Position numbers and translations under genes: made by a program. Of a stretch of DNA of 64,000 nucleotides, positions 1-64,000 are shown one piece after another (the stretch's first letter is position 1; each line of letters opens with the position of its first letter). The notes beneath the pieces were generated by a model. The model did no database searches. It was not told the DNA's origin and saw nothing but the letters and a program-made list of their open reading frames with translations. Origin of the DNA: Achromobacter denitrificans NBRC 15125 (GTDB lineage Bacteria; Pseudomonadota; Gammaproteobacteria; Burkholderiales; Burkholderiaceae_B); contig NZ_BCTQ01000002.1 in assembly GCF_001571365.1 (NCBI RefSeq), positions 124,001 through 188,000 of the forward strand, given 5' to 3'.

Positions 1-114
1 CTGGATACCGCCGAGGAGGTGTCGATCTACGAGGCCGGCGGCGTACTGCAACGCTTCGCGCAGGACTTCCTGGAAGCCTCATCCGCGGCCGGCGCCGAGA
101 AGAAAGCCGGCTGA
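1..114 (+). CDS. acnD: AcnD, 2-methylcitrate dehydratase (3' end only)
   Basis: This is the last 37 codons of a gene that begins outside the window. The visible residues (LDTAEEVSIYEAGGVLQRF, then a short Ala-rich tail) match the C-terminus of the iron-sulfur 2-methylcitrate dehydratase AcnD, an aconitase-family enzyme of the 2-methylcitrate cycle for propionyl-CoA. The identification rests on this tail and on the neighbour: prpF follows 68 bp downstream on the same strand, the usual acnD-prpF pairing in which PrpF isomerises the AcnD product. Nothing can be said about the catalytic domain or the start. Confidence 0.85.
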   Translation: MDTAEEVSIYEAGGVLQRFAQDFLEASSAAGAEKKAG

Positions 115-182
115 TCCGCCCTCAGCAAAGCGAGCGCCCGAGGCGCTCGCCCCCTCCCCACACGAGACATCAGGACTGCCCC

Positions 183-1367
183 ATGGCCCATGCTCCCCAG
201 ACCAAGATTGCCGCCACCTACATGCGCGGCGGCACCAGCAAAGGCGTGTTCTTCAAGCTCGACGACCTGCCCGAATCGGCGCGCGTCGCGGGCGCAGCGC
301 GCGACGCGCTGCTGATGCGCGTGATCGGCAGCCCGGATCCCTACGGCAAGCAGATCGACGGCATGGGCGCCGCCACGTCCAGCACCAGCAAGACCGTCAT
401 CGTCGGCAAGAGCACCCGTCCCGATCACGACGTCGACTACCTGTTCGGCCAGGTCTCCATCGACCAGCCCTTCGTCGACTGGAGCGGCAACTGCGGCAAC
501 CTGTCGGCCGCGGTGGGCCCCTTCGCCATCGCCAACGGCCTGGTGGACCCGGCGCGCGTGCCCGCCAACGGCACCGCCGTCGTGCGCATCTGGCAGGCCA
601 ACATCGGCAAGACCATCATCGCGCACGTGCCGATCACCGATGGCGCGGTGCAGGAAACCGGCGACTTCGAGCTCGACGGCGTGACTTTCCCCGCCGCCGA
701 ACTGCGCCTGGAATTCATGGATCCGGCCGAAGAAGGGGATGGCGGCTCCATGTTCCCCACCGGCAACCTGGTGGACGACCTGGAAGTGCCCGGCGTGGGC
801 ACCTTCAAGGCCACCATGATCAACTCGGGCATCCCCACCATCTTCCTCGACGCCGAGGCGCTGGGCTACAAGGGCACGGAGTTGCAGGACGACATCAACG
901 GCGACGCCGCCGCGCTGGCGCGTTTCGAAACCATCCGCGCCCACGGCGCGCTGCGCATGGGGCTGATCAAGACGCTGGAAGAAGCCGCCGGCCGCCAGCA
1001 CACGCCCAAGGTCGCCTTCGTCGCCCGCCCCAAGGAATACGTGTCCTCCAGCGGCAAGAAGATCGGCGCCGGCGACATCGACGTGCTGGTGCGCGCCCTG
1101 TCCATGGGCAAGCTGCACCACGCCATGATGGGCACGGCGTCCGTCGCCATCGCCACGGCGGCGGCGGTGCCCGGCACCCTGGTGAACCTGGCCGCCGGCG
1201 GCAACGAACGCGACAACGTGTGCTTCGGCCATCCGTCGGGCACGCTGCGCGTCGGCGCCGAGGCCAAGCTCGTGGACGGCGAATGGAAGGTCACCAAGGC
1301 CATCATGAGCCGCAGCGCGCGCATCCTGATGGAAGGCCGCGTGCACGTGCCGCGCGAAGGGTTCTAA
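183..1367 (+). CDS. prpF: PrpF, 2-methylaconitate cis-trans isomerase
   Basis: A 394-residue cytoplasmic protein of the PrpF family (diaminopimelate-epimerase fold). It converts the AcnD product to the 2-methylaconitate isomer that aconitase can hydrate in propionate catabolism. Visible motifs are MRGGTSKG near the N-terminus (14-21), Lys70 in the GMGAATSSTSK stretch and Cys104 in SGNCGN, which correspond to the Lys and Cys described as important in this family. Length is normal. The ATG at 183 is preceded by AGGA about 8 nt upstream. It follows acnD closely and probably shares its transcript, which ends at the terminator just downstream. Confidence 0.95.
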   Translation: MAHAPQTKIAATYMRGGTSKGVFFKLDDLPESARVAGAARDALLMRVIGSPDPYGKQIDGMGAATSSTSKTVIVGKSTRPDHDVDYLFGQVSIDQPFVDWSGNCGNLSAAVGPFAIANGLVDPARVPANGTAVVRIWQANIGKTIIAHVPITDGAVQETGDFELDGVTFPAAELRLEFMDPAEEGDGGSMFPTGNLVDDLEVPGVGTFKATMINSGIPTIFLDAEALGYKGTELQDDINGDAAALARFETIRAHGALRMGLIKTLEEAAGRQHTPKVAFVARPKEYVSSSGKKIGAGDIDVLVRALSMGKLHHAMMGTASVAIATAAAVPGTLVNLAAGGNERDNVCFGHPSGTLRVGAEAKLVDGEWKVTKAIMSRSARILMEGRVHVPREGF

Positions 1368-1391
1368 ACCAGGCTCACGCTTGCGCGCATG

Positions 1392-1422
1392 AAAAACGGG
1401 GCCAGGCGCCCCGTTTTTTTTT
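1392..1422 (+). terminator. Rho-independent terminator after prpF
   Basis: A GC-rich hairpin (CGGGGC at 1397-1402, GCCCCG at 1408-1413, five-base loop) is flanked by A residues and followed by a run of nine T. It lies 25 bp after the prpF stop, so it should end the acnD-prpF transcript. The A run on the other side may let it also act on the convergent ankyrin gene. Confidence 0.9.
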
Positions 1423-1440
1423 CGGCCTGACGCCGGCACC

Positions 1441-2112
1441 TCAGCCCTTGGCCCCCGCCGCCTCCAGCAGCCGCGCCACTTCCGACTGCCCGCGCTCGCG
1501 GGCATGCTTGAGCGGCGTCACGCCCTTGCCGTCGGCCAGGTCGACGTCGGCGCCGGCTTCGATGAGCCGCTTGACGATGGCCTGGTGACGCGGGCCGCCG
1601 TCGCCCAGGATCACCGCTTCCAGCAGGCCGGTCCATCCCAGGTTGTTCACGTGGTCGGGGTCCGCGCCCGCGCGCAGCAGCATGTCCACCACCTCGACGT
1701 GGCCGCGCTCGCAGGCGGGTATCAGGGCGGTGCCGCCGTAGCGGTTGGTGCTTTTCAAATCCGCGCCGTGCGCGAGCGTCAGCGCCAGGATGTCGCGGTA
1801 GCCCCGGGCCCCCGCGAGCAGGTAGGCGCTGTCGTGGATGGCGTTCTTCGCATTGACGTCGGCGCCCGCGTCGATCAGCGCGCGCGCGGCCTCGACGTGG
1901 TTGCCCTGCGTGGCGCGCAGCAGCGGCGTATTGCCGCTGCCGTCGCGCGCCTCGATCGCGGCCCCTTGGCCCAGCAGAGTCTTGACCCGGCCCGCATCGC
2001 CGTCGCCCGCAGCCGCGAGCAGCGCCGCGTCCTGGCCCGCGGCGCCGGCTCCGCCGCCGATGCTCAGCAGGAACGCCGCCACCCAGATACGGCACACGCC
2101 AAAGATAGGCAT
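1441..2112 (-). CDS. Exported ankyrin-repeat protein
   Basis: A 223-residue protein. The first 25 or so residues (MPIFGVCRIWVAAFLLSIGG and on to an Ala/Gly-rich cleavage region) look like a signal peptide. The rest is about five ankyrin repeats with recurring motifs such as GNTPLLRA, GADVNAKN and GHVEVVDMLL. I chose the ATG at 2112 rather than the longer frame because AAGGGAG lies about 8 nt upstream and the signal peptide then starts correctly. Ankyrin repeats bind proteins; the partner is unknown. Periplasmic ankyrin proteins in Proteobacteria sometimes accompany catalases (AnkB type), but no catalase is nearby. It is divergent from a LysR gene. Confidence 0.85.
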   Translation of the reverse strand: MPIFGVCRIWVAAFLLSIGGGAGAAGQDAALLAAAGDGDAGRVKTLLGQGAAIEARDGSGNTPLLRATQGNHVEAARALIDAGADVNAKNAIHDSAYLLAGARGYRDILALTLAHGADLKSTNRYGGTALIPACERGHVEVVDMLLRAGADPDHVNNLGWTGLLEAVILGDGGPRHQAIVKRLIEAGADVDLADGKGVTPLKHARERGQSEVARLLEAAGAKG

Positions 2113-2193
2113 ATCGAAATCTCCCTTGATAACGCGTCTCCGGACCGTCCCGGGCACGAGACCTAGTATGGCGAGTCGGCGGAGTATTATGAA

Positions 2194-2208
2194 ATTAATT
2201 GGCTTAAT
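2194..2208. promoter_or_regulatory. Inverted repeat in the ankyrin/lysR intergenic region
   Basis: ATTAA-N5-TTAAT lies 21 bp before the LysR start in the AT-rich part of the divergent region. It could be an operator used by the LysR protein for itself and the ankyrin gene. The arms are short and AT-rich, so confidence is low. Confidence 0.35.
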
Positions 2209-2228
2209 GGCTTTCAGTGGAAGTTCAA

Positions 2229-3101
2229 ATGCTTGATCCCGTCCTGCTGCGCAGCTTCGTTACCGTGGTGGACACGGGCAATTTCACGCGCGCGGCCGAA
2301 TACCTGCATCTGACGCAATCCACCGTCAGCCAGCACGTGATCCGCCTGGAAGACCAGCTCGATTGTCGCCTGCTGGATCGCGCGCAGCGCCACATCCTGC
2401 CGACCGAGGAAGGCGAGCGCCTGCTCGGCTATGCCCGCAGCATCCTGCGGCTGTCCGAGGAAGCGCGCGAAAGCGTGTCCGCCGCGCAGGCGAGCGCGGT
2501 GGTGCGACTGGGCGCGCCCGAGGAATTCATGGGGTCCGCGCTGATGCCCACCATCGCGGCCGTGCAGGCCGCCTATCCGCTCCTGCGCGTGGAAGTGGAC
2601 GGGGGGCTCAGCCATGAGCTGCTGCGGCGCTACCGCGAAGGCGAGTTGGACCTGATGCTCGTCAAGCAATGGGAAGTCGACGCGGACTGCCACGCGCAGT
2701 GGCCCGAACCTCTGTGCTGGATCACCGCCCGCGATGCGCCGCCGCCCGCGCCCGACACGGCCGTGCCGCTGGTCGCGTTTCCGGCGGGCGCGCTGTATCG
2801 CCAGGAAATGACCGCCATGCTGGAGACCGGCGGCAAGCCGTGGCAGGTGCGCTTCTCCAGCCCCAGCCTGCCCAGCCTGGTCGCGGCGGTGGCGTCGGGA
2901 CTGGGCGTCAGCCTGCTGCCGGCCGCCTGCGTGACGGCGGAGCACCGCGTGCTGTCCGCCGAAGAGGGGTTTCCCGCGCCCGGCGGCCTGCGCCTGGCGC
3001 TGTATGCGCGCTCGCGCCTCAGCGATGCCGGCCATGCCCTGCGCGGCGCGCTGGAAACCTATTGCGAGCGGCGCGCCGTCCAGGTCACGCCGGGCGGGTA
3101 G
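2229..3101 (+). CDS. LysR-family transcriptional regulator
   Basis: A 290-residue LTTR. The N-terminal winged helix-turn-helix (about residues 1-60; LDPVLLRSFVTVVDTGNFTR, then LTQSTVSQHVIRLE) is followed by the periplasmic-binding-protein-like effector domain. I prefer the ATG at 2229 (MLDPVLL) over the in-frame GTG at 2217 because LTTRs usually begin within a few residues of this motif and TGGAAG lies about 7 nt upstream. Its 3' end overlaps the convergent amidohydrolase gene by 17 bp. The target is unknown; the divergent ankyrin gene and the downstream amidohydrolase/SSS transporter locus are candidates. Confidence 0.9.
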   Translation: MLDPVLLRSFVTVVDTGNFTRAAEYLHLTQSTVSQHVIRLEDQLDCRLLDRAQRHILPTEEGERLLGYARSILRLSEEARESVSAAQASAVVRLGAPEEFMGSALMPTIAAVQAAYPLLRVEVDGGLSHELLRRYREGELDLMLVKQWEVDADCHAQWPEPLCWITARDAPPPAPDTAVPLVAFPAGALYRQEMTAMLETGGKPWQVRFSSPSLPSLVAAVASGLGVSLLPAACVTAEHRVLSAEEGFPAPGGLRLALYARSRLSDAGHALRGALETYCERRAVQVTPGG

Positions 3102-4290
3102 CGGCGCCGGCGGTAAAGGCCGAGGCCTCGCCCTGCGGCTCGCCCTTGCGGAACAGGAAGCGCGGCGCCGGCGCCGCGGCCACCGCCGCCGCGCCGTTGG
3201 GCGCGGGCAGCGCGACGAAGGTGGCCTCGTTGCCCACCCGCAGGCCGTAGCCGTCCAGGCCCAGCACCGCCGCGCCGGCGTGGGACGCCATGTCCAGCGC
3301 CACCCGCAGTTCCGCGTCGGTGTAGAAGCCCGAGCGGTAGCCGATCAGCATCGCCCGCTGCAGCATGTCGCCGTTGCCGTAGGGCCACCAGGTGTCCTGG
3401 ATGTTGTCGTTGCCCGCGAACACCGCCACGCCCGCGTCGCGCAGGCGCAGCACGGGCGGGAAGGCGCGGTCGCCCGGCGCGTTGGTCATGATGGCCACGC
3501 CGGCGTCGGCCAGCCTGCGCGCCACCTCGTCCACCGCCCTCGGTTCGACGTCGCCCAGCGCGTAGGCGTGGCTCACGGCGACGCGGCCGGCCAGGCCCAG
3601 CGCCTTGGTCCGCGCGGCGATGCGGGCCAGCTGCTCGATGCCCGGCATGTCCGGCTCGTGCAGATGGATGTCGATCTTCGCGCCCAGGCGGTCCGCGATG
3701 CCGAATACGCGGTCCAGCTGCCCTTCGGCGTCGCCGTCCAGCGTGGAGGGGTCGATCCCGCCCACGACGTCGGCGCCTTCGCGCACGGCCGCCTCCAGCA
3801 GGTCCGCGGTGCCCGGACAGGACATCACGCCGGCCTGCGGAAACGCCACCAGCTGGATATCGACGATGCCGCGCCATTTCTCGCGCGCTGCCATCACGGC
3901 ATGCAGGTTGGCCAGCCCAGTGGTGGCGTCCACGTCCACGTGGCTGCGCATCGCCACGGTGCCGAAGGCCGCCGCCTGCGCGATGAGCGCATCGGCGCGC
4001 CCTTCCATCGGCGGCGCGGCGGCCAGCTCGCGCTTCTCGATGGCCAGCCGCTCGCGCAGCGTGGCCGCCGGCTGGTGCGGATGCCAGCGGTCGCCGACGA
4101 AACTCTTGTCCAGGTGAATGTGCCCGTCCACGAAGCCCGGCAGCACCAGGTGGCCGCGCAGGTCCGTGACCTCGGCCTCCCCGAGCGCGGGCGGCTGCGC
4201 GCCGATCGCAAGAATGCGTCCGTCGCGGACGGTCAGGGATAGCGGGGTGCCGTCGATGTCGACGGCATTGATGAATACGCGGTCTGTCAT
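3085..4290 (-). CDS. Metal-dependent amidohydrolase, cytosine-deaminase-like
   Basis: A 401-residue TIM-barrel amidohydrolase of the CodA/AtzC type. Metal ligands visible in order are HIH (GFVDGHIHLDKSF), the HVDVD segment, HLHE (DIHLHEPD), SHA (VSHAYALG) and the late GND (FAGNDNIQ). Such enzymes deaminate or open cyclic amidines and pyrimidine- or triazine-like rings. The substrate cannot be read from sequence. It lies divergent to an SSS-family transporter across a 625-bp region, which suggests uptake and hydrolysis of the same compound. The ATG at 4290 has AAGG about 8 nt upstream. No signal peptide is visible, so it is cytoplasmic. Confidence 0.85.
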   Translation of the reverse strand: MTDRVFINAVDIDGTPLSLTVRDGRILAIGAQPPALGEAEVTDLRGHLVLPGFVDGHIHLDKSFVGDRWHPHQPAATLRERLAIEKRELAAAPPMEGRADALIAQAAAFGTVAMRSHVDVDATTGLANLHAVMAAREKWRGIVDIQLVAFPQAGVMSCPGTADLLEAAVREGADVVGGIDPSTLDGDAEGQLDRVFGIADRLGAKIDIHLHEPDMPGIEQLARIAARTKALGLAGRVAVSHAYALGDVEPRAVDEVARRLADAGVAIMTNAPGDRAFPPVLRLRDAGVAVFAGNDNIQDTWWPYGNGDMLQRAMLIGYRSGFYTDAELRVALDMASHAGAAVLGLDGYGLRVGNEATFVALPAPNGAAAVAAAPAPRFLFRKGEPQGEASAFTAGAATRPA

Positions 4291-4450
4291 GGTTCGCCTT
4301 CGTCTTGCGGACGGCGTGGCGGCGCGTGCGCCGCCACCGGGCCGTCAAAGCCTCGTACCTTATCGGAGGGCGCCGCGGGCGGCCAATTAAGTGTTGCGAT
4401 GCCTGCCAATCGGAATCGCGATACCGCGTCCGGAGCATTCCAGGCGCGGG

Positions 4451-4480
4451 CTGGACTCGATCCGGGTATGGTCCTATACT
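4451..4480 (+). promoter_or_regulatory. Sigma-70-like promoter for the SSS transporter leader
   Basis: CTGGAC (4451-4456), an 18-bp spacer and TATACT (4475-4480) form a good sigma-70 match. A start near 4487 would give a leader of about 430 nt before the transporter ATG at 4916, which agrees with the run of hairpins that begins just after it. Confidence 0.55.
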
Positions 4481-4505
4481 CGCGTCTTGCTGTAGTTCAC
4501 CACGC

Positions 4506-4723
4506 ATGCCCGCCGGCAGACGCACGTCGCCGGAGGCATCCGTCACAAGGCCGCGCGCAGCGGCCCGGCGTGTAACGCCGAAACACCCATGCCCAGCCTT
4601 GACCGGCTGCGGAACCACTCTCCTGCTTACCAGGCAGGACCCTCGCTCACCGCATAGGGCAACGTCCAAAGCAACAAACGTTCGGCGCTATGCGGGAGCA
4701 AGACACCTACACGGTGTGCCTTG
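4506..4723 (+). ncRNA. Structured leader RNA: seven consecutive hairpins
   Basis: The 625-bp gap between the amidohydrolase and the SSS transporter holds no convincing gene but a dense series of hairpins on the plus strand. H1 at 4506-4539 has arms ATGCC/GGCAT, CCGGC/GCCGG and GACG/CGTC. H2 at 4549-4565 is GGCCGC/GCGGCC. H3 at 4566-4580 is CGGCG/CGCCG. H4 at 4594-4609 is CAGCC/GGCTG. H5 at 4621-4639 is TCCTGC/GCAGGA. H6 at 4650-4695 is CCGCATAG/CTATGCGG, with an inner AACGT/ACGTT pair. H7 at 4699-4723 is CAAG-ACACC/GGTGT-CTTG. A promoter sits just upstream. It could be a cis-regulatory leader or riboswitch, or a separate small RNA. I do not recognise a known class. Confidence 0.5.
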
Positions 4724-4915
4724 TCGCTGTCCCGCCGAGGGCGTCGCTTGCCGCGCGCGCTCGCCGGGCAGGCCCGCGATCGCGCCTACGGCCGCTCGCC
4801 TGGTGTTTCGGCTGCGTCATCGGGGTTTGCCGCCCATCGCATCCCGCGGAAACGGCCTTCATGCAGCCATGACTGTCCGTCATGAACACGCTGTCAAGGA
4901 GAAAGGACGAAGACG

Positions 4916-6607
4916 ATGCAAGAGACAGAATTCTTTCAGCTATCGGCGACAACCGCCATCCTGCTGCTCGCAGGCTTCTACGGCGCGACATTCCTCATGT
5001 CGCTGCTCATCGGCGAAAAGAACGAGAACGTCGACGGCTACATGGTGTCGAACAACGCGGTGGGTTTCGGGCTGTCCACGGCCAGCATGATCGCCACCTG
5101 GATCTGGGCCGCCTCGTTCTACGCCAGCGCCACCTCGGGCTATAAGTACGGGCTGTCCGGCCCCCTGCATTATGGCTTCTGGGGCGCGCTGATGATTCTC
5201 TTCATTTATCCCTTCGGCAAGCGCTTCCGCAAGCTGGCGCCCAAGGCCCACACGCTGGCCGAGGTCATCCACGCGCGGCACGGCACGTCCAGCCAGATGA
5301 TCATGGCCGTGTCCAACATCGTGGGCAGCTGTATCAGCCTGATGGTGAACTTCACCGCGGCCGGCGCCCTGGTCTCCATCCTGAGCCCGCTCAGCTTCAT
5401 CCAGGGCGTGCTGATCGCCGGACTGGGCGTGCTGTCGTACACGCTGTGGTCGGGTTTCCGCACCTCCGTGATGACCGACTTCGCGCAGCTCGCCGCGATG
5501 ATCATCGCGGCGGTCATCATCATTCCGCTGATCTTCTTCAACGCCGGCGGCCCCGACGTGCTGCAGGCCAATATGTGGCGCCTGGATCCCGAGCAGGCCG
5601 ACTTCTATTCCACCAAGGCGATCCTGGAACAGGGCGCGCCCTACTTCGTCGCGGTGCTGGCCTACGCCATCGGCAACCAGACGATCGCGCAACGCCTGTT
5701 CGCCGTGCGCGAAGACCTGATCAAGCCCACTTTCCTCACTGCCACGGCCGGCTACGGCGCCGTCGTGATCGGGCTGGGCATGCTGGGCCTGCTGGCGCTT
5801 TTCGTCGGCCTGGAACCGGCCAACGGCGACATGAACAACATCATCCCGCAGATGGCGTCGACCTACCTGCCGCCCTTCGGCATCGCGCTGTTCTTCCTCC
5901 TGGTGGTGGGCTCGCTGTCCTCGACCGCCGACTCCGACCTGGCCGCGCTCTCCGCCATCGTCATGACGGACATCTACGCCAAGAACCTGTCGCGCGGCCG
6001 CCCCGATCCGCGCCGCATGCTCTGGTGGGGCCGCGTCACCATGATCGTCGCGACGATGGTCGGCGTGATCTTCGCCAGCCTGCGGCTGGACATCCTGGTG
6101 ATGCTCGTCTTCGTCGGCGCGCTGTGGGGCGCCATCGTCTTCCCCGTGATCGCCAGCTTCTACTGGGACCGCGTCGACAACCGCGCCTTCGTGTGGTCCG
6201 TGCTCAGCGCCGTGGCGCTGTTCGCCGTCGCGCGCTTCGAACTCATCCCCATCCAGGGCGCGGTCGCGGTCTTTTTCGAAATCTGCGCGGCCATCGGCGG
6301 CGGCGTGGTGCTGGGCCTCATGACGTTCGGCTTCTTCGGCCGCAAGGCCGCGCTCGCCGTGGGCGCCGCGGGCATGGCGGTGATGCTGCCGGCCTTCGTC
6401 GGAACGCTGCGCGAATACATCGTGCTGATGGGTTCCCTGACCGCCTACGGCGTCAGCGCGGCGGTCTGCGCGGGCCTGAGCCTGCGCAACACCCGGCGGT
6501 TCGATTTCAGCGTGCTGGCCGACCGCGTGACCTCGTTCCATCGCGAGCAGGACGCGCAGGCCGCCGCCCCCGCGCAGGGCGCCGCCATCCAGCCCGCCAA
6601 GGGCTGA
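4916..6607 (+). CDS. SSS-family sodium:solute symporter
   Basis: A 563-residue inner-membrane protein with about 13 hydrophobic segments and the Na+/solute symporter (SSS) layout. The IWAASFYASATSGYKYGLSG stretch after the second segment and the SSTADSDLAALSAI motif near residue 340 are typical of the Na+-binding core. It resembles the urea/DUR3-like and purine-type branches more than proline transporters, but the substrate is uncertain. The ATG at 4916 follows AAGGA with a 10-nt gap. It is followed 29 bp later by a tiny membrane-protein gene. Divergence from an amidohydrolase suggests a nitrogen heterocycle or urea-like substrate. Confidence 0.85.
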   Translation: MQETEFFQLSATTAILLLAGFYGATFLMSLLIGEKNENVDGYMVSNNAVGFGLSTASMIATWIWAASFYASATSGYKYGLSGPLHYGFWGALMILFIYPFGKRFRKLAPKAHTLAEVIHARHGTSSQMIMAVSNIVGSCISLMVNFTAAGALVSILSPLSFIQGVLIAGLGVLSYTLWSGFRTSVMTDFAQLAAMIIAAVIIIPLIFFNAGGPDVLQANMWRLDPEQADFYSTKAILEQGAPYFVAVLAYAIGNQTIAQRLFAVREDLIKPTFLTATAGYGAVVIGLGMLGLLALFVGLEPANGDMNNIIPQMASTYLPPFGIALFFLLVVGSLSSTADSDLAALSAIVMTDIYAKNLSRGRPDPRRMLWWGRVTMIVATMVGVIFASLRLDILVMLVFVGALWGAIVFPVIASFYWDRVDNRAFVWSVLSAVALFAVARFELIPIQGAVAVFFEICAAIGGGVVLGLMTFGFFGRKAALAVGAAGMAVMLPAFVGTLREYIVLMGSLTAYGVSAAVCAGLSLRNTRRFDFSVLADRVTSFHREQDAQAAAPAQGAAIQPAKG

Positions 6608-6636
6608 TCCCCACACACACGAACAAGGAGACCGAT

Positions 6637-6759
6637 ATGTGGTTGACGTTGTATTTCCTGGTCTGGCCGGCCATCTCCGCCCTCATCCTGGCGCTGCTGT
6701 GCGTGACGCTGTGGCAGGACATCCGCGCCGCCAGGCGCAGCGGGAAGTCCATGATCTGA
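6637..6759 (+). CDS. 40-residue membrane protein, probable SSS small subunit
   Basis: A tiny gene encoding 40 residues: one transmembrane helix (MWLTLYFLVWPAISALILAL continuing to VTLWQ) followed by a basic tail (RAARRSGKSM). It has a near-perfect ribosome site, AAGGAG, 6 nt before the ATG, and follows the SSS transporter by 29 bp. It is therefore very likely translated and co-transcribed. Small single-helix proteins encoded right after SSS or other symporters are annotated as putative transporter small subunits; a role in assembly or stability is inference. The positive-inside rule predicts the N-terminus outside and the C-terminus in the cytoplasm. Confidence 0.75.
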   Translation: MWLTLYFLVWPAISALILALLCVTLWQDIRAARRSGKSMI

Positions 6760-6892
6760 CTCCCATTCCGGGCGGCGCCCGCCGCCTGTGCTTCACCTTA
6801 TGAGTCCCTTCCTGCGCCGCATGCAGGGCCTGAAGCGCGCAGGCGGGATCTTGCGGATCCTGACCGGCGTGCCCCCCCGGCCGGTAAAACGC

Positions 6893-6923
6893 TTGACCTT
6901 GACATCATTGGAATCTTTATAGT
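6893..6923 (+). promoter_or_regulatory. CueR-type (MerR-family) promoter of copA
   Basis: TTGACC (6893-6898) and TATAGT (6918-6923) are separated by 19 bp, the over-long spacer typical of MerR-family activated promoters. The spacer carries an imperfect dyad (CCTTGA on one side, GGAATC on the other) resembling CueR sites. It lies 41 bp before the copA ATG. No cueR gene is in the window. Confidence 0.75.
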
Positions 6924-6964
6924 GGTGTCCATCAGTGGAGATTACAAGTTTTCAAGGAGCGGAT

Positions 6965-9439
<2,475 letters not shown>

Positions 9440-9440
9440 G

Positions 9441-9461
9441 GCCGGGGCCGGCGGCCCCGGC
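9441..9461. terminator. GC-rich hairpin between copA and the lyase operon
   Basis: GCCGGGGCC (9441-9449) and GGCCCCGGC (9453-9461) form a perfect 9-bp stem directly after the copA stop and before the 3' end of the convergent lyase gene. There is no clear T run, so it may be a weak bidirectional terminator or a transcript-end stabiliser. Confidence 0.4.
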
Positions 9462-9478
9462 TCCCCCGCCCGGCCCCT

Positions 9479-11005
9479 TTACTTCGACGCGCTGGCCACC
9501 AGCGCGTCGAACTGCTTGTCCAGCTCGGCCAGCGAATCGCGGATGTGATCGCGACGCGCCTTGATCCAGGCATCCTGCGACTTCAGCTGTTCGCGCGCCT
9601 CCTTGATCATGCGCTCCATCTCGGCCGGCTGCGGACCGCCCGAGGTCGCGCGGTTCTTCACGATGGCCACCGGATCCAGGGTCGAGCGGAATTCCGCCTC
9701 GCTCATCGGCAGCTCGGCGCCGTACTTCGAATCCTTCATGGCATCCGCGTAGATGCGGCGCGCCTGCTCGTACGGGAAGTCCAGCGGCTTGATGTTGTTG
9801 GCCTTGGCGTAGGTCACGACTTCGGACGCGAAATGGTGCCCGTCGCGGAACGGCAACTTGTACTTGCGCATCAGCACGTCGGCCAGTTCCTGCGAGGCCG
9901 TCCAGTCGCTGTTGAGCTCTTCCAGGGCGCGATCGGGGCTGATCACCATGGCCTTCAGCACCCGGTTCCAGCGCTTGAGCGTCGAAATGCCCGCATCCAC
10001 CATGGCCGAGTTCTGCTTCACGTCCTTGGGATCGCTCATGCCCGGCGTGATGTTGTGCGTCTGGATCACCGGCCCCATGGCAAGCGTCACGGCGGTGGAC
10101 GCGTCGCTGCGGGTGTCGTTCAGCAGGCCGGGATTGCGCTTTTGCGGCATGGCGCTGGACACGTAGGTATTGCCGCCGCCTTCTTCGAGCAGGATCCAGG
10201 GGCGCGGCTGCGCGTACTGGGTCATCACGTCTTCCACGAAATTTCCCGCGCGCAGCGCGATGCTGGTGACGATGGAGCCCACTTCGACGGGCTGGTCCAT
10301 GGACGAGATCTGCGAGGCGTCGTAGGCGTTGTCCACCAGCGCGGTGAAGCCCAGGTACTGCGCCATGCGCTTGCGGTCCAGCGGCCAGCTGGTGCCGTTG
10401 AGCACCGTGGTGCCCATCGGCGAGCGATCGATGCGCGCATAGGCCTCGCGGATGCGCTGGGCGTCGCGCGCCAGGCCGGCCGCCTGCCCCAGCAGGTAGT
10501 GCCCATAGCTGTTCGGCTGCGCCGCCACGCCGTTGGTGTAGTTCGGCACGATGGTGCCGGCATGGCGAGCGGCCAGTTCCACCAGGGTGGTGGACGTGGC
10601 ATTGAGCTGGTCGGCCAGTTCCAGCAGCTTGTCGCGCAGGATCGCGCTGCGGTAGGTGGCGTGCATGTCCTGGCTGGAGCGCCCGGCGTGCAGCAGCGTC
10701 ACGTCCTCACCCGCCGCCTTGATCAGCAGCGGCTCGAACGTGATGACGCTGGCCGGCCGCTTGGCGCCCGGCTGGTTGCCGTCGCTGATCACCTTGGCCA
10801 CGCCCGCCGCCAAACGCGGCGCCATGGACTTGTCCAGCAGCCCCTCGTCCGTGTTGATCACCGCCGTGGCCTTGTTGATCTCGCCCAGCCAGAAGAACGG
10901 ATCGCGCGGCGCCGGCGTCGCGCCTTGCGCCTGCTGGGCCGACGCGGTCTGGGCGCCGAGCGACAGGGCCAGGGCGGCGCCCAGAAGGGGAAGGAAATGT
11001 CTCAT
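9479..11005 (-). CDS. Exported argininosuccinate-lyase/fumarase-superfamily protein
   Basis: A 508-residue protein with a clear Sec signal peptide (MRHFLPLLGAALALSLG then a TASA cleavage site) in front of an aspartase/fumarase/argininosuccinate-lyase fold. The superfamily signature appears as SSAMPQKRNP (283-292), close to the canonical GSSxMPxKxN loop that carries the catalytic serine. These enzymes eliminate an amine or alcohol from a carboxylate. Export is unusual because the metabolic members are cytoplasmic. It is the last gene of the 11-kb minus-strand operon, 123 bp after the histidine-ammonia-lyase homolog. Its substrate is unknown; a second elimination on a betaine-type or amino acid substrate is plausible. 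Confidence 0.8.
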   Translation of the reverse strand: MRHFLPLLGAALALSLGAQTASAQQAQGATPAPRDPFFWLGEINKATAVINTDEGLLDKSMAPRLAAGVAKVISDGNQPGAKRPASVITFEPLLIKAAGEDVTLLHAGRSSQDMHATYRSAILRDKLLELADQLNATSTTLVELAARHAGTIVPNYTNGVAAQPNSYGHYLLGQAAGLARDAQRIREAYARIDRSPMGTTVLNGTSWPLDRKRMAQYLGFTALVDNAYDASQISSMDQPVEVGSIVTSIALRAGNFVEDVMTQYAQPRPWILLEEGGGNTYVSSAMPQKRNPGLLNDTRSDASTAVTLAMGPVIQTHNITPGMSDPKDVKQNSAMVDAGISTLKRWNRVLKAMVISPDRALEELNSDWTASQELADVLMRKYKLPFRDGHHFASEVVTYAKANNIKPLDFPYEQARRIYADAMKDSKYGAELPMSEAEFRSTLDPVAIVKNRATSGGPQPAEMERMIKEAREQLKSQDAWIKARRDHIRDSLAELDKQFDALVASASK

Positions 11006-11128
11006 GGCGTTCTCGTCGTAGGGGGATGGGGGACCTAGTGTATCGACGCGACCGCTCGTGGAAAATACCGGATTTCACGGAGCCGGGCGCGGCATCCCCT
11101 CTGTTGGCGCGGTCGCCGCGCCGCCCTG

Positions 11129-12799
11129 TCAGCGTAATTTCAGGTAGGCGGCGTCGATATCTCCTCCCGGCAGGCGCGGCGCCGGTTGCGCCGCCATGGC
11201 CTTGCGCGTGTCGCCCAGCAGCGCGGCGGTGGCGCGGCCCAGCGCCAGGTCCGGATGCTGCCGCTGGCGCTGCTCCACGACCTGCGCGGCGACCGCCAGT
11301 TCGACGGCCAGCATCCGGTAGGCCAGCTCGGCCGCGTGGTCCAGCCGCTCCACGACCAGCGGCGCCTGCGTGCCCACGTCCTCGATGTCCCGGGCCGAGG
11401 GCTGCACCAGCGACGACACCGGCACCGTCTCCGCATAGATGCGGGTCTGCAGGACGTTGGCGGTCTTCCAGAAGCCGGCCAGGCTGCCCGGCGGCTGGCC
11501 GTCGAGCAGGTCGATGCCCGTGAAGTCCTTGGTCGCCAGCCGGTTGGCCCGCTGCATGGAATGGTTGGACAGATGGCTCAGGCCCACCGCCATCGCCTGC
11601 GCGTCGAGGGCCCAGCCCACGGGTTCGAAGTGCGCGGTCGGCACGACGGCACCGGTCACCGGGCGGCCGTCGACCGTTCCTTTGACGTAGTACCGCGCCT
11701 CCTGCTCGCGAGCGCCTTCCGCCGGCGTGACGTCCAGCAGGATGACGGGGTTGTCGTCGGAGGCGTTCAGCTGCGTGCGCAAGTGCGCAGTCAGCGTCTG
11801 AAACTGCTGACGCAGGGCGCCATGCAGCTGCGGTGTCGTGCGAAAGCTCAGCGGATCCTGGCTGAAGCGCGCGGGGTCCTTTTTCCACAGATAGCTGCCG
11901 TCCAGCAACGCCGCGATCCGCCCGGCCGCTTCGCGATGCCCCGGGAAGGGACGCGCGGCCACGCTGTCCGGCAGCAGCGGCGCCACGTTGCCGTTCAGCG
12001 CTTCCAGGCTGGCGGCGAATACCAGGTCCGCCCGGTCGAGCAGGCGGCCCAGGTCGTAGGCGACCAGCGCCGCGTGGCCGGCCGAGTAGGCATTCGAACT
12101 CATGATGGCCAGGGCGTCCTTGGCGAACGGGCGAACCGGCGCGATGCCCGCGGCGCGCAGCGCCTGCGCGGCGGGCACGCGGCGGCCGTCCACCAGCACC
12201 TCTCCCAGGCCCATCATCGCCAGTCCGGTGTAGGACAGCAGGAAGATGTCGGCCTCGCCCACCGACGCATCGCGCGGCACGACCGGCGTGATGCCCGCAT
12301 TGAGCAGCGCCGCGTACATGTCGGCGATCTCGGCCTGCATGCCGGACGCGCCCGTCAGGGCGGTATTCAGGCGCGCCGTCAGCGCGGCGCGCACGATGGC
12401 CGCGTCGGTGGCGGGGCCGGTTGCCCGGCTGTGCGAAATCAGCAGGTTGCGGTTGAACGCCTCGGACGATTTGCGCACGTCGGCGGCATTCTCGCGCTGC
12501 CCCTCCAGCACGGCAACCTGCCTGGCCGCGCCGACGCCGCGATTCAGGCCGTAGATCGGCATGTCGGCCTGCGCGGCGGCCAGCACCACATCGTGGCCTC
12601 GGGCCACGCGGCGGCGGGCCTCGGGCGCGATCTCGACCTTGGCGCCGGATCGGGCCACCAGCCCGACCTGTTCGTAGGTCAGGCTGGCGCCGTCCAGGCG
12701 GACGGTCTGCTGCGCCAACGCCCAGGCCGGCATGACGGCGCAGCATAGCGCCAGCGCCCGCGGCAGGCGCAGCCCGCGCGGCTTCATCGCGTTCTTCAT
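11129..12799 (-). CDS. Exported HAL/PAL-family lyase lacking the MIO triad; ergothionase candidate
   Basis: A 556-residue homolog of histidine/phenylalanine ammonia-lyase with a signal peptide (LPRALALCCAVMPAWALA, cleavage before QQ). Family landmarks are present: YGLN with the active-site Tyr83, SDDNPVI (347-353) and QDPLSFRTTPQ with Arg320. Canonical enzymes have GSVGASGDLAPL, where Ala-Ser-Gly forms the MIO cofactor. Here the aligned stretch is ASVGEADIFLL (178-188), so the triad is Glu-Ala-Asp and no MIO can form. A MIO-free homolog suits a good leaving group such as trimethylamine, and the operon supports ergothioneine as substrate. The ATG at 12799 has AAGGAA about 8 nt upstream. The fold is sure; the substrate is inferred. 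Confidence 0.8.
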   Translation of the reverse strand: MKNAMKPRGLRLPRALALCCAVMPAWALAQQTVRLDGASLTYEQVGLVARSGAKVEIAPEARRRVARGHDVVLAAAQADMPIYGLNRGVGAARQVAVLEGQRENAADVRKSSEAFNRNLLISHSRATGPATDAAIVRAALTARLNTALTGASGMQAEIADMYAALLNAGITPVVPRDASVGEADIFLLSYTGLAMMGLGEVLVDGRRVPAAQALRAAGIAPVRPFAKDALAIMSSNAYSAGHAALVAYDLGRLLDRADLVFAASLEALNGNVAPLLPDSVAARPFPGHREAAGRIAALLDGSYLWKKDPARFSQDPLSFRTTPQLHGALRQQFQTLTAHLRTQLNASDDNPVILLDVTPAEGAREQEARYYVKGTVDGRPVTGAVVPTAHFEPVGWALDAQAMAVGLSHLSNHSMQRANRLATKDFTGIDLLDGQPPGSLAGFWKTANVLQTRIYAETVPVSSLVQPSARDIEDVGTQAPLVVERLDHAAELAYRMLAVELAVAAQVVEQRQRQHPDLALGRATAALLGDTRKAMAAQPAPRLPGGDIDAAYLKLR

Positions 12800-12824
12800 G
12801 TTCTAGTTCCTTCCTGACTCGGCG

Positions 12825-13394
12825 TCAGTTCAAATCCGCGCGGGGCGCGGCATACCCGGAAATAAAAACCTTGCTGCGGCCGTCGGCCGGATCGAACACG
12901 CTGCGTTCGATCGCGCCGATGTCGCCGCCATAGAGATGGATGCTGACCGATACCCGGTCCTGATGGAGGTTGCGCACGCGATGGATATCGCCCAGGCGCG
13001 GCGACACCATCGCGGTCATTCCGGGCAACAGCGTGTGCTCCGGCCCGTCGGGCTCCAGCCGCCCGTCCCGCCGGCGGTAGCGCTGGTCGCACTCGCCGCC
13101 GCGCAGCATGCCGATCACGCCCCAGACCGTGTGGTCGTGGACCGGCGTGCGCTGGCCCGGCCCCCAGACGAAGCTGACCAGGCTGTATCTCGCCCCGGGA
13201 TCCCGATGCAGCAGATACTGCTGATAGTGGACGGGGTGCGGTTCGGCATGGCTGCGCGGCAGCCAGCCGTCGTCTTCCACGAGCGCCGCCATCAGCGGCC
13301 GGACTCGCGCCAGCAGGGCCGCCTCGTCGGCCGCCGGCCCGGCCAGCGCGGCGTCCAGCTCGCTGGCGAAACGCGCGATACGCGGGATGCTCAT
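12825..13394 (-). CDS. Cysteine-dioxygenase-like cupin (thiol dioxygenase family)
   Basis: A 189-residue cupin related to cysteine dioxygenase and 3-mercaptopropionate dioxygenase. The three iron ligands are visible at nearly the rat CDO numbering: His86 and His88 (PVHDHTVWG) and His138 (GDIHRV). Tyr155 corresponds to the catalytic tyrosine, while the crosslinking Cys93 of animal CDO is Val here, as expected for the bacterial branch. The start is at MSIPRIARF (13394), 5 nt after the TctC stop, so translation is probably coupled. In this operon it may oxidise a sulfur-containing intermediate or released thiol; that role is inference. Confidence 0.75.
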   Translation of the reverse strand: MSIPRIARFASELDAALAGPAADEAALLARVRPLMAALVEDDGWLPRSHAEPHPVHYQQYLLHRDPGARYSLVSFVWGPGQRTPVHDHTVWGVIGMLRGGECDQRYRRRDGRLEPDGPEHTLLPGMTAMVSPRLGDIHRVRNLHQDRVSVSIHLYGGDIGAIERSVFDPADGRSKVFISGYAAPRADLN

Positions 13395-13399
13395 GGCCG

Positions 13400-14380
13400 T
13401 TACTCGAAGCGGATGTCGTTCTTCTTGATGAGCTCGCCCCACGCCTGGTATTCCTCGGCGACCTGGCGGGTGAATGCGTCCACGCCGGAATCCCCGCCCA
13501 CCACGCCGACGGTTTCCAGGTATTCGCGCAACGCGGGCGTCTGCATGACGGCCTTGACCGCGTCGGCCAGCTTGTCCGCGACGGGACGCGGCGTTCCCGC
13601 CGGCGCGAACAGGCCGTACCAGCCGGTGATGTTGAACTCCGGCATGCCCAGTTCGCCCAGGGTCGGGATGTCCTTGATCGCCGGCAACCGCGTGGCGCCG
13701 CTGATGGCCAGGATGCGCACCTTGTCCTGCTTGGCGAAGTTGATGGCCGACACCGGGTTGTTGAACATGAACTGCACCCGGCCGGGGACCAGATCGCTCA
13801 TGGCCGGCGCGTCGCCCTTATAGGGCACGTGGGTGGCTTGCGCCCCCAGGCGCTCGTTGAGCATCGCGCCGAAGATGTGGAAGGTGCTGCCGCTGCCCAG
13901 GCTGGCATAGGCCATCTCGCCCTTGTGGGCGCCGGCATAGGCCTTGAACTGGTCGAAGGTGGACACGCCCAGCGACGTGGGCACGATGAGCGCCGTGGGC
14001 ACCTGCGCCACCATGTAGAGCGGTTGCAGCGCCTGGATGGGATCGTAGGGCAGCTTCTGGAGCCAGGGCCCCTGCACGATGCCGGCGGGCGCGTTCATCA
14101 GCAGCGTGTAGCCGTCGGGCTGCGCGCGCACGACCGTATCGGTCGCGATGATGGTGTTGCCGCCCGGCTTGTTCTCGACGATGACGGGGGTCGCCAGCCG
14201 CTCGCGCAGGCCGTCGGCCAGGCGGCGCGCGACCGTGTCGAATCCTCCCCCGGCGGGATACGGCACGATCAGCCGGATCGGCTTGCTGGGATACGCGTCG
14301 GCGGCGGCCGCCGGCGCGGCGCCCGCGAAGGACAAGCTCAGGCAGCCGAGGACGGCGGCAATGCGGTGACGAGAGGACAT
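13400..14380 (-). CDS. Bug/TctC-family periplasmic receptor in the lyase operon
   Basis: A 326-residue secreted solute-binding protein. A signal peptide (about residues 1-28, ending AAAA-DAYPSKP) is followed by the family motifs RLIVPYPAGGGFDT near the ligand pocket, VIVENKPGG and HVPYKGDAPA. Bug proteins bind carboxylates, amides or small aromatic acids and often lack a cognate TctAB transporter, as here. The ATG at 14380 follows GAGGA-type Shine-Dalgarno bases by about 14 nt; the reading frame continues upstream into the GST gene, but no signal peptide is possible there. It sits mid-operon between the glutathione transferase and the thiol-dioxygenase-like gene, so its ligand may be the pathway substrate or product. 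Confidence 0.9.
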   Translation of the reverse strand: MSSRHRIAAVLGCLSLSFAGAAPAAAADAYPSKPIRLIVPYPAGGGFDTVARRLADGLRERLATPVIVENKPGGNTIIATDTVVRAQPDGYTLLMNAPAGIVQGPWLQKLPYDPIQALQPLYMVAQVPTALIVPTSLGVSTFDQFKAYAGAHKGEMAYASLGSGSTFHIFGAMLNERLGAQATHVPYKGDAPAMSDLVPGRVQFMFNNPVSAINFAKQDKVRILAISGATRLPAIKDIPTLGELGMPEFNITGWYGLFAPAGTPRPVADKLADAVKAVMQTPALREYLETVGVVGGDSGVDAFTRQVAEEYQAWGELIKKNDIRFE

Positions 14381-14421
14381 GAGAGGCTCCGGCGTCCGGA
14401 TCGGACGGGTTGAACGGAAAA

Positions 14422-15021
14422 TCAGGGCAAGGCGATCGTGTCCGGGCGGGCGGCAATATGTTCCAGCCAGCGCCGGACCTGCGGATAAGGCTGCAAGTCG
14501 TACCCTCCCATCGGGGAGAGGCGGGTGTAGGGATACAGCGCGATGTCGGCGATGGTGTAGGCGCCGCCCGCCAGGTAGTCGCGCCCGGCCAGATGCGCCT
14601 CCATGACGGCCAGCGCCTTGACGCCCTGCTCGCGCAAGGCCAGCACCTCCGGCGAGTCCGCCGCGGCGCTGCGCGCGATGCTCACCAGGAAGCGCGGCCG
14701 GGCGAAATTGCGCAGGTGGTCGAACTGTTCGAAGAACAGCCACTGCATCACCTCGGCGCGCGCCGCCCGGGCGTCCGGCAGGTAGGGGGTGCCCTGCGCC
14801 AGGTGCGCCAGGATGGCGTTGGATTCGCGCAGCACCAGGCCGTCGGCCTCGCGCAGCACCGGCACGCGGGCCTGGGGGTTGATGGCCAGGAATTCCGGCG
14901 TGCGCGACTCGCCCGCCGCCAGGTTCAGGATGCGCCGTTCGTAAGGCAGGCCGAGCAGGCTGAGCAGCTGCCTGATCTTCCATCCGTTGCCTGAATTGCG
15001 GCTGTCGTAAAGAATGGTCAT
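14422..15021 (-). CDS. Glutathione S-transferase family protein
   Basis: A 199-residue two-domain GST. The N-terminal thioredoxin-fold half contains TILYDSRNSGNGWKIRQLL and the conserved cis-Pro turn ARVPVL, followed by LRESNAIL for the glutathione gamma-glutamyl contact. The C-terminal half is helical with YTIADIALYPYTR, the usual N-capping motif. It lies 11 nt after the DUF917 gene and 41 nt before the TctC gene. A bacterial GST in a sulfur-heterocycle catabolic operon could trap or reduce a sulfur species during desulfurisation. This is inference, and it could also be a general detoxifying enzyme. Cytoplasmic. Confidence 0.85.
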   Translation of the reverse strand: MTILYDSRNSGNGWKIRQLLSLLGLPYERRILNLAAGESRTPEFLAINPQARVPVLREADGLVLRESNAILAHLAQGTPYLPDARAARAEVMQWLFFEQFDHLRNFARPRFLVSIARSAAADSPEVLALREQGVKALAVMEAHLAGRDYLAGGAYTIADIALYPYTRLSPMGGYDLQPYPQVRRWLEHIAARPDTIALP

Positions 15022-15032
15022 GCCGCGTCTCC

Positions 15033-16112
15033 TCAGGCGTCCGGGTCCAGGGCGTATTCGGCGAGCGACAGGTTCATGCGCGCCTCGACGTCGGGATAGA
15101 CGGCCGGATCGAAGATGCCCGCGCCCATGGGCAGGCGTCCCTTCGGCACGACCAGGACCGCCACGCGGCGCCCGGCCTCCAGTTCCGAGATGGCCAGGAC
15201 CTCGCCGGTCTCCTCGTCGAGCATGGCCTGCAGGTCCGGGAACGTGGACACGCGCCGGCCGTCGGCGTCGGCCGTCATGAACTCGTTGCATACGCCCAGC
15301 GCGACGCGGGCCCCGGTGGCGGCGTCGGTGACGGCCACCTCGCCCACGTCGAAGCCTTCGCGATAGGCCACCGTCACGCCCGCGATCTCGCCGCGCGCCA
15401 GCACCCGGGCGCCGGAGGCCGCCACCAGGGCGGCCAGGCGGGCCTCGCCCTGCGCCGGCGCGGCCAGCATGGCGCGCCCGACGCTGAGCTGGTAGCCGAT
15501 GGCGCCATGCGCGGCGGCGTCCGACACCATGCCGGCGGCCAACGGGCCGCGGCACGCCATGATCAGCCCGCCCGCCTGGACGGCGGCCGCGCGCAGCAGG
15601 GCGGCGGTCGTCAGCATATTGCCGTGCAGGGTGATCTCCAGTCCCGTGCCCACGCCGCATTGATACAGCAGCGCGTCCGGTCGCGACGACAGGCCCAGGC
15701 TGCCCATCCGCACGGTGGGATGCCCGCGCCCGTTGCACGCCGCGTCCAGCAGCGGCACGCCCAGTTCGGCCGCCAGCAGCCACGCGTAGAAGCCCGGAAC
15801 GTGGCCCGGCATCACGGCGTCGATGCGCGCGCCGCTGGCCTGCACCAGATTGCGCGCGGCGCGCAGCGCATGGTCGGGGTCCGCCAGGTGCTTGCCCGCG
15901 CCCGGCGCGCCCACCGCTGTCGAAACCAGGATCTGCGCGTCCGCCGGCAGGTTGGCCAGCGGGCGCAGCGCCAGCGGTCCGCGGGCACAGGCCAGCTCGG
16001 CGAAGCGGCGGCTCTGCGCCACGCGGGCGCGGCCGCTGCCGCCGGCCGACAGCAGCAATCCGCCCGCGATGGCGGCGTCGATATCGTCCAAGCCCAAGGT
16101 GTCCTGGCTCAT
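15033..16112 (-). CDS. DUF917 / S-Me-THD family protein, candidate thiohydantoin desulfurase
   Basis: A 359-residue protein matching the DUF917 family: glycine-rich start ([13 protein letters not shown]), VGAPGAGK, then [20 protein letters not shown] in place of the usual pro-asp-x-x-GRA motif. The Pfam family has been renamed after an S-methyl-thiohydantoin desulfurase. Members often sit beside hydantoinases. The ATG overlaps the urocanase-like stop by 4 nt (ATGA), so the two are translationally coupled. In the proposed pathway it would remove sulfur from the thioxo-imidazolidinone made by the urocanase-like enzyme, giving hydantoin-5-propionate. Family assignment is fairly sure, the reaction is inferred. 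Confidence 0.7.
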
Positions 16113-17749
16113 GCCTGCCTCCCCGCGCCCGCCACGCCCAGGCCGGCGGCCTCGGCGACGCCCAGCGCCTGTTCATAGCCTGCCTCGGCATACCGCGTCA
16201 CGCCGATCCCCGTGTCCCCATCCAGCACCGCCGCCAGCCGCTCGGCGGCCAGCGGCGTGCCGTCGGCGATCACCGTATGGCCCGCGCTCTGGGATTTGTT
16301 GCCATTGGAATGGATGGCCACCAGCGTGGCGCCGCCGCTGCAGGCCAGCATGGCGTTGAGCAGGGGCCAATCGGCGATGGCGTCGCTGCCGTCCCGCATT
16401 TTTTCCGTTTCGCGATACGGCGACGCGACCGAGCCCGCGTCCAGATGGTCGCGCGTGAACGCGATGGGCGCGCTGATGCGTCCGCTGGCCACCGCCTCGT
16501 TCACGCGCAGCGCCAGGCGGCTGCGCTCGCCGTGGCCCAGCCAGCCGATGCGCGCCGGCAGGCCCTGGAACTGGATATGCCTGCGCGCCATGCCGATCCA
16601 GTGGCGGATCGGATGATCCGCGTCGAAGGTTTCGTCGATGATGGCGTCGACGGCCTCGATATCCTTCGGATCGCCCGAGGCCGCGACCCAGCGGAACGGC
16701 CCGATGCCCTGGCAGAACAATGGCCGGATGAACAGCGTCACGAAGGACTCCAGCTCCGCGGCCTGCGGCAGCCCCGCCTCGACGGCGCGGGCGCGCAAGG
16801 TGTTGCCGTATTCGAACGCCAGCGCGCCGCGGCGCTGGAACTCCAGGATGGCGCCGGCGTGGCGCAGCAGCGTCGCGGCGGCGGCGGCCAGCGCCGCGGC
16901 CGGATCTTCCTGTATCCACCGGGCCGCCTGCGCGGGCGTCGAGCCCGACGGCACATAGCCGCGATAGGGATCGACCATGCATTGGTCGGTGACGATGTCC
17001 GGCTGGAATCCGCGCGCCAGCATGGCCTCGTAGAGGTCGGCCGCGTTGCCGGCCAGGCCCACCGAGCCGCCCTCGCCCGCGCCGGCCAGCGCCTGGATGC
17101 GCGCCAGGGCATCGTCCAGCGAGGCCGCGATCGTGTCCAGGTAGCCGGTGTCGGCGCGACGCTGCAAGGCGTCGGGATTGGCGTCCACCACCAGCGTGGC
17201 CGCGCCCGCCATCTTGCCGGCCAGCGGCTGGGCGCCGCCCATGCCGCCGCAGCCGGCCGTCAGGATGACGCGCCCCGCCAGCGAACCGCCGAAATACTGG
17301 TGCGCGGCCCCGACGAAGGATTGGTAGGTGCCCTGCACGATGCCCTGGCTGCCGATGTACTGCCAGCAGGCCGCCGTCATGCCCGGCAGGATGGTCAGGC
17401 CGCGCTGTTCCAGCTGGAACATGGCGTCGTCGCCCGCCCATCGGCCCAGCACGTTGCCATTGGCCAGCAGCACCCGCGGCGCCCGCTCGTGCGTGCGGAA
17501 GCGCGCCACCGGCTTGCCGGACTGCACGATCAGCGTCTCGTCGTTGTCCAGCGTCTTCAGCGCCTGGACGATGCGGTCGAAGCTGTCCCAGTCGCGCGCG
17601 GCCTTCGCCGCCGACATGTAGATCACCAGGTCTTCCGGGCGCTCGCCGTTCTCCAGGTTGTTCTCCAGCATGCGCAGGATCACTTCCTGGTGCCAGCCCT
17701 TGCAGCGCAGCGCGGTGCCGCGTTGTGCCCGAATGCGTCGTGGTTCCAT
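16109..17749 (-). CDS. Urocanase-family hydratase, probable thiourocanate hydratase
   Basis: A 546-residue urocanase homolog with the NAD site ([11 protein letters not shown], 165-174), [10 protein letters not shown] (345-354) and the signature region [16 protein letters not shown] (394-409). True urocanases read FQGLPxRICW there; the cysteine (Cys410 in P. putida) is Gly402 here. The conserved DQTSAHDP is DQCMVDP (255-261), and MYGQMTAGSW has become [10 protein letters not shown]. The NAD fold is kept but the pocket is rebuilt, which argues for a substrate other than urocanate; thiourocanate fits the neighbours. The start at 17749 has GGAGGGG about 6 nt upstream. It lies 29 nt after the carbamoylase gene. 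Confidence 0.8.
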
Positions 17750-17778
17750 TTTTTCCCCTCCGGGGCATTCCCCGTCGT

Positions 17779-19041
17779 TCAGGACCGCGCCAACGCGCGG
17801 TCGAGTTTGTGCAATGTGCGATAAAGGACGCGCGTGCCGTCCGCCAGCTGCCCGGGCTCCAGCCACTCTTCCGGGCAATGGCTGCGCCCGTTCAGGCAGG
17901 GCACGAAGATCATGCCCATCGGGCCGACCGCGGCCATGTAGGCGGCATCATGACCCGCTCCGCTGGGCAGCACCATGCTCGCAAGCCCCAGTTCCTGCGC
18001 GGCCTCGCCGATCGTCCGCATGACCTCGGGCGTGCAGTCGGTGGGCTGCGCGTCGGTGAGCGGGCGCATCGATGCCCGCAGCCCGGCGGCTTCCAGCCGG
18101 GGCGCCACCGCCTCCAGCACGCGTTCCGGAAACGCGCGCAGCACGGCGCTGTCGCCGCTGCGCACCTCCAGCGTCATCCGCACCGCGCCGGGCACCGCGT
18201 TGGCCACGTTCGGCGTCAATTCCAGCCGGCCCACCGTCGCCACCACATAGGCCGGGCCGCCCAGATAGCCATTCGCCCGGTCGCGCGCTTCGAGGACGAT
18301 CTCGGCCGCGCCGGCCAGCGCGTCGCGCCGGATGTCCATGGGCGTCGTGCCCGCGTGATCCGGGCGCCCCAGCACCTCGATCGCGACGCGACGGATGCCG
18401 ACGATGCTGCTGACCACGCCTATCGGCAGGCCGCGGCTTTCAAGCACCGGCCCCTGCTCAATGTGCAGTTCCACGAAGGCGGCGTTCGGCACGCCGCGGC
18501 GGTCCACCGAGCCGATGGCCGCCACGTCGCCGCCGATGCGGGCGATGCCTTGCGCCAGCGTCTCGCCGGCGGGGTCCGCCTGCGCCAGCAGGTCCGGTGT
18601 CAACGCCCCGGCGAGCGCGCGGCTGCCCACGCAGGACACGCCGTAGTCGCTGGGCTCCTCGGACAGGAAATCGATGATCTCCAGCGGATGCTCGAAACGC
18701 AGGTCGTCTTCCTGCATGCAATGGGCGATTTCCAGGCCGGCCAGCACGCCGGCGATGCCGTCGAACCGGCCGCCGTCGACCACCGTATCGCAGTGCGATC
18801 CCGTCGCCAGCGGCGCCAGGCCGTCGCGACGCCCGGGACGGCGGCCGATCAGATTGCCCGCCGCGTCCACCCGCGTCTCCAGCCCGGCTTCGCGGAACGA
18901 GTCCGCCAGCCAGGCGCGCGCGGCGGTGAACTCCGGGCCGAAGGCGCGGCGCGTCCAGGGCGCCCCCGGGCGCGTGAACTCGGCCAGCCGCTGCACCCGC
19001 TGCCATAGCCGGTCCGCGTCGATGCGGGGAGCGGCGGTCAA
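17779..19041 (-). CDS. M20-family N-carbamoyl-L-amino acid hydrolase
   Basis: A 420-residue zinc-type amidase of the hydantoinase/carbamoylase (HyuC/AtzE-like M20) family. It shows GSHCDTVVDGGRFDGIAGV with the first metal ligands, EEPSDYGVSCVGSRAL with the bridging glutamate, the dimerisation-domain motif PDHAGTTPM and the late GAGHDAAYM. It hydrolyses N-carbamoyl amino acids to the free amino acid, CO2 and ammonia; in this operon N-carbamoyl-L-glutamate is the expected substrate. No ATG fits. I chose the TTG at 19041, preceded by GGGAG at 7 nt and overlapping the hydantoinase stop as TTGA, which indicates translational coupling. Confidence 0.85.
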   Translation of the reverse strand: MTAAPRIDADRLWQRVQRLAEFTRPGAPWTRRAFGPEFTAARAWLADSFREAGLETRVDAAGNLIGRRPGRRDGLAPLATGSHCDTVVDGGRFDGIAGVLAGLEIAHCMQEDDLRFEHPLEIIDFLSEEPSDYGVSCVGSRALAGALTPDLLAQADPAGETLAQGIARIGGDVAAIGSVDRRGVPNAAFVELHIEQGPVLESRGLPIGVVSSIVGIRRVAIEVLGRPDHAGTTPMDIRRDALAGAAEIVLEARDRANGYLGGPAYVVATVGRLELTPNVANAVPGAVRMTLEVRSGDSAVLRAFPERVLEAVAPRLEAAGLRASMRPLTDAQPTDCTPEVMRTIGEAAQELGLASMVLPSGAGHDAAYMAAVGPMGMIFVPCLNGRSHCPEEWLEPGQLADGTRVLYRTLHKLDRALARS

Positions 19042-20420
19042 CGCGAAGCTCCCGTGGCGGGACGCAGGAAGCGGCCGAAGCCGGCCTCGTTGCGGATCGC
19101 GCCGTCGTAGGCCAGGCGCCCGCGGCAATAGGTGGCGCTGACGCGCACGCTGAATTCCATGCCCTCGAACGAGCTCCACTGCACGGCGGACAGACTGCCG
19201 GCGGGGTCGAATGCGTAGCGCTCCGGCTTGAGCAGCGCCAGGTCGGCGTCCTGCCCCACGGCCAGCCCGCCCTTGCGGTCATGCAGCAGGAAATGACGCG
19301 CCGGATTGGCGCTCAGCTGCCGTGTGACCATCGTGGGCGAAATGCCGCGGTCTTCGCAGCCCGTCCAGAAGGCCGGCAGCAGCGTCTCCAGGCCCGGCCC
19401 GCCGGAGGAATTCTTGAAAACGTTGGGATTCTGCTTGCGCTCCAGGCCCCAGCTCACGTGGTCCGACGACACGAAGGTGCAGTCGCCCCGGGCGATATGG
19501 GTCCACAGCAGCTCGACTTCTTCCTTGGGCCGGATCGGCGGGTAATGCTTGGTCTTGGCGCCGAAGCGCCGGGTATGCTCTTCATGGTTGAGCATCAGGT
19601 ACTGCACGCAGGTCTCGATCGAGACGGCGTGCCCGCTGCGGCGGTACATATCGTGGATCTCGAAGCCGCGCGCGGTGGAGACGTGCACCACGTGCGCGCG
19701 CGCCCCGGTCTCCGCGCCGATCTCGTAGATGCCCGCCGTCGCCAGGTTTTCGATCAGCGGCGTGTGGGCGCGCATGAAGGCATCCCAGCCGGTGTCGCCC
19801 GCCTCGACCATGCGGGCGATGTTCTTGCGGGTCAGTTCCTGGTTCTGGTTGTGCACGCCGCAAGCCAGGCCCGAGGGCGCGATCAGCCGGAAAGCCTCGT
19901 ACAGCAGGTCTTCCTCGACGCGCGGGAAACGGCCTGGGCTGGCCTCGAAGGTCGAGAACTTGAACGCGCACACGCCGCCTTCGATCAGGCCGCCGGCCGC
20001 GCCCAGCCCGTGGATATCGTTGAGCGTGCCGTACAGCGCCACGTCCACGTGGCAGTCGCGCTCGACCTCGGCGATCTTGGCGTCCAGGCTGGCCCGGCAC
20101 GCGACGGGCTCGGGATCGTCGTAGGGCATGTCGACCATGGTGGTCACGCCGCCGGCGGCCGCCGCCCGCGACGCATGGCCCAGGCCCTCCTGGTTGGCCT
20201 GGCTGGCCGCGTGGACCTGCCCATCGACCACGCCGGGCACGATCCACAGGCCGCGCGCATCGACGCGGTCCCGCGCCATGGGGGCAACCGCCCCGCCCAG
20301 GCATTGCCCGCGGGCAGCCACCCGCCCGTCCCGGATGCCGATCCAGCCGTCCTGCACGACGGCGTCGGCATCCACGATATTGCCGCGCACCACCAAGTCA
20401 AAGTCACTCACGTCAGCCAT
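19038..20420 (-). CDS. Hydantoinase/dihydropyrimidinase-family cyclic amidohydrolase
   Basis: A 460-residue cyclic-imide hydrolase and the first gene of the operon. Likely metal-site residues are Lys154 (CAFKFSTF, the position usually carbamylated), His190 (GVHNQNQ), His246 (HVVHVSTA) and Asp320 (SSDHVSW). The usual first DxHxH motif reads DGQVH (66-70), with Gln for the first His; this change also occurs in some allantoinase/dihydroorotase relatives. Ring opening of a hydantoin, here hydantoin-5-propionate, is the best guess. The start at MADVSDF (20420) lies 58 bp from a LysR-type dyad. Its stop overlaps the carbamoylase start. Confidence 0.85.
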   Translation of the reverse strand: MADVSDFDLVVRGNIVDADAVVQDGWIGIRDGRVAARGQCLGGAVAPMARDRVDARGLWIVPGVVDGQVHAASQANQEGLGHASRAAAAGGVTTMVDMPYDDPEPVACRASLDAKIAEVERDCHVDVALYGTLNDIHGLGAAGGLIEGGVCAFKFSTFEASPGRFPRVEEDLLYEAFRLIAPSGLACGVHNQNQELTRKNIARMVEAGDTGWDAFMRAHTPLIENLATAGIYEIGAETGARAHVVHVSTARGFEIHDMYRRSGHAVSIETCVQYLMLNHEEHTRRFGAKTKHYPPIRPKEEVELLWTHIARGDCTFVSSDHVSWGLERKQNPNVFKNSSGGPGLETLLPAFWTGCEDRGISPTMVTRQLSANPARHFLLHDRKGGLAVGQDADLALLKPERYAFDPAGSLSAVQWSSFEGMEFSVRVSATYCRGRLAYDGAIRNEAGFGRFLRPATGASR

Positions 20421-20478
20421 CCTCAAGACAGGGGAGCAGGCAGTATAGGGAGGACAAGCCACAATGGCTTATGCTTAT

Positions 20479-20495
20479 TTATGCTGTTTTCATAA
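20479..20495. promoter_or_regulatory. LysR-type operator TTATG-N7-CATAA
   Basis: A perfect 17-bp dyad that contains the T-N11-A core of LTTR boxes, placed between the hydantoinase start (20420) and the divergent LysR start (20516). The position is right for the neighbouring LysR protein to control both itself and the whole 11-kb operon. Confidence 0.7.
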
Positions 20496-20515
20496 TCTCG
20501 TGTTATCGATCAAAA

Positions 20516-21400
20516 ATGAAAATAAACCTGCGTCAGATCGAAGTCTTCCGCGCCATCATGCTGGCGCGCTCCATCAGCGGCGCGGCCAAGGTGCTCAACG
20601 TGTCCCAGCCGGCCGTCAGCCGGCTGGTCGCCTACACCGAGCAGCGCCTGGGCATTCAATTGTTCGAGCGCATCAAGGGGCGTATCTATCCCACGCCCGA
20701 GGCCAACCGGCTTTTCATGGAAGTCGATTCGCTCTATCAATACGTCACGCGCGTCAACGAGGTGGCCGAAGACCTGATCCACCAGCGCACCGCGTACCTG
20801 CGCGTGGCCTGCAGCGCCAACCTGAGCCAGTCCTTGATGCCGCGCGCCATCAGCGCCTTCGCGCGAGCGCACCCCGACGTGCAGGTGGTCCTGCGGACGA
20901 TGAGCCCCGGCGCCTTGCTGCAAGCCTTGCTGGAACGGCAATTCGAGATCGGCGTGGCCCACATGCCCATCGGCCACCCCAACCTGCGCGTGCATCCGCT
21001 GTGCGAAACGGGCTGGTCGGTGGCGATCCCGCGGTCGCATCCGCTGGCCCGGCGCCGCAAGATCCAGGTCCAGGACCTCGAAGGGCAGAAGCTGATCGGC
21101 TACGCCTCAGACATCCCGTTCGCGCAATCGCTGCGCGACGTGGCCGAACGCGCCGGCAGCCTGCTGCGTTTCAGCATCGAGGTGCAGCAGGCCCACGTCG
21201 CCTGGGCCCTGGCCGAGGAACAGACCGGCATCGCGCTGGTGGATACGCTCACCGCGTCGCGGCTGGCCCACCCCGACGTGGTGGTCAAGCCCCTCGCCAC
21301 CGACGTGCGGGTGAACGTGGACGCCTTCCACCTCCTGTACGAGCCGCTGGGCCGCCCGGCGAAAGACTTCCTCAAGACCTTGAAGACGCTCACGCCCTGA
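20516..21400 (+). CDS. LysR-family regulator of the thiohydantoin/ergothioneine-type operon
   Basis: A 294-residue LTTR with an N-terminal helix-turn-helix (INLRQIEVFRAIMLARSISG, then VSQPAVSRLVAYTE) and a C-terminal effector domain. I start at MKINLRQ (20516); the longer frame runs back through the operator and adds 15 unlikely residues. The gene is divergent from the hydantoinase gene with a perfect LTTR dyad between them. It is therefore the likely inducer-responsive activator of the minus-strand operon. The inducer may be a pathway intermediate such as thiourocanate, which is inference. Confidence 0.9.
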   Translation: MKINLRQIEVFRAIMLARSISGAAKVLNVSQPAVSRLVAYTEQRLGIQLFERIKGRIYPTPEANRLFMEVDSLYQYVTRVNEVAEDLIHQRTAYLRVACSANLSQSLMPRAISAFARAHPDVQVVLRTMSPGALLQALLERQFEIGVAHMPIGHPNLRVHPLCETGWSVAIPRSHPLARRRKIQVQDLEGQKLIGYASDIPFAQSLRDVAERAGSLLRFSIEVQQAHVAWALAEEQTGIALVDTLTASRLAHPDVVVKPLATDVRVNVDAFHLLYEPLGRPAKDFLKTLKTLTP

Positions 21401-21558
21401 CCCGGCGGGCCGCGCCGCGGCCGGCGGCCCGGCCGATCGAAGCGGTCTGCCCATCCCCTCGAATGTGGCATGAACCAACCGGCCACGACAATCCTAGACT
21501 TCCCGTTCGCGCCGGCCGATCCGTCCGCCGGCTTTCCTGTACGAACGCGGAGTGATCC

Positions 21559-22767
21559 ATGAGCGCATCGCCGGCCGGCCTTCGACCCGCCGACTTCTTT
21601 TCTCCCACCGTCGCCGCCCTGATCTCGGTGCTGGTGAACTACGGAGGAACCTTCGTCCTGGTTTTCCAGGCCGCCGAGCTTGCCCGGCTCTCTCCCGCGC
21701 AGACCGCGTCCTGGGTATGGGCGGTGTCCATCGGCGTCGGCGTCACGGGCGCGCTGCTGAGCTGGCGCTACCGCGCGCCCATCATCACCGCGTGGTCCAC
21801 GCCCGGCGTGGCCTTCCTCGCCACGGTGATGCCCTTTACTCCCTATGGCGAAGTGATCGGGGCGTACATGATCTCGGCGGTGGGCTTCATCGCGCTGGGC
21901 CTGTCCGGCGCCTTCGACAAGCTGGTCCGCATGATCCCGGGCGGCATCGCCGCGGGCCTGCTGGCCGGCATCCTGCTGCAATTCGGCGTCAATGCCTTCG
22001 GCGGCGCCAGCGCCGATCCGGTGCTGGTCATCGTGCTGGTGATCTCCTATGCGCTGCTCAAGCGCTACACCTCGCGCTTCGCGGTCGTGGGCATCCTCGC
22101 GATCGGCGTGGGCCTGCTGATCGCGCAGGGCCGGATCGATTTCTCCGCCATCCACCTCAGCCTGGCCGCGCCGGTCTTCGAGACGCCCCGCTTCTCGCTG
22201 CAGGCCCTGCTGGGCGTGGCGCTGCCGCTGTTCATCATCACCCTGACCGGGCAATACATGCCGGGCATGCTGGTGCTGCGCAACGACGGCTACCAGACCA
22301 GCGCGAATCCCATCCTTGCCGTGACCGGCCTGGGATCGCTGCTGATGGCGCCGTTCGGCGCGCACGCCTTCAACGTGGCCGCCATCACCGCCGCGATCTG
22401 CACGGGCAAGGATGCCCATGAAGATCCCGCCAAGCGCTACGTGGCGGGGCTGGCCTGCGGGCTGTTCTACATCCTGGTGGGCACGTTCGGCGTCACGCTG
22501 GCCACGCTGTTCATGGTGCTGCCCAAGGCGTTCATCACGACGCTGGCGGGCCTGGCGCTGCTGGGCGCCATCGGCGGCAGCCTGGCGAACGCCATGGCCG
22601 ACGCGCGCACCCGGGAAACCGCCCTCATCACCTTCCTGGCCACCGCCGCCAACGTCACCCTGCTGGGCGTGGGCGGCGCCTTCTGGGGCCTGGTGGCGGG
22701 CCTGACCGCGCACCTGCTGATCCACGGCGGCCAGCCCCGGCTGGCCGGCAACCCCGCCAAGCCCTAG
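21559..22767 (+). CDS. BenE-family aromatic acid/H+ symporter
   Basis: A 402-residue inner-membrane permease with about 12 hydrophobic segments. Family features include [20 protein letters not shown] near the start, [14 protein letters not shown] and a long [20 protein letters not shown] segment. BenE proteins import benzoate with protons. It lies 158 bp downstream of the operon regulator on the same strand. A hydrated benzoate-like substrate fits; given the neighbour operon, thiourocanate (a conjugated propenoate) released in the periplasm is an attractive but untested cargo. The ATG at 21559 has GGAG about 6 nt upstream. The downstream glyA paralog begins 37 bp later, so they may be co-transcribed. 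Confidence 0.85.
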
Positions 22768-22804
22768 CGCCCCCTTTCCATTTCTTCCCGACACAGGAAC
22801 CATC

Positions 22805-24103
22805 GTGACCGAACTCGACCTCCCCGACGGGCTCGCGCTGCCCGTCGTCAGCCCCTTTCCCCTGCAACAGGCGGATCCCGACATCTGGGCCGCCGTCGAC
22901 GCCGAACGGCATCGCCAGATGCGCTCGATCGAACTGATCGCCTCCGAGAACTTCGTCAGCCGCGCCGTGCTGGAGGTCCAGGGCTCGGTGCTGACGAACA
23001 AGTATGCGGAAGGCTATCCGGGCCGCCGCTACTACGGCGGCTGCCTGAACGTGGACGTAGCCGAGCGCATCGCCATCGAGCGCGCGCAACGCCTGTTCGG
23101 CGCCCGGCACGCCAACGTGCAGCCCCATTCCGGCAGCCAGGCGAACCAGGGCGTCTATCTCGCGCTGCTGGCGCCGGGGGACAAGATCCTCGGCCTGGAC
23201 CTGAAGGCCGGCGGACACCTGACCCACGGCGCGAAGGTCAACCTGTCCGGCCGCTGGTTCCAGGCCCTGAGCTACGGGGTCGACCCGCGCACCCATCGCG
23301 TGGACATGGACGAGGTCGAGCGGATCGCCCGGCAGGAGCGCCCCCGCCTCATCGTCGCGGGCGGCTCGGCCTATGCGCGCACCTACGATTTCGCGCGATT
23401 CCGCGCCATCGCCGACGACGTGGGCGCGATCTTCATGGCCGACATGGCGCACTTCGCCGGGCTGGTCGCGGGCGGCGCCTACCCCTCGCCCATCCCCTAC
23501 GCCCACGTCACCACGACCACCACGCACAAGACGCTGCGCGGCCCGCGCGGCGGCATGATCCTGACCAACGACGACGACATCGCCCGCAAGATCGACTCGG
23601 CCGTGTTCCCCGGCCTGCAGGGCGGACCGCTGATGCATATCGTGGCGGCCAAGGCCGTGGCGCTGGGCGAGGCGCTGCAACCGTCGTTCCGCGCCTACGC
23701 CCGCGCCGTCGTCGAGAATGCGCAGGCGCTGTGCCGCCGGCTGTCGGAAGGCGGCTTGTCCATCGTCTCGGGCGGCACCGACTGCCACCTGGGCGTGGTC
23801 GACCTGCGGCCCTGGGGGCTGGCGGGCAACGTGGCGGAGCAGGCGCTGGAGCGGGTCGGCATCACGCTGAACAAGAACGCGGTTCCCCAGGACGAGGCCA
23901 AGCCCACGGTAACTTCGGGCATCCGCGTCGGCAGCGCGGCCTGCACCTCGCGGGGCATGGGGCCGGATGAGTTCCAGGAGATCGGCGACATGATCCTGGC
24001 GCTGCTGGGCAGCGTGCGCGCCGGCACGGTGGACCGCCGCGGCGAGGACGCCATCCGCCAAGGCGTCGCCGCGCTGGCGCGGCGCTTTCCGCTGCCCTAC
24101 TGA
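22805..24103 (+). CDS. glyA: Serine hydroxymethyltransferase paralog
   Basis: A 432-residue PLP enzyme with full SHMT features: [23 protein letters not shown], and the Schiff-base lysine Lys242 in [14 protein letters not shown]. It interconverts serine and glycine with tetrahydrofolate, or acts on a related hydroxymethyl amino acid. The start is a GTG at 22805, in keeping with homologs. Position next to a BenE permease, a MocR regulator and a serC paralog, rather than with housekeeping genes, suggests an accessory copy. The 3' end overlaps the convergent MocR gene by 7 bp. SHMT activity is likely, its in vivo substrate less so. Confidence 0.9.
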
Positions 24104-25629
24104 GGCCGCGCCGGGCGGGAGCCGCGGCCCGACGGCTTCCTGCCCAGCGCATTGGCCAGGCGCAGCATGGCGGCCTCGATCTCGTAGGTGGTCAGCGAGG
24201 CGTAGCCCAGCAGCCAGCCCTGCCTCGCCTCGCCGCCGGCGTACAGCCGGCTGAGCCCGGGCAGCCGCAGGCCGGCGGCCGCCCCCAGGCGGATGGTTTC
24301 CTCCTCCCCCCATCCCGCTTCCAGCAGGCAGGGAATCTGCAGCCCGCCCGGCGGCCGCACGGCCGTCGCGATTCCCCCGAGATGCCGGCCGATCGCATCG
24401 AGCAGCGCCTCCCGCCGCCCCGCATAGAGCTTGCGCATGGCCCGGACGTGGGAGTTGTAGTGGCCGTCCTCCATGAAGCGCGCCAGCGTCAGCTGGAGGA
24501 TCTGCGGCGTGTGGCCGTCCATGATGCTGCGCGCGCAGGCGAACGCGCCGACCAGTTCCCGCGGCAGCGCCATGTAACCCATCCTGAGGCCGGGATACAG
24601 CGTCTTGCTGAAGGTGCCGAGATAGAGGGTCCGCCGGTGGCGGTCCAGGCCCTGCACGCAGGCTGTCGGCAGGCCATCGTAGTGGAACTCGCTGTCGTAG
24701 TCGTCTTCGATGATCCACTTGCCGTGCTCGGCCGCCCAGCCGGTCAGCTCCAGCCGGCGCGCCGGCGACAGCGTGGCGCCCGTGGGGTACTGGTGCGAGG
24801 GCGTCACGTAGACGCAATTGGCGCCGCTGCGGTCCGCCCGCAGCAAATCGGTGCGGATGCCGTCCGCGTCGACGTCGATGGGCACGATGCGGGTCTCGGC
24901 GGATTCGAATGCCTTCCGCGCGCCGAAGTAGCCGGGATTCTCCATCAGGATGGGCTTGCCCGCGTCCACCAGCAATTGCGCGCACAGGAACAGGGCCTGG
25001 CGCGTGCTGCTCAGGACCAGGATCTGGTCGGCCGATACCTTGGCCCCGCGCTCCAGGTTCAGGTAGGCGGCGATCGCCTTGCGCAGCGGCTCCGCGCCCT
25101 GGGGATCGCCATGCAGCAGGACGCTGGCGCGGTAGTCCTTGAGCACCTGGCGTTGCAACCGCTCCCAGACGTCGGTGGGGAAGTTCCGGGTTTCGGGCAG
25201 GCCGGTCGCGAACGCCTTGACCGCCTGCTGGTCGGCCACCCCGCCGCTATCCAGGATCATCCGGCCGCGCCGGCTCAGGCCCGCGCCCGGCGCCTCGATG
25301 CCGCCCGCGGGATCCGGCCGCGCGCGCCGCCGAGCCGCCCCGCGCAACTGGGTGCCCACCGAGTCGGACACATAGCTGCCCGATCCCTCGCGGCGGACGA
25401 TGTAGCCGTCGCGGTGCAGTTGCACGTAGGCATTCTCGACGGTGTCGCGGGCCACGCCCAGCGACTTGGCCAGGACGCGGGTCGCGGGCAGCTTCACGCC
25501 CGGGCCCAGCGCGGCATCCAGGATCAGCGCGCGCAGCGCCCGCTGGATGCGCTGGTGCAGATCCAGGCGCTGGAAGTCCGCGTCGTTCAGGCGCATCTTC
25601 AGCGTCTCTAGCTCGAATGTCTTTGCCAT
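24097..25629 (-). CDS. MocR/PdxR-type GntR regulator with aminotransferase domain
   Basis: A 510-residue fusion of an N-terminal GntR winged helix ([20 protein letters not shown], then [13 protein letters not shown]) and a class I aminotransferase-like domain. The PLP-binding lysine is in [15 protein letters not shown]. Such proteins sense PLP or a PLP-amino acid adduct and often control vitamin B6 or amino-acid genes. I start at MAKTFELE (25629) rather than 37 codons upstream. It is divergent from serC and convergent with glyA, so both PLP enzymes are candidate targets. The 126-bp region before serC has short dyads, including GACTCC-G-GGAGTC near 25682, that could be its sites. Confidence 0.9.
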
Positions 25630-25755
25630 GCGGTCTGCCCAATGAAAGAAAACTGGCCTGCCGGGACCGGCCATTCTATCCGTAGACTCCGGGAGTCGCC
25701 ACGGCAAACGCAGGCGCCGCCGCGAGTCCGCGGCGCGCAACAGGATCGGATGGAC

Positions 25756-26838
25756 ATGGCAAGGTCACACAACTTCAGCGCGGGCCCGGCCGCGCTGCCC
25801 CTGGAGGTGCTCCAGGAGGCGCACGAGGAATTCTTCGATTTCGCGGGCACCGGCATGTCCGTCATGGAAATCAGCCACCGCTCGGACACCTTCATCGCCC
25901 TGGCCCGGCAGGCCGAGCGCGACCTGCGCGAACTGCTGGACGTGCCCGCCCGCTACAAAGTGCTGTTCCTGCAGGGCGGAGCCTCGATGCAGTTTTCGCA
26001 GGTTCCCATGAACCTGCTGCGCGGTAAGGCCTCCGCGGACTACCTGCACACGGGGCTCTGGTCCGGCAAGGCCATCATGGCGGCCAGGCGCTATTGCGCG
26101 CCGCGCGTCGCCGCCAGCAGCGAGGCCTCGGGCTTCGACCGCGTTCCTCCGGCGAGCGAGTGGCGACTCGATCCGGATGCCGCCTACCTGCACTACACCG
26201 AGAACGAAACCGTGCATGGCGTGCAGTTCGCCGCCGCGCCAGAGGCGGCCGTGCCGCTGGTGTGCGACGCCTGCTCCAGCCTGCTGTCCAAGCCCATCGA
26301 TATCTCCCGGCATGGCCTGGTCTACGCCGCCGCGCAGAAGAACATCGGCCCGGCCGGCATCACCATCGTGCTCGTCGACGAAGCCCTGCTCGGCGGCGCG
26401 CTGCCGCTGACCCCGGACGTCCTGGACTATGCCAGCCAGGCGCGGGCGGACTCCATGCTGAACACGCCCGCGACCTATTCCTGGTACCTGACCGGCCTGA
26501 CCCTCAAGTGGATACGCAAGTCGGGCGGCGTCGCCGCCATCCACCGGGCCAACCAGGCCAAGGCGGGGCTGCTGTACCGCGAGATCGACGCCAGCGGCGG
26601 CTTCTACATCAACGCCGTGCAACCGGCGTTCCGCTCCATCAACAATGTGCCGTTCTTCCTGGCCGACCCGACGCTGGAGCCGGCCTTCCTGCGCGCGGCC
26701 GAAGCCGCCGGGATGCGCGGGCTCAAGGGCCATGCGTCCGCGGGCGGCATCCGCGCCAGCCTCTACAACGCGGTCGGGCCCGACGCCGTGGCGGCGCTGG
26801 CCGATTTCATGAAAGAATTCCGGCGCGTCCATGGCTGA
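25756..26838 (+). CDS. serC: Phosphoserine aminotransferase paralog
   Basis: A 360-residue class V aminotransferase of normal SerC length. It starts HNFSAGPAALP and carries MSVMEISHRS, FLQGGASMQF and the PLP lysine Lys195 in AQKNIGPAGIT. SerC converts 3-phosphohydroxypyruvate and glutamate to phosphoserine, and serves the related step in PLP synthesis. I chose the ATG at 25756 by homology; the ATG at 25750 is also possible with AGGA 4 nt upstream. Divergence from a MocR regulator and closeness to a glyA paralog suggest an inducible serine-glycine module rather than the housekeeping copy. Confidence 0.9.
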   Translation: MARSHNFSAGPAALPLEVLQEAHEEFFDFAGTGMSVMEISHRSDTFIALARQAERDLRELLDVPARYKVLFLQGGASMQFSQVPMNLLRGKASADYLHTGLWSGKAIMAARRYCAPRVAASSEASGFDRVPPASEWRLDPDAAYLHYTENETVHGVQFAAAPEAAVPLVCDACSSLLSKPIDISRHGLVYAAAQKNIGPAGITIVLVDEALLGGALPLTPDVLDYASQARADSMLNTPATYSWYLTGLTLKWIRKSGGVAAIHRANQAKAGLLYREIDASGGFYINAVQPAFRSINNVPFFLADPTLEPAFLRAAEAAGMRGLKGHASAGGIRASLYNAVGPDAVAALADFMKEFRRVHG

Positions 26839-26889
26839 GGCGCCTGCCCGCCGCGGGCGCGCGCCAGACCCGGACCGGCGGAGATAAAC

Positions 26890-27795
26890 ATGGATTTTAG
26901 GCAACTGAGGCAATTCGTGGTGCTGGCCGCGGAATTGAACTATCGCAGGGCCGCCGAACGGCTGCACATGACCCAGCCGCCGCTGAGCGTCGCCATCAAG
27001 CGGCTGGAGGCCGAGGTCGGGGCCGCCCTGTTCGAGCGGGACCGCCTGGGCGTGCGCCTCACGGTGGCGGGCGGCGCCTTCCTGGGCGAAGCCCGGCGCC
27101 TGCTGGAAGGCGCCGACGCCGCGCTGGAAGTGGCGCGGGACGCCGCGCAGGGCCGCGTCGGCACGCTGCGGGTATGCGCGGTGCCGAGCGCGTCGCTCGC
27201 CCTGCTGCCTCGCATCCTCCCTGAATTCACGCGGCGGTTTCCGCATATCCGCCTGCGCCTTTCCAGCGGCAGCACGGTCGGCATCCTGGGCGAACTGCAA
27301 CGCGGCGAACTGGACGCCGCGCTCCTCGTGCCGCCGGCATCGGGCGTGCCCGGCATCGAGATCACCGGCGTGGGCAGGCAGCGGCTGGCGCTGGCGGTTC
27401 CTTCGGGCCACCGCATCGCCAGCCAGCGCACCGCCATGCTGTCGGACCTGGCGGAGGACGCGCTGGTTGCGCTGGCGCACTCCGACAGCCCGGGCTTCGC
27501 CAGCGAAATCGTCGCCGCCTGCCAGCGCGCCGGCTTCCATCCGAAAGTGATGCAGGAATCCTCGCATGCCCTGATCAGCCTGCCGCTCATCGCCGCGGGG
27601 CTGGGCGTGGCCATCGTGCCCGAGGCGCTGCGCCGGATCGCGATCGACAACGTCGCCTACGTGGACCTGCTGGACGTCTCGGGCGAGCCGCTGACCTACG
27701 CCATGGCGCTGGCGGCGCATGCCGGCTCCATGAACCCCGCGGTGCGCTGGTTCATGGACACCGCGCGCGAGGTTCTGCAGGCGCGGCCGGCCTAG
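26890..27795 (+). CDS. LysR-family transcriptional regulator
   Basis: A 301-residue LTTR: helix-turn-helix in residues 1-60 (DFRQLRQFVVLAAELNYRRA, then TQPPLSVAIKRLE) of the CatR/CbbR-like type, then an effector domain. GGAGAT precedes the ATG at 26890 by 6 nt. It follows serC by 51 bp on the same strand and converges on the TctC gene at 27813. It has no divergent partner, so its target is unclear. The DapA-like/TctC operon beyond the convergent junction is one candidate. Confidence 0.9.
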   Translation: MDFRQLRQFVVLAAELNYRRAAERLHMTQPPLSVAIKRLEAEVGAALFERDRLGVRLTVAGGAFLGEARRLLEGADAALEVARDAAQGRVGTLRVCAVPSASLALLPRILPEFTRRFPHIRLRLSSGSTVGILGELQRGELDAALLVPPASGVPGIEITGVGRQRLALAVPSGHRIASQRTAMLSDLAEDALVALAHSDSPGFASEIVAACQRAGFHPKVMQESSHALISLPLIAAGLGVAIVPEALRRIAIDNVAYVDLLDVSGEPLTYAMALAAHAGSMNPAVRWFMDTAREVLQARPA

Positions 27796-27812
27796 CCGGC
27801 CCGCCGCCGGCG

Positions 27813-28778
27813 CTACCGGGCGGGGCGCGCCAGCAGGGCCGCCCACTTCTCCTGCTCCGCCACGACCCGGCGCTTGAAGGCTTCTTGCGAAGGGTCCACG
27901 GGTTCGCTGCCGCGCGCGTAGATCTTTTCCTGCACCAGCGCGCCCTTGGCCACCGCGGCGATCGCAGCGTTCAGGCGGGCGACCACCGCGTCCGGCGTGC
28001 CCGCCGGCGCGGCGACGCCGGACAGCGATCCGCCCTCGACGTCCTTGCCCAGCACCTCCTTCACGGTGGGAATCGTCGGCAGGTTGGCGACGCGACGAGA
28101 CGAGGTCACGGCGAAGGGCCGGATCTGGCCCGCGTCGATGAACCCCACCGCGGTCACGGCCGAGACCGCCGTGACATCGGTGTTGCGGCTCATCACGGCC
28201 GTCAGGGATTCCGATCCGCTCTTGTAGGGCACGTGCAGCATCTTCACGCCGGTGGCCTGCTGCAGCAGCTCCATGACCTGGTAGTTGTCCGACCCTTCGC
28301 CCGCGGTGGAGAACGCGATCTTGTCGGCTTGGGCGGAGGCCGCCCTGATCACGTCCTGCAGCGATTGATAGGGGCTGTCCGCCCCCACCGCCAGCACCGT
28401 GGGCGTGTTGGCCAGCATGGCGATATAGGTGAAGTCCTTGTTCGGATCGTACGGCAGCGTCTTGTAGATGAGCGGGTTGACCGCGACCATGCCGTTGGTG
28501 ATCACCAGCAGGGTGTAGCCGTCGGCCCGCGACTTCGCCACCGCGCCCGCGGCGATCGAGCCTCCCGCTCCGCCGCGGTTCTCCACCACCACCGGCTGGC
28601 CCAGCTCGCGGGTGAGCCCTTCGGCGAATACTCGCGCCGTCGTGTCGGTTACACCGCCCGCGCCGAACGGCACGATCAGGCGGATGGGTTGCGTCGGGTA
28701 GGCGTCCGCCCATGCCGCCGCGGCGGGAAGGGCCAGGCTCAACAATGCCGCGGCGCAGCGGCGCAGTCCGTGCTTCAT
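27813..28778 (-). CDS. Bug/TctC-family periplasmic receptor beside a DapA-like aldolase
   Basis: A 321-residue secreted receptor with a signal peptide (residues 1-24, ending AAAWADAYP) and the motifs RLIVPFGAGGVTDT, VVVENRGGAGG and HVPYKSGSE. Its ATG overlaps the stop of the DapA-like gene as ATGA, so the two are translated as a unit. The ligand is probably the compound processed by that aldolase. It is very similar in layout to the TctC at 30355, both having ITNGMVAVNPLI, which suggests a local duplication. Confidence 0.9.
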   Translation of the reverse strand: MKHGLRRCAAALLSLALPAAAAWADAYPTQPIRLIVPFGAGGVTDTTARVFAEGLTRELGQPVVVENRGGAGGSIAAGAVAKSRADGYTLLVITNGMVAVNPLIYKTLPYDPNKDFTYIAMLANTPTVLAVGADSPYQSLQDVIRAASAQADKIAFSTAGEGSDNYQVMELLQQATGVKMLHVPYKSGSESLTAVMSRNTDVTAVSAVTAVGFIDAGQIRPFAVTSSRRVANLPTIPTVKEVLGKDVEGGSLSGVAAPAGTPDAVVARLNAAIAAVAKGALVQEKIYARGSEPVDPSQEAFKRRVVAEQEKWAALLARPAR

Positions 28779-29656
28779 TCGACTATCTCCATTTTTCTGA
28801 GGATTCCAAGCAATCTGTGTTCGAGATCGGCGGCCAGCGGCGCCAGCGGCGCGCGCAGGCGTCCGCTGTCGAAGCCGCGCAGCCGCAGGCCGGCGGCGAC
28901 CGTCCGGGGCAGGCCGTGGTCCATGAGGAAATTCAGCAGGTCGATCTGCCGGCCGAACCAGTCATCCGCGCCGGCCGTATCGCCGGCCACCGCGCAACGG
29001 TACAAGTTCAGCGCGAATTGGGGGCTGACGTTGGGCGAGGCCGTGCACCAGCCCGCCGCGCCGTCCGCGAAACCGGTGCGCGCCATGCAATTCAGGCCGA
29101 TGTAGACCGCGGCCCGGTCGCCGCAAGCCTCGCGCAGCCGCGCGATCTTGGACGGATCCGGGCTGCTTTCCTTGATCATGGTGACGTTGGGCAGTTCGGC
29201 CAGGCTCGCCAGGAACGGAACCGGCAGGTCGATGCCCGTGGTGAAGGGATTGTTGTAGACCATCACCGGAATGGAAACCGCCTGGCAGACCTCGCGGTAG
29301 TACGCGAGTATCTCCGCTTCGGTCAGCTTCCAATAGGTGCTCGGCAGCACCTGCACGGCCGCCGCGCCGGCGCGCTCGGCATAGCGCGCATGGCGCGCGG
29401 TGCTCGCCGTGCCCAGGCTGGACACGCCCGCCAGCACGGGCACGCGCCCTGCCGCTGCCGCGACCGCCGTGCGGATGACGGCTTCGCGCTCCGCGTCGTC
29501 CAGGTAGGGCAGGCAGCCGACGCTGCCCAGCGGCGCCAGTGCGTGCACGCCGTCGCCGATCAGCCGCTCGACGTGCCGTTCCAACATGCCGTGATCGACC
29601 CCGCCGCTGTCGTCGAACGGGGTCAGTAGATATCCGATGATGCCCTTCAGCCGCAT
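28775..29656 (-). CDS. Dihydrodipicolinate synthase-family lyase
   Basis: A 293-residue (beta/alpha)8 class I aldolase of the DapA/NanA superfamily. The Schiff-base lysine is Lys162 (MIKESSPD) and Tyr134 lies in VYNNPF. The GTTGE loop of true DapA, which binds the keto-acid substrate, is GSVGCLPYL here (44-52), so it is not a lysine-pathway enzyme. Sugar-acid or keto-acid aldolase/dehydratase activities are common in such branches. It is the first gene of a two-gene operon with a TctC receptor, divergent from a cupin gene at 29831 across 174 bp. Confidence 0.85.
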   Translation of the reverse strand: MRLKGIIGYLLTPFDDSGGVDHGMLERHVERLIGDGVHALAPLGSVGCLPYLDDAEREAVIRTAVAAAAGRVPVLAGVSSLGTASTARHARYAERAGAAAVQVLPSTYWKLTEAEILAYYREVCQAVSIPVMVYNNPFTTGIDLPVPFLASLAELPNVTMIKESSPDPSKIARLREACGDRAAVYIGLNCMARTGFADGAAGWCTASPNVSPQFALNLYRCAVAGDTAGADDWFGRQIDLLNFLMDHGLPRTVAAGLRLRGFDSGRLRAPLAPLAADLEHRLLGILRKMEIVE

Positions 29657-29830
29657 TGCTCGCTCTCCTTGATGCCCCGGAGTCTGGGGAGGCGGCCGCC
29701 CCCGGTCCAATACCGAATTCCTGGGCGCCTGATACTTCTCGCCATGGCGGCTCGCGGCCCCATTCTTGTATCCAGTATTTCTCCCGCGGGGCCGATAGAC
29801 TTTCCCGGCCAACTCACAAAGGAGCACGCC

Positions 29831-30277
29831 ATGAGCAGCAACGACACCCTCGAACGGCCGCCCGTCCACCACCTGCCCGAGTACCGCCGGCCGGAGGACA
29901 TGGACTGGGAGATGGGCCGCTTCAAGAACAAGACGAAGTTCCTTTTCCATACCCGGCAGGAGCGCCCGACCGAGCCGAACGCCGGCTTCCTGCACTACGA
30001 GCCCGGCGCGGGCTTCCGGCTGCACAAGCATGATTTCGCCCAGGTCTGGTACGTGATCGACGGCGAATTCGACATGGGCGGCAAGCGCTTCGGGCCGGGC
30101 ACCGTCGTGTTCCATCCCGATCCCCACATCGAGGAAGCGCTCAGCACCGAGACCGGCGGCACGCTGTTCTTCGTCCAGTACCAGGGCCCCACCACGGGCG
30201 CGCGGCCGGTGTACGAAGGCCGCATGAACATCAAGGGCCCCCTGCCCGACATCACGGACCAAGACCTCGAACATTGA
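29831..30277 (+). CDS. Small cupin-domain protein
   Basis: A 148-residue single-domain cupin: GAGFRLHKHDFAQVWYVIDG gives the first metal-binding cupin motif (HxH, then Glu in the GEF segment), and PGTVVFHPDPHIEE the second. AAGGAG lies 8 nt before the ATG at 29831. Cupins of this size can be dioxygenases, isomerases or lyases, and I cannot name the reaction. It lies between a DapA-like/TctC operon and a TctC/GntR pair and probably belongs to the same catabolic unit. Confidence 0.8.
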   Translation: MSSNDTLERPPVHHLPEYRRPEDMDWEMGRFKNKTKFLFHTRQERPTEPNAGFLHYEPGAGFRLHKHDFAQVWYVIDGEFDMGGKRFGPGTVVFHPDPHIEEALSTETGGTLFFVQYQGPTTGARPVYEGRMNIKGPLPDITDQDLEH

Positions 30278-30289
30278 GGCGGGGCCGGC

Positions 30290-30320
30290 CGGGAGCGGCG
30301 GCACCAGCCGCCCTCTCCCG
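30290..30320 (+). other. Strong hairpin between the cupin gene and tctC
   Basis: CGGGAG and GGCGGC pair with GCCGCC and CTCCCG around a four-base ACCA loop, with one and two unpaired bases. There is no T run, so it is more likely a processing or stabilising hairpin that uncouples the cupin and TctC expression levels than a full terminator. Confidence 0.45.
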
Positions 30321-30354
30321 AGCACAACCACAACGATCCAAGGAGACAGACATC

Positions 30355-31320
30355 ATGACCGCATTCCCCTTGCGCTGGTGCGCCGCCGCGTTGGCGCTCT
30401 GCCTGGCCGGCGCGGCGCAGGCCGCCCAGGCCTGGCCCGAACAGCCCATCACGCTCGTCGTCCCGTTCGGCGCGGGCGGCATCACCGATCTGACGGCCAG
30501 AACCGTGGCCAGGCAGTTGCAGGCCGAACTGGGCAAGCCCGTCATCGTCGAGAACAAGCCCGGCGCCGGCGGCAACATCGCCGCCGACATCGTGGCCAGG
30601 GCCAAGCCCGACGGCTATACGCTGATGATCATCACCAACGGCATGGTCGCCGTGAACCCGCTGATCCATCGTCAGCTCGGCTACGACGCCTTCCGCGATT
30701 TCGCCTACGTTTCCATGATCGCCAGCACGCCGCTGGTGCTGGTCGTGCCCGAAAGCTCGCCCGTGAAGGACCTGCCGTCGCTGATCGGCCGCGCCCGGAC
30801 CCGGCCCGAGGCCGTCTCCTTCGCCAGTTCCGGGCAGGGCACGTCGATCCACCAGGTGTTCGCGCTGCTGCAGAAAGAGACCGGCACCTCGCTCATGCAC
30901 GTGCCGTACAAAAGCGGCGCCGAAGCGGCCACCGCGCTCCTGTCCGGCGTCGTCGACGTGACCGCCGTGGAAACCGTGGTGGTGGGTCCTTTCGTGCAGT
31001 CGGGCAAGATGCGCGCCCTGGGCGTCACGTCGAGCAAGCCGGTGCCCAACCTGCCCGAGGTCCCCGTGGCCAGCGCCGGCCTGGGCGCCGAGTTCGACGT
31101 GGGCTCGATCTCGGGGCTCGTCGCCCCGGCAGCCACGCCCGCCTCGATCCTGGCCGCCCTGGAGCGCGCCATGCAGGTCGTGGCGCAGAGCGACGGCATG
31201 GCGCAGCTGTATGCGCAAGGCAGCCAGCCCATGCCGACGGGATCGCGGGTCTTCCAGGAACGGATGCGCCAGGAAGAAGCAAAATGGCGACGGGTGTTCG
31301 CCGGCGATCCCGCAAAATAG
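30355..31320 (+). CDS. Bug/TctC-family periplasmic receptor upstream of a GntR gene
   Basis: A 321-residue secreted receptor with a signal peptide (MTAFPLRWCAAALALCLAG, then AAQAAQA) and the motifs TLVVPFGAGGITDLTA, VIVENKPGAGGN and HVPYKSGAEA. AAGGAG lies about 10 nt before the ATG at 30355. It resembles the receptor at 27813 in several blocks. The GntR gene follows 38 bp downstream, so this receptor and the regulator likely form a transcript with the cupin gene. Confidence 0.9.
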   Translation: MTAFPLRWCAAALALCLAGAAQAAQAWPEQPITLVVPFGAGGITDLTARTVARQLQAELGKPVIVENKPGAGGNIAADIVARAKPDGYTLMIITNGMVAVNPLIHRQLGYDAFRDFAYVSMIASTPLVLVVPESSPVKDLPSLIGRARTRPEAVSFASSGQGTSIHQVFALLQKETGTSLMHVPYKSGAEAATALLSGVVDVTAVETVVVGPFVQSGKMRALGVTSSKPVPNLPEVPVASAGLGAEFDVGSISGLVAPAATPASILAALERAMQVVAQSDGMAQLYAQGSQPMPTGSRVFQERMRQEEAKWRRVFAGDPAK

Positions 31321-31358
31321 GCGGCGGCCCGGGCGGGTTCAGGCAAAGGAGACGGTCG

Positions 31359-32102
31359 ATGGACCATGGACGCGATTACACGGAAGATCTGGTGCAGCAT
31401 CTGGTGGACTCGATCTCCCGGAAGATTTTCGACGGCACGTACCCGCCCGGACAGAAGCTGCGGCAGGAGTCGATGGCCGAGGAATACGACGTCAGCCGCA
31501 CGCCCGTGCGCGAAGCATTCCGACAGCTGGAGATCAAGGGCCTGATCGTCCAGCAGCCGCGCTACGGCGCCACGGTGGTCGCGCCCACCATCAAGGACAT
31601 CGGCGCCAACTACTGGCTGCGGGGCGAGCTGGAGGGCATGGCGGCCGAACTGGCGGCGCGCTGGATTTCGGATGCCGACCTGCAACGCCTGCAATGCGCC
31701 CATGCCGAATGCGCCGCCGCGGTCTCGGCCTTGTACGCGGAGGTCAACGCCGGGGCGGCGCCCGCCTCCCGTCCGGCCGCCGAAGCCATGCGGCACTGGG
31801 TGGCCCGCAACCAGGAATTCCACGCCCTGATCTTCCGCGCCGCCGGCAACCCGTCGCTGGAGCGCATCATCAAGGACCTGCATACCGATTACACGAAGAA
31901 CATCCTCAACATGACGGTGCTCGGCATGTACGAAACCCGCATGAAGAAGAATATCGAGCATCACGCGGCCATCGTCGCGGCCCTCACGACGCGCGACGCC
32001 GCGGCCTCGCGCGCGGCCATGCGCGCCCATATCCACGAGTCCGGCGAGTTCGTCGTGGAATGGCTTCAGAAGCGCCCGCCGGCGCGCCCGTCCCGCCGCT
32101 GA
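31359..32102 (+). CDS. GntR-family regulator (FadR/FCD subfamily)
   Basis: A 247-residue regulator. The winged helix covers about residues 10-75 (SRKIFDGTYPPGQKLRQESM, then DVSRTPVREAFRQLE), followed by the all-helical FCD effector domain with its metal-ligand histidines (NQEFHALIF and NIEHHAAIV). FCD regulators usually repress catabolic operons and respond to organic acids. AAAGGAG precedes the ATG by 8 nt. It most likely governs the surrounding DapA-like/cupin/TctC genes. Confidence 0.9.
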   Translation: MDHGRDYTEDLVQHLVDSISRKIFDGTYPPGQKLRQESMAEEYDVSRTPVREAFRQLEIKGLIVQQPRYGATVVAPTIKDIGANYWLRGELEGMAAELAARWISDADLQRLQCAHAECAAAVSALYAEVNAGAAPASRPAAEAMRHWVARNQEFHALIFRAAGNPSLERIIKDLHTDYTKNILNMTVLGMYETRMKKNIEHHAAIVAALTTRDAAASRAAMRAHIHESGEFVVEWLQKRPPARPSRR

Positions 32103-32148
32103 ACGCCCGTCGCCGGCGGCCGCGGGCACGAACCCGCCTGGCCGCGGC

Positions 32149-32844
32149 TCAGAAGGCGTCCAGCCATAGATCGAGCGCCTGGCGCGCGTGGCGCGCCAGC
32201 GACGGGCCATGCTGCGCGGCGTCGCGGCGGACGGCGGCGGGATCGATGCCGCGCAGGCTCAATTCGCAGGCATGGCCGATCAGCCACTGCTCGATCTTCG
32301 CCGCGTCGGCTTCCAGGTGGAATTGCAGGCCCAGTATCCGCGGTCCCAGCGCAAACGCCTGGTTGGGAAAGCCCGGCGTTTCGGCAAGGCGCCGCGCTCC
32401 AGCCGGAATGCCGAACTGGTCGCCGTGCCAATGCAGCACTGGCACGGACTCGACCGCCCGCAACGGCGATTCGCGGCCTTCCCCGGTCAGCGTCAAGGGC
32501 GCATAGCCGATTTCGACGCGTCCGGTCGACGCCACCTCCGCCCCCAGGGCCGCCGCCATGAGTTGCGCGCCCAGGCAGATGCCCAGGGTCGGCCTGTCGC
32601 GGCGCAGCCGCTCGCCAATGGCCCGCAGCTCGGCTTCCAGGAAGGGATAGCGGTCGGTTTCGTAGACCCCGATGGGCCCGCCCAGGATCACGACGAGATC
32701 GGCCTGCGCCAGGACGTCGGGGTCTATCGCGTCCACGCCCGCCTCCAGGTAGCGCACGGCATAACCCCGGTCCGCCAGGGCCGGCGCCAGGACTCCCAGG
32801 TCTTCGAAAGGAACATGGCGGATCGCAAGGGCGAGGCGGCTCAT
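32149..32844 (-). CDS. Class I glutamine amidotransferase-like protein
   Basis: A 231-residue stand-alone type 1 glutamine amidotransferase domain. The nucleophile is Cys90 (LGICLGAQLMA) and the His-Glu pair lies in GLQFHLEAD. Similar proteins are annotated as GMP-synthase-like; some hydrolyse gamma-glutamyl compounds. I start at MSRLALAIRH (32844), overlapping the upstream small gene by 4 nt (ATGA). It is the last gene of the yggS operon. The substrate is unknown. Confidence 0.85.
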   Translation of the reverse strand: MSRLALAIRHVPFEDLGVLAPALADRGYAVRYLEAGVDAIDPDVLAQADLVVILGGPIGVYETDRYPFLEAELRAIGERLRRDRPTLGICLGAQLMAAALGAEVASTGRVEIGYAPLTLTGEGRESPLRAVESVPVLHWHGDQFGIPAGARRLAETPGFPNQAFALGPRILGLQFHLEADAAKIEQWLIGHACELSLRGIDPAAVRRDAAQHGPSLARHARQALDLWLDAF

Positions 32845-33128
32845 GACAGCGACTCCTGGCGGCGGCACGCGCGGCGCCCCGCCGCGCCCGCCAGGCCTTC
32901 CGGAACGGACTTGAACAGGGTTTCCGAGGCCAGCACGCGAATGCCGGCCGGGGTGCTTTCGAGCAGCCGCCGCTCGCCGTCGGCGATCTGCAGGCTGACC
33001 TGGTAGCCATCCTCGGACGGCAGGCGCGACGCGATCTCCCGGCAGTCATCCTGCGTCGAGGCGAGGGTCGATTCGAAATGGCCGATGAGGCGGCCGTGGC
33101 GCATGATGACGAGTCGGTGAACCGGCAT
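32841..33128 (-). CDS. Small uncharacterised protein in the yggS operon
   Basis: A 95-residue protein that I do not recognise. It begins MPVHRLVIMRHGRLIGHFES, contains a central DGYQVSLQIADGERRLLES stretch that looks like two beta strands, and ends in a basic tail. AGGA lies 8 nt before the ATG. Its stop overlaps the amidotransferase start by 4 nt and it follows yggS by 45 bp, so it is a real member of a three-gene operon. Soluble, no signal peptide. Confidence 0.65.
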   Translation of the reverse strand: MPVHRLVIMRHGRLIGHFESTLASTQDDCREIASRLPSEDGYQVSLQIADGERRLLESTPAGIRVLASETLFKSVPEGLAGAAGRRACRRQESLS

Positions 33129-33173
33129 GGGGCGGATCCTGTAGGACGGTAGAACGGTGGGAAGATGGCGGCG

Positions 33174-34001
33174 TCAGGCCGCGGAATCGGCGCCGGGATC
33201 GGTCGGCCAGTAATAGGAATCCGGCGTATTGCGGGCGCCGAAGATGGCCTGCCCGACCCGCACCACCGTCGCGCCTTCCTCGATGGCGATTTCGTAGTCG
33301 CCGGACATGCCCATCGACAGGTCGTCCAGGCCGATCCCGGCAGGACAGTCCTGGCGCAGCCGGTCCCGCAGCGAACGCAGCAGGATGAAGCATTCCCGCA
33401 CCCGCGCGGCCTCGGCCGAAAATACCGCCAGCGTCATCAGCCCGCGCACGCGCAGCGCCGGAAAGGACGGCATCTGCCGCAGGAAGGCCGCGGTCTCGTC
33501 CGGATGCAGGCCGTACTTGCTGGCCTCGCCCGACGTGTTGACCTGCACGAACACGTCCAGCGCGCGGCCTTCGGCCTGCAGGCGCCGGTCCAGCGCCTCG
33601 GCCACTCTCAAGCTGTCGAGCGCCTGGAACTCGGCGGCGTAGCGCGCGACCAGCTTGGCCTTGTTGGTCTGCAGATGGCCGATGACCGACCATTTCAGAT
33701 CGGTCAGGTCGGCCATGGCATCCCACTTGCGCGACACTTCTTGCAGCTTGTTCTCGCCGAGATAGCGGCAGCCCGCGGCATAGGCCAGCCGGATGCGCGC
33801 CTCTTCCACGGTCTTGCTCACGGGCAACAGGCGCACGCTGGCGGGATCGCGCCCGGCGCGCTCGCAGGCCGCCGCGATCCGGCCGTGCACGGTAGCCAGG
33901 TTGCGGCGGAAGTCTTCCACCGATTCCGCCTTCGGCCATCGGCCGTGCTGGTCGTGCTGCGTCTGGGTATCGCTGCCCGGACCCTGGGTGTCTTGGTTCA
34001 T
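33174..34001 (-). CDS. yggS: YggS/PLPBP-family PLP homeostasis protein
   Basis: A 275-residue PLP-binding TIM-barrel protein of the YggS/PROSC family. The PLP lysine is Lys63 (LLPVSKTVEEAR), followed by YLGENKLQEV, IGHLQTNKAK, VNTSGEASKYGL, LSMGMSGDYEIAI and VRVGQAIFG, all family hallmarks. Family proteins buffer PLP and affect amino-acid pools; no catalysis is known. The N-terminal 25 residues are polar and longer than usual. I start at MNQDTQ (34001). The mRNA leader would include a strong hairpin (34027-34057), and an AT-rich dyad lies just upstream. Confidence 0.9.
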   Translation of the reverse strand: MNQDTQGPGSDTQTQHDQHGRWPKAESVEDFRRNLATVHGRIAAACERAGRDPASVRLLPVSKTVEEARIRLAYAAGCRYLGENKLQEVSRKWDAMADLTDLKWSVIGHLQTNKAKLVARYAAEFQALDSLRVAEALDRRLQAEGRALDVFVQVNTSGEASKYGLHPDETAAFLRQMPSFPALRVRGLMTLAVFSAEAARVRECFILLRSLRDRLRQDCPAGIGLDDLSMGMSGDYEIAIEEGATVVRVGQAIFGARNTPDSYYWPTDPGADSAA

Positions 34002-34026
34002 GCCTGTACCTCGCGTAGGTGCGCAA

Positions 34027-34057
34027 CGCGCGGCGGAAGCCAGCTTCCGCACGCGCG
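34027..34057 (-). other. Strong hairpin in the yggS leader
   Basis: CGCGCG-GCGGAAG pairs with CTTCCGC-a-CGCGCG (13 bp, one bulge, four-base loop), 25 bp before the yggS ATG. On the plus strand it is followed by GTTTTTTG and would look like a terminator, but no plus-strand gene reads into it, so a role as a 5' leader hairpin of yggS, or a barrier between transcription units, is more likely. Confidence 0.55.
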
Positions 34058-34061
34058 GTTT

Positions 34062-34093
34062 TTTGTCATAGGTCAAATATTATCATGACCTAT
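34062..34093. promoter_or_regulatory. AT-rich dyad upstream of yggS (related half of a 38-bp element)
   Basis: Starts TTTGTCATAGGTCA exactly like the element at 37497, and has its own perfect arms ATAGGTCA (34068-34075) and TGACCTAT (34086-34093) around an AATATTAT centre. The distal AGGACAAA arm seen at the other two sites is missing. It sits about 60 bp before the yggS start. Confidence 0.55.
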
Positions 34094-34123
34094 AAAGCGT
34101 TACGCAAGCGATGCGCCGACGAC

Positions 34124-34990
34124 TCAGCCGCCGGCGGCCAGCCAGGAACGCGGCGACGCGCCCATCCGCTGCCGGAACGCCTTGGACAACGACGAGGCGC
34201 TGGCGAAGCCCAGCTCCGCCGCCACCAGTTTCACGGGCCGGCCGGCGCGCACCATGGAGGCCGCGAGGCTCAGGCGCCAGTCCGTCAGATAGGCCGCCGG
34301 CGTGGCGCCGGTGGCCTCCTTGAAGGCCGCCGCGAAGGCGCTGCGCGACATGCCGGCGACCTCGGCCATTTTCGCCAGCGGCCACTCGTCGCAAGGCGCG
34401 CGGTGCACGGCCACCAGCGCCCGGGCCAGGCGCGGGTCCGACAGGCCCATGACCAGGCCGCGCGTGACGCCGGCTTCTCCCGGATGGTCGAGGATCCACC
34501 GGAGCAGCTGGATCAGCACCACCTCGAACAGCCGGTCGGCCAACAGCCGCGAGCCGCAGCGCACGTGGTCGGCTTCGGCGAACAGCAGGTCCAGCGCCGG
34601 GGCCAGCCCCTCGACGGCGGCCAGGGGCACGCGGATCAGCGGCGGCAGCGACCGCACCAGGGGATTGCGGTCCCCGCCGTCGAAATCGAGCGCCGCGCAG
34701 GTGAAGTCCGACCCGTCCACGGGCGGGTTCACGAACTCGTGCCGCAGCGCGCGGGGGTAGAAGAGCAGCGTGGGCTCGTCCAGGTGTATGCGCGGCGTGG
34801 CGGTTTCGCCCGGACGATGCCGCAGTTCCATCTGGCCGCGCCGCAAGACGTGCAGGAAACCGCGCCCCGGCACCGCCTCGAACGCCTGGGTGCCGCAGAG
34901 CGCGCCGGTGTGGAACAGCGTGGCCCGCACCCTGAAGCGGTCCAGCAGCGCCGAGAGCCGGTCTACCTGGGGAAAGGCGACATCATTCAT
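34124..34990 (-). CDS. AraC-family regulator with N-terminal cupin
   Basis: A 288-residue AraC/XylS protein. The N-terminal half is a cupin-type ligand domain (the cupin_6 type: VRATLFHTGALCG, then HVLRRGQMELRH), the C-terminal third holds two helix-turn-helix motifs (LAKMAEVAGMSRSAFAAAFK and PVKLVAAELGFASASSLSKA). I start at MNDVAFPQ (34990). It is divergent from the AhpD-like gene at 35113 with TGGAC repeats between them. This arrangement, an AraC cupin regulator next to an AhpD-like or carboxymuconolactone-decarboxylase-like gene, is common and suggests oxidative-stress or aldehyde-type induction. Confidence 0.9.
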   Translation of the reverse strand: MNDVAFPQVDRLSALLDRFRVRATLFHTGALCGTQAFEAVPGRGFLHVLRRGQMELRHRPGETATPRIHLDEPTLLFYPRALRHEFVNPPVDGSDFTCAALDFDGGDRNPLVRSLPPLIRVPLAAVEGLAPALDLLFAEADHVRCGSRLLADRLFEVVLIQLLRWILDHPGEAGVTRGLVMGLSDPRLARALVAVHRAPCDEWPLAKMAEVAGMSRSAFAAAFKEATGATPAAYLTDWRLSLAASMVRAGRPVKLVAAELGFASASSLSKAFRQRMGASPRSWLAAGG

Positions 34991-34994
34991 GACT

Positions 34995-35040
34995 TGGACG
35001 TATGGACAATTTTCGTGGACATGAGAGCACCATGCGTCCA
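34995..35040. promoter_or_regulatory. TGGAC repeats, candidate AraC operator
   Basis: TGGAC occurs at 34995, 35003 and 35016 and in reverse (GTCCA) at 35036, all in the 122-bp divergent region between the AraC gene and the AhpD-like gene. AraC proteins bind direct repeats, so these are plausible half sites. Confidence 0.45.
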
Positions 35041-35112
35041 GACATTCTACGTACGATTCCCAGTAACCACCCGACAGGGATGGCCTCTTTTTCATTTCCA
35101 GGAGTTACCGTC

Positions 35113-35658
35113 ATGTCCCGAGTTCCCCTTATCGATGCCAACATCACCACCCCCGACCGCAAGGCCCTGCTGGAGCAGATCCACGGCGCTTTCGGCGCGA
35201 CGCCCAATATGTTCCGGGCCGTCGCCAACTCGCCCGCCGCGCTCAAGAGCATGTGGGGCGCCTTCGGCGCGCTGGGCGAGGGCGTGATCCCCGCCAAGCT
35301 GGGCGAACAGATCGCGGTGGCCGTGGCCGACCGCAACGGATGCGAATACTGCCTCGCGGCCCATACCGCGCTGGGCCGCAAGGCCGGCGCCAGCGCCGAG
35401 GAAATGTCCGCCGCCCAGGGCGGCAACGCCGCCGATCCCAAGACCGCCGCGGCGCTGCGCTTCGCGCTGAAGCTGGTCGAAGCCCGCGGCCAGGTCGGCG
35501 ATGCCGACGTGCAGGCCGTGCGGGCCGCCGGTTTCGGCGATCAGGAGATCGTGGAAATCCTGGCGCACGTCGCGCTCAATCTGTTCACGAACTACGTCAA
35601 CGTGGCGTTCGCGGTTCCGGTCGACTTCCCCGCCGTGAAACTGCGCCGCGCCGCGTAA
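35113..35658 (+). CDS. AhpD-like / carboxymuconolactone decarboxylase-family peroxidase
   Basis: A 181-residue all-helical AhpD-like protein. The redox motif is GCEYCLAAHT with Cys77, Cys80 and His84, preceded by the conserved glutamate in LGEQIAVAV. Members act as alkylhydroperoxidases or unspecified reductases with a cysteine pair. AGGAG lies 8 nt before the ATG at 35113. It is divergent from the AraC regulator that probably controls it and followed 72 bp later by a thioredoxin-like gene, so the two likely work together in peroxide handling. Confidence 0.9.
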   Translation: MSRVPLIDANITTPDRKALLEQIHGAFGATPNMFRAVANSPAALKSMWGAFGALGEGVIPAKLGEQIAVAVADRNGCEYCLAAHTALGRKAGASAEEMSAAQGGNAADPKTAAALRFALKLVEARGQVGDADVQAVRAAGFGDQEIVEILAHVALNLFTNYVNVAFAVPVDFPAVKLRRAA

Positions 35659-35730
35659 CTCCCGGCCGATAGCGCCTCCCTCCGGACGGGACGGCCCGCC
35701 GCCCCGTCCGCTCTGTTCCAGGAGTCTTCC

Positions 35731-36303
35731 ATGTCTTCCCATGATGCGCCGCCCCTGCAGGTGGACGAATGGCTGAACACGACCGGCCCGCTCGATCTTG
35801 CCTCTCTGCGCGGCAAGGTGGTCCTGCTGCACGCCTTCCAGATGCTGTGCCCCGGATGTCTGATGCACGGCCTGCCCCAGGCCGAGCGCGCGCACCGGCT
35901 GTTCGGCAAGGACGGCGTCGTGGTCATCGGCCTGCATACCGTGTTCGAACACCACGCCGTAATGGGCCCCGAAGCCCTGCGGGCGTTCAACCATGAATAC
36001 CAGTGGTCCTTCCCCATCGGGATCGACCGGCCCGCGGCGCGCGGCGCCATTCCCTTGACCATGCAGGCCTACGACCTGCGCGGCACTCCCAGCCTCGTCC
36101 TGCTGGACCGCGGCGGCCGCGTGCGCCTGCAACACTTCGGCAGCCTGGACGATCTGGCGCTCGGCGCCGCCATCGGCCGCCTGCTGTCCGAGGAGGCGCC
36201 ACGCGGCCTTGCCGCCGTCGCCGGCCAGGCGGCCGCCGACGATGCCCGGGAAACCTGCGACGCCACCGGCTGCCCGGCGCCGGACGACCGCCAGCGGCGC
36301 TGA
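35731..36303 (+). CDS. TlpA-like thioredoxin-fold protein
   Basis: A 190-residue thioredoxin-superfamily protein with a CPGC redox centre (Cys40, Cys43) in FQMLCPGCLMHGLP and a cis-proline at RGTPSLVLL. No signal peptide, so it is cytoplasmic. The sequence resembles redoxin/AhpC-TSA-type proteins. The tail after residue 165 is polar and contains two further cysteines. AGGAG precedes the ATG by 7 nt. It likely shares a transcript with the AhpD-like gene and may act as its reductant; this is inference. Confidence 0.85.
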   Translation: MSSHDAPPLQVDEWLNTTGPLDLASLRGKVVLLHAFQMLCPGCLMHGLPQAERAHRLFGKDGVVVIGLHTVFEHHAVMGPEALRAFNHEYQWSFPIGIDRPAARGAIPLTMQAYDLRGTPSLVLLDRGGRVRLQHFGSLDDLALGAAIGRLLSEEAPRGLAAVAGQAAADDARETCDATGCPAPDDRQRR

Positions 36304-36329
36304 CGCGATCAGCGGGCCGCCTGCCTGCG

Positions 36330-37439
36330 TCAGGGCATGGCCGCGGCCCGCATGCCCGCGCCCGCCTCCGGCAACAGGGCGCGGAAGGTGCGCACCAGGT
36401 ATGCCATCTGCTCTTCGGTGCCCACGGTGATGCGCAGATACTGCTCCACCCTGGGCTTCCGGAAATGCCGCACGAGGATTCTCGCGTCCCGCAGGCGCGC
36501 CGCCAGCTCCCGCGCGTCCTCGCGGGGATGGCGGACGAACAGGAAGTTCGCCTGGGACGGCAGCACATCGAAGCCAAGCAATTTCAGCTGCATCATGAGC
36601 TTGGTCCGCGACCGCATGATGGCCTGGCGCGTGGCCTCGAAGTGCGCGCGGTCGTCGATGGCCGCCGCCGCGCCCGCCTGGGCCAGGCGGCCGAGCGGAT
36701 AGGAGTTGAAGCTGTTCTTCACCCGCTCCAGCGCCTCGATCAGCGGCGCCTGCCCGATCGCGAATCCCACGCGCAGGCCGGCCAGGGCGCGCGACTTCGA
36801 CAGGGTCTGCACCACCAGCAGATTCGCATACCGGTCCACCAGTTCGATCGCGGTCTGCCCCCCGAAGTCCACGTACGCTTCGTCCACGAGCACCAGCCGG
36901 TCCGGCCGCAGATCCAGCAGCCGCTGCACGCGGCCGGGCGGCAGTCCCTCGCCGGTCGGCGCGTTCGGATTGGCGATAACGATGCCCGCGATGTCCGACG
37001 CCGCGCGCGCCGCGAACCCGTCCAGGTCCAGCCTCAGGTGATCGTCCACCGGGACCGGCGCGCACCGGATGCCATACAGCCGGCAATACACCTCATAAAA
37101 ACCGTAGGTCACGTCGGCCATCAGCAAGGGCTGCTGCCCATGCTGGAAGAAGGCGCAAAAGGCCAGCGCCAGCACTTCGTCGGATCCGTTGCCCACGAAC
37201 ACCTGTTCCGTCGGCACGCCGTGGTGCGCGGCGATGCGCTCGCGCAGCCGCCGCGCCTGCGGATCGGGGTAGCGCTCCAGGCCCTGGGCCGCCGCCGCCG
37301 CGATCGCCGCTATCGCGGCGGGCGACGGCGGGTAGGGGTTCTCATTGGTATTGAGCTTGACCCAGCCGTCGCCGGGCGCCTGCTCTCCGGGCACGTAGGG
37401 CATCAGCCCATCGACCCGGGGACTGTGTATGGAATCCAT
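36330..37439 (-). CDS. hisC: Histidinol-phosphate aminotransferase paralog
   Basis: A 369-residue class I/II PLP aminotransferase of the HisC family: LNTNENPYPPSPAA, NGSDEVLALAF, NPNAPTGE, VDEAYVDF and the PLP lysine in TLSKSRALAGLRVGF. HisC makes histidinol phosphate, and paralogs also use aromatic amino acids. The start is uncertain: MDSIHSP (37439) fits homologs but lacks a nearby ribosome site, while an upstream ATG at 37490 would add 17 odd residues. A 38-bp palindromic element lies just upstream, between this gene and psd. It stands alone, away from histidine genes. Confidence 0.85.
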   Translation of the reverse strand: MDSIHSPRVDGLMPYVPGEQAPGDGWVKLNTNENPYPPSPAAIAAIAAAAAQGLERYPDPQARRLRERIAAHHGVPTEQVFVGNGSDEVLALAFCAFFQHGQQPLLMADVTYGFYEVYCRLYGIRCAPVPVDDHLRLDLDGFAARAASDIAGIVIANPNAPTGEGLPPGRVQRLLDLRPDRLVLVDEAYVDFGGQTAIELVDRYANLLVVQTLSKSRALAGLRVGFAIGQAPLIEALERVKNSFNSYPLGRLAQAGAAAAIDDRAHFEATRQAIMRSRTKLMMQLKLLGFDVLPSQANFLFVRHPREDARELAARLRDARILVRHFRKPRVEQYLRITVGTEEQMAYLVRTFRALLPEAGAGMRAAAMP

Positions 37440-37496
37440 ATTGCTGCGGCAAGCGCCCTCCGTAAACGATGACGGGACCATTCCGCTCATCGCCTA

Positions 37497-37534
37497 TTTG
37501 TCATAGGTCATAATATACTATGATGCAGGACAAA
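37497..37534. promoter_or_regulatory. 38-bp palindromic element between hisC and psd
   Basis: TTTGTCAT (37497-37504) and AGGACAAA (37527-37534) bound an AT-rich centre that also contains the inner pair TCATAG/CTATGA. Outer pairing extends to TATTTGTC/GACAAATA (37495-37502, 37529-37536). The same size and arms recur at 42158-42195. It is placed to control both divergent genes. Confidence 0.65.
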
Positions 37535-37568
37535 TAAATCATCTTCCGACCCGACCCGCGCCCGCAAT

Positions 37569-37589
37569 CCCGCGCAAGTCTTGCGCGGG
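37569..37589 (+). other. Perfect hairpin before the psd start codon
   Basis: CCCGCGCAA-GTC-TTGCGCGGG forms a 9-bp perfect stem ending 10 nt before the psd ATG. No Shine-Dalgarno sequence is visible between the hairpin and the ATG, so the hairpin may shape translation of psd. Confidence 0.55.
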
Positions 37590-37599
37590 CCTTGCACCC

Positions 37600-38454
37600 A
37601 TGACCCCTTCCCTGCTGCTGCAACGCCTTCTTCCCCTGCATTGGCTCACCCGCTGCGCGGGCCGCCTGGCCGCCAGCCGCCGCGCCTGGATCGCCCAGCC
37701 GCTGATCCAGACGTATGCGCGGCGGTATGGCGTGGACCTGGCCGAGGCTGCGCTGGCCAACCCGCGCGCCTATGAGAGTTTCAACGCCTTCTTCGCCCGC
37801 GCCTTGCGCCCCGGCTCCCGCCCGCTGGCCAATGCCGACTGGACCAGCCCCGCCGACGGGACTGTCAGCCAGCTGGGACGCCTGCACCGGGGCCGGCTGA
37901 TACAAGCCAAGCAACGGCCCTACAGCGCGGCCGCGCTGCTGGGCGACGCGGCGCTGGCGCGGCAACTGGAAGGCGGGCTGTTCACCACGATCTACCTCAG
38001 CCCGCGCGACTACCACCGCGTTCACATGCCGTGCGCGGGCCGCCTGCTGGGCATGCGTTACGTGCCGGGCACGCTGTACTCGGTGCGGCCGGAGATCGTG
38101 CAAGGCATCGACGGGCTGCTGGCCCGCAACCAGCGGCTGGTGTGCTGGTTCGAACATCCCCGCCACGGGGTCTATGCGATGGTGCTGGTGGGCGCCGCCA
38201 TCGTGGGCGGCATCGCGGCCGCCTGGCATGGCCGGATCGCGCCGGCGGGCGGCCCGATCCGGCTCTGGACGTACCCGGACGAGGCATCGGCCCCCACCCT
38301 GCCGCAAGGCGCGGAGATGGGGCACTTCGAGCTGGGATCGACCGTGGTGATGCTGATGTCGCCCGGCGCCTGGCGCTTCCACCCGGACTGGACGGCCGGC
38401 GGCGCCGTCCGGATGGGGCAGGCCCTGACCCGGTGCCGGGAACAGGCCCTATAG
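37600..38454 (+). CDS. psd: Phosphatidylserine decarboxylase proenzyme
   Basis: A 284-residue membrane-associated, pyruvoyl-dependent enzyme that makes phosphatidylethanolamine. The self-cleavage site LGST is at 245-248 (Ser247 becomes the pyruvoyl group) in FELGSTVVML. The triad partners are Asp86 (PADGTV) and His143 (HRVHMP). Length is normal. The ATG at 37600 has no clear ribosome site but a 9-bp hairpin just upstream. A Bordetella-type genome may hold another psd copy in the pssA region, so this could be a paralog. Its end overlaps the convergent MocR gene by 6 bp. Confidence 0.9.
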   Translation: MTPSLLLQRLLPLHWLTRCAGRLAASRRAWIAQPLIQTYARRYGVDLAEAALANPRAYESFNAFFARALRPGSRPLANADWTSPADGTVSQLGRLHRGRLIQAKQRPYSAAALLGDAALARQLEGGLFTTIYLSPRDYHRVHMPCAGRLLGMRYVPGTLYSVRPEIVQGIDGLLARNQRLVCWFEHPRHGVYAMVLVGAAIVGGIAAAWHGRIAPAGGPIRLWTYPDEASAPTLPQGAEMGHFELGSTVVMLMSPGAWRFHPDWTAGGAVRMGQALTRCREQAL

Positions 38455-39741
38455 GCTGTCCCGGATGTCTCGGGCCAACTCCCGGCTCTGCGCGACATTG
38501 ATGTCGGAAATGGTGACTCGCAGCCCCCTCACGGGATCCTGGACGCCGAAGGCATCGCCATGGCGCACCAGCCAGCCGCGATGAGCCAGCGCCAGGGCGA
38601 CGGCCTGGTCGTCGCCTTCCACGGGAATCCAGAGATTGAGGCCGTCGCCCTGCTCGGCGCACGGCACGCCCTGCTCCCGCAGCGCGTCTTCCAGGGTTTG
38701 GCGGCGCCGGACGTAGTCTTCGCGGGCGCGCGCCATCAGCTTGGCGACCTCGGGCCGGCCGAGCGTGACTTCGACCATATCCTGCAGCAGGTGGCTGACC
38801 CAGCTGGTGCCGGACGCCAAACGCAGCCGCAGCTGCCGCGACGTCGCGGGATCGCTGGCCACCATGGCGACGCGCACGTCGGGCCCCAGCGTCTTGCTCA
38901 GCGACCGGACCAGCGCCCAGCGCTGCGCGCCGGCCGCCAGCACCGAGTGATACTCGGCGTTGGACAGCAGCGCGAAGTGGTCGTCCACGATGACCATGGC
39001 GTGCGGGTACTTCGCCAGGACGCGCGCCAGCGCCCGGGCGCGCCGGGCGCTCAGGCTGCAGCCGGTGGGATTGTGCGCGCGCGGCGTCAGGATCACCGCC
39101 TGCGCGCCCTTGGCCAGCGCGCCCTCCAGGGCCTGGGCCTGCATGCCCTCTGCGTCGACGGGCACGCCGATCGCCTGCAGGCCGGCGATGCGCAGCATGT
39201 TCACGCTGCTGAGAAAGCAGGGATTCTCGACCGCCACCTTGTCGCCGGCGACCAGGTGCGAACCCAGCAGCCGCTCGATGGCGTCCACCGCGCCGTGGGT
39301 CAGGTTGACCTCGAACGGCGCCGGGCAATCCGGCGCGAACCAGGCCCGCGCATAGTCTTCCAGGCCCGGGTTGACGGTGGGCGCGCCGTAGAGCCGCGGC
39401 CGATAGGGGCGCAGCGAGAAGGCGGCGGAGACGTCCGGCAGCCAGTCCAGGTTCGGATTGCCGCTGGCCAGGTCCACGAGAGGCGTATTGGTCAGCGCGC
39501 CCTCCTGCTCGCCGGGGCCGGAGGGCTCCCGGATGATCGTTCCCAGCCGCCCCTGCGTCACGGCGATGCCGGCCGCGGACAGCCGCTTATACGCCGCCGC
39601 GACCGTATTGCGGTTGATATCCAGCTCGACCGCGAGGTCGCGCACCGGAGGCAGGGCCTGGCCGGGACGCAACTGCCCCGACTGCAGCAGCGCGCGCACG
39701 CAATCGAAGATTTCCGCTGCGGTCTTTCCTTGTATTTTCAT
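38449..39741 (-). CDS. MocR-family GntR/aminotransferase regulator, PtsJ-like
   Basis: A 430-residue GntR winged helix (AEIFDCVRALLQSGQLRPGQ, then DINRNTVAAAYKRL) fused to an aminotransferase-like domain with the PLP lysine in RSLSKTLGPDVRVA. It resembles the PtsJ branch, known in Salmonella as a regulator of pyridoxal kinase. I start at MKIQGKT (39741), with GGGA about 7 nt upstream; the longer frame needs a TTG. It lies between the two copies of the 38-bp element (37497 and 42158), making it the natural candidate to bind them. Confidence 0.9.
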   Translation of the reverse strand: MKIQGKTAAEIFDCVRALLQSGQLRPGQALPPVRDLAVELDINRNTVAAAYKRLSAAGIAVTQGRLGTIIREPSGPGEQEGALTNTPLVDLASGNPNLDWLPDVSAAFSLRPYRPRLYGAPTVNPGLEDYARAWFAPDCPAPFEVNLTHGAVDAIERLLGSHLVAGDKVAVENPCFLSSVNMLRIAGLQAIGVPVDAEGMQAQALEGALAKGAQAVILTPRAHNPTGCSLSARRARALARVLAKYPHAMVIVDDHFALLSNAEYHSVLAAGAQRWALVRSLSKTLGPDVRVAMVASDPATSRQLRLRLASGTSWVSHLLQDMVEVTLGRPEVAKLMARAREDYVRRRQTLEDALREQGVPCAEQGDGLNLWIPVEGDDQAVALALAHRGWLVRHGDAFGVQDPVRGLRVTISDINVAQSRELARDIRDSL

Positions 39742-39840
39742 ATCGTCCCGAGACAATGCCGTTCCGGGCGGTGACAGCCCCGAGGCCGCGCCCAGTCAAT
39801 GCGCAAGTTTGACACGATTGGATCGCCGAATAAAGCGCGC

Positions 39841-42105
39841 TCACCGCACGCAATCCACGTAATAGCGCAGGTTTCCCTCGTCATCCCGCAATTCCACGAA
39901 CCCATGGATATCGGTGCCGAAGCCCGGACATTGCCGGTTCAGCTCGCGCGAGAACTTGAGGTAATCCACGATGGTGCGATTGAAGACCTCCCCCGGAATC
40001 AGGAGCGGAATGCCGGGCGGATAGGGCGTGATCAGGCTGGTGGTAATGCGGCCTTCGAGATGGTCGATCTCCACCCTCTCGGTCCGGCGATGGGCGATGC
40101 AGGCGTACGCGTCGCTGGGCTTCATGGCCGGCGCCACGTCCGTCAGGTACATGTCGGTGGTCAACCGGGCGATATCGTGGCGGGCATAGGTTTCGTGCAC
40201 ATGCTGGCACAGGTCGCGCAGCCCCAGGCTCTCGTACCGGGGGTGCTTCTTGCAGAACTCGGGCAGGATCCGCCACATGGGCTGGTTGCGCTCGTAATCC
40301 TCCTTGAACTGCTGCAACGCGGTCAGCAGGGAACTCCAGCGGCCCTTGGTGATGCCGATGGTGAACATGATGAAGAAGCTGTAGAGCCCGGTCTTTTCGA
40401 CGATCACGCCGTGCTCGGCCAGGAATTTCGTAACGATGGATGCTGGAATGCCGCTGGCGGCGAAATCGCCGTTCAGGTCCAGGCCCGGCGTAACGATGGT
40501 GGACTTGATCGGATCCAGCATGTTGAAGCCGTCGGCCAGCGCGCCGAAACCGTGCCACGACGCCTCGTCGCCGCCGTCCCGGATGATCCAGTCCTCCGCG
40601 GACCCGATGCCTTCGGGGGCCAGCGTTTCCGGCCCCCACACCGTGAACCACCAGTCGCCCGGCGCGAAATGCGATCCCACCTCGCGCATTGCGCGGCGGA
40701 AGTCCAGCGCCTCGGCGATGCTTTCCTCCACCAGCACCGTGCCGCCCGGCGGCTCCATCATGGACGCCGCCACGTCGCAGCTGGCGATGATGGCGTATTG
40801 CGGGCTGGTGCTGGTGTGCATCAGGTACGCCTCGTTGAACAGGTGGCGGTCCAGCCGGCGCGTCATCGAATCCTGCACCAGCACGTGGCTGGCCTGGCTG
40901 ATCCCCGCGAGCAGCTTGTGCGTCGACTGCGTTGAAAACACCAGCGACTCCTTCGGCCGCGCGCGCCGCCGGCCCATGCAGTGGTAGGCGCCATAGAACG
41001 GATGGAATACCGCGTGCGGCATCCAGGCCTCGTCGAAGTGCAGCACCTCGACGTAGCCATCCAGCGCTTCCTTGATCGTCTCGGTCTGGTAGATGATGCC
41101 GTCGTAGGTGGACTGGGTCAGCGCCATCACGCGCGGGCGCACCTCCGCGGCATCCAGGTTCCGCAGCAAGGGATGCGCGCGGATCTTTTCCTGGATGGTC
41201 TCCACGTCGAACTCGCTGCGCGGAATCGGGCCGATGATGCCGAAGTGATTGCGCGTGGGCCGCAGGAACACAGGAATCGCGCCCGTCATCACGATGCTGT
41301 GCAGGATGGACTTGTGGCAGTTCCTGTCGACCACGACCACGTCGCCGGGCGCCACCGTGTGGTGCCAGACGATCTTGTTGCTGGTGCTGGTTCCGTTGGT
41401 CACGAAATAGCAGTGGTCCGCGTTGAAGATCCGCGCCGCATTGCGCTCGCTCGCGCCGATGGCGCCGTTGTGGTCCAGCAGCTGGCCCAGTTCCTCGACC
41501 GCGTTGCAGACGTCGGCGCGCAACATGTTCTCGCCGAAGAACTGATGGAACATCTGGCCCACCGGGCTCTTCAGGAAGGCCACGCCGCCCGAATGGCCCG
41601 GGCAATGCCAGGAATAGGAGCCGTCCTCGGCGTAGTCCAGCAAGGCCTTGAGGAACGGCGGCTTGACGCCTTCCAGGTAGGCCTTGGCCTCGCGGATCAG
41701 GTGGCGGGCCACGAACTCCGGCGTGTCCTCGAACATGTGGATCACGCCCTGGAGCTCGCGCAGGATGTCGTTCGGAATGTGGCGCGCGGTCTTGGTTTCG
41801 CCGTAGACGTAGATCGGCACATCCGCGTTGCGGCGCCTGACCTCGCTGATGAAGGCCCGCAGCGCCAGCAGCGCCGGCGCCACGCCGTCGCCGTGCGCCA
41901 GCTCCTCGTCGTCGATGGACAGGATGAACGCGCTGGCCCGGCTCTGCTGCTGCGCGAACAGGCTGAGGTCGCCGTAGCTGGTGGTGCCAAGCACGTCGAA
42001 GCCCTCCGCCCGGATGGCTTCCGCCAGCACCCGGATGCTCAGGCCCGACGTGTTCTCCGAGCGGAAGTCCTCGTCGATGATGACGATGGGAAACTGAAAC
42101 TGCAT
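39841..42105 (-). CDS. Class III Orn/Lys/Arg PLP decarboxylase
   Basis: A 754-residue fold-type I PLP decarboxylase of the inducible lysine/arginine/ornithine group. It has an N-terminal wing domain (1-130, response-regulator-like), then a core with CPGHSGG (168-174), NGTSTSNK, HFDEAW (356-361) and the PLP lysine Lys397 in STQSTHKLLAG. These make cadaverine, agmatine or putrescine, often for acid resistance or polyamine supply. Which amino acid is used cannot be read here. No antiporter gene is adjacent, unlike cad/adi operons. The gene is divergent from tRNA-Cys across a region with the 38-bp palindromic element. Confidence 0.9.
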   Translation of the reverse strand: MQFQFPIVIIDEDFRSENTSGLSIRVLAEAIRAEGFDVLGTTSYGDLSLFAQQQSRASAFILSIDDEELAHGDGVAPALLALRAFISEVRRRNADVPIYVYGETKTARHIPNDILRELQGVIHMFEDTPEFVARHLIREAKAYLEGVKPPFLKALLDYAEDGSYSWHCPGHSGGVAFLKSPVGQMFHQFFGENMLRADVCNAVEELGQLLDHNGAIGASERNAARIFNADHCYFVTNGTSTSNKIVWHHTVAPGDVVVVDRNCHKSILHSIVMTGAIPVFLRPTRNHFGIIGPIPRSEFDVETIQEKIRAHPLLRNLDAAEVRPRVMALTQSTYDGIIYQTETIKEALDGYVEVLHFDEAWMPHAVFHPFYGAYHCMGRRRARPKESLVFSTQSTHKLLAGISQASHVLVQDSMTRRLDRHLFNEAYLMHTSTSPQYAIIASCDVAASMMEPPGGTVLVEESIAEALDFRRAMREVGSHFAPGDWWFTVWGPETLAPEGIGSAEDWIIRDGGDEASWHGFGALADGFNMLDPIKSTIVTPGLDLNGDFAASGIPASIVTKFLAEHGVIVEKTGLYSFFIMFTIGITKGRWSSLLTALQQFKEDYERNQPMWRILPEFCKKHPRYESLGLRDLCQHVHETYARHDIARLTTDMYLTDVAPAMKPSDAYACIAHRRTERVEIDHLEGRITTSLITPYPPGIPLLIPGEVFNRTIVDYLKFSRELNRQCPGFGTDIHGFVELRDDEGNLRYYVDCVR

Positions 42106-42157
42106 GGCTGTCCTCTATCGGTATGCCGCCGCCCCGCGGCCGGCGCTTGCAAATTGC

Positions 42158-42195
42158 TTTGTCCTGGATAATAATTATATATGTCTTAGGACAAA
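42158..42195. promoter_or_regulatory. 38-bp palindromic element between the decarboxylase and tRNA-Cys
   Basis: TTTGTCCT (42158-42165) and AGGACAAA (42188-42195) are perfect 8-bp arms around a 22-bp AT-rich centre. Geometry and right arm are identical to the element at 37497. It lies 52 bp upstream of the decarboxylase ATG and 6 bp before the tRNA. Confidence 0.65.
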
Positions 42196-42201
42196 ACAAA
42201 C

Positions 42202-42275
42202 GGCGCGGTGGCAGAGTGGCTATGCAGCAGATTGCAAATCCGCAGAGGTTGGTTCGATTCCAGCCCGCGCCTCCA
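42202..42275 (+). tRNA. tRNA-Cys (GCA anticodon)
   Basis: A 74-nt cloverleaf with encoded CCA: acceptor GGCGCGG/CCGCGCC, D stem GCA/TGC, anticodon loop TTGCAAA (GCA at 42234-42236), T stem GTTGG/CCAGC with loop TTCGATT. The anticodon stem has one mismatch: A at 42229 faces C at 42241 (position 29:41), where most tRNA-Cys have a G-C pair. It may be a second, weaker copy or tolerate the mismatch. Confidence 0.9.
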
Positions 42276-42312
42276 GTTTCCCCCAGGGCGGGCCCGTCGC
42301 GGGCGGCGGCCG

Positions 42313-43200
42313 CTAGGCGTGGCCGCGCAAGTGCTCGCGCAGCGCGTCGGCGAACGACAGCGCGATCACCGAGGCCGGCCAATGTTCGGGCCACACCAGG
42401 CTGAGGTCGAACGACACGCTCGGCTCCAGCGGCCGCAGCTGGGCCAGGCCGCCGGGCACGCGCGCCGCGGTCAAGCGGTCCACCAGCGCGATGCCCACCC
42501 CGCGCATCACCAGCTCCATCGCCACCGAGGTCCAGAACACCTGCACGCGTCGGCGCGCGTAAACCTTTTGCTGTTCCAGCATGGCTTCCAGCCAGAAGCG
42601 GGTGTGATCCAGGTTGTCGTAGATGATGAGGTCGCGCCCGGCCAATTGATCCACCCGTACGGTGTCGAACCGCTCCAGCGGGTCGCCGGGAGGAATCGCG
42701 CAGTACAGCTGCAGGCTGGCCAGCGGTTCCGCCACGATGCCGGGATGGTTGGCGGCGCAGAAGCACACCCCCAGGTCCACCTGGCGGGCCGCCACCCATT
42801 CGACGATGCGGGCCGAACTGCGGGTCTGCAAGGCCACGGAGATATTGGGCCGGTCCGCCATGAACGCGGCCAGCACGTCGGGCATCGCGGTCAGTGACAG
42901 CAGGGGCAGCGACGCCACCGTAAGGTGGCCCTGTTTCTCGCTGCCCAGGTCTTTCATGAAGCTTTCCAGCTGCGTCAGCCCCGAGAACAACCGGTCCACC
43001 TGCCCGTAGAGCGCCCTGCCCTCCGGAGTCGGCATCAGCCGGCCGCCCTTGCGCACGAACAGCGGCACGCCGACCCGCCGCTCCAGCTGCGCGATGTACT
43101 TGCTGGCGGCCGGCTGGGAAATCAGCAATAGCTGCGCGGCCCGGGATACCGAGCCTTCGCGCATCACCGCCCTGAAGATTTCTATCTCTCGCACGTTCAT
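42313..43200 (-). CDS. LysR-family regulator divergent from the M24 hydrolase operon
   Basis: A 295-residue LTTR with helix-turn-helix VREIEIFRAVMREGSVSR, then LISQPAASKYIAQLE, and an effector domain. I start at MNVREIE (43200). Divergent from the M24-ABC operon with 104 bp and dyads between them, so it is the likely regulator of that operon together with the Lrp-type gene at its far end. The NocR/OccR-like branch, which responds to amino-acid derivatives, is the closest I can suggest. Confidence 0.9.
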   Translation of the reverse strand: MNVREIEIFRAVMREGSVSRAAQLLLISQPAASKYIAQLERRVGVPLFVRKGGRLMPTPEGRALYGQVDRLFSGLTQLESFMKDLGSEKQGHLTVASLPLLSLTAMPDVLAAFMADRPNISVALQTRSSARIVEWVAARQVDLGVCFCAANHPGIVAEPLASLQLYCAIPPGDPLERFDTVRVDQLAGRDLIIYDNLDHTRFWLEAMLEQQKVYARRRVQVFWTSVAMELVMRGVGIALVDRLTAARVPGGLAQLRPLEPSVSFDLSLVWPEHWPASVIALSFADALREHLRGHA

Positions 43201-43207
43201 GCCCTGA

Positions 43208-43227
43208 CTATAACTATTCAGATATAG
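43208..43227. promoter_or_regulatory. Inverted repeat CTATA-N10-TATAG in the lysR/M24 region
   Basis: Short dyad just upstream of the LysR start in an AT-rich divergent region. Spacing differs from the standard LTTR box, so it may be a promoter element rather than an operator. Confidence 0.35.
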
Positions 43228-43304
43228 ACATGGCAATTATTGGTATTAGGCAGTTATGCAGATTGTTCCTAGGATGCTCACTCGACTTTCATCCAGGACC
43301 CATC

Positions 43305-44465
43305 GTGTCGGAAAACTACGCTCCCATGGAATTGCCGTTCGGGCCGGACGCCTATGCCGCCAACCTGGCGCTGCTGGCCCGCGACATCCAGGCCCAGGGC
43401 CTGTCGGCGGCGATTCTGTTCGATCCCGAGAACATCTACTGGCTGACCGGCTACCGCTCGATCGGCTACTTCACGTTCCAGTGCCTGGCGGTCACCGCGG
43501 AGGGCGGCATCACGATGGTCTCGCGCCAGGTGAACCATGCCGTCGCGACCGGCAACCGCAACATCGGCCGCTTCGTGGCCGTCGATGACGTCAGCGATCC
43601 GATCGAAGTGCTGGCGCGCTTCCTGCAAGACAGCCTGCCGTCGGGCGGCATCGGGCTGGAGACGTCCTCCGGCTACCTCAGCGTCGCCGGCTACAAGCAA
43701 CTGCACGCCCGGCTGGGCGCGCGCCTGGCCGACTGGCAGGGGCCGATAGAACAAGCCCGCACCATCAAGACGCCGGAGCAGCTGGCCTTCATGCGCCAGG
43801 CCGCCGACGCCGCCGTCGCCGGCATCGACGCGGCCGTGCGGGCGGTGGCCGTGGGCGCCACCGAGAACGACCTGGCCGCCGCCATGCTGCATGGCGCCAC
43901 CAAGGCCGGCAGCGAATACACGCGCGTGCCGCTGGTGGCCGCCGGCCGCGCCAGCGGGGTGTGCTTCACCACCTGGCAGCGCCGCGAACTCAAGCGCGGC
44001 GACCTGGTGTTCCTGGAGGCCGCCGCCAACATCAACCGCTACCACGCCATGATCTCGCGCAACTGCGTGGTCGGGCGCGCCACCGACCGCCAGCGCCACC
44101 TGGCCGGCACCGTCATCGCCGCGCTGGACAGCGCCATCGAAGCCATCCGGCCCGGCGTGACCTCGGCCCAGGTGGACCAGGCCTGCCGCGCCGTGTTCGA
44201 GCGCGCCGGCCTCGGCCGCTACTTCGACCACCGCACCGCCTACGGCATCGGCATCGGCTTCCCGCCGAACTGGGCCGAGGGCCGCTTCCTGGCGCTGCGG
44301 CCGGACGATCCCACCGTGCTGCAGCCCGGCATGACCTTCCACCTCGTGCCTTCGCTGTTCATGCCCGAAGGCGGGTTCATGGCCAGCGAAAGCGTGGCGG
44401 TCTCGGAGGACGGCTGCGAAGTCCTCACCCACTACCCGCGGGAGCTGCTCGAAATCGACGCCTGA
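43305..44465 (+). CDS. M24-family hydrolase, ectoine-hydrolase (DoeA/EutD)-like
   Basis: A 386-residue pita-bread-fold protein of the creatinase/ectoine hydrolase type. The usual metal-binding Asp pair of aminopeptidases is missing (VFLEAAANINRYHAMISRN), as in DoeA/EutD, and GYGIGIGFPPNW and LQPGMTFHLVPS match that branch. DoeA opens the cyclic amidine ring of ectoine. DoeB/EutE partners are absent, so a related ring compound is possible. The start is the GTG at 43305 with AGGA at 8 nt; the in-frame ATG at 43326 lacks a ribosome site. It heads a six-gene operon. Confidence 0.8.
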   Translation: MSENYAPMELPFGPDAYAANLALLARDIQAQGLSAAILFDPENIYWLTGYRSIGYFTFQCLAVTAEGGITMVSRQVNHAVATGNRNIGRFVAVDDVSDPIEVLARFLQDSLPSGGIGLETSSGYLSVAGYKQLHARLGARLADWQGPIEQARTIKTPEQLAFMRQAADAAVAGIDAAVRAVAVGATENDLAAAMLHGATKAGSEYTRVPLVAAGRASGVCFTTWQRRELKRGDLVFLEAAANINRYHAMISRNCVVGRATDRQRHLAGTVIAALDSAIEAIRPGVTSAQVDQACRAVFERAGLGRYFDHRTAYGIGIGFPPNWAEGRFLALRPDDPTVLQPGMTFHLVPSLFMPEGGFMASESVAVSEDGCEVLTHYPRELLEIDA

Positions 44466-44509
44466 CGCCGTCTCGACGGCGCACAAAACACCATACAAGG
44501 GGAATTGCC

Positions 44510-45280
44510 GTGTTGAAGAACTGGATGTATCCGACCATCGCGGTCATCGGCGTGCTGGCGCTCTGGCACGTTTCGATACCGCTTTTCGGGCTGCCGCCCT
44601 ACCTGTTGCCGCAGCCGCTGAGCGTGATCGAACGCCTGTGGACGGACTCGGCGTTCCTGGGCCACCACAGCTGGGTGACCTCCGTCGAAACGCTGGGCGG
44701 CTTCCTGCTCAGCATCGCCGTCGGCATCCCGCTGGGCATCCTGCTGGTGTGGTCGCGTCCGCTGGAGCGGGCCATCATGCCGCTGCTGGTCGTGTCGCAG
44801 GCCTTCCCCAAGGTGGCGGTGGCGCCGCTCATCATCATCTGGTTCGGCCTGGGCCTGTTTCCGAAGATCCTGATCGCGTTCTCGGTGGCTTTCTTCCCCA
44901 TCGTGGTCAGCACCGTGGCCGGCATGCGCTCGGTGGACGCGGACCTCAACGACCTGGCCCGATCGATGCGGGCCGGCGCCCTGCGCACGTTCCTGCGCAT
45001 CCGGCTGCCCTATGCCCTGCCGCAGATCTTCTCCGGCCTGAAGGTCGCCATCGCCTTCGCCACCGTGGGCGCGGTGGTGGGCGAGTGGGTCGGCGCGGAG
45101 AGCGGGCTGGGCTACGTGCTGCTGTCGGCCAACGCCAACCTGGACACCACGCTGCTGTTCGCCGTCCTGGTCGCGCTCATGCTGATCGGCCTGGTCTTCT
45201 ACTACCTGGTCGAGTTCTCCGAGCGCTTCCTCATTCCCTGGCACATCAGCGTGCGCAGCGACGCCCTGCCCTCTGTTTGA
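44510..45280 (+). CDS. ABC transporter permease (SsuC/TauC/NMT1 type)
   Basis: A 256-residue inner-membrane permease with about six helices and the ABC-contact EAA loop (ARSMRAGALRTFLRIRLPYA, then LPQIFSGLK). This is the SsuC/TauC/ThiX class. The start is the GTG at 44510, preceded by AAGGGG with 8 nt spacing; no in-frame ATG lies nearby. It follows the M24 gene by 44 bp and is 22 bp before the binding-protein gene. Confidence 0.9.
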   Translation: MLKNWMYPTIAVIGVLALWHVSIPLFGLPPYLLPQPLSVIERLWTDSAFLGHHSWVTSVETLGGFLLSIAVGIPLGILLVWSRPLERAIMPLLVVSQAFPKVAVAPLIIIWFGLGLFPKILIAFSVAFFPIVVSTVAGMRSVDADLNDLARSMRAGALRTFLRIRLPYALPQIFSGLKVAIAFATVGAVVGEWVGAESGLGYVLLSANANLDTTLLFAVLVALMLIGLVFYYLVEFSERFLIPWHISVRSDALPSV

Positions 45281-45302
45281 TCCCGACCCCGGAGACTCCA
45301 TC

Positions 45303-46280
45303 ATGAAACGCACGACCCGACTCGCCTGCGCGCTGTCCCTGATGCTGGCCGCCAGCGCCGCCGGCGCCCAGGAAAAGCTCAGCCTGCGCCTGGACTACAG
45401 CATCTACGGCACCCACGCGCCGCTCTACTACGGCGTGGACAAAGGCCTTTACAAGGCCGAAGGCATCGACCTGCGCATCGGCGAAGGCAGCGGCTCCAGC
45501 AACACCGCCAAGCTGGTGGCGCAGAACATCGACCCGATCGGCTTCATGGACTACGGCACCATGCTCAAGGGCGTGGCCGCCGGCATGCCGCTGAAGGCCA
45601 TCTTCGCCGTGCACCAGCGCTCGCCCATGGTCATCATCAGCCATGCGGATGCGCCGGTTCGCTCGCCCAAGGACCTGGAAGGCAAGGTCCTGGGCATGAG
45701 CGCCTCCGAATCGACGGCGCAGATGTTCCCGGTGCTGGCCGCGCTGAACGGCGTGGACCAGAAGAAGATCAATGTCATCGCGCCGGCGGTCGGCACCAAG
45801 ACCGCCCTGTTCCTGCAACGGCGCGCCGACGCCATCACCGGCGTCACCTACTTCCACATTCCGCCGCTGGAGGCGCAGGGCGCCAAGGTGCATTACTTCT
45901 CGTATGCAGACTTCGGCGTCAATGCGCTGGAAGGCGGGCTCGCCGCCAACACCCAGTGGCTGGCGGCCAATCCCGAAACCGCGCGCCGCTTCGTGCGCGC
46001 CACGCGCAAGGCCTACGAGGCGGCGCAGGCCGACCCGGCCGCCTCGGTCGACGCGCTGGTGCGCCAGCGTCCGGAGCAGGCGCGCAACCGCGAACTGCTG
46101 CTGCGGCAGCTGCAACTGTCACTGCAGGCGTCGGGCACGCCCAATACGAAGGGCCTGCCTTTCGGCGTCTCGTCGGAGAAGGACTGGCAGGCCATGGTCG
46201 ACCAGTTCGTGCAATCGAACCAGATCGAGCGCCCGATTCCGATCGGCACCCTCTACACCAACGACTACAACGGGGATTGA
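45303..46280 (+). CDS. ABC transporter periplasmic binding protein (NMT1/ThiY/SsuA-like)
   Basis: A 325-residue secreted binding protein. Signal peptide about residues 1-22 (LALACALSLMLAAS-like, cleaved at AGAQ). The core starts LRLDYSIYGTHAPLYYGVDK, the block typical of NMT1/THI5-like proteins that bind pyrimidine precursors or sulfonates. A cyclic amidine or pyrimidine-like ligand would fit the M24 ring hydrolase. Its gene is between the permease and the ATPase, 2 bp before the latter. Confidence 0.9.
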   Translation: MKRTTRLACALSLMLAASAAGAQEKLSLRLDYSIYGTHAPLYYGVDKGLYKAEGIDLRIGEGSGSSNTAKLVAQNIDPIGFMDYGTMLKGVAAGMPLKAIFAVHQRSPMVIISHADAPVRSPKDLEGKVLGMSASESTAQMFPVLAALNGVDQKKINVIAPAVGTKTALFLQRRADAITGVTYFHIPPLEAQGAKVHYFSYADFGVNALEGGLAANTQWLAANPETARRFVRATRKAYEAAQADPAASVDALVRQRPEQARNRELLLRQLQLSLQASGTPNTKGLPFGVSSEKDWQAMVDQFVQSNQIERPIPIGTLYTNDYNGD

Positions 46281-46282
46281 CC

Positions 46283-47086
46283 ATGGCGCATCACGCAGCC
46301 CTGGCGCTCGCGCGCGACGCGGCCGCCCCCGACACCGCCATCGACATCCGCGGCATGGTCCAGCGGTTCGGCTCCTACGTCGCCGTCGACGGCGTCGACC
46401 TGTCCATTCCCGAGGGCCAATTCCTTTCCGTGCTGGGGCCGTCCGGCTGCGGCAAGAGCACGCTGATGCGGGCGGTGGCGGGGCTGGTGCCGCCCACCTC
46501 CGGTGAAATCGACGTGCTGGGCCAGCGCGTCAAGGAGCCTTCCGCCGGCGTGGGCATCGTCTTCCAGCGGGCGGCGCTGCTGCCCTGGCGCAACGTCGTG
46601 CAGAACATTTCCCTGCAGCTGGAAATGCGCAAGCTGCCGGCGGCGCGCTACGAAACGCGTCTGCGCGAACTGATCAAGCTCAGCGGCCTCGAAGGATTCG
46701 AGCATTGCCTGCCGCACGAGCTGTCCGGCGGCATGCAGCAGCGCGTGGCGCTCTGCCGCGCGCTGATCCACGATCCCGACATCCTGCTGATGGACGAACC
46801 CTTCGGGGCCCTGGACGCCATGACCCGCGAGGCCATGAACCTGGAACTGCAGCGCGTCTGGCTGGAGAGCCGCAAGACGGTCATGTTCATCACCCACAGC
46901 ATTTCCGAAGCGGTGTTCCTGTCCGACCGCGTGGTGGTGATGAGCAAGCGCCCCGGCCGGGTGGCCCTGACCATCGACGTGGACCTGCCGCGCCCGCGCG
47001 ACTACACCATGGTGGGACACCCCGATTTCGTCAAGGCGGCCACGGCGATCCGCGAATGCTTCGACGCCGCGGGCATGACCGAATGA
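46283..47086 (+). CDS. ABC transporter ATPase
   Basis: A 267-residue nucleotide-binding subunit with Walker A GPSGCGKST (52-60), Q loop FQRAALLPW, signature LSGGMQQR and Walker B ILLMDEPFGALD. It belongs to the SsuB/TauB class that pairs with the permease upstream. The ATG lies 2 bp after the binding-protein stop, and its own stop overlaps the next gene by 4 nt. Confidence 0.95.
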   Translation: MAHHAALALARDAAAPDTAIDIRGMVQRFGSYVAVDGVDLSIPEGQFLSVLGPSGCGKSTLMRAVAGLVPPTSGEIDVLGQRVKEPSAGVGIVFQRAALLPWRNVVQNISLQLEMRKLPAARYETRLRELIKLSGLEGFEHCLPHELSGGMQQRVALCRALIHDPDILLMDEPFGALDAMTREAMNLELQRVWLESRKTVMFITHSISEAVFLSDRVVVMSKRPGRVALTIDVDLPRPRDYTMVGHPDFVKAATAIRECFDAAGMTE

Positions 47087-47826
47087 ACGCCGCCATCCGC
47101 TACGACGACGGCCCCTACCCGCGGGCGCGCATCGCCTTCCTCTGCGTGGCCAATGCCGGCCTCACGGAGGGCGAGATGCACGCCATGGCGCCCGCGGGCG
47201 TGGGCCTGAGCTTCGGCCGCGTGCCCATGGGAACGGCCTGCACGCGCGAGAACCTGGCCGGCATGGAGGGCGGGCTGCGCGACGCGCTCGACAGCCTGCT
47301 TCCGGGCCGCCGCGACGTGGACGTCATCTGCTACAACTGCACGGCGGGCAGCTTCGTGATCGGCAACGATGCCGTGCGCGGCCTGATCGCGCGGACCCGG
47401 CCCGACGTGGCGGCCACCACGCTGCTCGACGGCGTCACCGCGGCCCTGGCCGCGCTCGGCGCCCGGCGCGTGGCCATCGCCACCGCCTACGATGCCGAGG
47501 TCAACGAACTGGAGCGCCGGTACTTCGAAAGCGCGGGCCATGAAGTCGTGGCCCTGCAAGGCCTGGCCCTGCCCGACGACGAAACCATGAATCGCGTCTC
47601 GCCGCGGTTCCTGGCCGAGTACGCCGCCGCCGTCGACCGCCCCGAGGCCGACGCCGTCTTCATCAGCTGCGGCGCCCTGCGCTCCACCGCCATCATCGAG
47701 GAACTGGAAGCGCGCCTGGGCAAGCCCGTGATCGGCAGCAACCAGGCCAGCCTGTGGCATTGCCTGAGGCTGGCCGGCGTCCAGGACCGGATCGCCGGCT
47801 ACGGCACGCTCTTCCGGCAACATTGA
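47083..47826 (+). CDS. Asp/Glu racemase-superfamily enzyme, EutA/arylmalonate decarboxylase-like
   Basis: A 247-residue two-domain enzyme with both catalytic cysteines: Cys86 (CYNCTAGS) and Cys196 (FISCGALRS). This pattern is shared by maleate isomerase, arylmalonate decarboxylase, hydantoin racemase and the EutA protein of ectoine clusters. The ATG overlaps the ATPase stop (ATGA). In this operon it may isomerise, racemise or decarboxylate the product of the M24 ring hydrolase. The exact reaction is unknown. Confidence 0.8.
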   Translation: MNAAIRYDDGPYPRARIAFLCVANAGLTEGEMHAMAPAGVGLSFGRVPMGTACTRENLAGMEGGLRDALDSLLPGRRDVDVICYNCTAGSFVIGNDAVRGLIARTRPDVAATTLLDGVTAALAALGARRVAIATAYDAEVNELERRYFESAGHEVVALQGLALPDDETMNRVSPRFLAEYAAAVDRPEADAVFISCGALRSTAIIEELEARLGKPVIGSNQASLWHCLRLAGVQDRIAGYGTLFRQH

Positions 47827-47840
47827 TCCCGAGGCCGCCC

Positions 47841-48260
47841 ATGGACGAAATCGATACCCGGCTGATCGGCCTGCTGCGGCGCGACGCGCGCACGCCGCTG
47901 TCCGTGCTGGCCAGCAAGGCGGGCGTTTCGCGCGGCACGGTTTCCAACCGCCTGCGCAAGCTGGAGGACGACGGCGTCATCGCCGGCTACACGCTGAAGC
48001 TGCGGCCCGACGCCGAGCAGGATGGCCTGCGCGCCTGGATGGGCATCACCGTCGACGGCAACCAGACCCGCGCGGTGCTGGCCAGCCTGCTGGGCGAGCC
48101 CAGCGTCGAACAGCTGCACGACACCAACGGCCGCTGGGACCTGCTGGCGGAGATCCGCGCGGACTCCACGGCCGACCTGTCCAAGGTGCTGGAGCGGGTG
48201 CGGTTGATCAAGGGCATCGCCGCCACCGAGACCAGCATCCTGCTCGCCACCTACCGCTAG
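47841..48260 (+). CDS. Lrp/AsnC-family regulator
   Basis: A 139-residue Lrp/AsnC protein: N-terminal helix-turn-helix (DEIDTRLIGLLRRDARTPLS, then VSRGTVSNRLRKLE) and a RAM ligand domain. It starts 14 bp after the EutA-like gene, as the last gene of the operon. Ectoine gene clusters commonly carry an Lrp-type regulator (DoeX), which adds to the resemblance. It probably responds to the amino-acid product of the pathway. Confidence 0.9.
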   Translation: MDEIDTRLIGLLRRDARTPLSVLASKAGVSRGTVSNRLRKLEDDGVIAGYTLKLRPDAEQDGLRAWMGITVDGNQTRAVLASLLGEPSVEQLHDTNGRWDLLAEIRADSTADLSKVLERVRLIKGIAATETSILLATYR

Positions 48261-48272
48261 CGGCCCCCGGCC

Positions 48273-49877
48273 TCAATAGCCTATCGGGTGACCGTCCTTG
48301 CGATGGTCCGACGCCGCCAGATAGCCGCCCTGCTCCAGCCGCATCGCCATCTGGGCGCTGCCGAACTCCAGGTCGAAGCGCGGCGCCACCTCGACCTGAT
48401 GGCCGAAGGCGCGCAACTGCTCGACCGCCTCGGGCGGACAATTCCATTCCACCGCCACGCCGACGTTGTCGTCCTTGATGCGCCAGCGCGGCGCATCGCT
48501 GGCCGCCTGCGGATTCTGGCCGAAATCGGCCAGCCGGCTCGTGACCTGCAGATGCCCCTGGGCCTGCATCGAGCCGCCCATCACGCCGAAGCTCATCAGG
48601 GGCCGCCCCCGCTTCATCAGGAAACCCGGGATGATGGTGTGGAACGGCCGCTTGCCCGGCGCGACCACGTTGGGATGCCCCGCCCTCGTGGAAAAGCCCC
48701 AGCCCCGGTTCTGCAGGGCGATCCCCGTGCCCGGCACCACCACGCCCGAGCCGAAGCCCTTGAAGTTGGACTGGATGAACGACACCATGGTGCCGTGCCG
48801 GTCGGCGGCGGTGAGGTAGACCGTTCCGCCGCTGTGCGGATTGCCCGGCCGCGGCTGGCCCGCCCGAGCCGGATCGATCAGCCTGGCGCGTTCGGCCAGG
48901 TAGGCCGGGTCCAGCAATTGCGCGCTGGACACGTCCATGTGATCCGGATCCCCCACGTGCGCGTACAGGTCCGCGAACGCCAGGCGCATGGCCTCGATCT
49001 GCAGGTGCAGCGTGCGTCCGGTATCGCGCCCGCTTTCGCCCAGGTCGAAATGTTCCAGCATGCCCAGCCCCATCAAGGCGCCGATGCCCTGGCCGTTCGG
49101 GCCGATCTCGAACAGTTCCAGGTCGCGGTAGCGCATGCCGATGGGTTCCACCCAATCCGCCTGGTGGCGCGCCAGGTCCGCTTCCGTGATGTAGCCGCCC
49201 GTATTGCGCGCATGGGCCGCGATGGCCGCCGCCAGTTCGCCTCGGTAGAAGCTGTCGCCCTTGCTGCGGGCGATGCTCTCCAGCGTCGCCGCCTGGCCCG
49301 GGCAGCGGAAGCGTTCGCCCGGCAGCGGCGCCCGCCCGCCGGGCGCGAACGATTCGGCGAAGCCGGGCTGCCCGCTCAGGCGCGGCACCTGCTTTTGCCA
49401 TTGCCGATGCACCGTGGGCGACACCAGGTAGCCGTCGCGCGCGTAGCGGATGGCTGGCTCGAACAGGTCCTCGAAGGGCAGCGACCCGAATTTCTCCCAG
49501 ATCGCGCGCCATCCGGACACCACGCCGGGCACGGTCACGCTGCCCCAGCCGATGGGATCCATGCCGTCCAGGTGCGCGAAGCGCGCCGTCTCCCACGCCG
49601 CCGGCGCGCGGCCGGAGGCGTTCAGCCCGTGCAGCCGCCCCTCGTGCCAGACGATGGCGAACATGTCGCCGCCGATGCCGTTCATGCAGGGCTCGACCAC
49701 GGTGAGGGTGATGGCGGTCGCCAGCGCCGCATCGATGGCGTTGCCGCCGCGCGCGTACATTTGCAGGCCGGCGGCGCTGGCCAGCGGCTGCGAGGTGCTG
49801 ACCACGTTGTCCGCCAGCACCGGCATGCGCTGCGACGGATAGGGAAGCTGCCAGAAGGGATTGTTGGAAATGGGCAT
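48273..49877 (-). CDS. Gamma-glutamyltransferase-like Ntn hydrolase
   Basis: A 534-residue GGT-family protein, self-cleaving between the large and small subunits. The likely nucleophile is Thr352 (HSGGTVYLTAAD), with GIGGDMF (68-73) and the SGVVVPGTGI segment. No signal peptide is visible, unlike periplasmic GGTs, so it is probably cytoplasmic. Related proteins include oxamate amidohydrolase and cephalosporin acylases, so glutathione is not assured. It follows a TctC gene by 33 bp, suggesting that the receptor delivers its amide or gamma-glutamyl substrate. Confidence 0.85.
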   Translation of the reverse strand: MPISNNPFWQLPYPSQRMPVLADNVVSTSQPLASAAGLQMYARGGNAIDAALATAITLTVVEPCMNGIGGDMFAIVWHEGRLHGLNASGRAPAAWETARFAHLDGMDPIGWGSVTVPGVVSGWRAIWEKFGSLPFEDLFEPAIRYARDGYLVSPTVHRQWQKQVPRLSGQPGFAESFAPGGRAPLPGERFRCPGQAATLESIARSKGDSFYRGELAAAIAAHARNTGGYITEADLARHQADWVEPIGMRYRDLELFEIGPNGQGIGALMGLGMLEHFDLGESGRDTGRTLHLQIEAMRLAFADLYAHVGDPDHMDVSSAQLLDPAYLAERARLIDPARAGQPRPGNPHSGGTVYLTAADRHGTMVSFIQSNFKGFGSGVVVPGTGIALQNRGWGFSTRAGHPNVVAPGKRPFHTIIPGFLMKRGRPLMSFGVMGGSMQAQGHLQVTSRLADFGQNPQAASDAPRWRIKDDNVGVAVEWNCPPEAVEQLRAFGHQVEVAPRFDLEFGSAQMAMRLEQGGYLAASDHRKDGHPIGY

Positions 49878-49910
49878 GGGTATCGGTTCGGAAGTTCGGA
49901 AGCGCCGCCG

Positions 49911-50933
49911 TTACTTGCCGGCGGTGATGTTCAGGGCCTTGACCTTGTCGCGCCAGAAGGCCTGCTGATCCAGGATGAAACGCGGCAGGGACGCGCCAGG
50001 GATCTCGCTGACCTGGAACCCCTGTGCTTCGATCGCCTTGCGAAAGCCCGCGTCGTCCTGCGCCTTGGCCAGCGCGCGGGCCACGATGTCCAGCCGGTCT
50101 CGGGGCGTGCCCTTGGGCGCCATCAGCGCGAACAGGTTCTCGGCCTCCAGGCCCTGCACGCCCAGTTCCTTCAATGTGGGCACTTCCGGCATGACCGGCA
50201 GCCGCTTGGCGGACGCCACGCCCAGCACCTCGATGCGGCCGCCCTGCTTGTGCGGCAGCGAACTGGTGACACTGTCGAACATGAAGACCGAGGCGCCCGA
50301 GATCACTTCGGGCAGCGCCTGGCTGCTGCCCTTGTAGGGAATCTGCAGCGCGTCCACGCCCGCCTGTTCCTTGAATATCTCGCCTTCCAGATTGGACAGC
50401 GTGCCCGCCCCCATGGAGGCGTAGTTGTACTTGCCCGGCGCCGCCTTCAGGTAGGACACGAGGCTGGCGTAATCCTTGATGCCCAGCGTGGACGGCGTCA
50501 CCAGGATGTGCGGCGCGCTCGCGATCGCGCCCACCGCCTCGAAGTCGCCGTCCAGCGACACCTGTTGCTTGCCGTTGAGGGCTTCGTAGATGGAATTGGA
50601 CATCACCGACGAGATGTACAGCGTATAGCCGTCGGCCTCCGACCTTGCGGCCGCCTGCATGCCGATCAGGCCGCCGGCGCCCGGGCGGTTCAGCACCACC
50701 ACCGATTGCCCCAGCGTGTCGCCCAGCTTCTGGCTGAGTTCGCGCGCCAGCACGTCCGTGGCGCCGCCCGGCGGAAACGACAGGATCAGTTGCAGCGAAC
50801 GTTGCGGGAAATCCGCGGCGCCCGCACCGGCCGCGGCCGCGGACAACGCAAGCGCGGCGACGGCCCGCTTCAGGAAACCGCGCCCCCGCGGGCGCGATCC
50901 GGTGAAATTCGACGTGCAGACAGCGATGGCCAT
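49911..50933 (-). CDS. Bug/TctC-family periplasmic receptor paired with GGT-like gene
   Basis: A 340-residue secreted receptor; the signal peptide is longer than usual (hydrophobic stretch about residues 22-40, ending GAGAADFP). Motifs are LILSFPPGGATDV, VVVLNRPGAGG and IPYKGSSQA. AAGGGG lies 6 nt before the ATG at 50933. It is the first gene of a TctC-GGT operon, divergent from the LysR gene at 51085 with a perfect LTTR dyad between. Confidence 0.9.
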   Translation of the reverse strand: MAIAVCTSNFTGSRPRGRGFLKRAVAALALSAAAAGAGAADFPQRSLQLILSFPPGGATDVLARELSQKLGDTLGQSVVVLNRPGAGGLIGMQAAARSEADGYTLYISSVMSNSIYEALNGKQQVSLDGDFEAVGAIASAPHILVTPSTLGIKDYASLVSYLKAAPGKYNYASMGAGTLSNLEGEIFKEQAGVDALQIPYKGSSQALPEVISGASVFMFDSVTSSLPHKQGGRIEVLGVASAKRLPVMPEVPTLKELGVQGLEAENLFALMAPKGTPRDRLDIVARALAKAQDDAGFRKAIEAQGFQVSEIPGASLPRFILDQQAFWRDKVKALNITAGK

Positions 50934-51020
50934 GCGATTCCCCTTGGTCCGTGAATACGCGGCCGGCCGCGGCTCTGTGTCCGCTGATGCCGGCCGCCGA
51001 TAGGCCGGTCCATTCTAGGA

Positions 51021-51037
51021 ATTGCTGTTTAGGCAAT
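51021..51037. promoter_or_regulatory. LysR-type operator ATTGC-N7-GCAAT
   Basis: A perfect 17-bp dyad with T-N11-A geometry, 48 bp before the LysR start at 51085 and 88 bp before the divergent TctC start. A further AATTGC half site lies about 21 bp to the right, where LTTR activation half sites are often found. Confidence 0.65.
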
Positions 51038-51084
51038 CAAGATCAATAATTCGCACACCAATTGCTTTTTTTAGAACCAACGCC

Positions 51085-51996
51085 ATGCTCAGCACCGCTC
51101 ATCGCTATTTCCTTGAAGTGGTCCGGGGCGGCAGCATCAAGGACGCCGCCGCGGCCCTGCACGTGGCGCCTTCGGCCATCAGCCGGCAGATCGCCAAGCT
51201 GGAGCACGATTGCGGCGCGGCGCTGTTCGAACGCCGCCCCCACGGCATGGTGCTGACGCGGGCCGGCGAACTGCTGGCCGACTACGCGCGGCGCGCCGCC
51301 ATGGATTCCGAACACGTGCTGCGCGACATCCGCAGCCTGCGGCACGCGGAACTCACCACCATTCGCATCGGCTCGAACGAAGCCGTGGCGCGCAACGTGC
51401 TGCCGCGCATCCTCGGCGCCTATCGCGACCGCCATCCCGAGGTGGCATTCCAGGTGCACATCGCCTCGCCCGGCGTGGTCACGCAGCGCCTGCGCGACGG
51501 CGCCATCGACGTCGGCCTGGCCTTCAGCCTCAACCCCGGCAGCGGAATCGACGTGCGCTACGACATCGTCTCGCCCGTGCGCGCCATCATGGTGCCCGGC
51601 CATCCCCTGGCCGCGCGCGGCAGCGTCTCGCTCGACGACCTGCGCCCCTACCCGATCGCCTTGACCGACTCCGGCACCACCGTGCGCCTGCTGTTCGACA
51701 ACTCCGCCGCCCGCGGCGACGGGCCGCCCTTCGACGTGGCGTACTCCAGCAACTCCTCGTCGGTGATCCGCGCCATCGTCGAAGCCGGGCACGCCATCAC
51801 CATGGCCGGCGAAATCACCCTGGCGCAGCCGCTGGCCAGCGGCGCACTGGTCGCCGTGGCATTGCAGCAGCCCGGGTTCGCCGAACGCACGCTGCAGATA
51901 CAGACCGCCAGCCACGCCACGCTGCCCGATGCCACCGAGCGCTTCGTGCGGCATTTGATCCAGGCGCTGTCGGCCGGGGGTGCCGCGACGCCTTGA
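51085..51996 (+). CDS. LysR-family regulator of the TctC-GGT operon
   Basis: A 303-residue LTTR with helix-turn-helix STAHRYFLEVVRGGSIKD, then VAPSAISRQIAKLE, of the CynR/GltC-like branch. I start at MLSTAHRY (51085) since the longer frame runs through the operator. It lies divergent from the TctC-GGT operon with a perfect LTTR dyad between them and is the probable regulator of that operon. Confidence 0.9.
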   Translation: MLSTAHRYFLEVVRGGSIKDAAAALHVAPSAISRQIAKLEHDCGAALFERRPHGMVLTRAGELLADYARRAAMDSEHVLRDIRSLRHAELTTIRIGSNEAVARNVLPRILGAYRDRHPEVAFQVHIASPGVVTQRLRDGAIDVGLAFSLNPGSGIDVRYDIVSPVRAIMVPGHPLAARGSVSLDDLRPYPIALTDSGTTVRLLFDNSAARGDGPPFDVAYSSNSSSVIRAIVEAGHAITMAGEITLAQPLASGALVAVALQQPGFAERTLQIQTASHATLPDATERFVRHLIQALSAGGAATP

Positions 51997-52045
51997 GCGC
52001 GCGGCGCACCCATCCGGGGGGCGTCGCCGGAAGACCCGCCGTTCG

Positions 52046-53026
52046 TCAGCCGTGCAGGGAAATCCCCGTTTCCTGGATGACCCGGTCCCACACCGCCACT
52101 TCGTCCTCGATGCGCCGGGTCGCGTAGGCCGCGTTTTCCGTCACGATCTCGATGCCCAGGCCGCCGAAGCGCTCCTGCACGTCCGCCCTGCCCAGCACGG
52201 CGTTAAGGTCGGCGTTCAATTGATCGACCACGGCGCGCGGCGTGCCCGCGGGCGCGGCGATGCCGAAGATCGACACCACATCATTGCTCATGTTCACGCC
52301 GGACTCGCGCAGCGTCGGCACGCCGGGCAAGGCCGCCACGCGGTCGGGGCCGGCAACGCCGATCACCTTGATGCGCCCCGTCTGCAGATTGGAGATGGCG
52401 GTGGAGGTGTTCACGAACATCGCCTGTATGCGATCACCGATCAGGTCCGCCATGCCGGGGGTGGACCCCTTGTACGGCACGGGCTCGATCTCGATGCCCG
52501 TGGCGCGCTTGAACATCTCGCCGGCGATGTGTTCCAGCGAGCCGTTGCCCGTGGTGGCGTACGAGAAGGCGCCCGGCCTGGCCTTGGCGGCTTGCACGAA
52601 CGACGGCACGTCATTGACTTGCAGGCTGGCGGGCACGATCAACACGTTGGGCAGGTAGCCGACGATGGCGACGTGCTCGAAGCTCTTGAGCACGTCGTAC
52701 CCCATGGTGCTGCCCATCAGGCGGGCGTTGATCGCGTACGAGGTCAGTGCCGTCATCAGCAGCGCGTTGCCGTTGGGAGCCGCCTTGGCGACGTACTGCG
52801 CGCCGATGTTGCCCGAGAAGCCCGGCTTGTTGTCCACCACGACGGCGTGGCCGCGCCTTTCCGCCAGGTGCTGCGCGATCATGCGCGCCATGGCGTCCAG
52901 CGAACCGCCCGGCGGGTACGCCACGATAATGCTCATGTCCCGGGATTGGGCGCGGACCAGGCCGGCATGGGCCGCCAGGGACGCGGCGGCGCCGATCAGC
53001 AATTGGCGGCGAGTGATGGCAGGCAT
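52046..53026 (-). CDS. Bug/TctC-family receptor with twin-arginine-like signal
   Basis: A 326-residue secreted receptor. The signal (MPAITRRQLLIGAAASLAAH, then AGLVRAQ) has a TRRQLLIG twin-arginine motif, so export may be by Tat rather than Sec. Core motifs are IIVAYPPGGSLDA, VVVDNKPGFSG and PVPYKGSTPG. It is the last gene of the RraA-like/PrpD-like/TctC operon, 16 bp after the PrpD-like gene. The ligand is probably a di- or tricarboxylate handled by those enzymes. Confidence 0.9.
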   Translation of the reverse strand: MPAITRRQLLIGAAASLAAHAGLVRAQSRDMSIIVAYPPGGSLDAMARMIAQHLAERRGHAVVVDNKPGFSGNIGAQYVAKAAPNGNALLMTALTSYAINARLMGSTMGYDVLKSFEHVAIVGYLPNVLIVPASLQVNDVPSFVQAAKARPGAFSYATTGNGSLEHIAGEMFKRATGIEIEPVPYKGSTPGMADLIGDRIQAMFVNTSTAISNLQTGRIKVIGVAGPDRVAALPGVPTLRESGVNMSNDVVSIFGIAAPAGTPRAVVDQLNADLNAVLGRADVQERFGGLGIEIVTENAAYATRRIEDEVAVWDRVIQETGISLHG

Positions 53027-53042
53027 ATCTAGCTTCCTTGGA

Positions 53043-54437
53043 TCAGATTGTCGAATCTTTCTGGCCGTCCGCGGACAACGCAGCGGCCAGTTCACGCGCG
53101 GAACCGGGTTGCGGCGCGCACAGCAGCCGCCACAGGCGCGCGGCCCGTTCGGCCGGGACCGCCGCCGTGGCGTGGCGCATGAATTTCGCCTCGTGCCCGG
53201 CCGGCGGCAGCGGCAGGCTGGGATGGCCCAGCGGCTTGGCCTGCGTCTGGCGGAACACCTCCACCCCGTTGCGCAGCACCGCGAGCGAGGCGTAGTCACC
53301 GTTGCCAGCGGGAAAGTCTTCCCCCACCGACAGGCGGACCTTGTCGGCCCAGTCCCGCGCTTGCGGATGCGCCAGCGCCTCGTCCGTGAAATCGCCCACA
53401 TCCTGCGTGCCCCGGCAGGCCGCGACCGCGACGCAATACTCCACATGGAACTTTGCCGCCAGGCCCGAGACGGGCCAGCCCTTGGTGCGCGCCGCGTCCA
53501 GCCGCCGGCTGATGCCGCAGCGCAGTTCCAGATCGCCGCCGGGCTCCATCCAGCCCGCCTCGCGCGCCCGCAGCACCATATCGACGAGCGCGTGCATCAG
53601 GGAGCAGGTCGGGTACTGCTTGTAGACGATGCCGGGGCTCGCGATCTCGTAGGAGTCGCCCAGCGCTTGCAGCGCGCGGCCGGGGTCCTGGCTGCCGTCG
53701 TCGCAGAATAGCTGCAGGAATCCTTCGCGTCCTTCCAGCGCCGCCGGGCTGGCCGTCATGCCGCCTGCCGCCAATTGCGCGGCCAGCACGCCGTTGCGGG
53801 CGGCCAGCCCCGCATGCAGGGCCTTGGTCATGGTGCCGAAGTTCACTCTAAGCCCACCCGCCATGGAGCTGGCGATGCCCAGGGCGTGCCGGGCGCGTTC
53901 CACATCCAGCCGCAGCAGCGAGGCGCAGGCCGCCGCCGCGCCCACCGTCCCCAGCGTGCACGTCGTGTGCCAGCCCAGCTGCGAATGCCGGTCGTTCACG
54001 CTGCGCCCCAGCCGCCCCGCGACCTCGACCCCGGCTACGTAGGCCGTCAGCAAAGCCTCGCCATCAGAATCCAGCTTTTCCCCCAGCGCCAGAATCGCCG
54101 GAACAATGGGCGCGGACGGGTGGCCGCGCATGGATTCGTGCGTATCGTCCAGCGCGTGCGCATGCGCCGCGCAACCGTTGATCAGCGCTGCATCGCCGGC
54201 GGACGCCCGCTGCGCGCGCGCCCATAGCGTGCAGTCGCCGCGCGCCTGGCCCAGGGTCCCCGCCGCGGCGCCGGTCACCTCGTCCACCGAGCCGGCCAGG
54301 CCGCCGCCCAGACAGTCGGCGATGGCGCGCCGCGCCTCTGCCCGCACCGCGGCCGGGACCTCCGGCCCGCGCAGGTTCGCCACGAACGCCGCGAAGGCCT
54401 GCGTCAGTCCTGCCGCCGGCGCGGCCGGCGCGCTCAT
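53043..54437 (-). CDS. MmgE/PrpD-family protein
   Basis: A 464-residue MmgE/PrpD-type protein, the fold of cofactor-free 2-methylcitrate dehydratase, cis-aconitate decarboxylase and immune-responsive gene 1. Visible blocks are DCLGGGLAGS, HAHALDDTHESMRGHPSAPI and GWHTTCTLGTVGAAAA. It dehydrates or decarboxylates a citrate-like acid. The ATG overlaps the RraA-like stop (ATGA), so the two are coupled. With an RraA-like aldolase, a branched citramalate- or itaconate-like substrate is plausible but unproven. Confidence 0.85.
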   Translation of the reverse strand: MSAPAAPAAGLTQAFAAFVANLRGPEVPAAVRAEARRAIADCLGGGLAGSVDEVTGAAAGTLGQARGDCTLWARAQRASAGDAALINGCAAHAHALDDTHESMRGHPSAPIVPAILALGEKLDSDGEALLTAYVAGVEVAGRLGRSVNDRHSQLGWHTTCTLGTVGAAAACASLLRLDVERARHALGIASSMAGGLRVNFGTMTKALHAGLAARNGVLAAQLAAGGMTASPAALEGREGFLQLFCDDGSQDPGRALQALGDSYEIASPGIVYKQYPTCSLMHALVDMVLRAREAGWMEPGGDLELRCGISRRLDAARTKGWPVSGLAAKFHVEYCVAVAACRGTQDVGDFTDEALAHPQARDWADKVRLSVGEDFPAGNGDYASLAVLRNGVEVFRQTQAKPLGHPSLPLPPAGHEAKFMRHATAAVPAERAARLWRLLCAPQPGSARELAAALSADGQKDSTI

Positions 54438-55129
54438 TGCCGGCCTCCATCGAGCCAGCCGGCGACATGCTCGTCCATTTCGTCGAGGAAGTGTTCGATG
54501 CCATGCCCGCCCCCGCCTGCCCGCAGCGCCCGGGCCACGGCCTCCACGCTGCCGCGCGGCACGACGGCCACGCCCTCGGCGCTGGCGCACACCACGTCCC
54601 CCGGCTGCACGATCACCCCGGCGCACGCCACCGGCACATTCACCTCGGCCGGCCCAAACTTGGGCCCCGAGTGCGGCGACACGGCCAGCCCATACACCGG
54701 CAAGCCCGCCGCCTGCGCCTCCGCCACGTCGCGCCACGCGCCGTGCACCACCAGCCCGGCCATGCCGCGCTGCTCGCAGGCGTACTTCAGCAATTCGAAG
54801 CCGCCCATGCACCACTGCGTGAAGCCCTGCCCGTCCACCACCAGCACGTCTCCCGCTTCCACCCGGCGGATGGCCGCCATCACGCCCAGGTTGTCGCCCG
54901 GCGGGCACTTGACCGTGAACGCCGGCCCGCAAAGCGGAACGGCAGGCGCCACCAGCGAACGCAGGGGCGGCTGGCAGGTATACATGCGGCCCACCAGGTC
55001 GCTCACCCGCGTCACGTCGGCTTGCGCCAGCACCGCCACATCGGACGGCGCCGGCCGGTCGACGAGCGGATTGACGACGAACGGCGGCAGCGGCTTTTTC
55101 CAGCGGCGGTCGGTGTGGAAAGAGGACAT
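54434..55129 (-). CDS. RraA-like aldolase/decarboxylase family protein
   Basis: A 231-residue RraA-fold protein. The conserved active-site segment GAWRD (in VVHGAWRDVAEAQ) matches the GxxRD motif of 4-hydroxy-4-methyl-2-oxoglutarate aldolase, and PGDNLGVM precedes it. RraA proper, an RNase E inhibitor, lacks catalytic use of this motif; here the catabolic setting favours an aldolase or oxaloacetate-decarboxylase-like enzyme. It heads a three-gene operon with the PrpD-like and TctC genes, 101 bp downstream of a LysR gene on the same strand. Confidence 0.8.
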   Translation of the reverse strand: MSSFHTDRRWKKPLPPFVVNPLVDRPAPSDVAVLAQADVTRVSDLVGRMYTCQPPLRSLVAPAVPLCGPAFTVKCPPGDNLGVMAAIRRVEAGDVLVVDGQGFTQWCMGGFELLKYACEQRGMAGLVVHGAWRDVAEAQAAGLPVYGLAVSPHSGPKFGPAEVNVPVACAGVIVQPGDVVCASAEGVAVVPRGSVEAVARALRAGGGGHGIEHFLDEMDEHVAGWLDGGRQ

Positions 55130-55217
55130 CGGCTTCGGCTCCTGAACAGTTTTCCTGCAATTCAGTCCGAATTGTCCCGGCTCGATCCCTGTATAGAAAG
55201 CGATGCTTTGTGATCAG

Positions 55218-55234
55218 TTAGATAGAAAATCTAA
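55218..55234. promoter_or_regulatory. LysR-type operator TTAGA-N7-TCTAA upstream of the RraA-like operon
   Basis: A perfect 17-bp dyad with T-N11-A core, 89 bp before the RraA-like ATG and overlapping the stop codon of the upstream LysR gene. It is well placed for activation of the RraA-like/PrpD-like/TctC operon. Confidence 0.6.
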
Positions 55235-56121
55235 TCACCGGCAATCCGGGCCAGGAGCCAGCCGCGAAACGCCGACACCGCCCGCGCGTCCTGCTTGGCT
55301 TCGGGGCAGACCAGGTAATAGCCGCGGGAACTCGGCAGGGCCTGCGTAGACAATTGCACCAGGCTGCCCCGGGCCAGGTCGTCGGCCACCAGGAAACGCG
55401 GCAGCAGCGCCGCGCCCAGGTGCGCCTGGGTCGCCTCCAGAATCATCAGGAAACTGTCGAAGCGCGGCCCCTGGAACGCATTCGCCGGCTCTATCCCCAC
55501 GTGCGCGAACCAATCCCGCCACGCCGAAGGCCGAGTGAACTGCTGCAGCAGGACAGCCCCCGCCAGACCCGCCGGTTCATGCAGCCCCAGCTGCGCCTGG
55601 TACTGCGCGCTGCACACCGGCAGCATGTCCTCGTCCATCAGGTGCGCGCATACCGCTCCCGACCACGACGCCTCCCCATAGTGGATGGCCGCGTCGAACG
55701 GCTCCACCGAAAAATCGAAAGGCGCATTGCGCGACACCAGGTTCAGGTTCACGTCCGCATGCGCTTCGAAGAATGTTTCCAGCCTGGGCACCAGCCACTT
55801 CACCGCGAAGGCCGGCACCACCGCCAGGTTCAGGATTTCCTTGTCGCCGCTGGCCATGGCCTGGTGGGTGGCCTCTCCCAGCGCCAGCAGGATCCGGCGC
55901 ACCTCCGCCAGATAACGTTCGCCCGCGCTGGTCAGCAACACCCGCTGCCGCACCCGAGCAAACAGCGCCACGCCCAGCTGCGCTTCCAGTTGCCGGACCT
56001 GCTGGCTCACCGCGCCTTGCGTCAAATGCAGTTCTTGCGCCGCGCGCCGGAAATTCAGATGGCGCGCCGCGGACTCGAAGGCGGTCAGGGTGGCGGTGGA
56101 AGGCAGGCGGTTGCGGTTCAT
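55231..56121 (-). CDS. LysR-family regulator (GcvA-like)
   Basis: A 296-residue LTTR of the GcvA type: STATLTAFESAARHLNFRRA, then LTQGAVSQQVRQLE in the helix-turn-helix, and an effector domain with VPAFAVKWLVPRLETF. It lies directly upstream of the RraA-like operon on the same strand, with a perfect LTTR dyad overlapping its own stop, so it likely controls that operon. Confidence 0.9.
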   Translation of the reverse strand: MNRNRLPSTATLTAFESAARHLNFRRAAQELHLTQGAVSQQVRQLEAQLGVALFARVRQRVLLTSAGERYLAEVRRILLALGEATHQAMASGDKEILNLAVVPAFAVKWLVPRLETFFEAHADVNLNLVSRNAPFDFSVEPFDAAIHYGEASWSGAVCAHLMDEDMLPVCSAQYQAQLGLHEPAGLAGAVLLQQFTRPSAWRDWFAHVGIEPANAFQGPRFDSFLMILEATQAHLGAALLPRFLVADDLARGSLVQLSTQALPSSRGYYLVCPEAKQDARAVSAFRGWLLARIAGD

Positions 56122-56197
56122 CGCGAAGGCGGGTGCGGGGGATGATAGTGCCGGTCGGGCGAGGATAACCGATCAGGGACTGGCCGCGAGGGACGGA

Positions 56198-57802
56198 CTA
56201 ATGCCCGCTTTCGGATGCGTAGTGGTCCGCGTAGGCGCGGCGGAGAACGGCCTTCTGGATCTTCCCCGTCGCCGTCTTGGGCATGGCGTCGACCACGATG
56301 AACGACTTGGGACATTTGAAGGGGCTCAGGCGCTCGCGCAGCTGCTGCATCAGCGCGGCCTCGTCGAGACGCTTGCCCGGGCGCAGCAGCACGATCGCCG
56401 TCACGGCCTCGGTCCAGCGCTCATGGGGCAGGCCAACCACGACCACTTCCGCGATATCCGGATCGCTCGCATACAAAGCCTTCTCCACTTCGATGGAAGC
56501 GATGTTCTCGCCCCCGCTCTTGATGACGTCCTTGAAGCGGTCCTTGAACCAGAGCACGCCATCCGCATCGAAGTAGCCGGCATCGCCCGAATGGAACCAG
56601 CCATGCCGGAAAACGGTATCGGTGGCGTCCTGGTCATGCAGATAGCCGCTCAGCGCCTGGGGACTCCGGTAGACGATTTCGCCGGCCTCGCCCTGCGGCA
56701 GGAGCCTTCCCGCTTCGTCGATGATGCCGACCTGGACATTGATGCCCGGCGTTCCCACCGCGCCGGGATGGCTGAGCTGGTGCTCGGGCCGGAAGAAGGT
56801 GGCCACGGGACTCATTTCCGTCTGGCCAAACATGAGCGAGAAGCCGCAGCCGAACGTGTCGATGGCGGCGCGCAGCTCATGGTCCGGCATCGGCGCCATG
56901 GCATAGACGGCCAGTCGCAGGCTGCCGACATCGCGCGCGCGGGCCTGCTGGGCCTCCACCAGCGCGCGGTACATCATGGGAAGGGCAAACAATACCGTCA
57001 GCCGCTCCCGCACAACCAGATCCAGCAACGATTGCGCCTCGAAACCCTGCATGATCACGATGCACGCCCCCACCGCAACGGCCGGCGTGCAGATGGCGTT
57101 CAACTGCGCGGTGTGGAACATGGGCATCAAGGCCAGCACCCGGTCGCGGCGGCTCAGCTCGGTGTCGATGGCCGTGCCCAACGATTCCAGATAAATCGCC
57201 AGATGGCTGCCGACCACTCCCTTTGGCGCGGAGGTGGTGCCGCTGGTATACAGATAGGACAACGACGCGCGATCGGGAACGGCGGCCGATGGGACGTCCG
57301 ACACCTGGCCAGCCGATAGCTGCGCGAAGGAGATGCGCGCCAGCGGTTGGGGCAGATCGGCTTGCGCGTCCTCGCCCTCATCGATCACGAACACGTCGCG
57401 CAACGCCTGACCGGGCGTCAAGCCCGTAAGGAACTGCTCCAGCATTCGCGCGGTGACGACCGCGCCGCGCACGCCGGCATGCTGCAATACATAGGCCAAC
57501 TCGCCGTGTCGCCACAACAGGTTGATAGGCACGCACACGACGCCGATCTTGGCGCACGCGAAATAGGTCGCCAGAAACTCGGCGCTGTTTCCCGACATGA
57601 GCGCCAGCGCATCGCCCACCTTGTAGCCGCGGGCAAGCAAGCCATGCGCAAGCTGGTTGCTCCATGCCTCCAACAAGGCATAGCTGTAGCGGCGCTCGCC
57701 GTCGATCACCGCGTCGCTCCCAGGCGCCCTGGCCGCGCTGCGCGTGAGCAGGTCCCCTACGTTGATGCGCCTTACAAAATCCCCGTCCGCGTGTTGTGTC
57801 AT
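56198..57802 (-). CDS. Acyl-CoA synthetase (AMP-forming)
   Basis: A 534-residue ANL-superfamily ligase with the P-loop YTSGTTSAPKGVVGS, MFGQTEMSPV, WFHSGDAGY and the C-terminal catalytic lysine in MPKTATGKIQK. It activates a carboxylic acid to its CoA thioester with ATP. I start at MTQHADG (57802). It follows the acyl-CoA dehydrogenase by 55 bp, so the pair activates and oxidises a branched or isoprenoid-type acid that the divergent carboxylase then extends. Confidence 0.9.
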   Translation of the reverse strand: MTQHADGDFVRRINVGDLLTRSAARAPGSDAVIDGERRYSYALLEAWSNQLAHGLLARGYKVGDALALMSGNSAEFLATYFACAKIGVVCVPINLLWRHGELAYVLQHAGVRGAVVTARMLEQFLTGLTPGQALRDVFVIDEGEDAQADLPQPLARISFAQLSAGQVSDVPSAAVPDRASLSYLYTSGTTSAPKGVVGSHLAIYLESLGTAIDTELSRRDRVLALMPMFHTAQLNAICTPAVAVGACIVIMQGFEAQSLLDLVVRERLTVLFALPMMYRALVEAQQARARDVGSLRLAVYAMAPMPDHELRAAIDTFGCGFSLMFGQTEMSPVATFFRPEHQLSHPGAVGTPGINVQVGIIDEAGRLLPQGEAGEIVYRSPQALSGYLHDQDATDTVFRHGWFHSGDAGYFDADGVLWFKDRFKDVIKSGGENIASIEVEKALYASDPDIAEVVVVGLPHERWTEAVTAIVLLRPGKRLDEAALMQQLRERLSPFKCPKSFIVVDAMPKTATGKIQKAVLRRAYADHYASESGH

Positions 57803-57857
57803 GCCCGCCTCCCTTTCCGTGGGAATATCCGTTCCAGGACTCAGTTCCGGGGCCTGG

Positions 57858-59069
57858 TCACCCTTTGAGCAGTTCGCCGCTGATAATGAGCTTGCGCACT
57901 TCGGTCGTGCCCGCACCTATTTCCAGCAGCTTGATGGCGCGGTAGAGACGGTTGATTTCCGACTCCCAGATGTAGCCTGTGCCTCCGTGCACCTGAACCG
58001 CCTCGTCCAGTACGCCATGCATGCCGTTGGCCGCGAACATCACCGCGGCGGCGGTCAGCTTGTGGATTTCGCCGCGCCCGGCATCCCCATTTTCCAGCGC
58101 GCTGGCCGCGCGCAAGGTCTGATAAGTGAACACCCGCATGGCCTCCACTTGGGTATACATAGTGGCGATCTTGTCCTGCACCATCTGAAAACTGGCTATC
58201 GGCTTGCCGAATTGCTGGCGCGCCCGCGCGTAGTCGATGCTCAGTTCAAGCGCCCGCTCGGCAATGCCCAGGCACAGCGGAGCGATCATCGCCCGCTCGA
58301 AGTCCAGACCGCTCATGACCACCTTGACCCCCGCATTCTCCTGGCCCATCAGATTCGCCACGGGCACACGGCAACCGTCGAACACGAGCTCGCCGGTCTG
58401 GCTTCCGCGAAACCCCATCTTCACGAGCTTTTGCGCGACGCGGAAGCCTGGCATGCCCGTCTCCACAAGAAACGCGGAGATGCCCTGCGCCCCAAGATCG
58501 CGATCGGTCTTGGCATAGACCAGCAAGACATCCGCCACGGGGCCATTGGTGATGAAGATCTTTGTCCCGTCCAGCACATAGTGGTCGCCCACCCGACGCG
58601 CGGTGGTGCGCATGGAGCCCAACGCGTCCGACCCCGCGCCCGGTTCCGTCAAGCCCAATGCGCCCACCAGCTTCCCGCTCGACAAGCCGGGCACGAACCG
58701 TGCTTTCTGCTCATCGTTCGCGTTGCGCAGAATGTTATGCAGGCACAGGTTTTCGTGCGCAACCCATGCCAGCGCCAAGGCATGATTCCAACGGGCGAAG
58801 GCCTGGAGCACCAGGCCGCTGGTGAAGAGGTTCAGGCCCGTCCCCCCCAGCGCCTCCGGCGCCGTTATGCCGAAATAGCCGTTGGCGCCGATCCGCTCGA
58901 AGATGCCGGCCGGCCACCATTCTTCGTCATCCATCCGTTGCGCCAGGGGATAAAGCTCGACGCGCGCGAAGCGATCCGCCTGCGCGAGCACCTCCATTTC
59001 ATCGTCCGACAGACCGGCGAATAGCTGAGGCGTGGAACGTTGCTCGATATGCAAGCCACTTTCGGACAT
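57858..59069 (-). CDS. Acyl-CoA dehydrogenase (isovaleryl-CoA dehydrogenase-like)
   Basis: A 403-residue FAD enzyme with LTEPGAGSDALG, the FITNGPVADVLLVYAK block, QQFGKPIASFQMVQ and the C-terminal HGGTGYI and IGAGTTEVRKLI. Isovaleryl- and citronellyl-CoA dehydrogenases look alike; together with the carboxylase genes, a 3-methyl-branched acyl-CoA is the likely substrate. I start at MSESGLH (59069) with GGAG about 7 nt upstream. Divergent from the biotin carboxylase gene across 169 bp carrying two identical operators. Confidence 0.9.
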   Translation of the reverse strand: MSESGLHIEQRSTPQLFAGLSDDEMEVLAQADRFARVELYPLAQRMDDEEWWPAGIFERIGANGYFGITAPEALGGTGLNLFTSGLVLQAFARWNHALALAWVAHENLCLHNILRNANDEQKARFVPGLSSGKLVGALGLTEPGAGSDALGSMRTTARRVGDHYVLDGTKIFITNGPVADVLLVYAKTDRDLGAQGISAFLVETGMPGFRVAQKLVKMGFRGSQTGELVFDGCRVPVANLMGQENAGVKVVMSGLDFERAMIAPLCLGIAERALELSIDYARARQQFGKPIASFQMVQDKIATMYTQVEAMRVFTYQTLRAASALENGDAGRGEIHKLTAAAVMFAANGMHGVLDEAVQVHGGTGYIWESEINRLYRAIKLLEIGAGTTEVRKLIISGELLKG

Positions 59070-59119
59070 GGTCACTCCACCTTTAGGCAACACGACCTAG
59101 ATTGACCGTACCTACAATT

Positions 59120-59132
59120 TGAGTGACGCTCA
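59120..59132. promoter_or_regulatory. TetR-type operator, copy 1 (TGAGTGACGCTCA)
   Basis: Imperfect palindrome, identical in 13 bases to the copy at 59189. It lies 51 bp before the acyl-CoA dehydrogenase start. The TetR gene at the end of the carboxylase operon is the natural candidate to bind it. Confidence 0.65.
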
Positions 59133-59188
59133 TATTATCTTCACGCCAGGATTTTTCCACGTAGGGAAAACACTGGCTTAAAGAAAAG

Positions 59189-59201
59189 TGAGTGACGCTC
59201 A
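59189..59201. promoter_or_regulatory. TetR-type operator, copy 2 (TGAGTGACGCTCA)
   Basis: Second identical 13-bp palindrome, 69 bp from the first and 38 bp before the biotin carboxylase GTG. Two copies, one next to each divergent gene, suggest that both directions are repressed by one regulator. Confidence 0.65.
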
Positions 59202-59238
59202 ATAATCTGCATGATCGTCAACATGAACTGGAGCGCAG

Positions 59239-60723
59239 GTGCAAACCAACTGGCCTTTCCAATCGGTGCTGATCGCGAATCGAGGCGAGATCGCTGCACG
59301 CATCGTGCGCACGGTGCAACGCCTTGGCCTGCGGGCCGTTGTGGTGCATCACGCCGTCGATGCGGACACTCCCGCGGTGCGCCTGGCGGACACCGCCATC
59401 GAGATCACCGGAGCGACTCCGGTGGCGGCCTACCTCGACGGCACGCAGATACTGGAGGCGGCGCGCCGCACCGGATCTGGCGCCATCCATCCGGGCTACG
59501 GCTTTCTCTCGGAAAATCCGTCGTTCGCGCGCCAGTGCCGACAGGCGGGCCTGGTGTTCGTGGGCCCCTCCGCCGAGGCGATCGAACTGATGGGGGACAA
59601 GGTGCGCGCCCGCGCATTCGTCGCCCAGGGCGGCTTTCCCGTCGCGCCTTCCGCGATCGAGGACGACGATCCTGACAGCTTTGTCGAACGCGCGGCGGCC
59701 GTCGGCTTCCCGCTGCTCATCAAACCGGCCGCCGGCGGGGGAGGAAAAGGCATGCGCATCGTGCGCGAAGCGGCGGCGCTGCGCACCGAACTGGACCGCG
59801 CGCGCAGCGAGGGGCAACGTTACTTTGGCGATGGCCGCCTGTACGTCGAGCGCTTCATCGAAAACCCCCGGCATATCGAAGTCCAGGTGTTCGGCGACGA
59901 ATATGGCACTGTCGTCCATCTGTTCGAGCGCGAATGCTCGGTGCAGCGGCGCTTCCAGAAGATCGTGGAAGAGTCGCCGTCACCGGCTCTGTCGCCACAG
60001 GTGCGCGATGACATCTGCGCCACTGCCGCGGGCATCGCCCGGCGCGCGGGCTACTGCAACGCGGGGACGGTCGAGTTCATCTATGGCAATGGCGAGTTCT
60101 ACTTCCTGGAGATGAATACGCGGCTTCAGGTCGAGCATCCCGTCACGGAGGAGACACTGGGCATCGACCTGGTGGAACACCAGTTGCGCGTGGCGGCAGG
60201 CGAAAAGCTGGCCTTCTCGCAGGAAACGCTGCGGCCTCGCGGCCACGCATTCGAGTTCCGCATCTATGCCGAGGATCCGTCGCGCGGCTACCTCCCCACC
60301 ACCGGGCCGGTGCTGGCCCTGCGCGAGCCGCGCGCCGCGGGCATCCGGATCGATTCAGGCATCGCCGCCGGACAAGAGATCACCGCCGCCTTCGACCCCA
60401 TGCTGGCCAAGCTGATCGTCAGCGCCGCCACGCGTGGCGAAGCCATTGCGCTGGCCCGGAGCGCCCTGGACGACTATGCGCTGCTGGGATGCAAGACCAA
60501 CACAGGCTTCCTGCGGCGGCTGCTGTCCCACCCGGCCTTTTTGGCGGGCGAGATCCACACGGGTTTTCTGGATGCGCACCCCGAGGTCGCCGCGCAGCCG
60601 CCGCTATCCGACGAAACCCTGCACCGGCTGCTGGCCGCCGCGGCGCTGGCGACGCGCCCGGTGCGCGATGCCGCCGACGCCGTGCCGGCGTTGCATGCCG
60701 ACATGGGCGACTGGAGAAACTGA
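59239..60723 (+). CDS. Biotin carboxylase subunit of acyl-CoA carboxylase
   Basis: A 494-residue ATP-grasp biotin carboxylase: VLIANRGEIAARI at the start, ATP loop KPAAGGGGKGMRIV, EMNTRLQVEHPVTE in the active site and the FDPMLAKLIV tail. It carboxylates biotin for the transferase. Family alpha chains (methylcrotonyl- or geranyl-CoA carboxylase) normally continue into the biotin domain, about 660 residues in all; here translation ends at GDWRN and the biotin part is a separate ORF joined as TGATG. The GTG start at 59239 follows GGAG by 5 nt. Confidence 0.9.
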   Translation: MQTNWPFQSVLIANRGEIAARIVRTVQRLGLRAVVVHHAVDADTPAVRLADTAIEITGATPVAAYLDGTQILEAARRTGSGAIHPGYGFLSENPSFARQCRQAGLVFVGPSAEAIELMGDKVRARAFVAQGGFPVAPSAIEDDDPDSFVERAAAVGFPLLIKPAAGGGGKGMRIVREAAALRTELDRARSEGQRYFGDGRLYVERFIENPRHIEVQVFGDEYGTVVHLFERECSVQRRFQKIVEESPSPALSPQVRDDICATAAGIARRAGYCNAGTVEFIYGNGEFYFLEMNTRLQVEHPVTEETLGIDLVEHQLRVAAGEKLAFSQETLRPRGHAFEFRIYAEDPSRGYLPTTGPVLALREPRAAGIRIDSGIAAGQEITAAFDPMLAKLIVSAATRGEAIALARSALDDYALLGCKTNTGFLRRLLSHPAFLAGEIHTGFLDAHPEVAAQPPLSDETLHRLLAAAALATRPVRDAADAVPALHADMGDWRN

Positions 60724-61226
60724 TGTTGCACGCATTTCTTCTGGACGGCGAGGCACACGAACTCTGGCTCGGCCGCTCTCGCGAGGGCTATTGCCTGCAT
60801 GCCGGCGGCCGGCGAATTCCCGTGGAGCTACTGGAGCGCGGCGGACACACTCACGAACTGATCATCGATGGCGACAGTTACCACGTCCTCATCGCAAGGC
60901 GGGGCGATGAAGTGCATGTGCACCTGAATGGAGAAAGCCACCTCCTGCGCTACGTCGATAACCTCCAACGTTTTTCCGGCGATCCCACGGACGAGGGAGA
61001 CGCCGTGACGCGGGCCCCCATGCCGGGGTCGATCATCGCCGTTTCCGTGGAAGTCGGCCAGCGGGTGCGCCGGGGCGACGCGCTGATGGTGATAGAGAGC
61101 ATGAAGATGGAAACCACCATCAATGCCGCCTGCGATGGCGCAGTGCAGTGCCTGCACGTCGACGTCGGACAGCTCATCGACAAAGACGCCTTGCTTATCA
61201 CGCTGGACAGGAGCGCCTCGGAATGA
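60723..61226 (+). CDS. Biotin carboxyl carrier subunit
   Basis: A 167-residue protein made of a beta-rich N-terminal part (1-90), similar to the BT domain of carboxylase alpha chains, and a biotinyl domain with the biotin lysine Lys128 in VIESMKMETT. Its ATG overlaps the biotin carboxylase stop (TGATG), and its stop overlaps the carboxyltransferase ATG (ATGA). It looks like the C-terminal third of a fused alpha subunit made as its own chain. Confidence 0.9.
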   Translation: MLHAFLLDGEAHELWLGRSREGYCLHAGGRRIPVELLERGGHTHELIIDGDSYHVLIARRGDEVHVHLNGESHLLRYVDNLQRFSGDPTDEGDAVTRAPMPGSIIAVSVEVGQRVRRGDALMVIESMKMETTINAACDGAVQCLHVDVGQLIDKDALLITLDRSASE

Positions 61227-62830
61227 ACCGCATTGAATCCGCGCTGAACACGCGTTCGGCAGATTTTCTGGCCAACCGTGCACACAATCTGGCGCTGGCC
61301 GCGGCGCTGCGGCAACAGCAGGATGCCGTTCGCCACCAGCGCCCCGACCGCGACATGCAGCGCCTGGCCCGCCAGAACAAGCTGTTCGTGCGAGATCGCC
61401 TCAGGCAATTGCTGGATCCAGGCACGCCGTTCCTTGAACTGTCCACCTTGGCAGGCAACATGGAGTATGACGGAGAAGTGCCCGGCGCCGGCGTAGTCAC
61501 CGGCATCGGAATCGTCAGCGGGCGCGAGGTAATGGTCAATGCTTCCGATGCAAGCGTGAAAGGCGGGGCCTGGTACCCGCTATCGGTCAAGAAGATCGTG
61601 CGCGCGACCGATATTGCCGTCGAAAACCGCCTGCCCATGGTCCACCTGTGCGACAGCGCCGGAGGCTTTCTGCCCCTGCAGGCCGAACTGTTTGCCGACC
61701 GCCACTTCGCCGGGCGCATCTTCCGAAACCAGTCGATCCTCTCGAAGATGGGGGTTCCCCAAGTCGCCATCGTGCTCGGGCATTGCACCGCCGGCGGCGC
61801 GTACGTGCCCGCGCTGTCGGACTACAGCGTGATTGTGCGGGGGAACGGCGCCATCTTCCTCGGCGGGCCGCCATTGGTGAAGGCCGCCACCGGCGAAGAG
61901 GTGAGCGCCGAGGATCTGGGCGGATGCGACGTGCATACGCGCCTGTCGGGGACGGCCGACTACCCCGCCGGCAACGAGTACGAGGCCATCGCCATCGCCC
62001 GGGACGTCGTGGCGCAATGGCAGCGGCCGCAGAAGGCGCAAGTGGAATGGCAGGAGCCCGAAGCGCCCTACTACGACCCCCGGGAACTGTATGGCATCGT
62101 GCCGCGGGACATCAAGGTGCAGTTCGATATGCGCGAAGTCATCGCGCGCATGGTGGACGCCAGCCGTTTCCATGAGTACCAGCCCGCCTACGGCCCGACG
62201 CTGCTGTGCGGCTTCGCCCACCTATGGGGCTACAAGGTCGGCATCCTGGCCAATAATGGCGTGCTTTTCAACGAGAGCGCCCAAAAGGGGTGCCACTTCA
62301 TCGCGCTGTGCAACCAGAACCGCACGCCGCTGATCTTCCTGCAGAACATCACCGGCTTCATGGTCGGGCGCGACTATGAACGGCGCGGAATCACCAAGGA
62401 CGGGGCCAAGATGATCATGGCCGTGGCGGGTTCCGAGGTGCCCAAGTTCACCGTCGTCTGCAACGGCTCGTTCGGGGCGGGCAACTACGGCATGTCGGGA
62501 CGCGCCTTCGACCCCCGCTTCCTCTTCATGTGGCCGCAGAGCCAGATCTCGGTCATGGGCGCGGAGCAGGCGGCCAACGTGCTCGCCGACGTGAAGCTGC
62601 GGCAACTCGCGCGCAATGGGGAAAAACTCTCGCCGGAACAACTGGCAGCCATCCGCGATCCCGTGCTGGAGGACTACCGCCGCCAATCGAGCGCGCTGTA
62701 TTCGACGTCGCGCCTATGGGACGATGGCATAATCGACCCGACAGATACACGCAACGCCCTGGGCATCGCCTTGAGCGCCGCGCTCAATCAACCTATAGCC
62801 CCCCCAAGCTACGGCGTGTTCCGCATCTGA
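61223..62830 (+). CDS. Carboxyltransferase beta subunit (methylcrotonyl/geranyl-CoA carboxylase type)
   Basis: A 535-residue carboxyltransferase with both crotonase-like halves: HLCDSAGGFLPLQAELF, LGHCTAGGAYVPALSDY, FLGGPPLVKAATGEEVS and LFMWPQSQISVMGAEQAA. It transfers CO2 from biotin to an acyl-CoA. Among homologs, the block layout fits methylcrotonyl- or geranyl-CoA carboxylase beta chains better than propionyl-CoA carboxylase. With a branched acyl-CoA dehydrogenase and a CoA ligase nearby, leucine-, isovalerate- or isoprenoid-type acid breakdown is the likely process. No hydratase or lyase is adjacent, so the route is incomplete here. Confidence 0.9.
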   Translation: MNRIESALNTRSADFLANRAHNLALAAALRQQQDAVRHQRPDRDMQRLARQNKLFVRDRLRQLLDPGTPFLELSTLAGNMEYDGEVPGAGVVTGIGIVSGREVMVNASDASVKGGAWYPLSVKKIVRATDIAVENRLPMVHLCDSAGGFLPLQAELFADRHFAGRIFRNQSILSKMGVPQVAIVLGHCTAGGAYVPALSDYSVIVRGNGAIFLGGPPLVKAATGEEVSAEDLGGCDVHTRLSGTADYPAGNEYEAIAIARDVVAQWQRPQKAQVEWQEPEAPYYDPRELYGIVPRDIKVQFDMREVIARMVDASRFHEYQPAYGPTLLCGFAHLWGYKVGILANNGVLFNESAQKGCHFIALCNQNRTPLIFLQNITGFMVGRDYERRGITKDGAKMIMAVAGSEVPKFTVVCNGSFGAGNYGMSGRAFDPRFLFMWPQSQISVMGAEQAANVLADVKLRQLARNGEKLSPEQLAAIRDPVLEDYRRQSSALYSTSRLWDDGIIDPTDTRNALGIALSAALNQPIAPPSYGVFRI

Positions 62831-62922
62831 GCGGCCGAGCCCGCCGCAGTCGATGTCGGGAGGTCCTGCGCCGGCTGCGCTCAGAAGACATACGGAAACG
62901 GCAAGCCCACGCATCAGCCATC

Positions 62923-63651
62923 ATGAAAACCAGCTCCAGCACCTCCGCCGACACGAAGACAACCGGCAACCATGCTCCGGCGCCTCTTTCGGAAAAGCGC
63001 CAAAGGCGCGCCGGCGAGATCCTCGCGGCGGCGCGGCAGGTTTTCATAGAAAAAGGCTTCCAAAAAGCAGCCGTAAGCGAAATCGCGCAGCGCGCCGGAA
63101 TTGCCGAAGGGCTGATCTTCCGCTACTTCCCGACCAAGCGCGATCTCCTGCACGAAGTGCTGAGCGAAATGTATGAACCCTTGATCCGCGACGTCGAAGA
63201 TGGTTTCTCGCGCCTTCAAGGCTTGCGCGCGCGGCTGCGCTTCATCATCTGGCGGCACGTGCGCGTGTATGTGGAGAAGCCTGGCCTTGCCCGCCTTGTC
63301 TTGCACGAAGTGCGCACGGGGCCTGACTATGCCGGCTCGGGCCTGCATGCGCTTCACGTGCGCTACACCCAATTCGCCCAATTGGCGCTCGCGGACGCCG
63401 TGAAAGACGGAGAGCTTGCCGCCGGCGTGGACACCGAGGCTGCCCGGGCCATGCTGTATGGCGGGCTTGAGCATCTGATGTGGCCGGTACTTTTCGGCAA
63501 TCAGAGCGTCAACGTCGATGCCGTGACCGAAAGCTATACGAACCTGATGCTGCACGGCCTTCAAGCCACTTCGCCGGAAACGGGAGTCGAAGCGCGCTTG
63601 TCGCGGCTGGAGTCCCTGTTCGCGGCGGCGGAGAGAGGAAAAACCGCGTAA
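62923..63651 (+). CDS. TetR-family regulator
   Basis: A 242-residue TetR protein. The DNA-binding domain is at about residues 26-75 (RRAGEILAAARQVFIEKGFQ, then IAQRAGIAEGLIFRYFPTK). The rest is the helical ligand domain. I start at MKTSSST (62923), 92 bp after the carboxyltransferase gene, so it may share the carboxylase transcript. Likely repressor acting at the two TGAGTGACGCTCA sites in the divergent promoter, with an acyl-CoA as inducer; this is inference. Confidence 0.9.
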   Translation: MKTSSSTSADTKTTGNHAPAPLSEKRQRRAGEILAAARQVFIEKGFQKAAVSEIAQRAGIAEGLIFRYFPTKRDLLHEVLSEMYEPLIRDVEDGFSRLQGLRARLRFIIWRHVRVYVEKPGLARLVLHEVRTGPDYAGSGLHALHVRYTQFAQLALADAVKDGELAAGVDTEAARAMLYGGLEHLMWPVLFGNQSVNVDAVTESYTNLMLHGLQATSPETGVEARLSRLESLFAAAERGKTA

Positions 63652-63727
63652 TTCTCGCCGCATGAAAGCCGCCTGCATGCCCGAATCCCATGCATGTGGG
63701 CGCTCGCCATGACGCACGGACAACGAC

Positions 63728-63759
63728 CGGATCCAGCCCCACTCGCGGCGCTGGATCCG
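63728..63759. terminator. Hairpin between TetR and TctC genes
   Basis: CGGATCCAGC (63728-63737) and GCTGGATCCG (63750-63759) form a perfect 10-bp stem with a 12-nt loop between the two convergent genes. There is no T run on either side, so termination is probable but not certain. Confidence 0.5.
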
Positions 63760-63764
63760 CGGCC

Positions 63765-64000
63765 TTATTCCGCCTCGATCTTCGCGTCCTTCACCAGCTT
63801 GTTCCAGCTTTGGTAGCTTGAACGGACCACCGCGCTGAATTCCTGCGGCGTGCTGCTCCAGATCTCGACATACTGATCCTTGAGCTGGCGCTGCACGTCC
63901 GGCGCGGCCAGCGCTTCGCGCAGGGCGGCGTTCAAACGGTCCATGACGGGCTGGGGAATGCCGGCAGGGCCGACCACGCCCCACCACAACTCGCCGCCGG
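63765..64000 (-). CDS. Bug/TctC-family receptor (C-terminal part only)
   Basis: The last 78 or so residues of a TctC-type receptor, reading off the right edge of the window. Typical C-terminal features are GELWWGVVGPAGIPQPVMDR, which matches the GLVAPAGTP block of the family, and a helical tail ending KDAKIEAE. It is the sixth TctC gene or gene part here. Its ligand and neighbours lie outside the window. Confidence 0.9.
   Translation of the reverse strand, partial: GGELWWGVVGPAGIPQPVMDRLNAALREALAAPDVQRQLKDQYVEIWSSTPQEFSAVVRSSYQSWNKLVKDAKIEAE

Follow-up and report, generated by a model that had tools for sequence, protein, structure and literature searches.

Which regulator reads a group of near-palindromic elements lying around a MocR gene of Achromobacter denitrificans, and is the tRNA gene beside one of them among its targets? 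In the window (the whole stretch of 64,000 nucleotides that was analysed), an earlier note had reported two 38-bp elements, at 37497–37534 and 42158–42195, and both were found as described. Each is made of two 16-bp near-palindromes with centres 22 bp apart, and the basic unit is the near-palindrome TTTGWCMTAKGWCAAA, in which two inverted boxes surround a short spacer (the box division is our own reading). With at most 3 mismatches, the 38-bp pattern was observed 4 times in the window, both strands counted, versus 0.07 expected in dinucleotide shuffles, and 0 of 100 shuffles reached 4 matches. The third site of the note, at 34062, is more aptly regarded as a single unit of 16 bp without mismatch, TTTGTCATAGGTCAAA (34062–34077), in the same register as the long sites and with a poor partner at the 22-bp spacing (7 mismatches). 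Six 16-mers of the window are within 4 mismatches of the unit; five are accounted for by the three sites and the second halves of the two long ones, and the sixth is a stray at 49034. The 16-bp unit and the division of the long element into two such units were absent from the earlier note.

All three sites lie upstream of genes. Candidate operator A (34062–34077) is 60 bp upstream of the start codon of yggS (33174–34001, minus strand), which encodes a PLP homeostasis protein (TIGR00044; query 33174–33998, first Met left off) of the family that we take to be COG325. On the same strand follow a small ORF without a Pfam match (32841–33128) and a class-I glutamine amidotransferase gene (32149–32868, NF005458), possibly part of the yggS operon; relatives of the latter have a unit upstream in loci L201 and L212. 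Candidate operator B (37497–37534; units with 1 and 4 mismatches) separates a HisC-type aminotransferase gene (36330–37490, minus strand, TIGR01141) from the phosphatidylserine decarboxylase gene psd (37600–38454, plus strand, PF02666, TIGR00163). An alternative hisC start at 37439 would make room for a leader behind this operator. Units of relatives are found before psd in six loci (L053, L055–L058 and L066), and also upstream of yggS. The earlier grouping of the neighbours as PLP-enzyme genes is only partly right, since phosphatidylserine decarboxylase is a pyruvoyl enzyme, not a PLP enzyme.

Candidate operator C (42158–42195; units with 4 and 2 mismatches) lies between odc (39841–42105, minus strand), which encodes an accessory, paralogous Orn/Lys/Arg decarboxylase whose best PDB relative is 6q6i, and a tRNA-Cys gene with a GCA anticodon (42202–42275, plus strand). 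It overlaps the guessed promoters of both. The tRNA gene is an accessory copy, here called tRNA-Cys2, and the genome's other tRNA-Cys matches it at 84%; the earlier note recorded neither this accessory status nor that the tRNA gene may itself be a target. Operator positions 17–22 read TAnAAT in 17 of 20 aligned odc sites, which only suggests an odc-strand promoter there; the best promoter scores were mostly within the shuffled range. The MocR gene (38449–39741) is on the same strand as odc and downstream of it. In the 16-mer scan of the window no unit was found directly in front of this gene, so that its autoregulation would rest on co-transcription with odc.

The MocR protein, placed by the earlier note between the two full copies and called PtsJ-like, scored 691.9 bits against the PtsJ equivalog NF012025 (cut-off 573). 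It combines a GntR winged helix (PF00392, residues 8–69) with a fold-type-I aminotransferase-like domain (PF00155, residues 88–426). K283, D254 and N224, the presumed Lys, Asp and Asn of the PLP site in this fold, are invariant in an alignment of 12 sequences, 46–100% identical to that of the window. The model was applied to the window protein and to that of the Salmonella locus L244; most of the 80 named loci described below were recognised as encoding PtsJ by tblastn (52–88% identity).

Presence of the unit was compared with presence of ptsJ in Achromobacter. A unit with at most 1 mismatch was found in 18/18 ptsJ+ genomes versus 4/25 ptsJ− genomes, two of the latter being incomplete (57% and 78%), and one of the underlying scans was confined to the 28 best candidates of each genome; the Fisher value (p = 1.4e-8) overstates the evidence, because genomes within one genus are not independent. 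Genus-wide, the unit gave 43 matches versus 6 for the reversed pattern, and the four ptsJ− genomes with a unit have no yggS, odc or ptsJ within 1.5 kb on either side of it. The operator also follows the accessory decarboxylase: it was present at 19 of 20 odc orthologues (about 80% identical or more, own copy included) and at none of 10 examined from the many less identical matches (about 72–75%). Of the 20 genomes with an orthologue, the 14 in which ptsJ had not already been located were searched for it and all were positive, even where ptsJ is far from odc; nine of them (L102–L110) have a distant ptsJ with a unit towards a divergent yggS.

The association extends to other Proteobacteria. Alcaligenaceae sites had supplied the consensus before it was applied to 80 named loci, each encoding a relative of PtsJ. 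In 72 of the 80 a unit precedes ptsJ, yggS or odc, and the reversed motif gave 0; about 20 of the loci share genera with the consensus sites and are not independent of it. Among 91 units with at most 2 mismatches, 87 have ptsJ, yggS, odc, hisC or psd downstream, and the other 4 precede a pyridoxal kinase gene, an amidotransferase gene (twice) and a second ptsJ-like gene. No unit precedes ptsJ, yggS or odc in the other 8 loci, one of which (L201) has a unit before its amidotransferase gene. In a locus of Salmonella and in another of Comamonas, pdxK is preceded by a unit; that of Salmonella (L244, 1 mismatch) is in the gap separating the divergent genes pdxK and ptsJ, and it ends one base before the ptsJ start codon. 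As the unit tracks ptsJ in the genus, occurs at ptsJ, yggS or the decarboxylase gene of the named loci, and is present between Salmonella pdxK and ptsJ, the three elements of the window are very probably operators of the PtsJ encoded at 38449–39741, serving yggS, hisC/psd and an odc-ptsJ operon. The PtsJ score, the co-occurrence with ptsJ and the sites before ptsJ, yggS and pdxK elsewhere support a local regulon linked to PLP status, as the earlier note had suggested, with the MocR protein encoded between the two long copies as its probable regulator.

tRNA-Cys2 was found in 11/18 ptsJ+ versus 0/25 ptsJ− Achromobacter genomes. In the window it folds into a cloverleaf with a GCA anticodon, U73, an encoded CCA and one anticodon-stem mismatch, the sequence features expected of a functional tRNA-Cys gene apart from that mismatch. 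In an alignment of 16 sequences, which left out a degenerate A. veterisilvae copy (L180/L127), the housekeeping gene and repeated sequences, 98.4% of the cells are paired, and 5 pairs have both partners changed. The gene may follow the odc operator, neighbour ptsJ and have a unit to itself, or stand alone, likewise with a unit. As a rule a unit lies immediately upstream, even where the gene is away from odc; the solitary copies, in five genomes (L152–L156), keep one, and no convincing promoter was found for them. In a Comamonas cluster, pdxK-argD-tRNA-Cys-odc-ptsJ, a unit precedes pdxK and the tRNA has none of its own. The housekeeping tRNA-Cys (L149) lacks an upstream unit, and the unit was rejected as a promoter element of all tRNA-Cys genes. 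A search of 399 genomes from the order for tRNA-Cys2 paired with a unit, at zero mismatches, gave the own genome alone; this says little about absence elsewhere, as the pattern allows no mismatch, just 12 of the others are from the family and none of these is known to be ptsJ+. The 38-bp pattern was found in nine genomes, upstream of odc in six of them; in three genomes (G150, G125 and G126) no copy is at a tRNA-Cys. In G125 (L018) the pattern begins 58 bp upstream of a tRNA-Val.

Control by PtsJ was weighed against other origins of the elements. AT-rich inverted repeats within a GC-rich genome could stem from a small repeat that is dispersed or mobile. In the genome-wide scan that the earlier note had proposed, the numerous unrelated copies that would have spoken against its idea were not seen: the exact 38-bp pattern was found just twice in 6.70 Mb (97 contigs), both times inside the window. 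At up to 3 mismatches it matched 11 places versus 8 for the pattern read backwards, so that the weaker matches are ascribed to chance. The flanks of the two copies appear unrelated by eye, and the arms are kept at orthologous sites where much of the flanks has diverged. A dispersed repeat was rejected on copy number and conservation, its likelihood being negligible. Units with at most 1 mismatch occupy five places on either strand of the genome, three in the window and two flanking another MocR gene, a locus that the earlier note did not have; two more places, on contigs C14 and C15, have 2 mismatches, and with up to 2 mismatches the reversed control gave 3–4. That second gene, a PdxR-type MocR beside nirS, raises the alternative that it, or another regulator, reads the unit and ptsJ is merely a target. 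Its two units (C1:373757 and C1:375484) are perfect and could be its sites, and two units (0 or 1 mismatch) flank it in the own genome and in the 4 others, among the 43 genus members, that have the gene. However, it is missing (E up to 1e-90) from 13 of the 18 ptsJ+ genomes with units, and nine orthologues in a related genus (63–65% identical, in ptsJ+ genomes) have no unit with at most 2 mismatches within 1.5 kb on either side, leaving the unit unsupported as an intrinsic site of this regulator. Outside the family, the unit occurs at ptsJ itself and its divergent partners. We regard reading by another regulator as very unlikely.

Another reading accepts the PtsJ operators as real and makes tRNA-Cys2 a bystander, divergent to odc or ptsJ and regulated without a role. 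In 16 of 20 accessory odc loci the tRNA-Cys is simply behind the divergent odc operator; the anticodon stem is mismatched in some copies; the copy of A. veterisilvae, which appears degenerate (34.4 bits, no CCA), lacks a unit; the 90 bp ahead of the Comamonas copy (L226) contain none; and 7 of the 18 ptsJ+ Achromobacter genomes lack a copy of at least 88% identity. Yet elsewhere the upstream unit is mostly kept, beside ptsJ (L101/L223, L126/L195, L066/L193) as well as in the solitary copies. When the tRNA and the 200 bp upstream of it are compared across the five solitary copies, the longest stretches without any change are the tRNA itself (74/74 columns) and a 17-base run containing 14 of the 16 unit bases. 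The cloverleaf is also maintained with compensatory changes across the 16 sequences. We regard the bystander role as less likely than not. The distribution of tRNA-Cys2 and its upstream units suggest that a B6-responsive repressor controls a dedicated tRNA. In the full proposal, a MocR repressor responding to B6 directly controls the accessory tRNA-Cys along with genes related to B6, and the supply of one tRNA would be set by B6 status or by a PLP trap such as cysteine; we consider this evenly balanced.

The unit, its copy number, its linkage to ptsJ and its position at guessed promoters are results of computation; binding of the units by the PtsJ of the window, its effector and a physiological regulation of the tRNA are inferred. 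A centre spacing of 22 bp, about two helical turns, would turn both units to the same face of the helix. PtsJ presumably covers the −10/start region of its promoters and stops transcription and, by analogy with Salmonella, would block more strongly when PLP-bound. PLP or a PLP adduct would change the state of PtsJ and release yggS, perhaps with the amidotransferase gene, as well as hisC/psd and the odc-ptsJ operon; release of the latter would make ptsJ autoregulated. Via the common operator C, tRNA-Cys2 would probably be released as well.

PtsJ of Salmonella, a repressor of B6 salvage, is reported in a review to repress pdxK and itself, more so with PLP (PMC6071262); the system, described by Tramonti et al. 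(2017), also figures in PMC12172467 and PMC13353753. The window protein and that of L244 belong to the same equivalog, and the Salmonella unit at ptsJ faces the divergent pdxK. In contrast, the sites of the window would serve yggS, hisC/psd and the decarboxylase, with an accessory tRNA-Cys as a further probable target; its strong sites are 38-bp double units, and pdxK is not among the genes examined. The PdxR, PdxW and PdxQ regulons are likewise PLP-linked, with many inverted-repeat motifs, and those of PdxR include COG325, a GuaA-family amidotransferase and ArgD-family aminotransferases (Suvorova and Rodionov, 2016; PMC5320631); the 16-bp unit, with its two inverted boxes, fits their two-box type, but the main text lacks the words PtsJ, lysine and Achromobacter, and Table 2 lacks the four-box motif (-> <- -> <-) that is the 38-bp form. 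TrcR of Anabaena (PMC10272220) represses accessory tRNA genes beside housekeeping ones, but it is a ribbon-helix-helix protein acting on a 26-gene tRNA operon in a translational stress response, not a PLP-linked MocR. MpaR of Pseudomonas aeruginosa (PMC10790758) is a MocR regulator with a palindromic target motif and a proposed sensor of a PLP adduct; it differs in driving target expression, in its motif (ATCTGAT) and in its target, a terminal oxidase subunit gene.

These results yield a 16-bp operator consensus for PtsJ that can be tested in beta- and gammaproteobacteria alike, and they predict that in many of these bacteria PtsJ controls yggS, the gene of the PLP carrier. In the organism studied here, the PtsJ regulon appears expanded and its operators doubled. 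In open-access full text on tRNA genes, PtsJ, MocR and YggS, no example was found in which a cofactor sensor controls one particular tRNA gene. If the link to tRNA-Cys2 is true, PtsJ would be such a sensor, an unexpected connection between vitamin B6 and protein synthesis, and the question of why B6 status should be coupled with cysteine decoding becomes testable.

The two 38-bp elements described in an earlier note, at 37497–37534 upstream of hisC/psd and at 42158–42195 upstream of odc and a tRNA-Cys gene, were confirmed in the window sequence, and the genome-wide copy scan proposed there found the exact 38-bp pattern at these two places only in the 6.70 Mb of the strain's genome. Alignment of the half-sites gave a 16-bp near-palindrome, TTTGWCMTAKGWCAAA, referred to here as the unit. 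Each 38-bp element consists of two units spaced 22 bp centre to centre, one of which is better than its partner (1 and 4 mismatches in one element, 4 and 2 in the other). The third site, reported at 34062 upstream of yggS, is indeed a related element, but it is a single perfect unit (34062–34077). The window contains three units within 2 mismatches, compared with a mean of 0.03 in 30 Markov sequences made from it.

The MocR gene at 38449–39741 (−), called PtsJ-like in the earlier note, scores as PtsJ (691.9 bits versus a cut-off of 573), and its product combines a GntR winged helix with an aminotransferase-like domain. The odc gene (39841–42105, −) encodes an Orn/Lys/Arg decarboxylase. Its best relative in the PDB is 6q6i, which we take to be the Pseudomonas aeruginosa lysine decarboxylase LdcA and which the PDB names 'biodegradative arginine decarboxylase'. 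A second odc paralogue, 71% identical, is present elsewhere in the genome, and at least one odc match was found in 243 of 250 family genomes, most among the matches listed being 71–75% identical. The product of yggS (33174–34001, −) is a PLP homeostasis protein (TIGR00044). Downstream of yggS, on the same strand, lies an amidotransferase gene, relatives of which have an upstream unit in two other PtsJ loci.

The surroundings of ptsJ (L050–L066) were compared in 15 more Achromobacter genomes plus two from other genera, these two chosen for the 38-bp pattern. Above-threshold sites preceded odc in 11/11 cases, yggS in 13/14 (the remaining one is at the locus edge) and psd in 6/7; in L063, psd is directly behind odc. 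When 30 odc loci were compared, 19 of the 20 accessory odc orthologues had the operator, matching at least 12 of the 16 arm positions, with L083 the only diverged one, and the 10 less identical odc loci examined matched at 7 to 11 positions. Of the 20 genomes with accessory odc, the 14 that were newly tested all carry ptsJ (46–71% identical, sometimes far from odc), and nine of them (L102–L110) have a unit between ptsJ and the divergent yggS. Within the genus, a unit within 1 mismatch was found in 18/18 genomes with ptsJ (16 from the first scan, G234 and G287) versus 4/25 without it; the Fisher value of 1.4e-8 is only a guide because these genomes are related. The genus gave 43 matches to the forward pattern versus 6 to the reversed one.

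The search was extended to 80 named loci encoding a PtsJ relative (the best 80 of 186, 52–88% identical), ranging from Achromobacter to Massilia, Stutzerimonas, Stenotrophomonas, Citrobacter and Salmonella. At up to 2 mismatches these loci contain 91 units. Of these, 87 precede ptsJ, yggS, odc, hisC or psd, and the other four precede a pyridoxal kinase gene (Comamonas), amidotransferase genes (Herbaspirillum, Massilia) and a second-ptsJ-like gene, assigned by its translation only. The reversed pattern gave no units in the same 80 loci. A unit precedes ptsJ, yggS or odc in 72/80 loci. In the Comamonas locus (L226 4550–11290), an argD-type aminotransferase gene, an accessory-type tRNA-Cys, odc and ptsJ come after the pyridoxal kinase gene on the same strand. 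The second-ptsJ-like gene (L194 9863–11222; unit with 2 mismatches) adjoins a ptsJ–yggS pair. In enterobacterial loci (L234, L238–L240, L243–L248 and others), the unit reads TTTGTCATAGGTCAAT and its end falls close to the ptsJ start codon, so that the operator overlaps the ribosome-binding region. In the Salmonella locus L244, the unit ends one base 5′ of this codon, facing the divergent pdxK. Salmonella PtsJ is described in the literature as repressing pdxK and itself, with PLP strengthening the repression (PMC6071262).

Two perfect units also flank a PdxR-type MocR gene (NF052282; 379.7 bits versus a cut-off of 320) elsewhere in the genome (C1:373757–375499; L148 7758–9500), beside cytochrome cd1-type (nirS-like) and ccsA-like genes. 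The other four Achromobacter genomes with this MocR have a similar pair of units, with 0 or 1 mismatch; such a pair was not found at nine orthologous MocR loci of a related genus. This nirS-linked MocR could share its motif with PtsJ.

A tRNA-Cys 82–84% identical to the window copy is present in all 43 genus genomes, and copies at least 88% identical occur in 11, all with ptsJ (11/18 versus 0/25). The tRNA-Cys at 42202–42275 (+) is not the housekeeping copy. A tRNA-Cys lies behind the operator in 16/20 accessory odc loci, and in L101/L223, L126/L195 and L066/L193 it adjoins ptsJ, again with a unit upstream. No unit was found close upstream of the Achromobacter veterisilvae copy beside ptsJ (L127/L180) or of the Comamonas copy (L226). 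The A. veterisilvae copy also lacks CCA, odc is missing from the region, and this tRNA is apparently decaying. In L065 (8731–9020), three tandem accessory-type tRNA-Cys genes lie behind the odc operator, two of them behind the first, and two of the three carry a compensated acceptor-stem change. A solitary copy in five genomes (L152–L156) has a unit 3–6 bp upstream and is flanked by a catalase-like gene and a murB-like gene, as read from translations (two of the five loci are annotated). Over 200 bp upstream of these solitary copies, the longest invariant run is CATTACGTCCTAGGACA, which contains 14 of the 16 unit bases; the tRNA itself is invariant at 74/74 positions despite one mismatched anticodon-stem pair. 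Across 16 sequences, cloverleaf pairs were kept in 98.4% of cells, with five compensated pairs; one anticodon-stem pair is mismatched in the window copy. Rfam gave 63 bits for the housekeeping tRNA and 43–58 for the accessory copies tested, with the degenerate A. veterisilvae copy at 34. For 12 copies linked to odc or ptsJ, the best-scoring promoter candidates (TTGnnn, 16–17 bp, nAnAAT; modest scores, related copies) would put an operator on or beside the likely start site. Separately, a match to the 38-bp pattern in G125 (L018 1367–1538) begins 58 bp before a tRNA-Val gene and may arise by chance.

Promoter occlusion by PtsJ is the simplest reading of these arrangements. On this view, two-unit sites would give stronger repression, and divergent placement would let one operator serve two transcripts. 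Low PLP, a PLP adduct or an amino acid may be the natural signal. Cysteine forms an adduct with PLP, and we speculate that this is one reason for the presence of a tRNA-Cys in the proposed PtsJ regulon.
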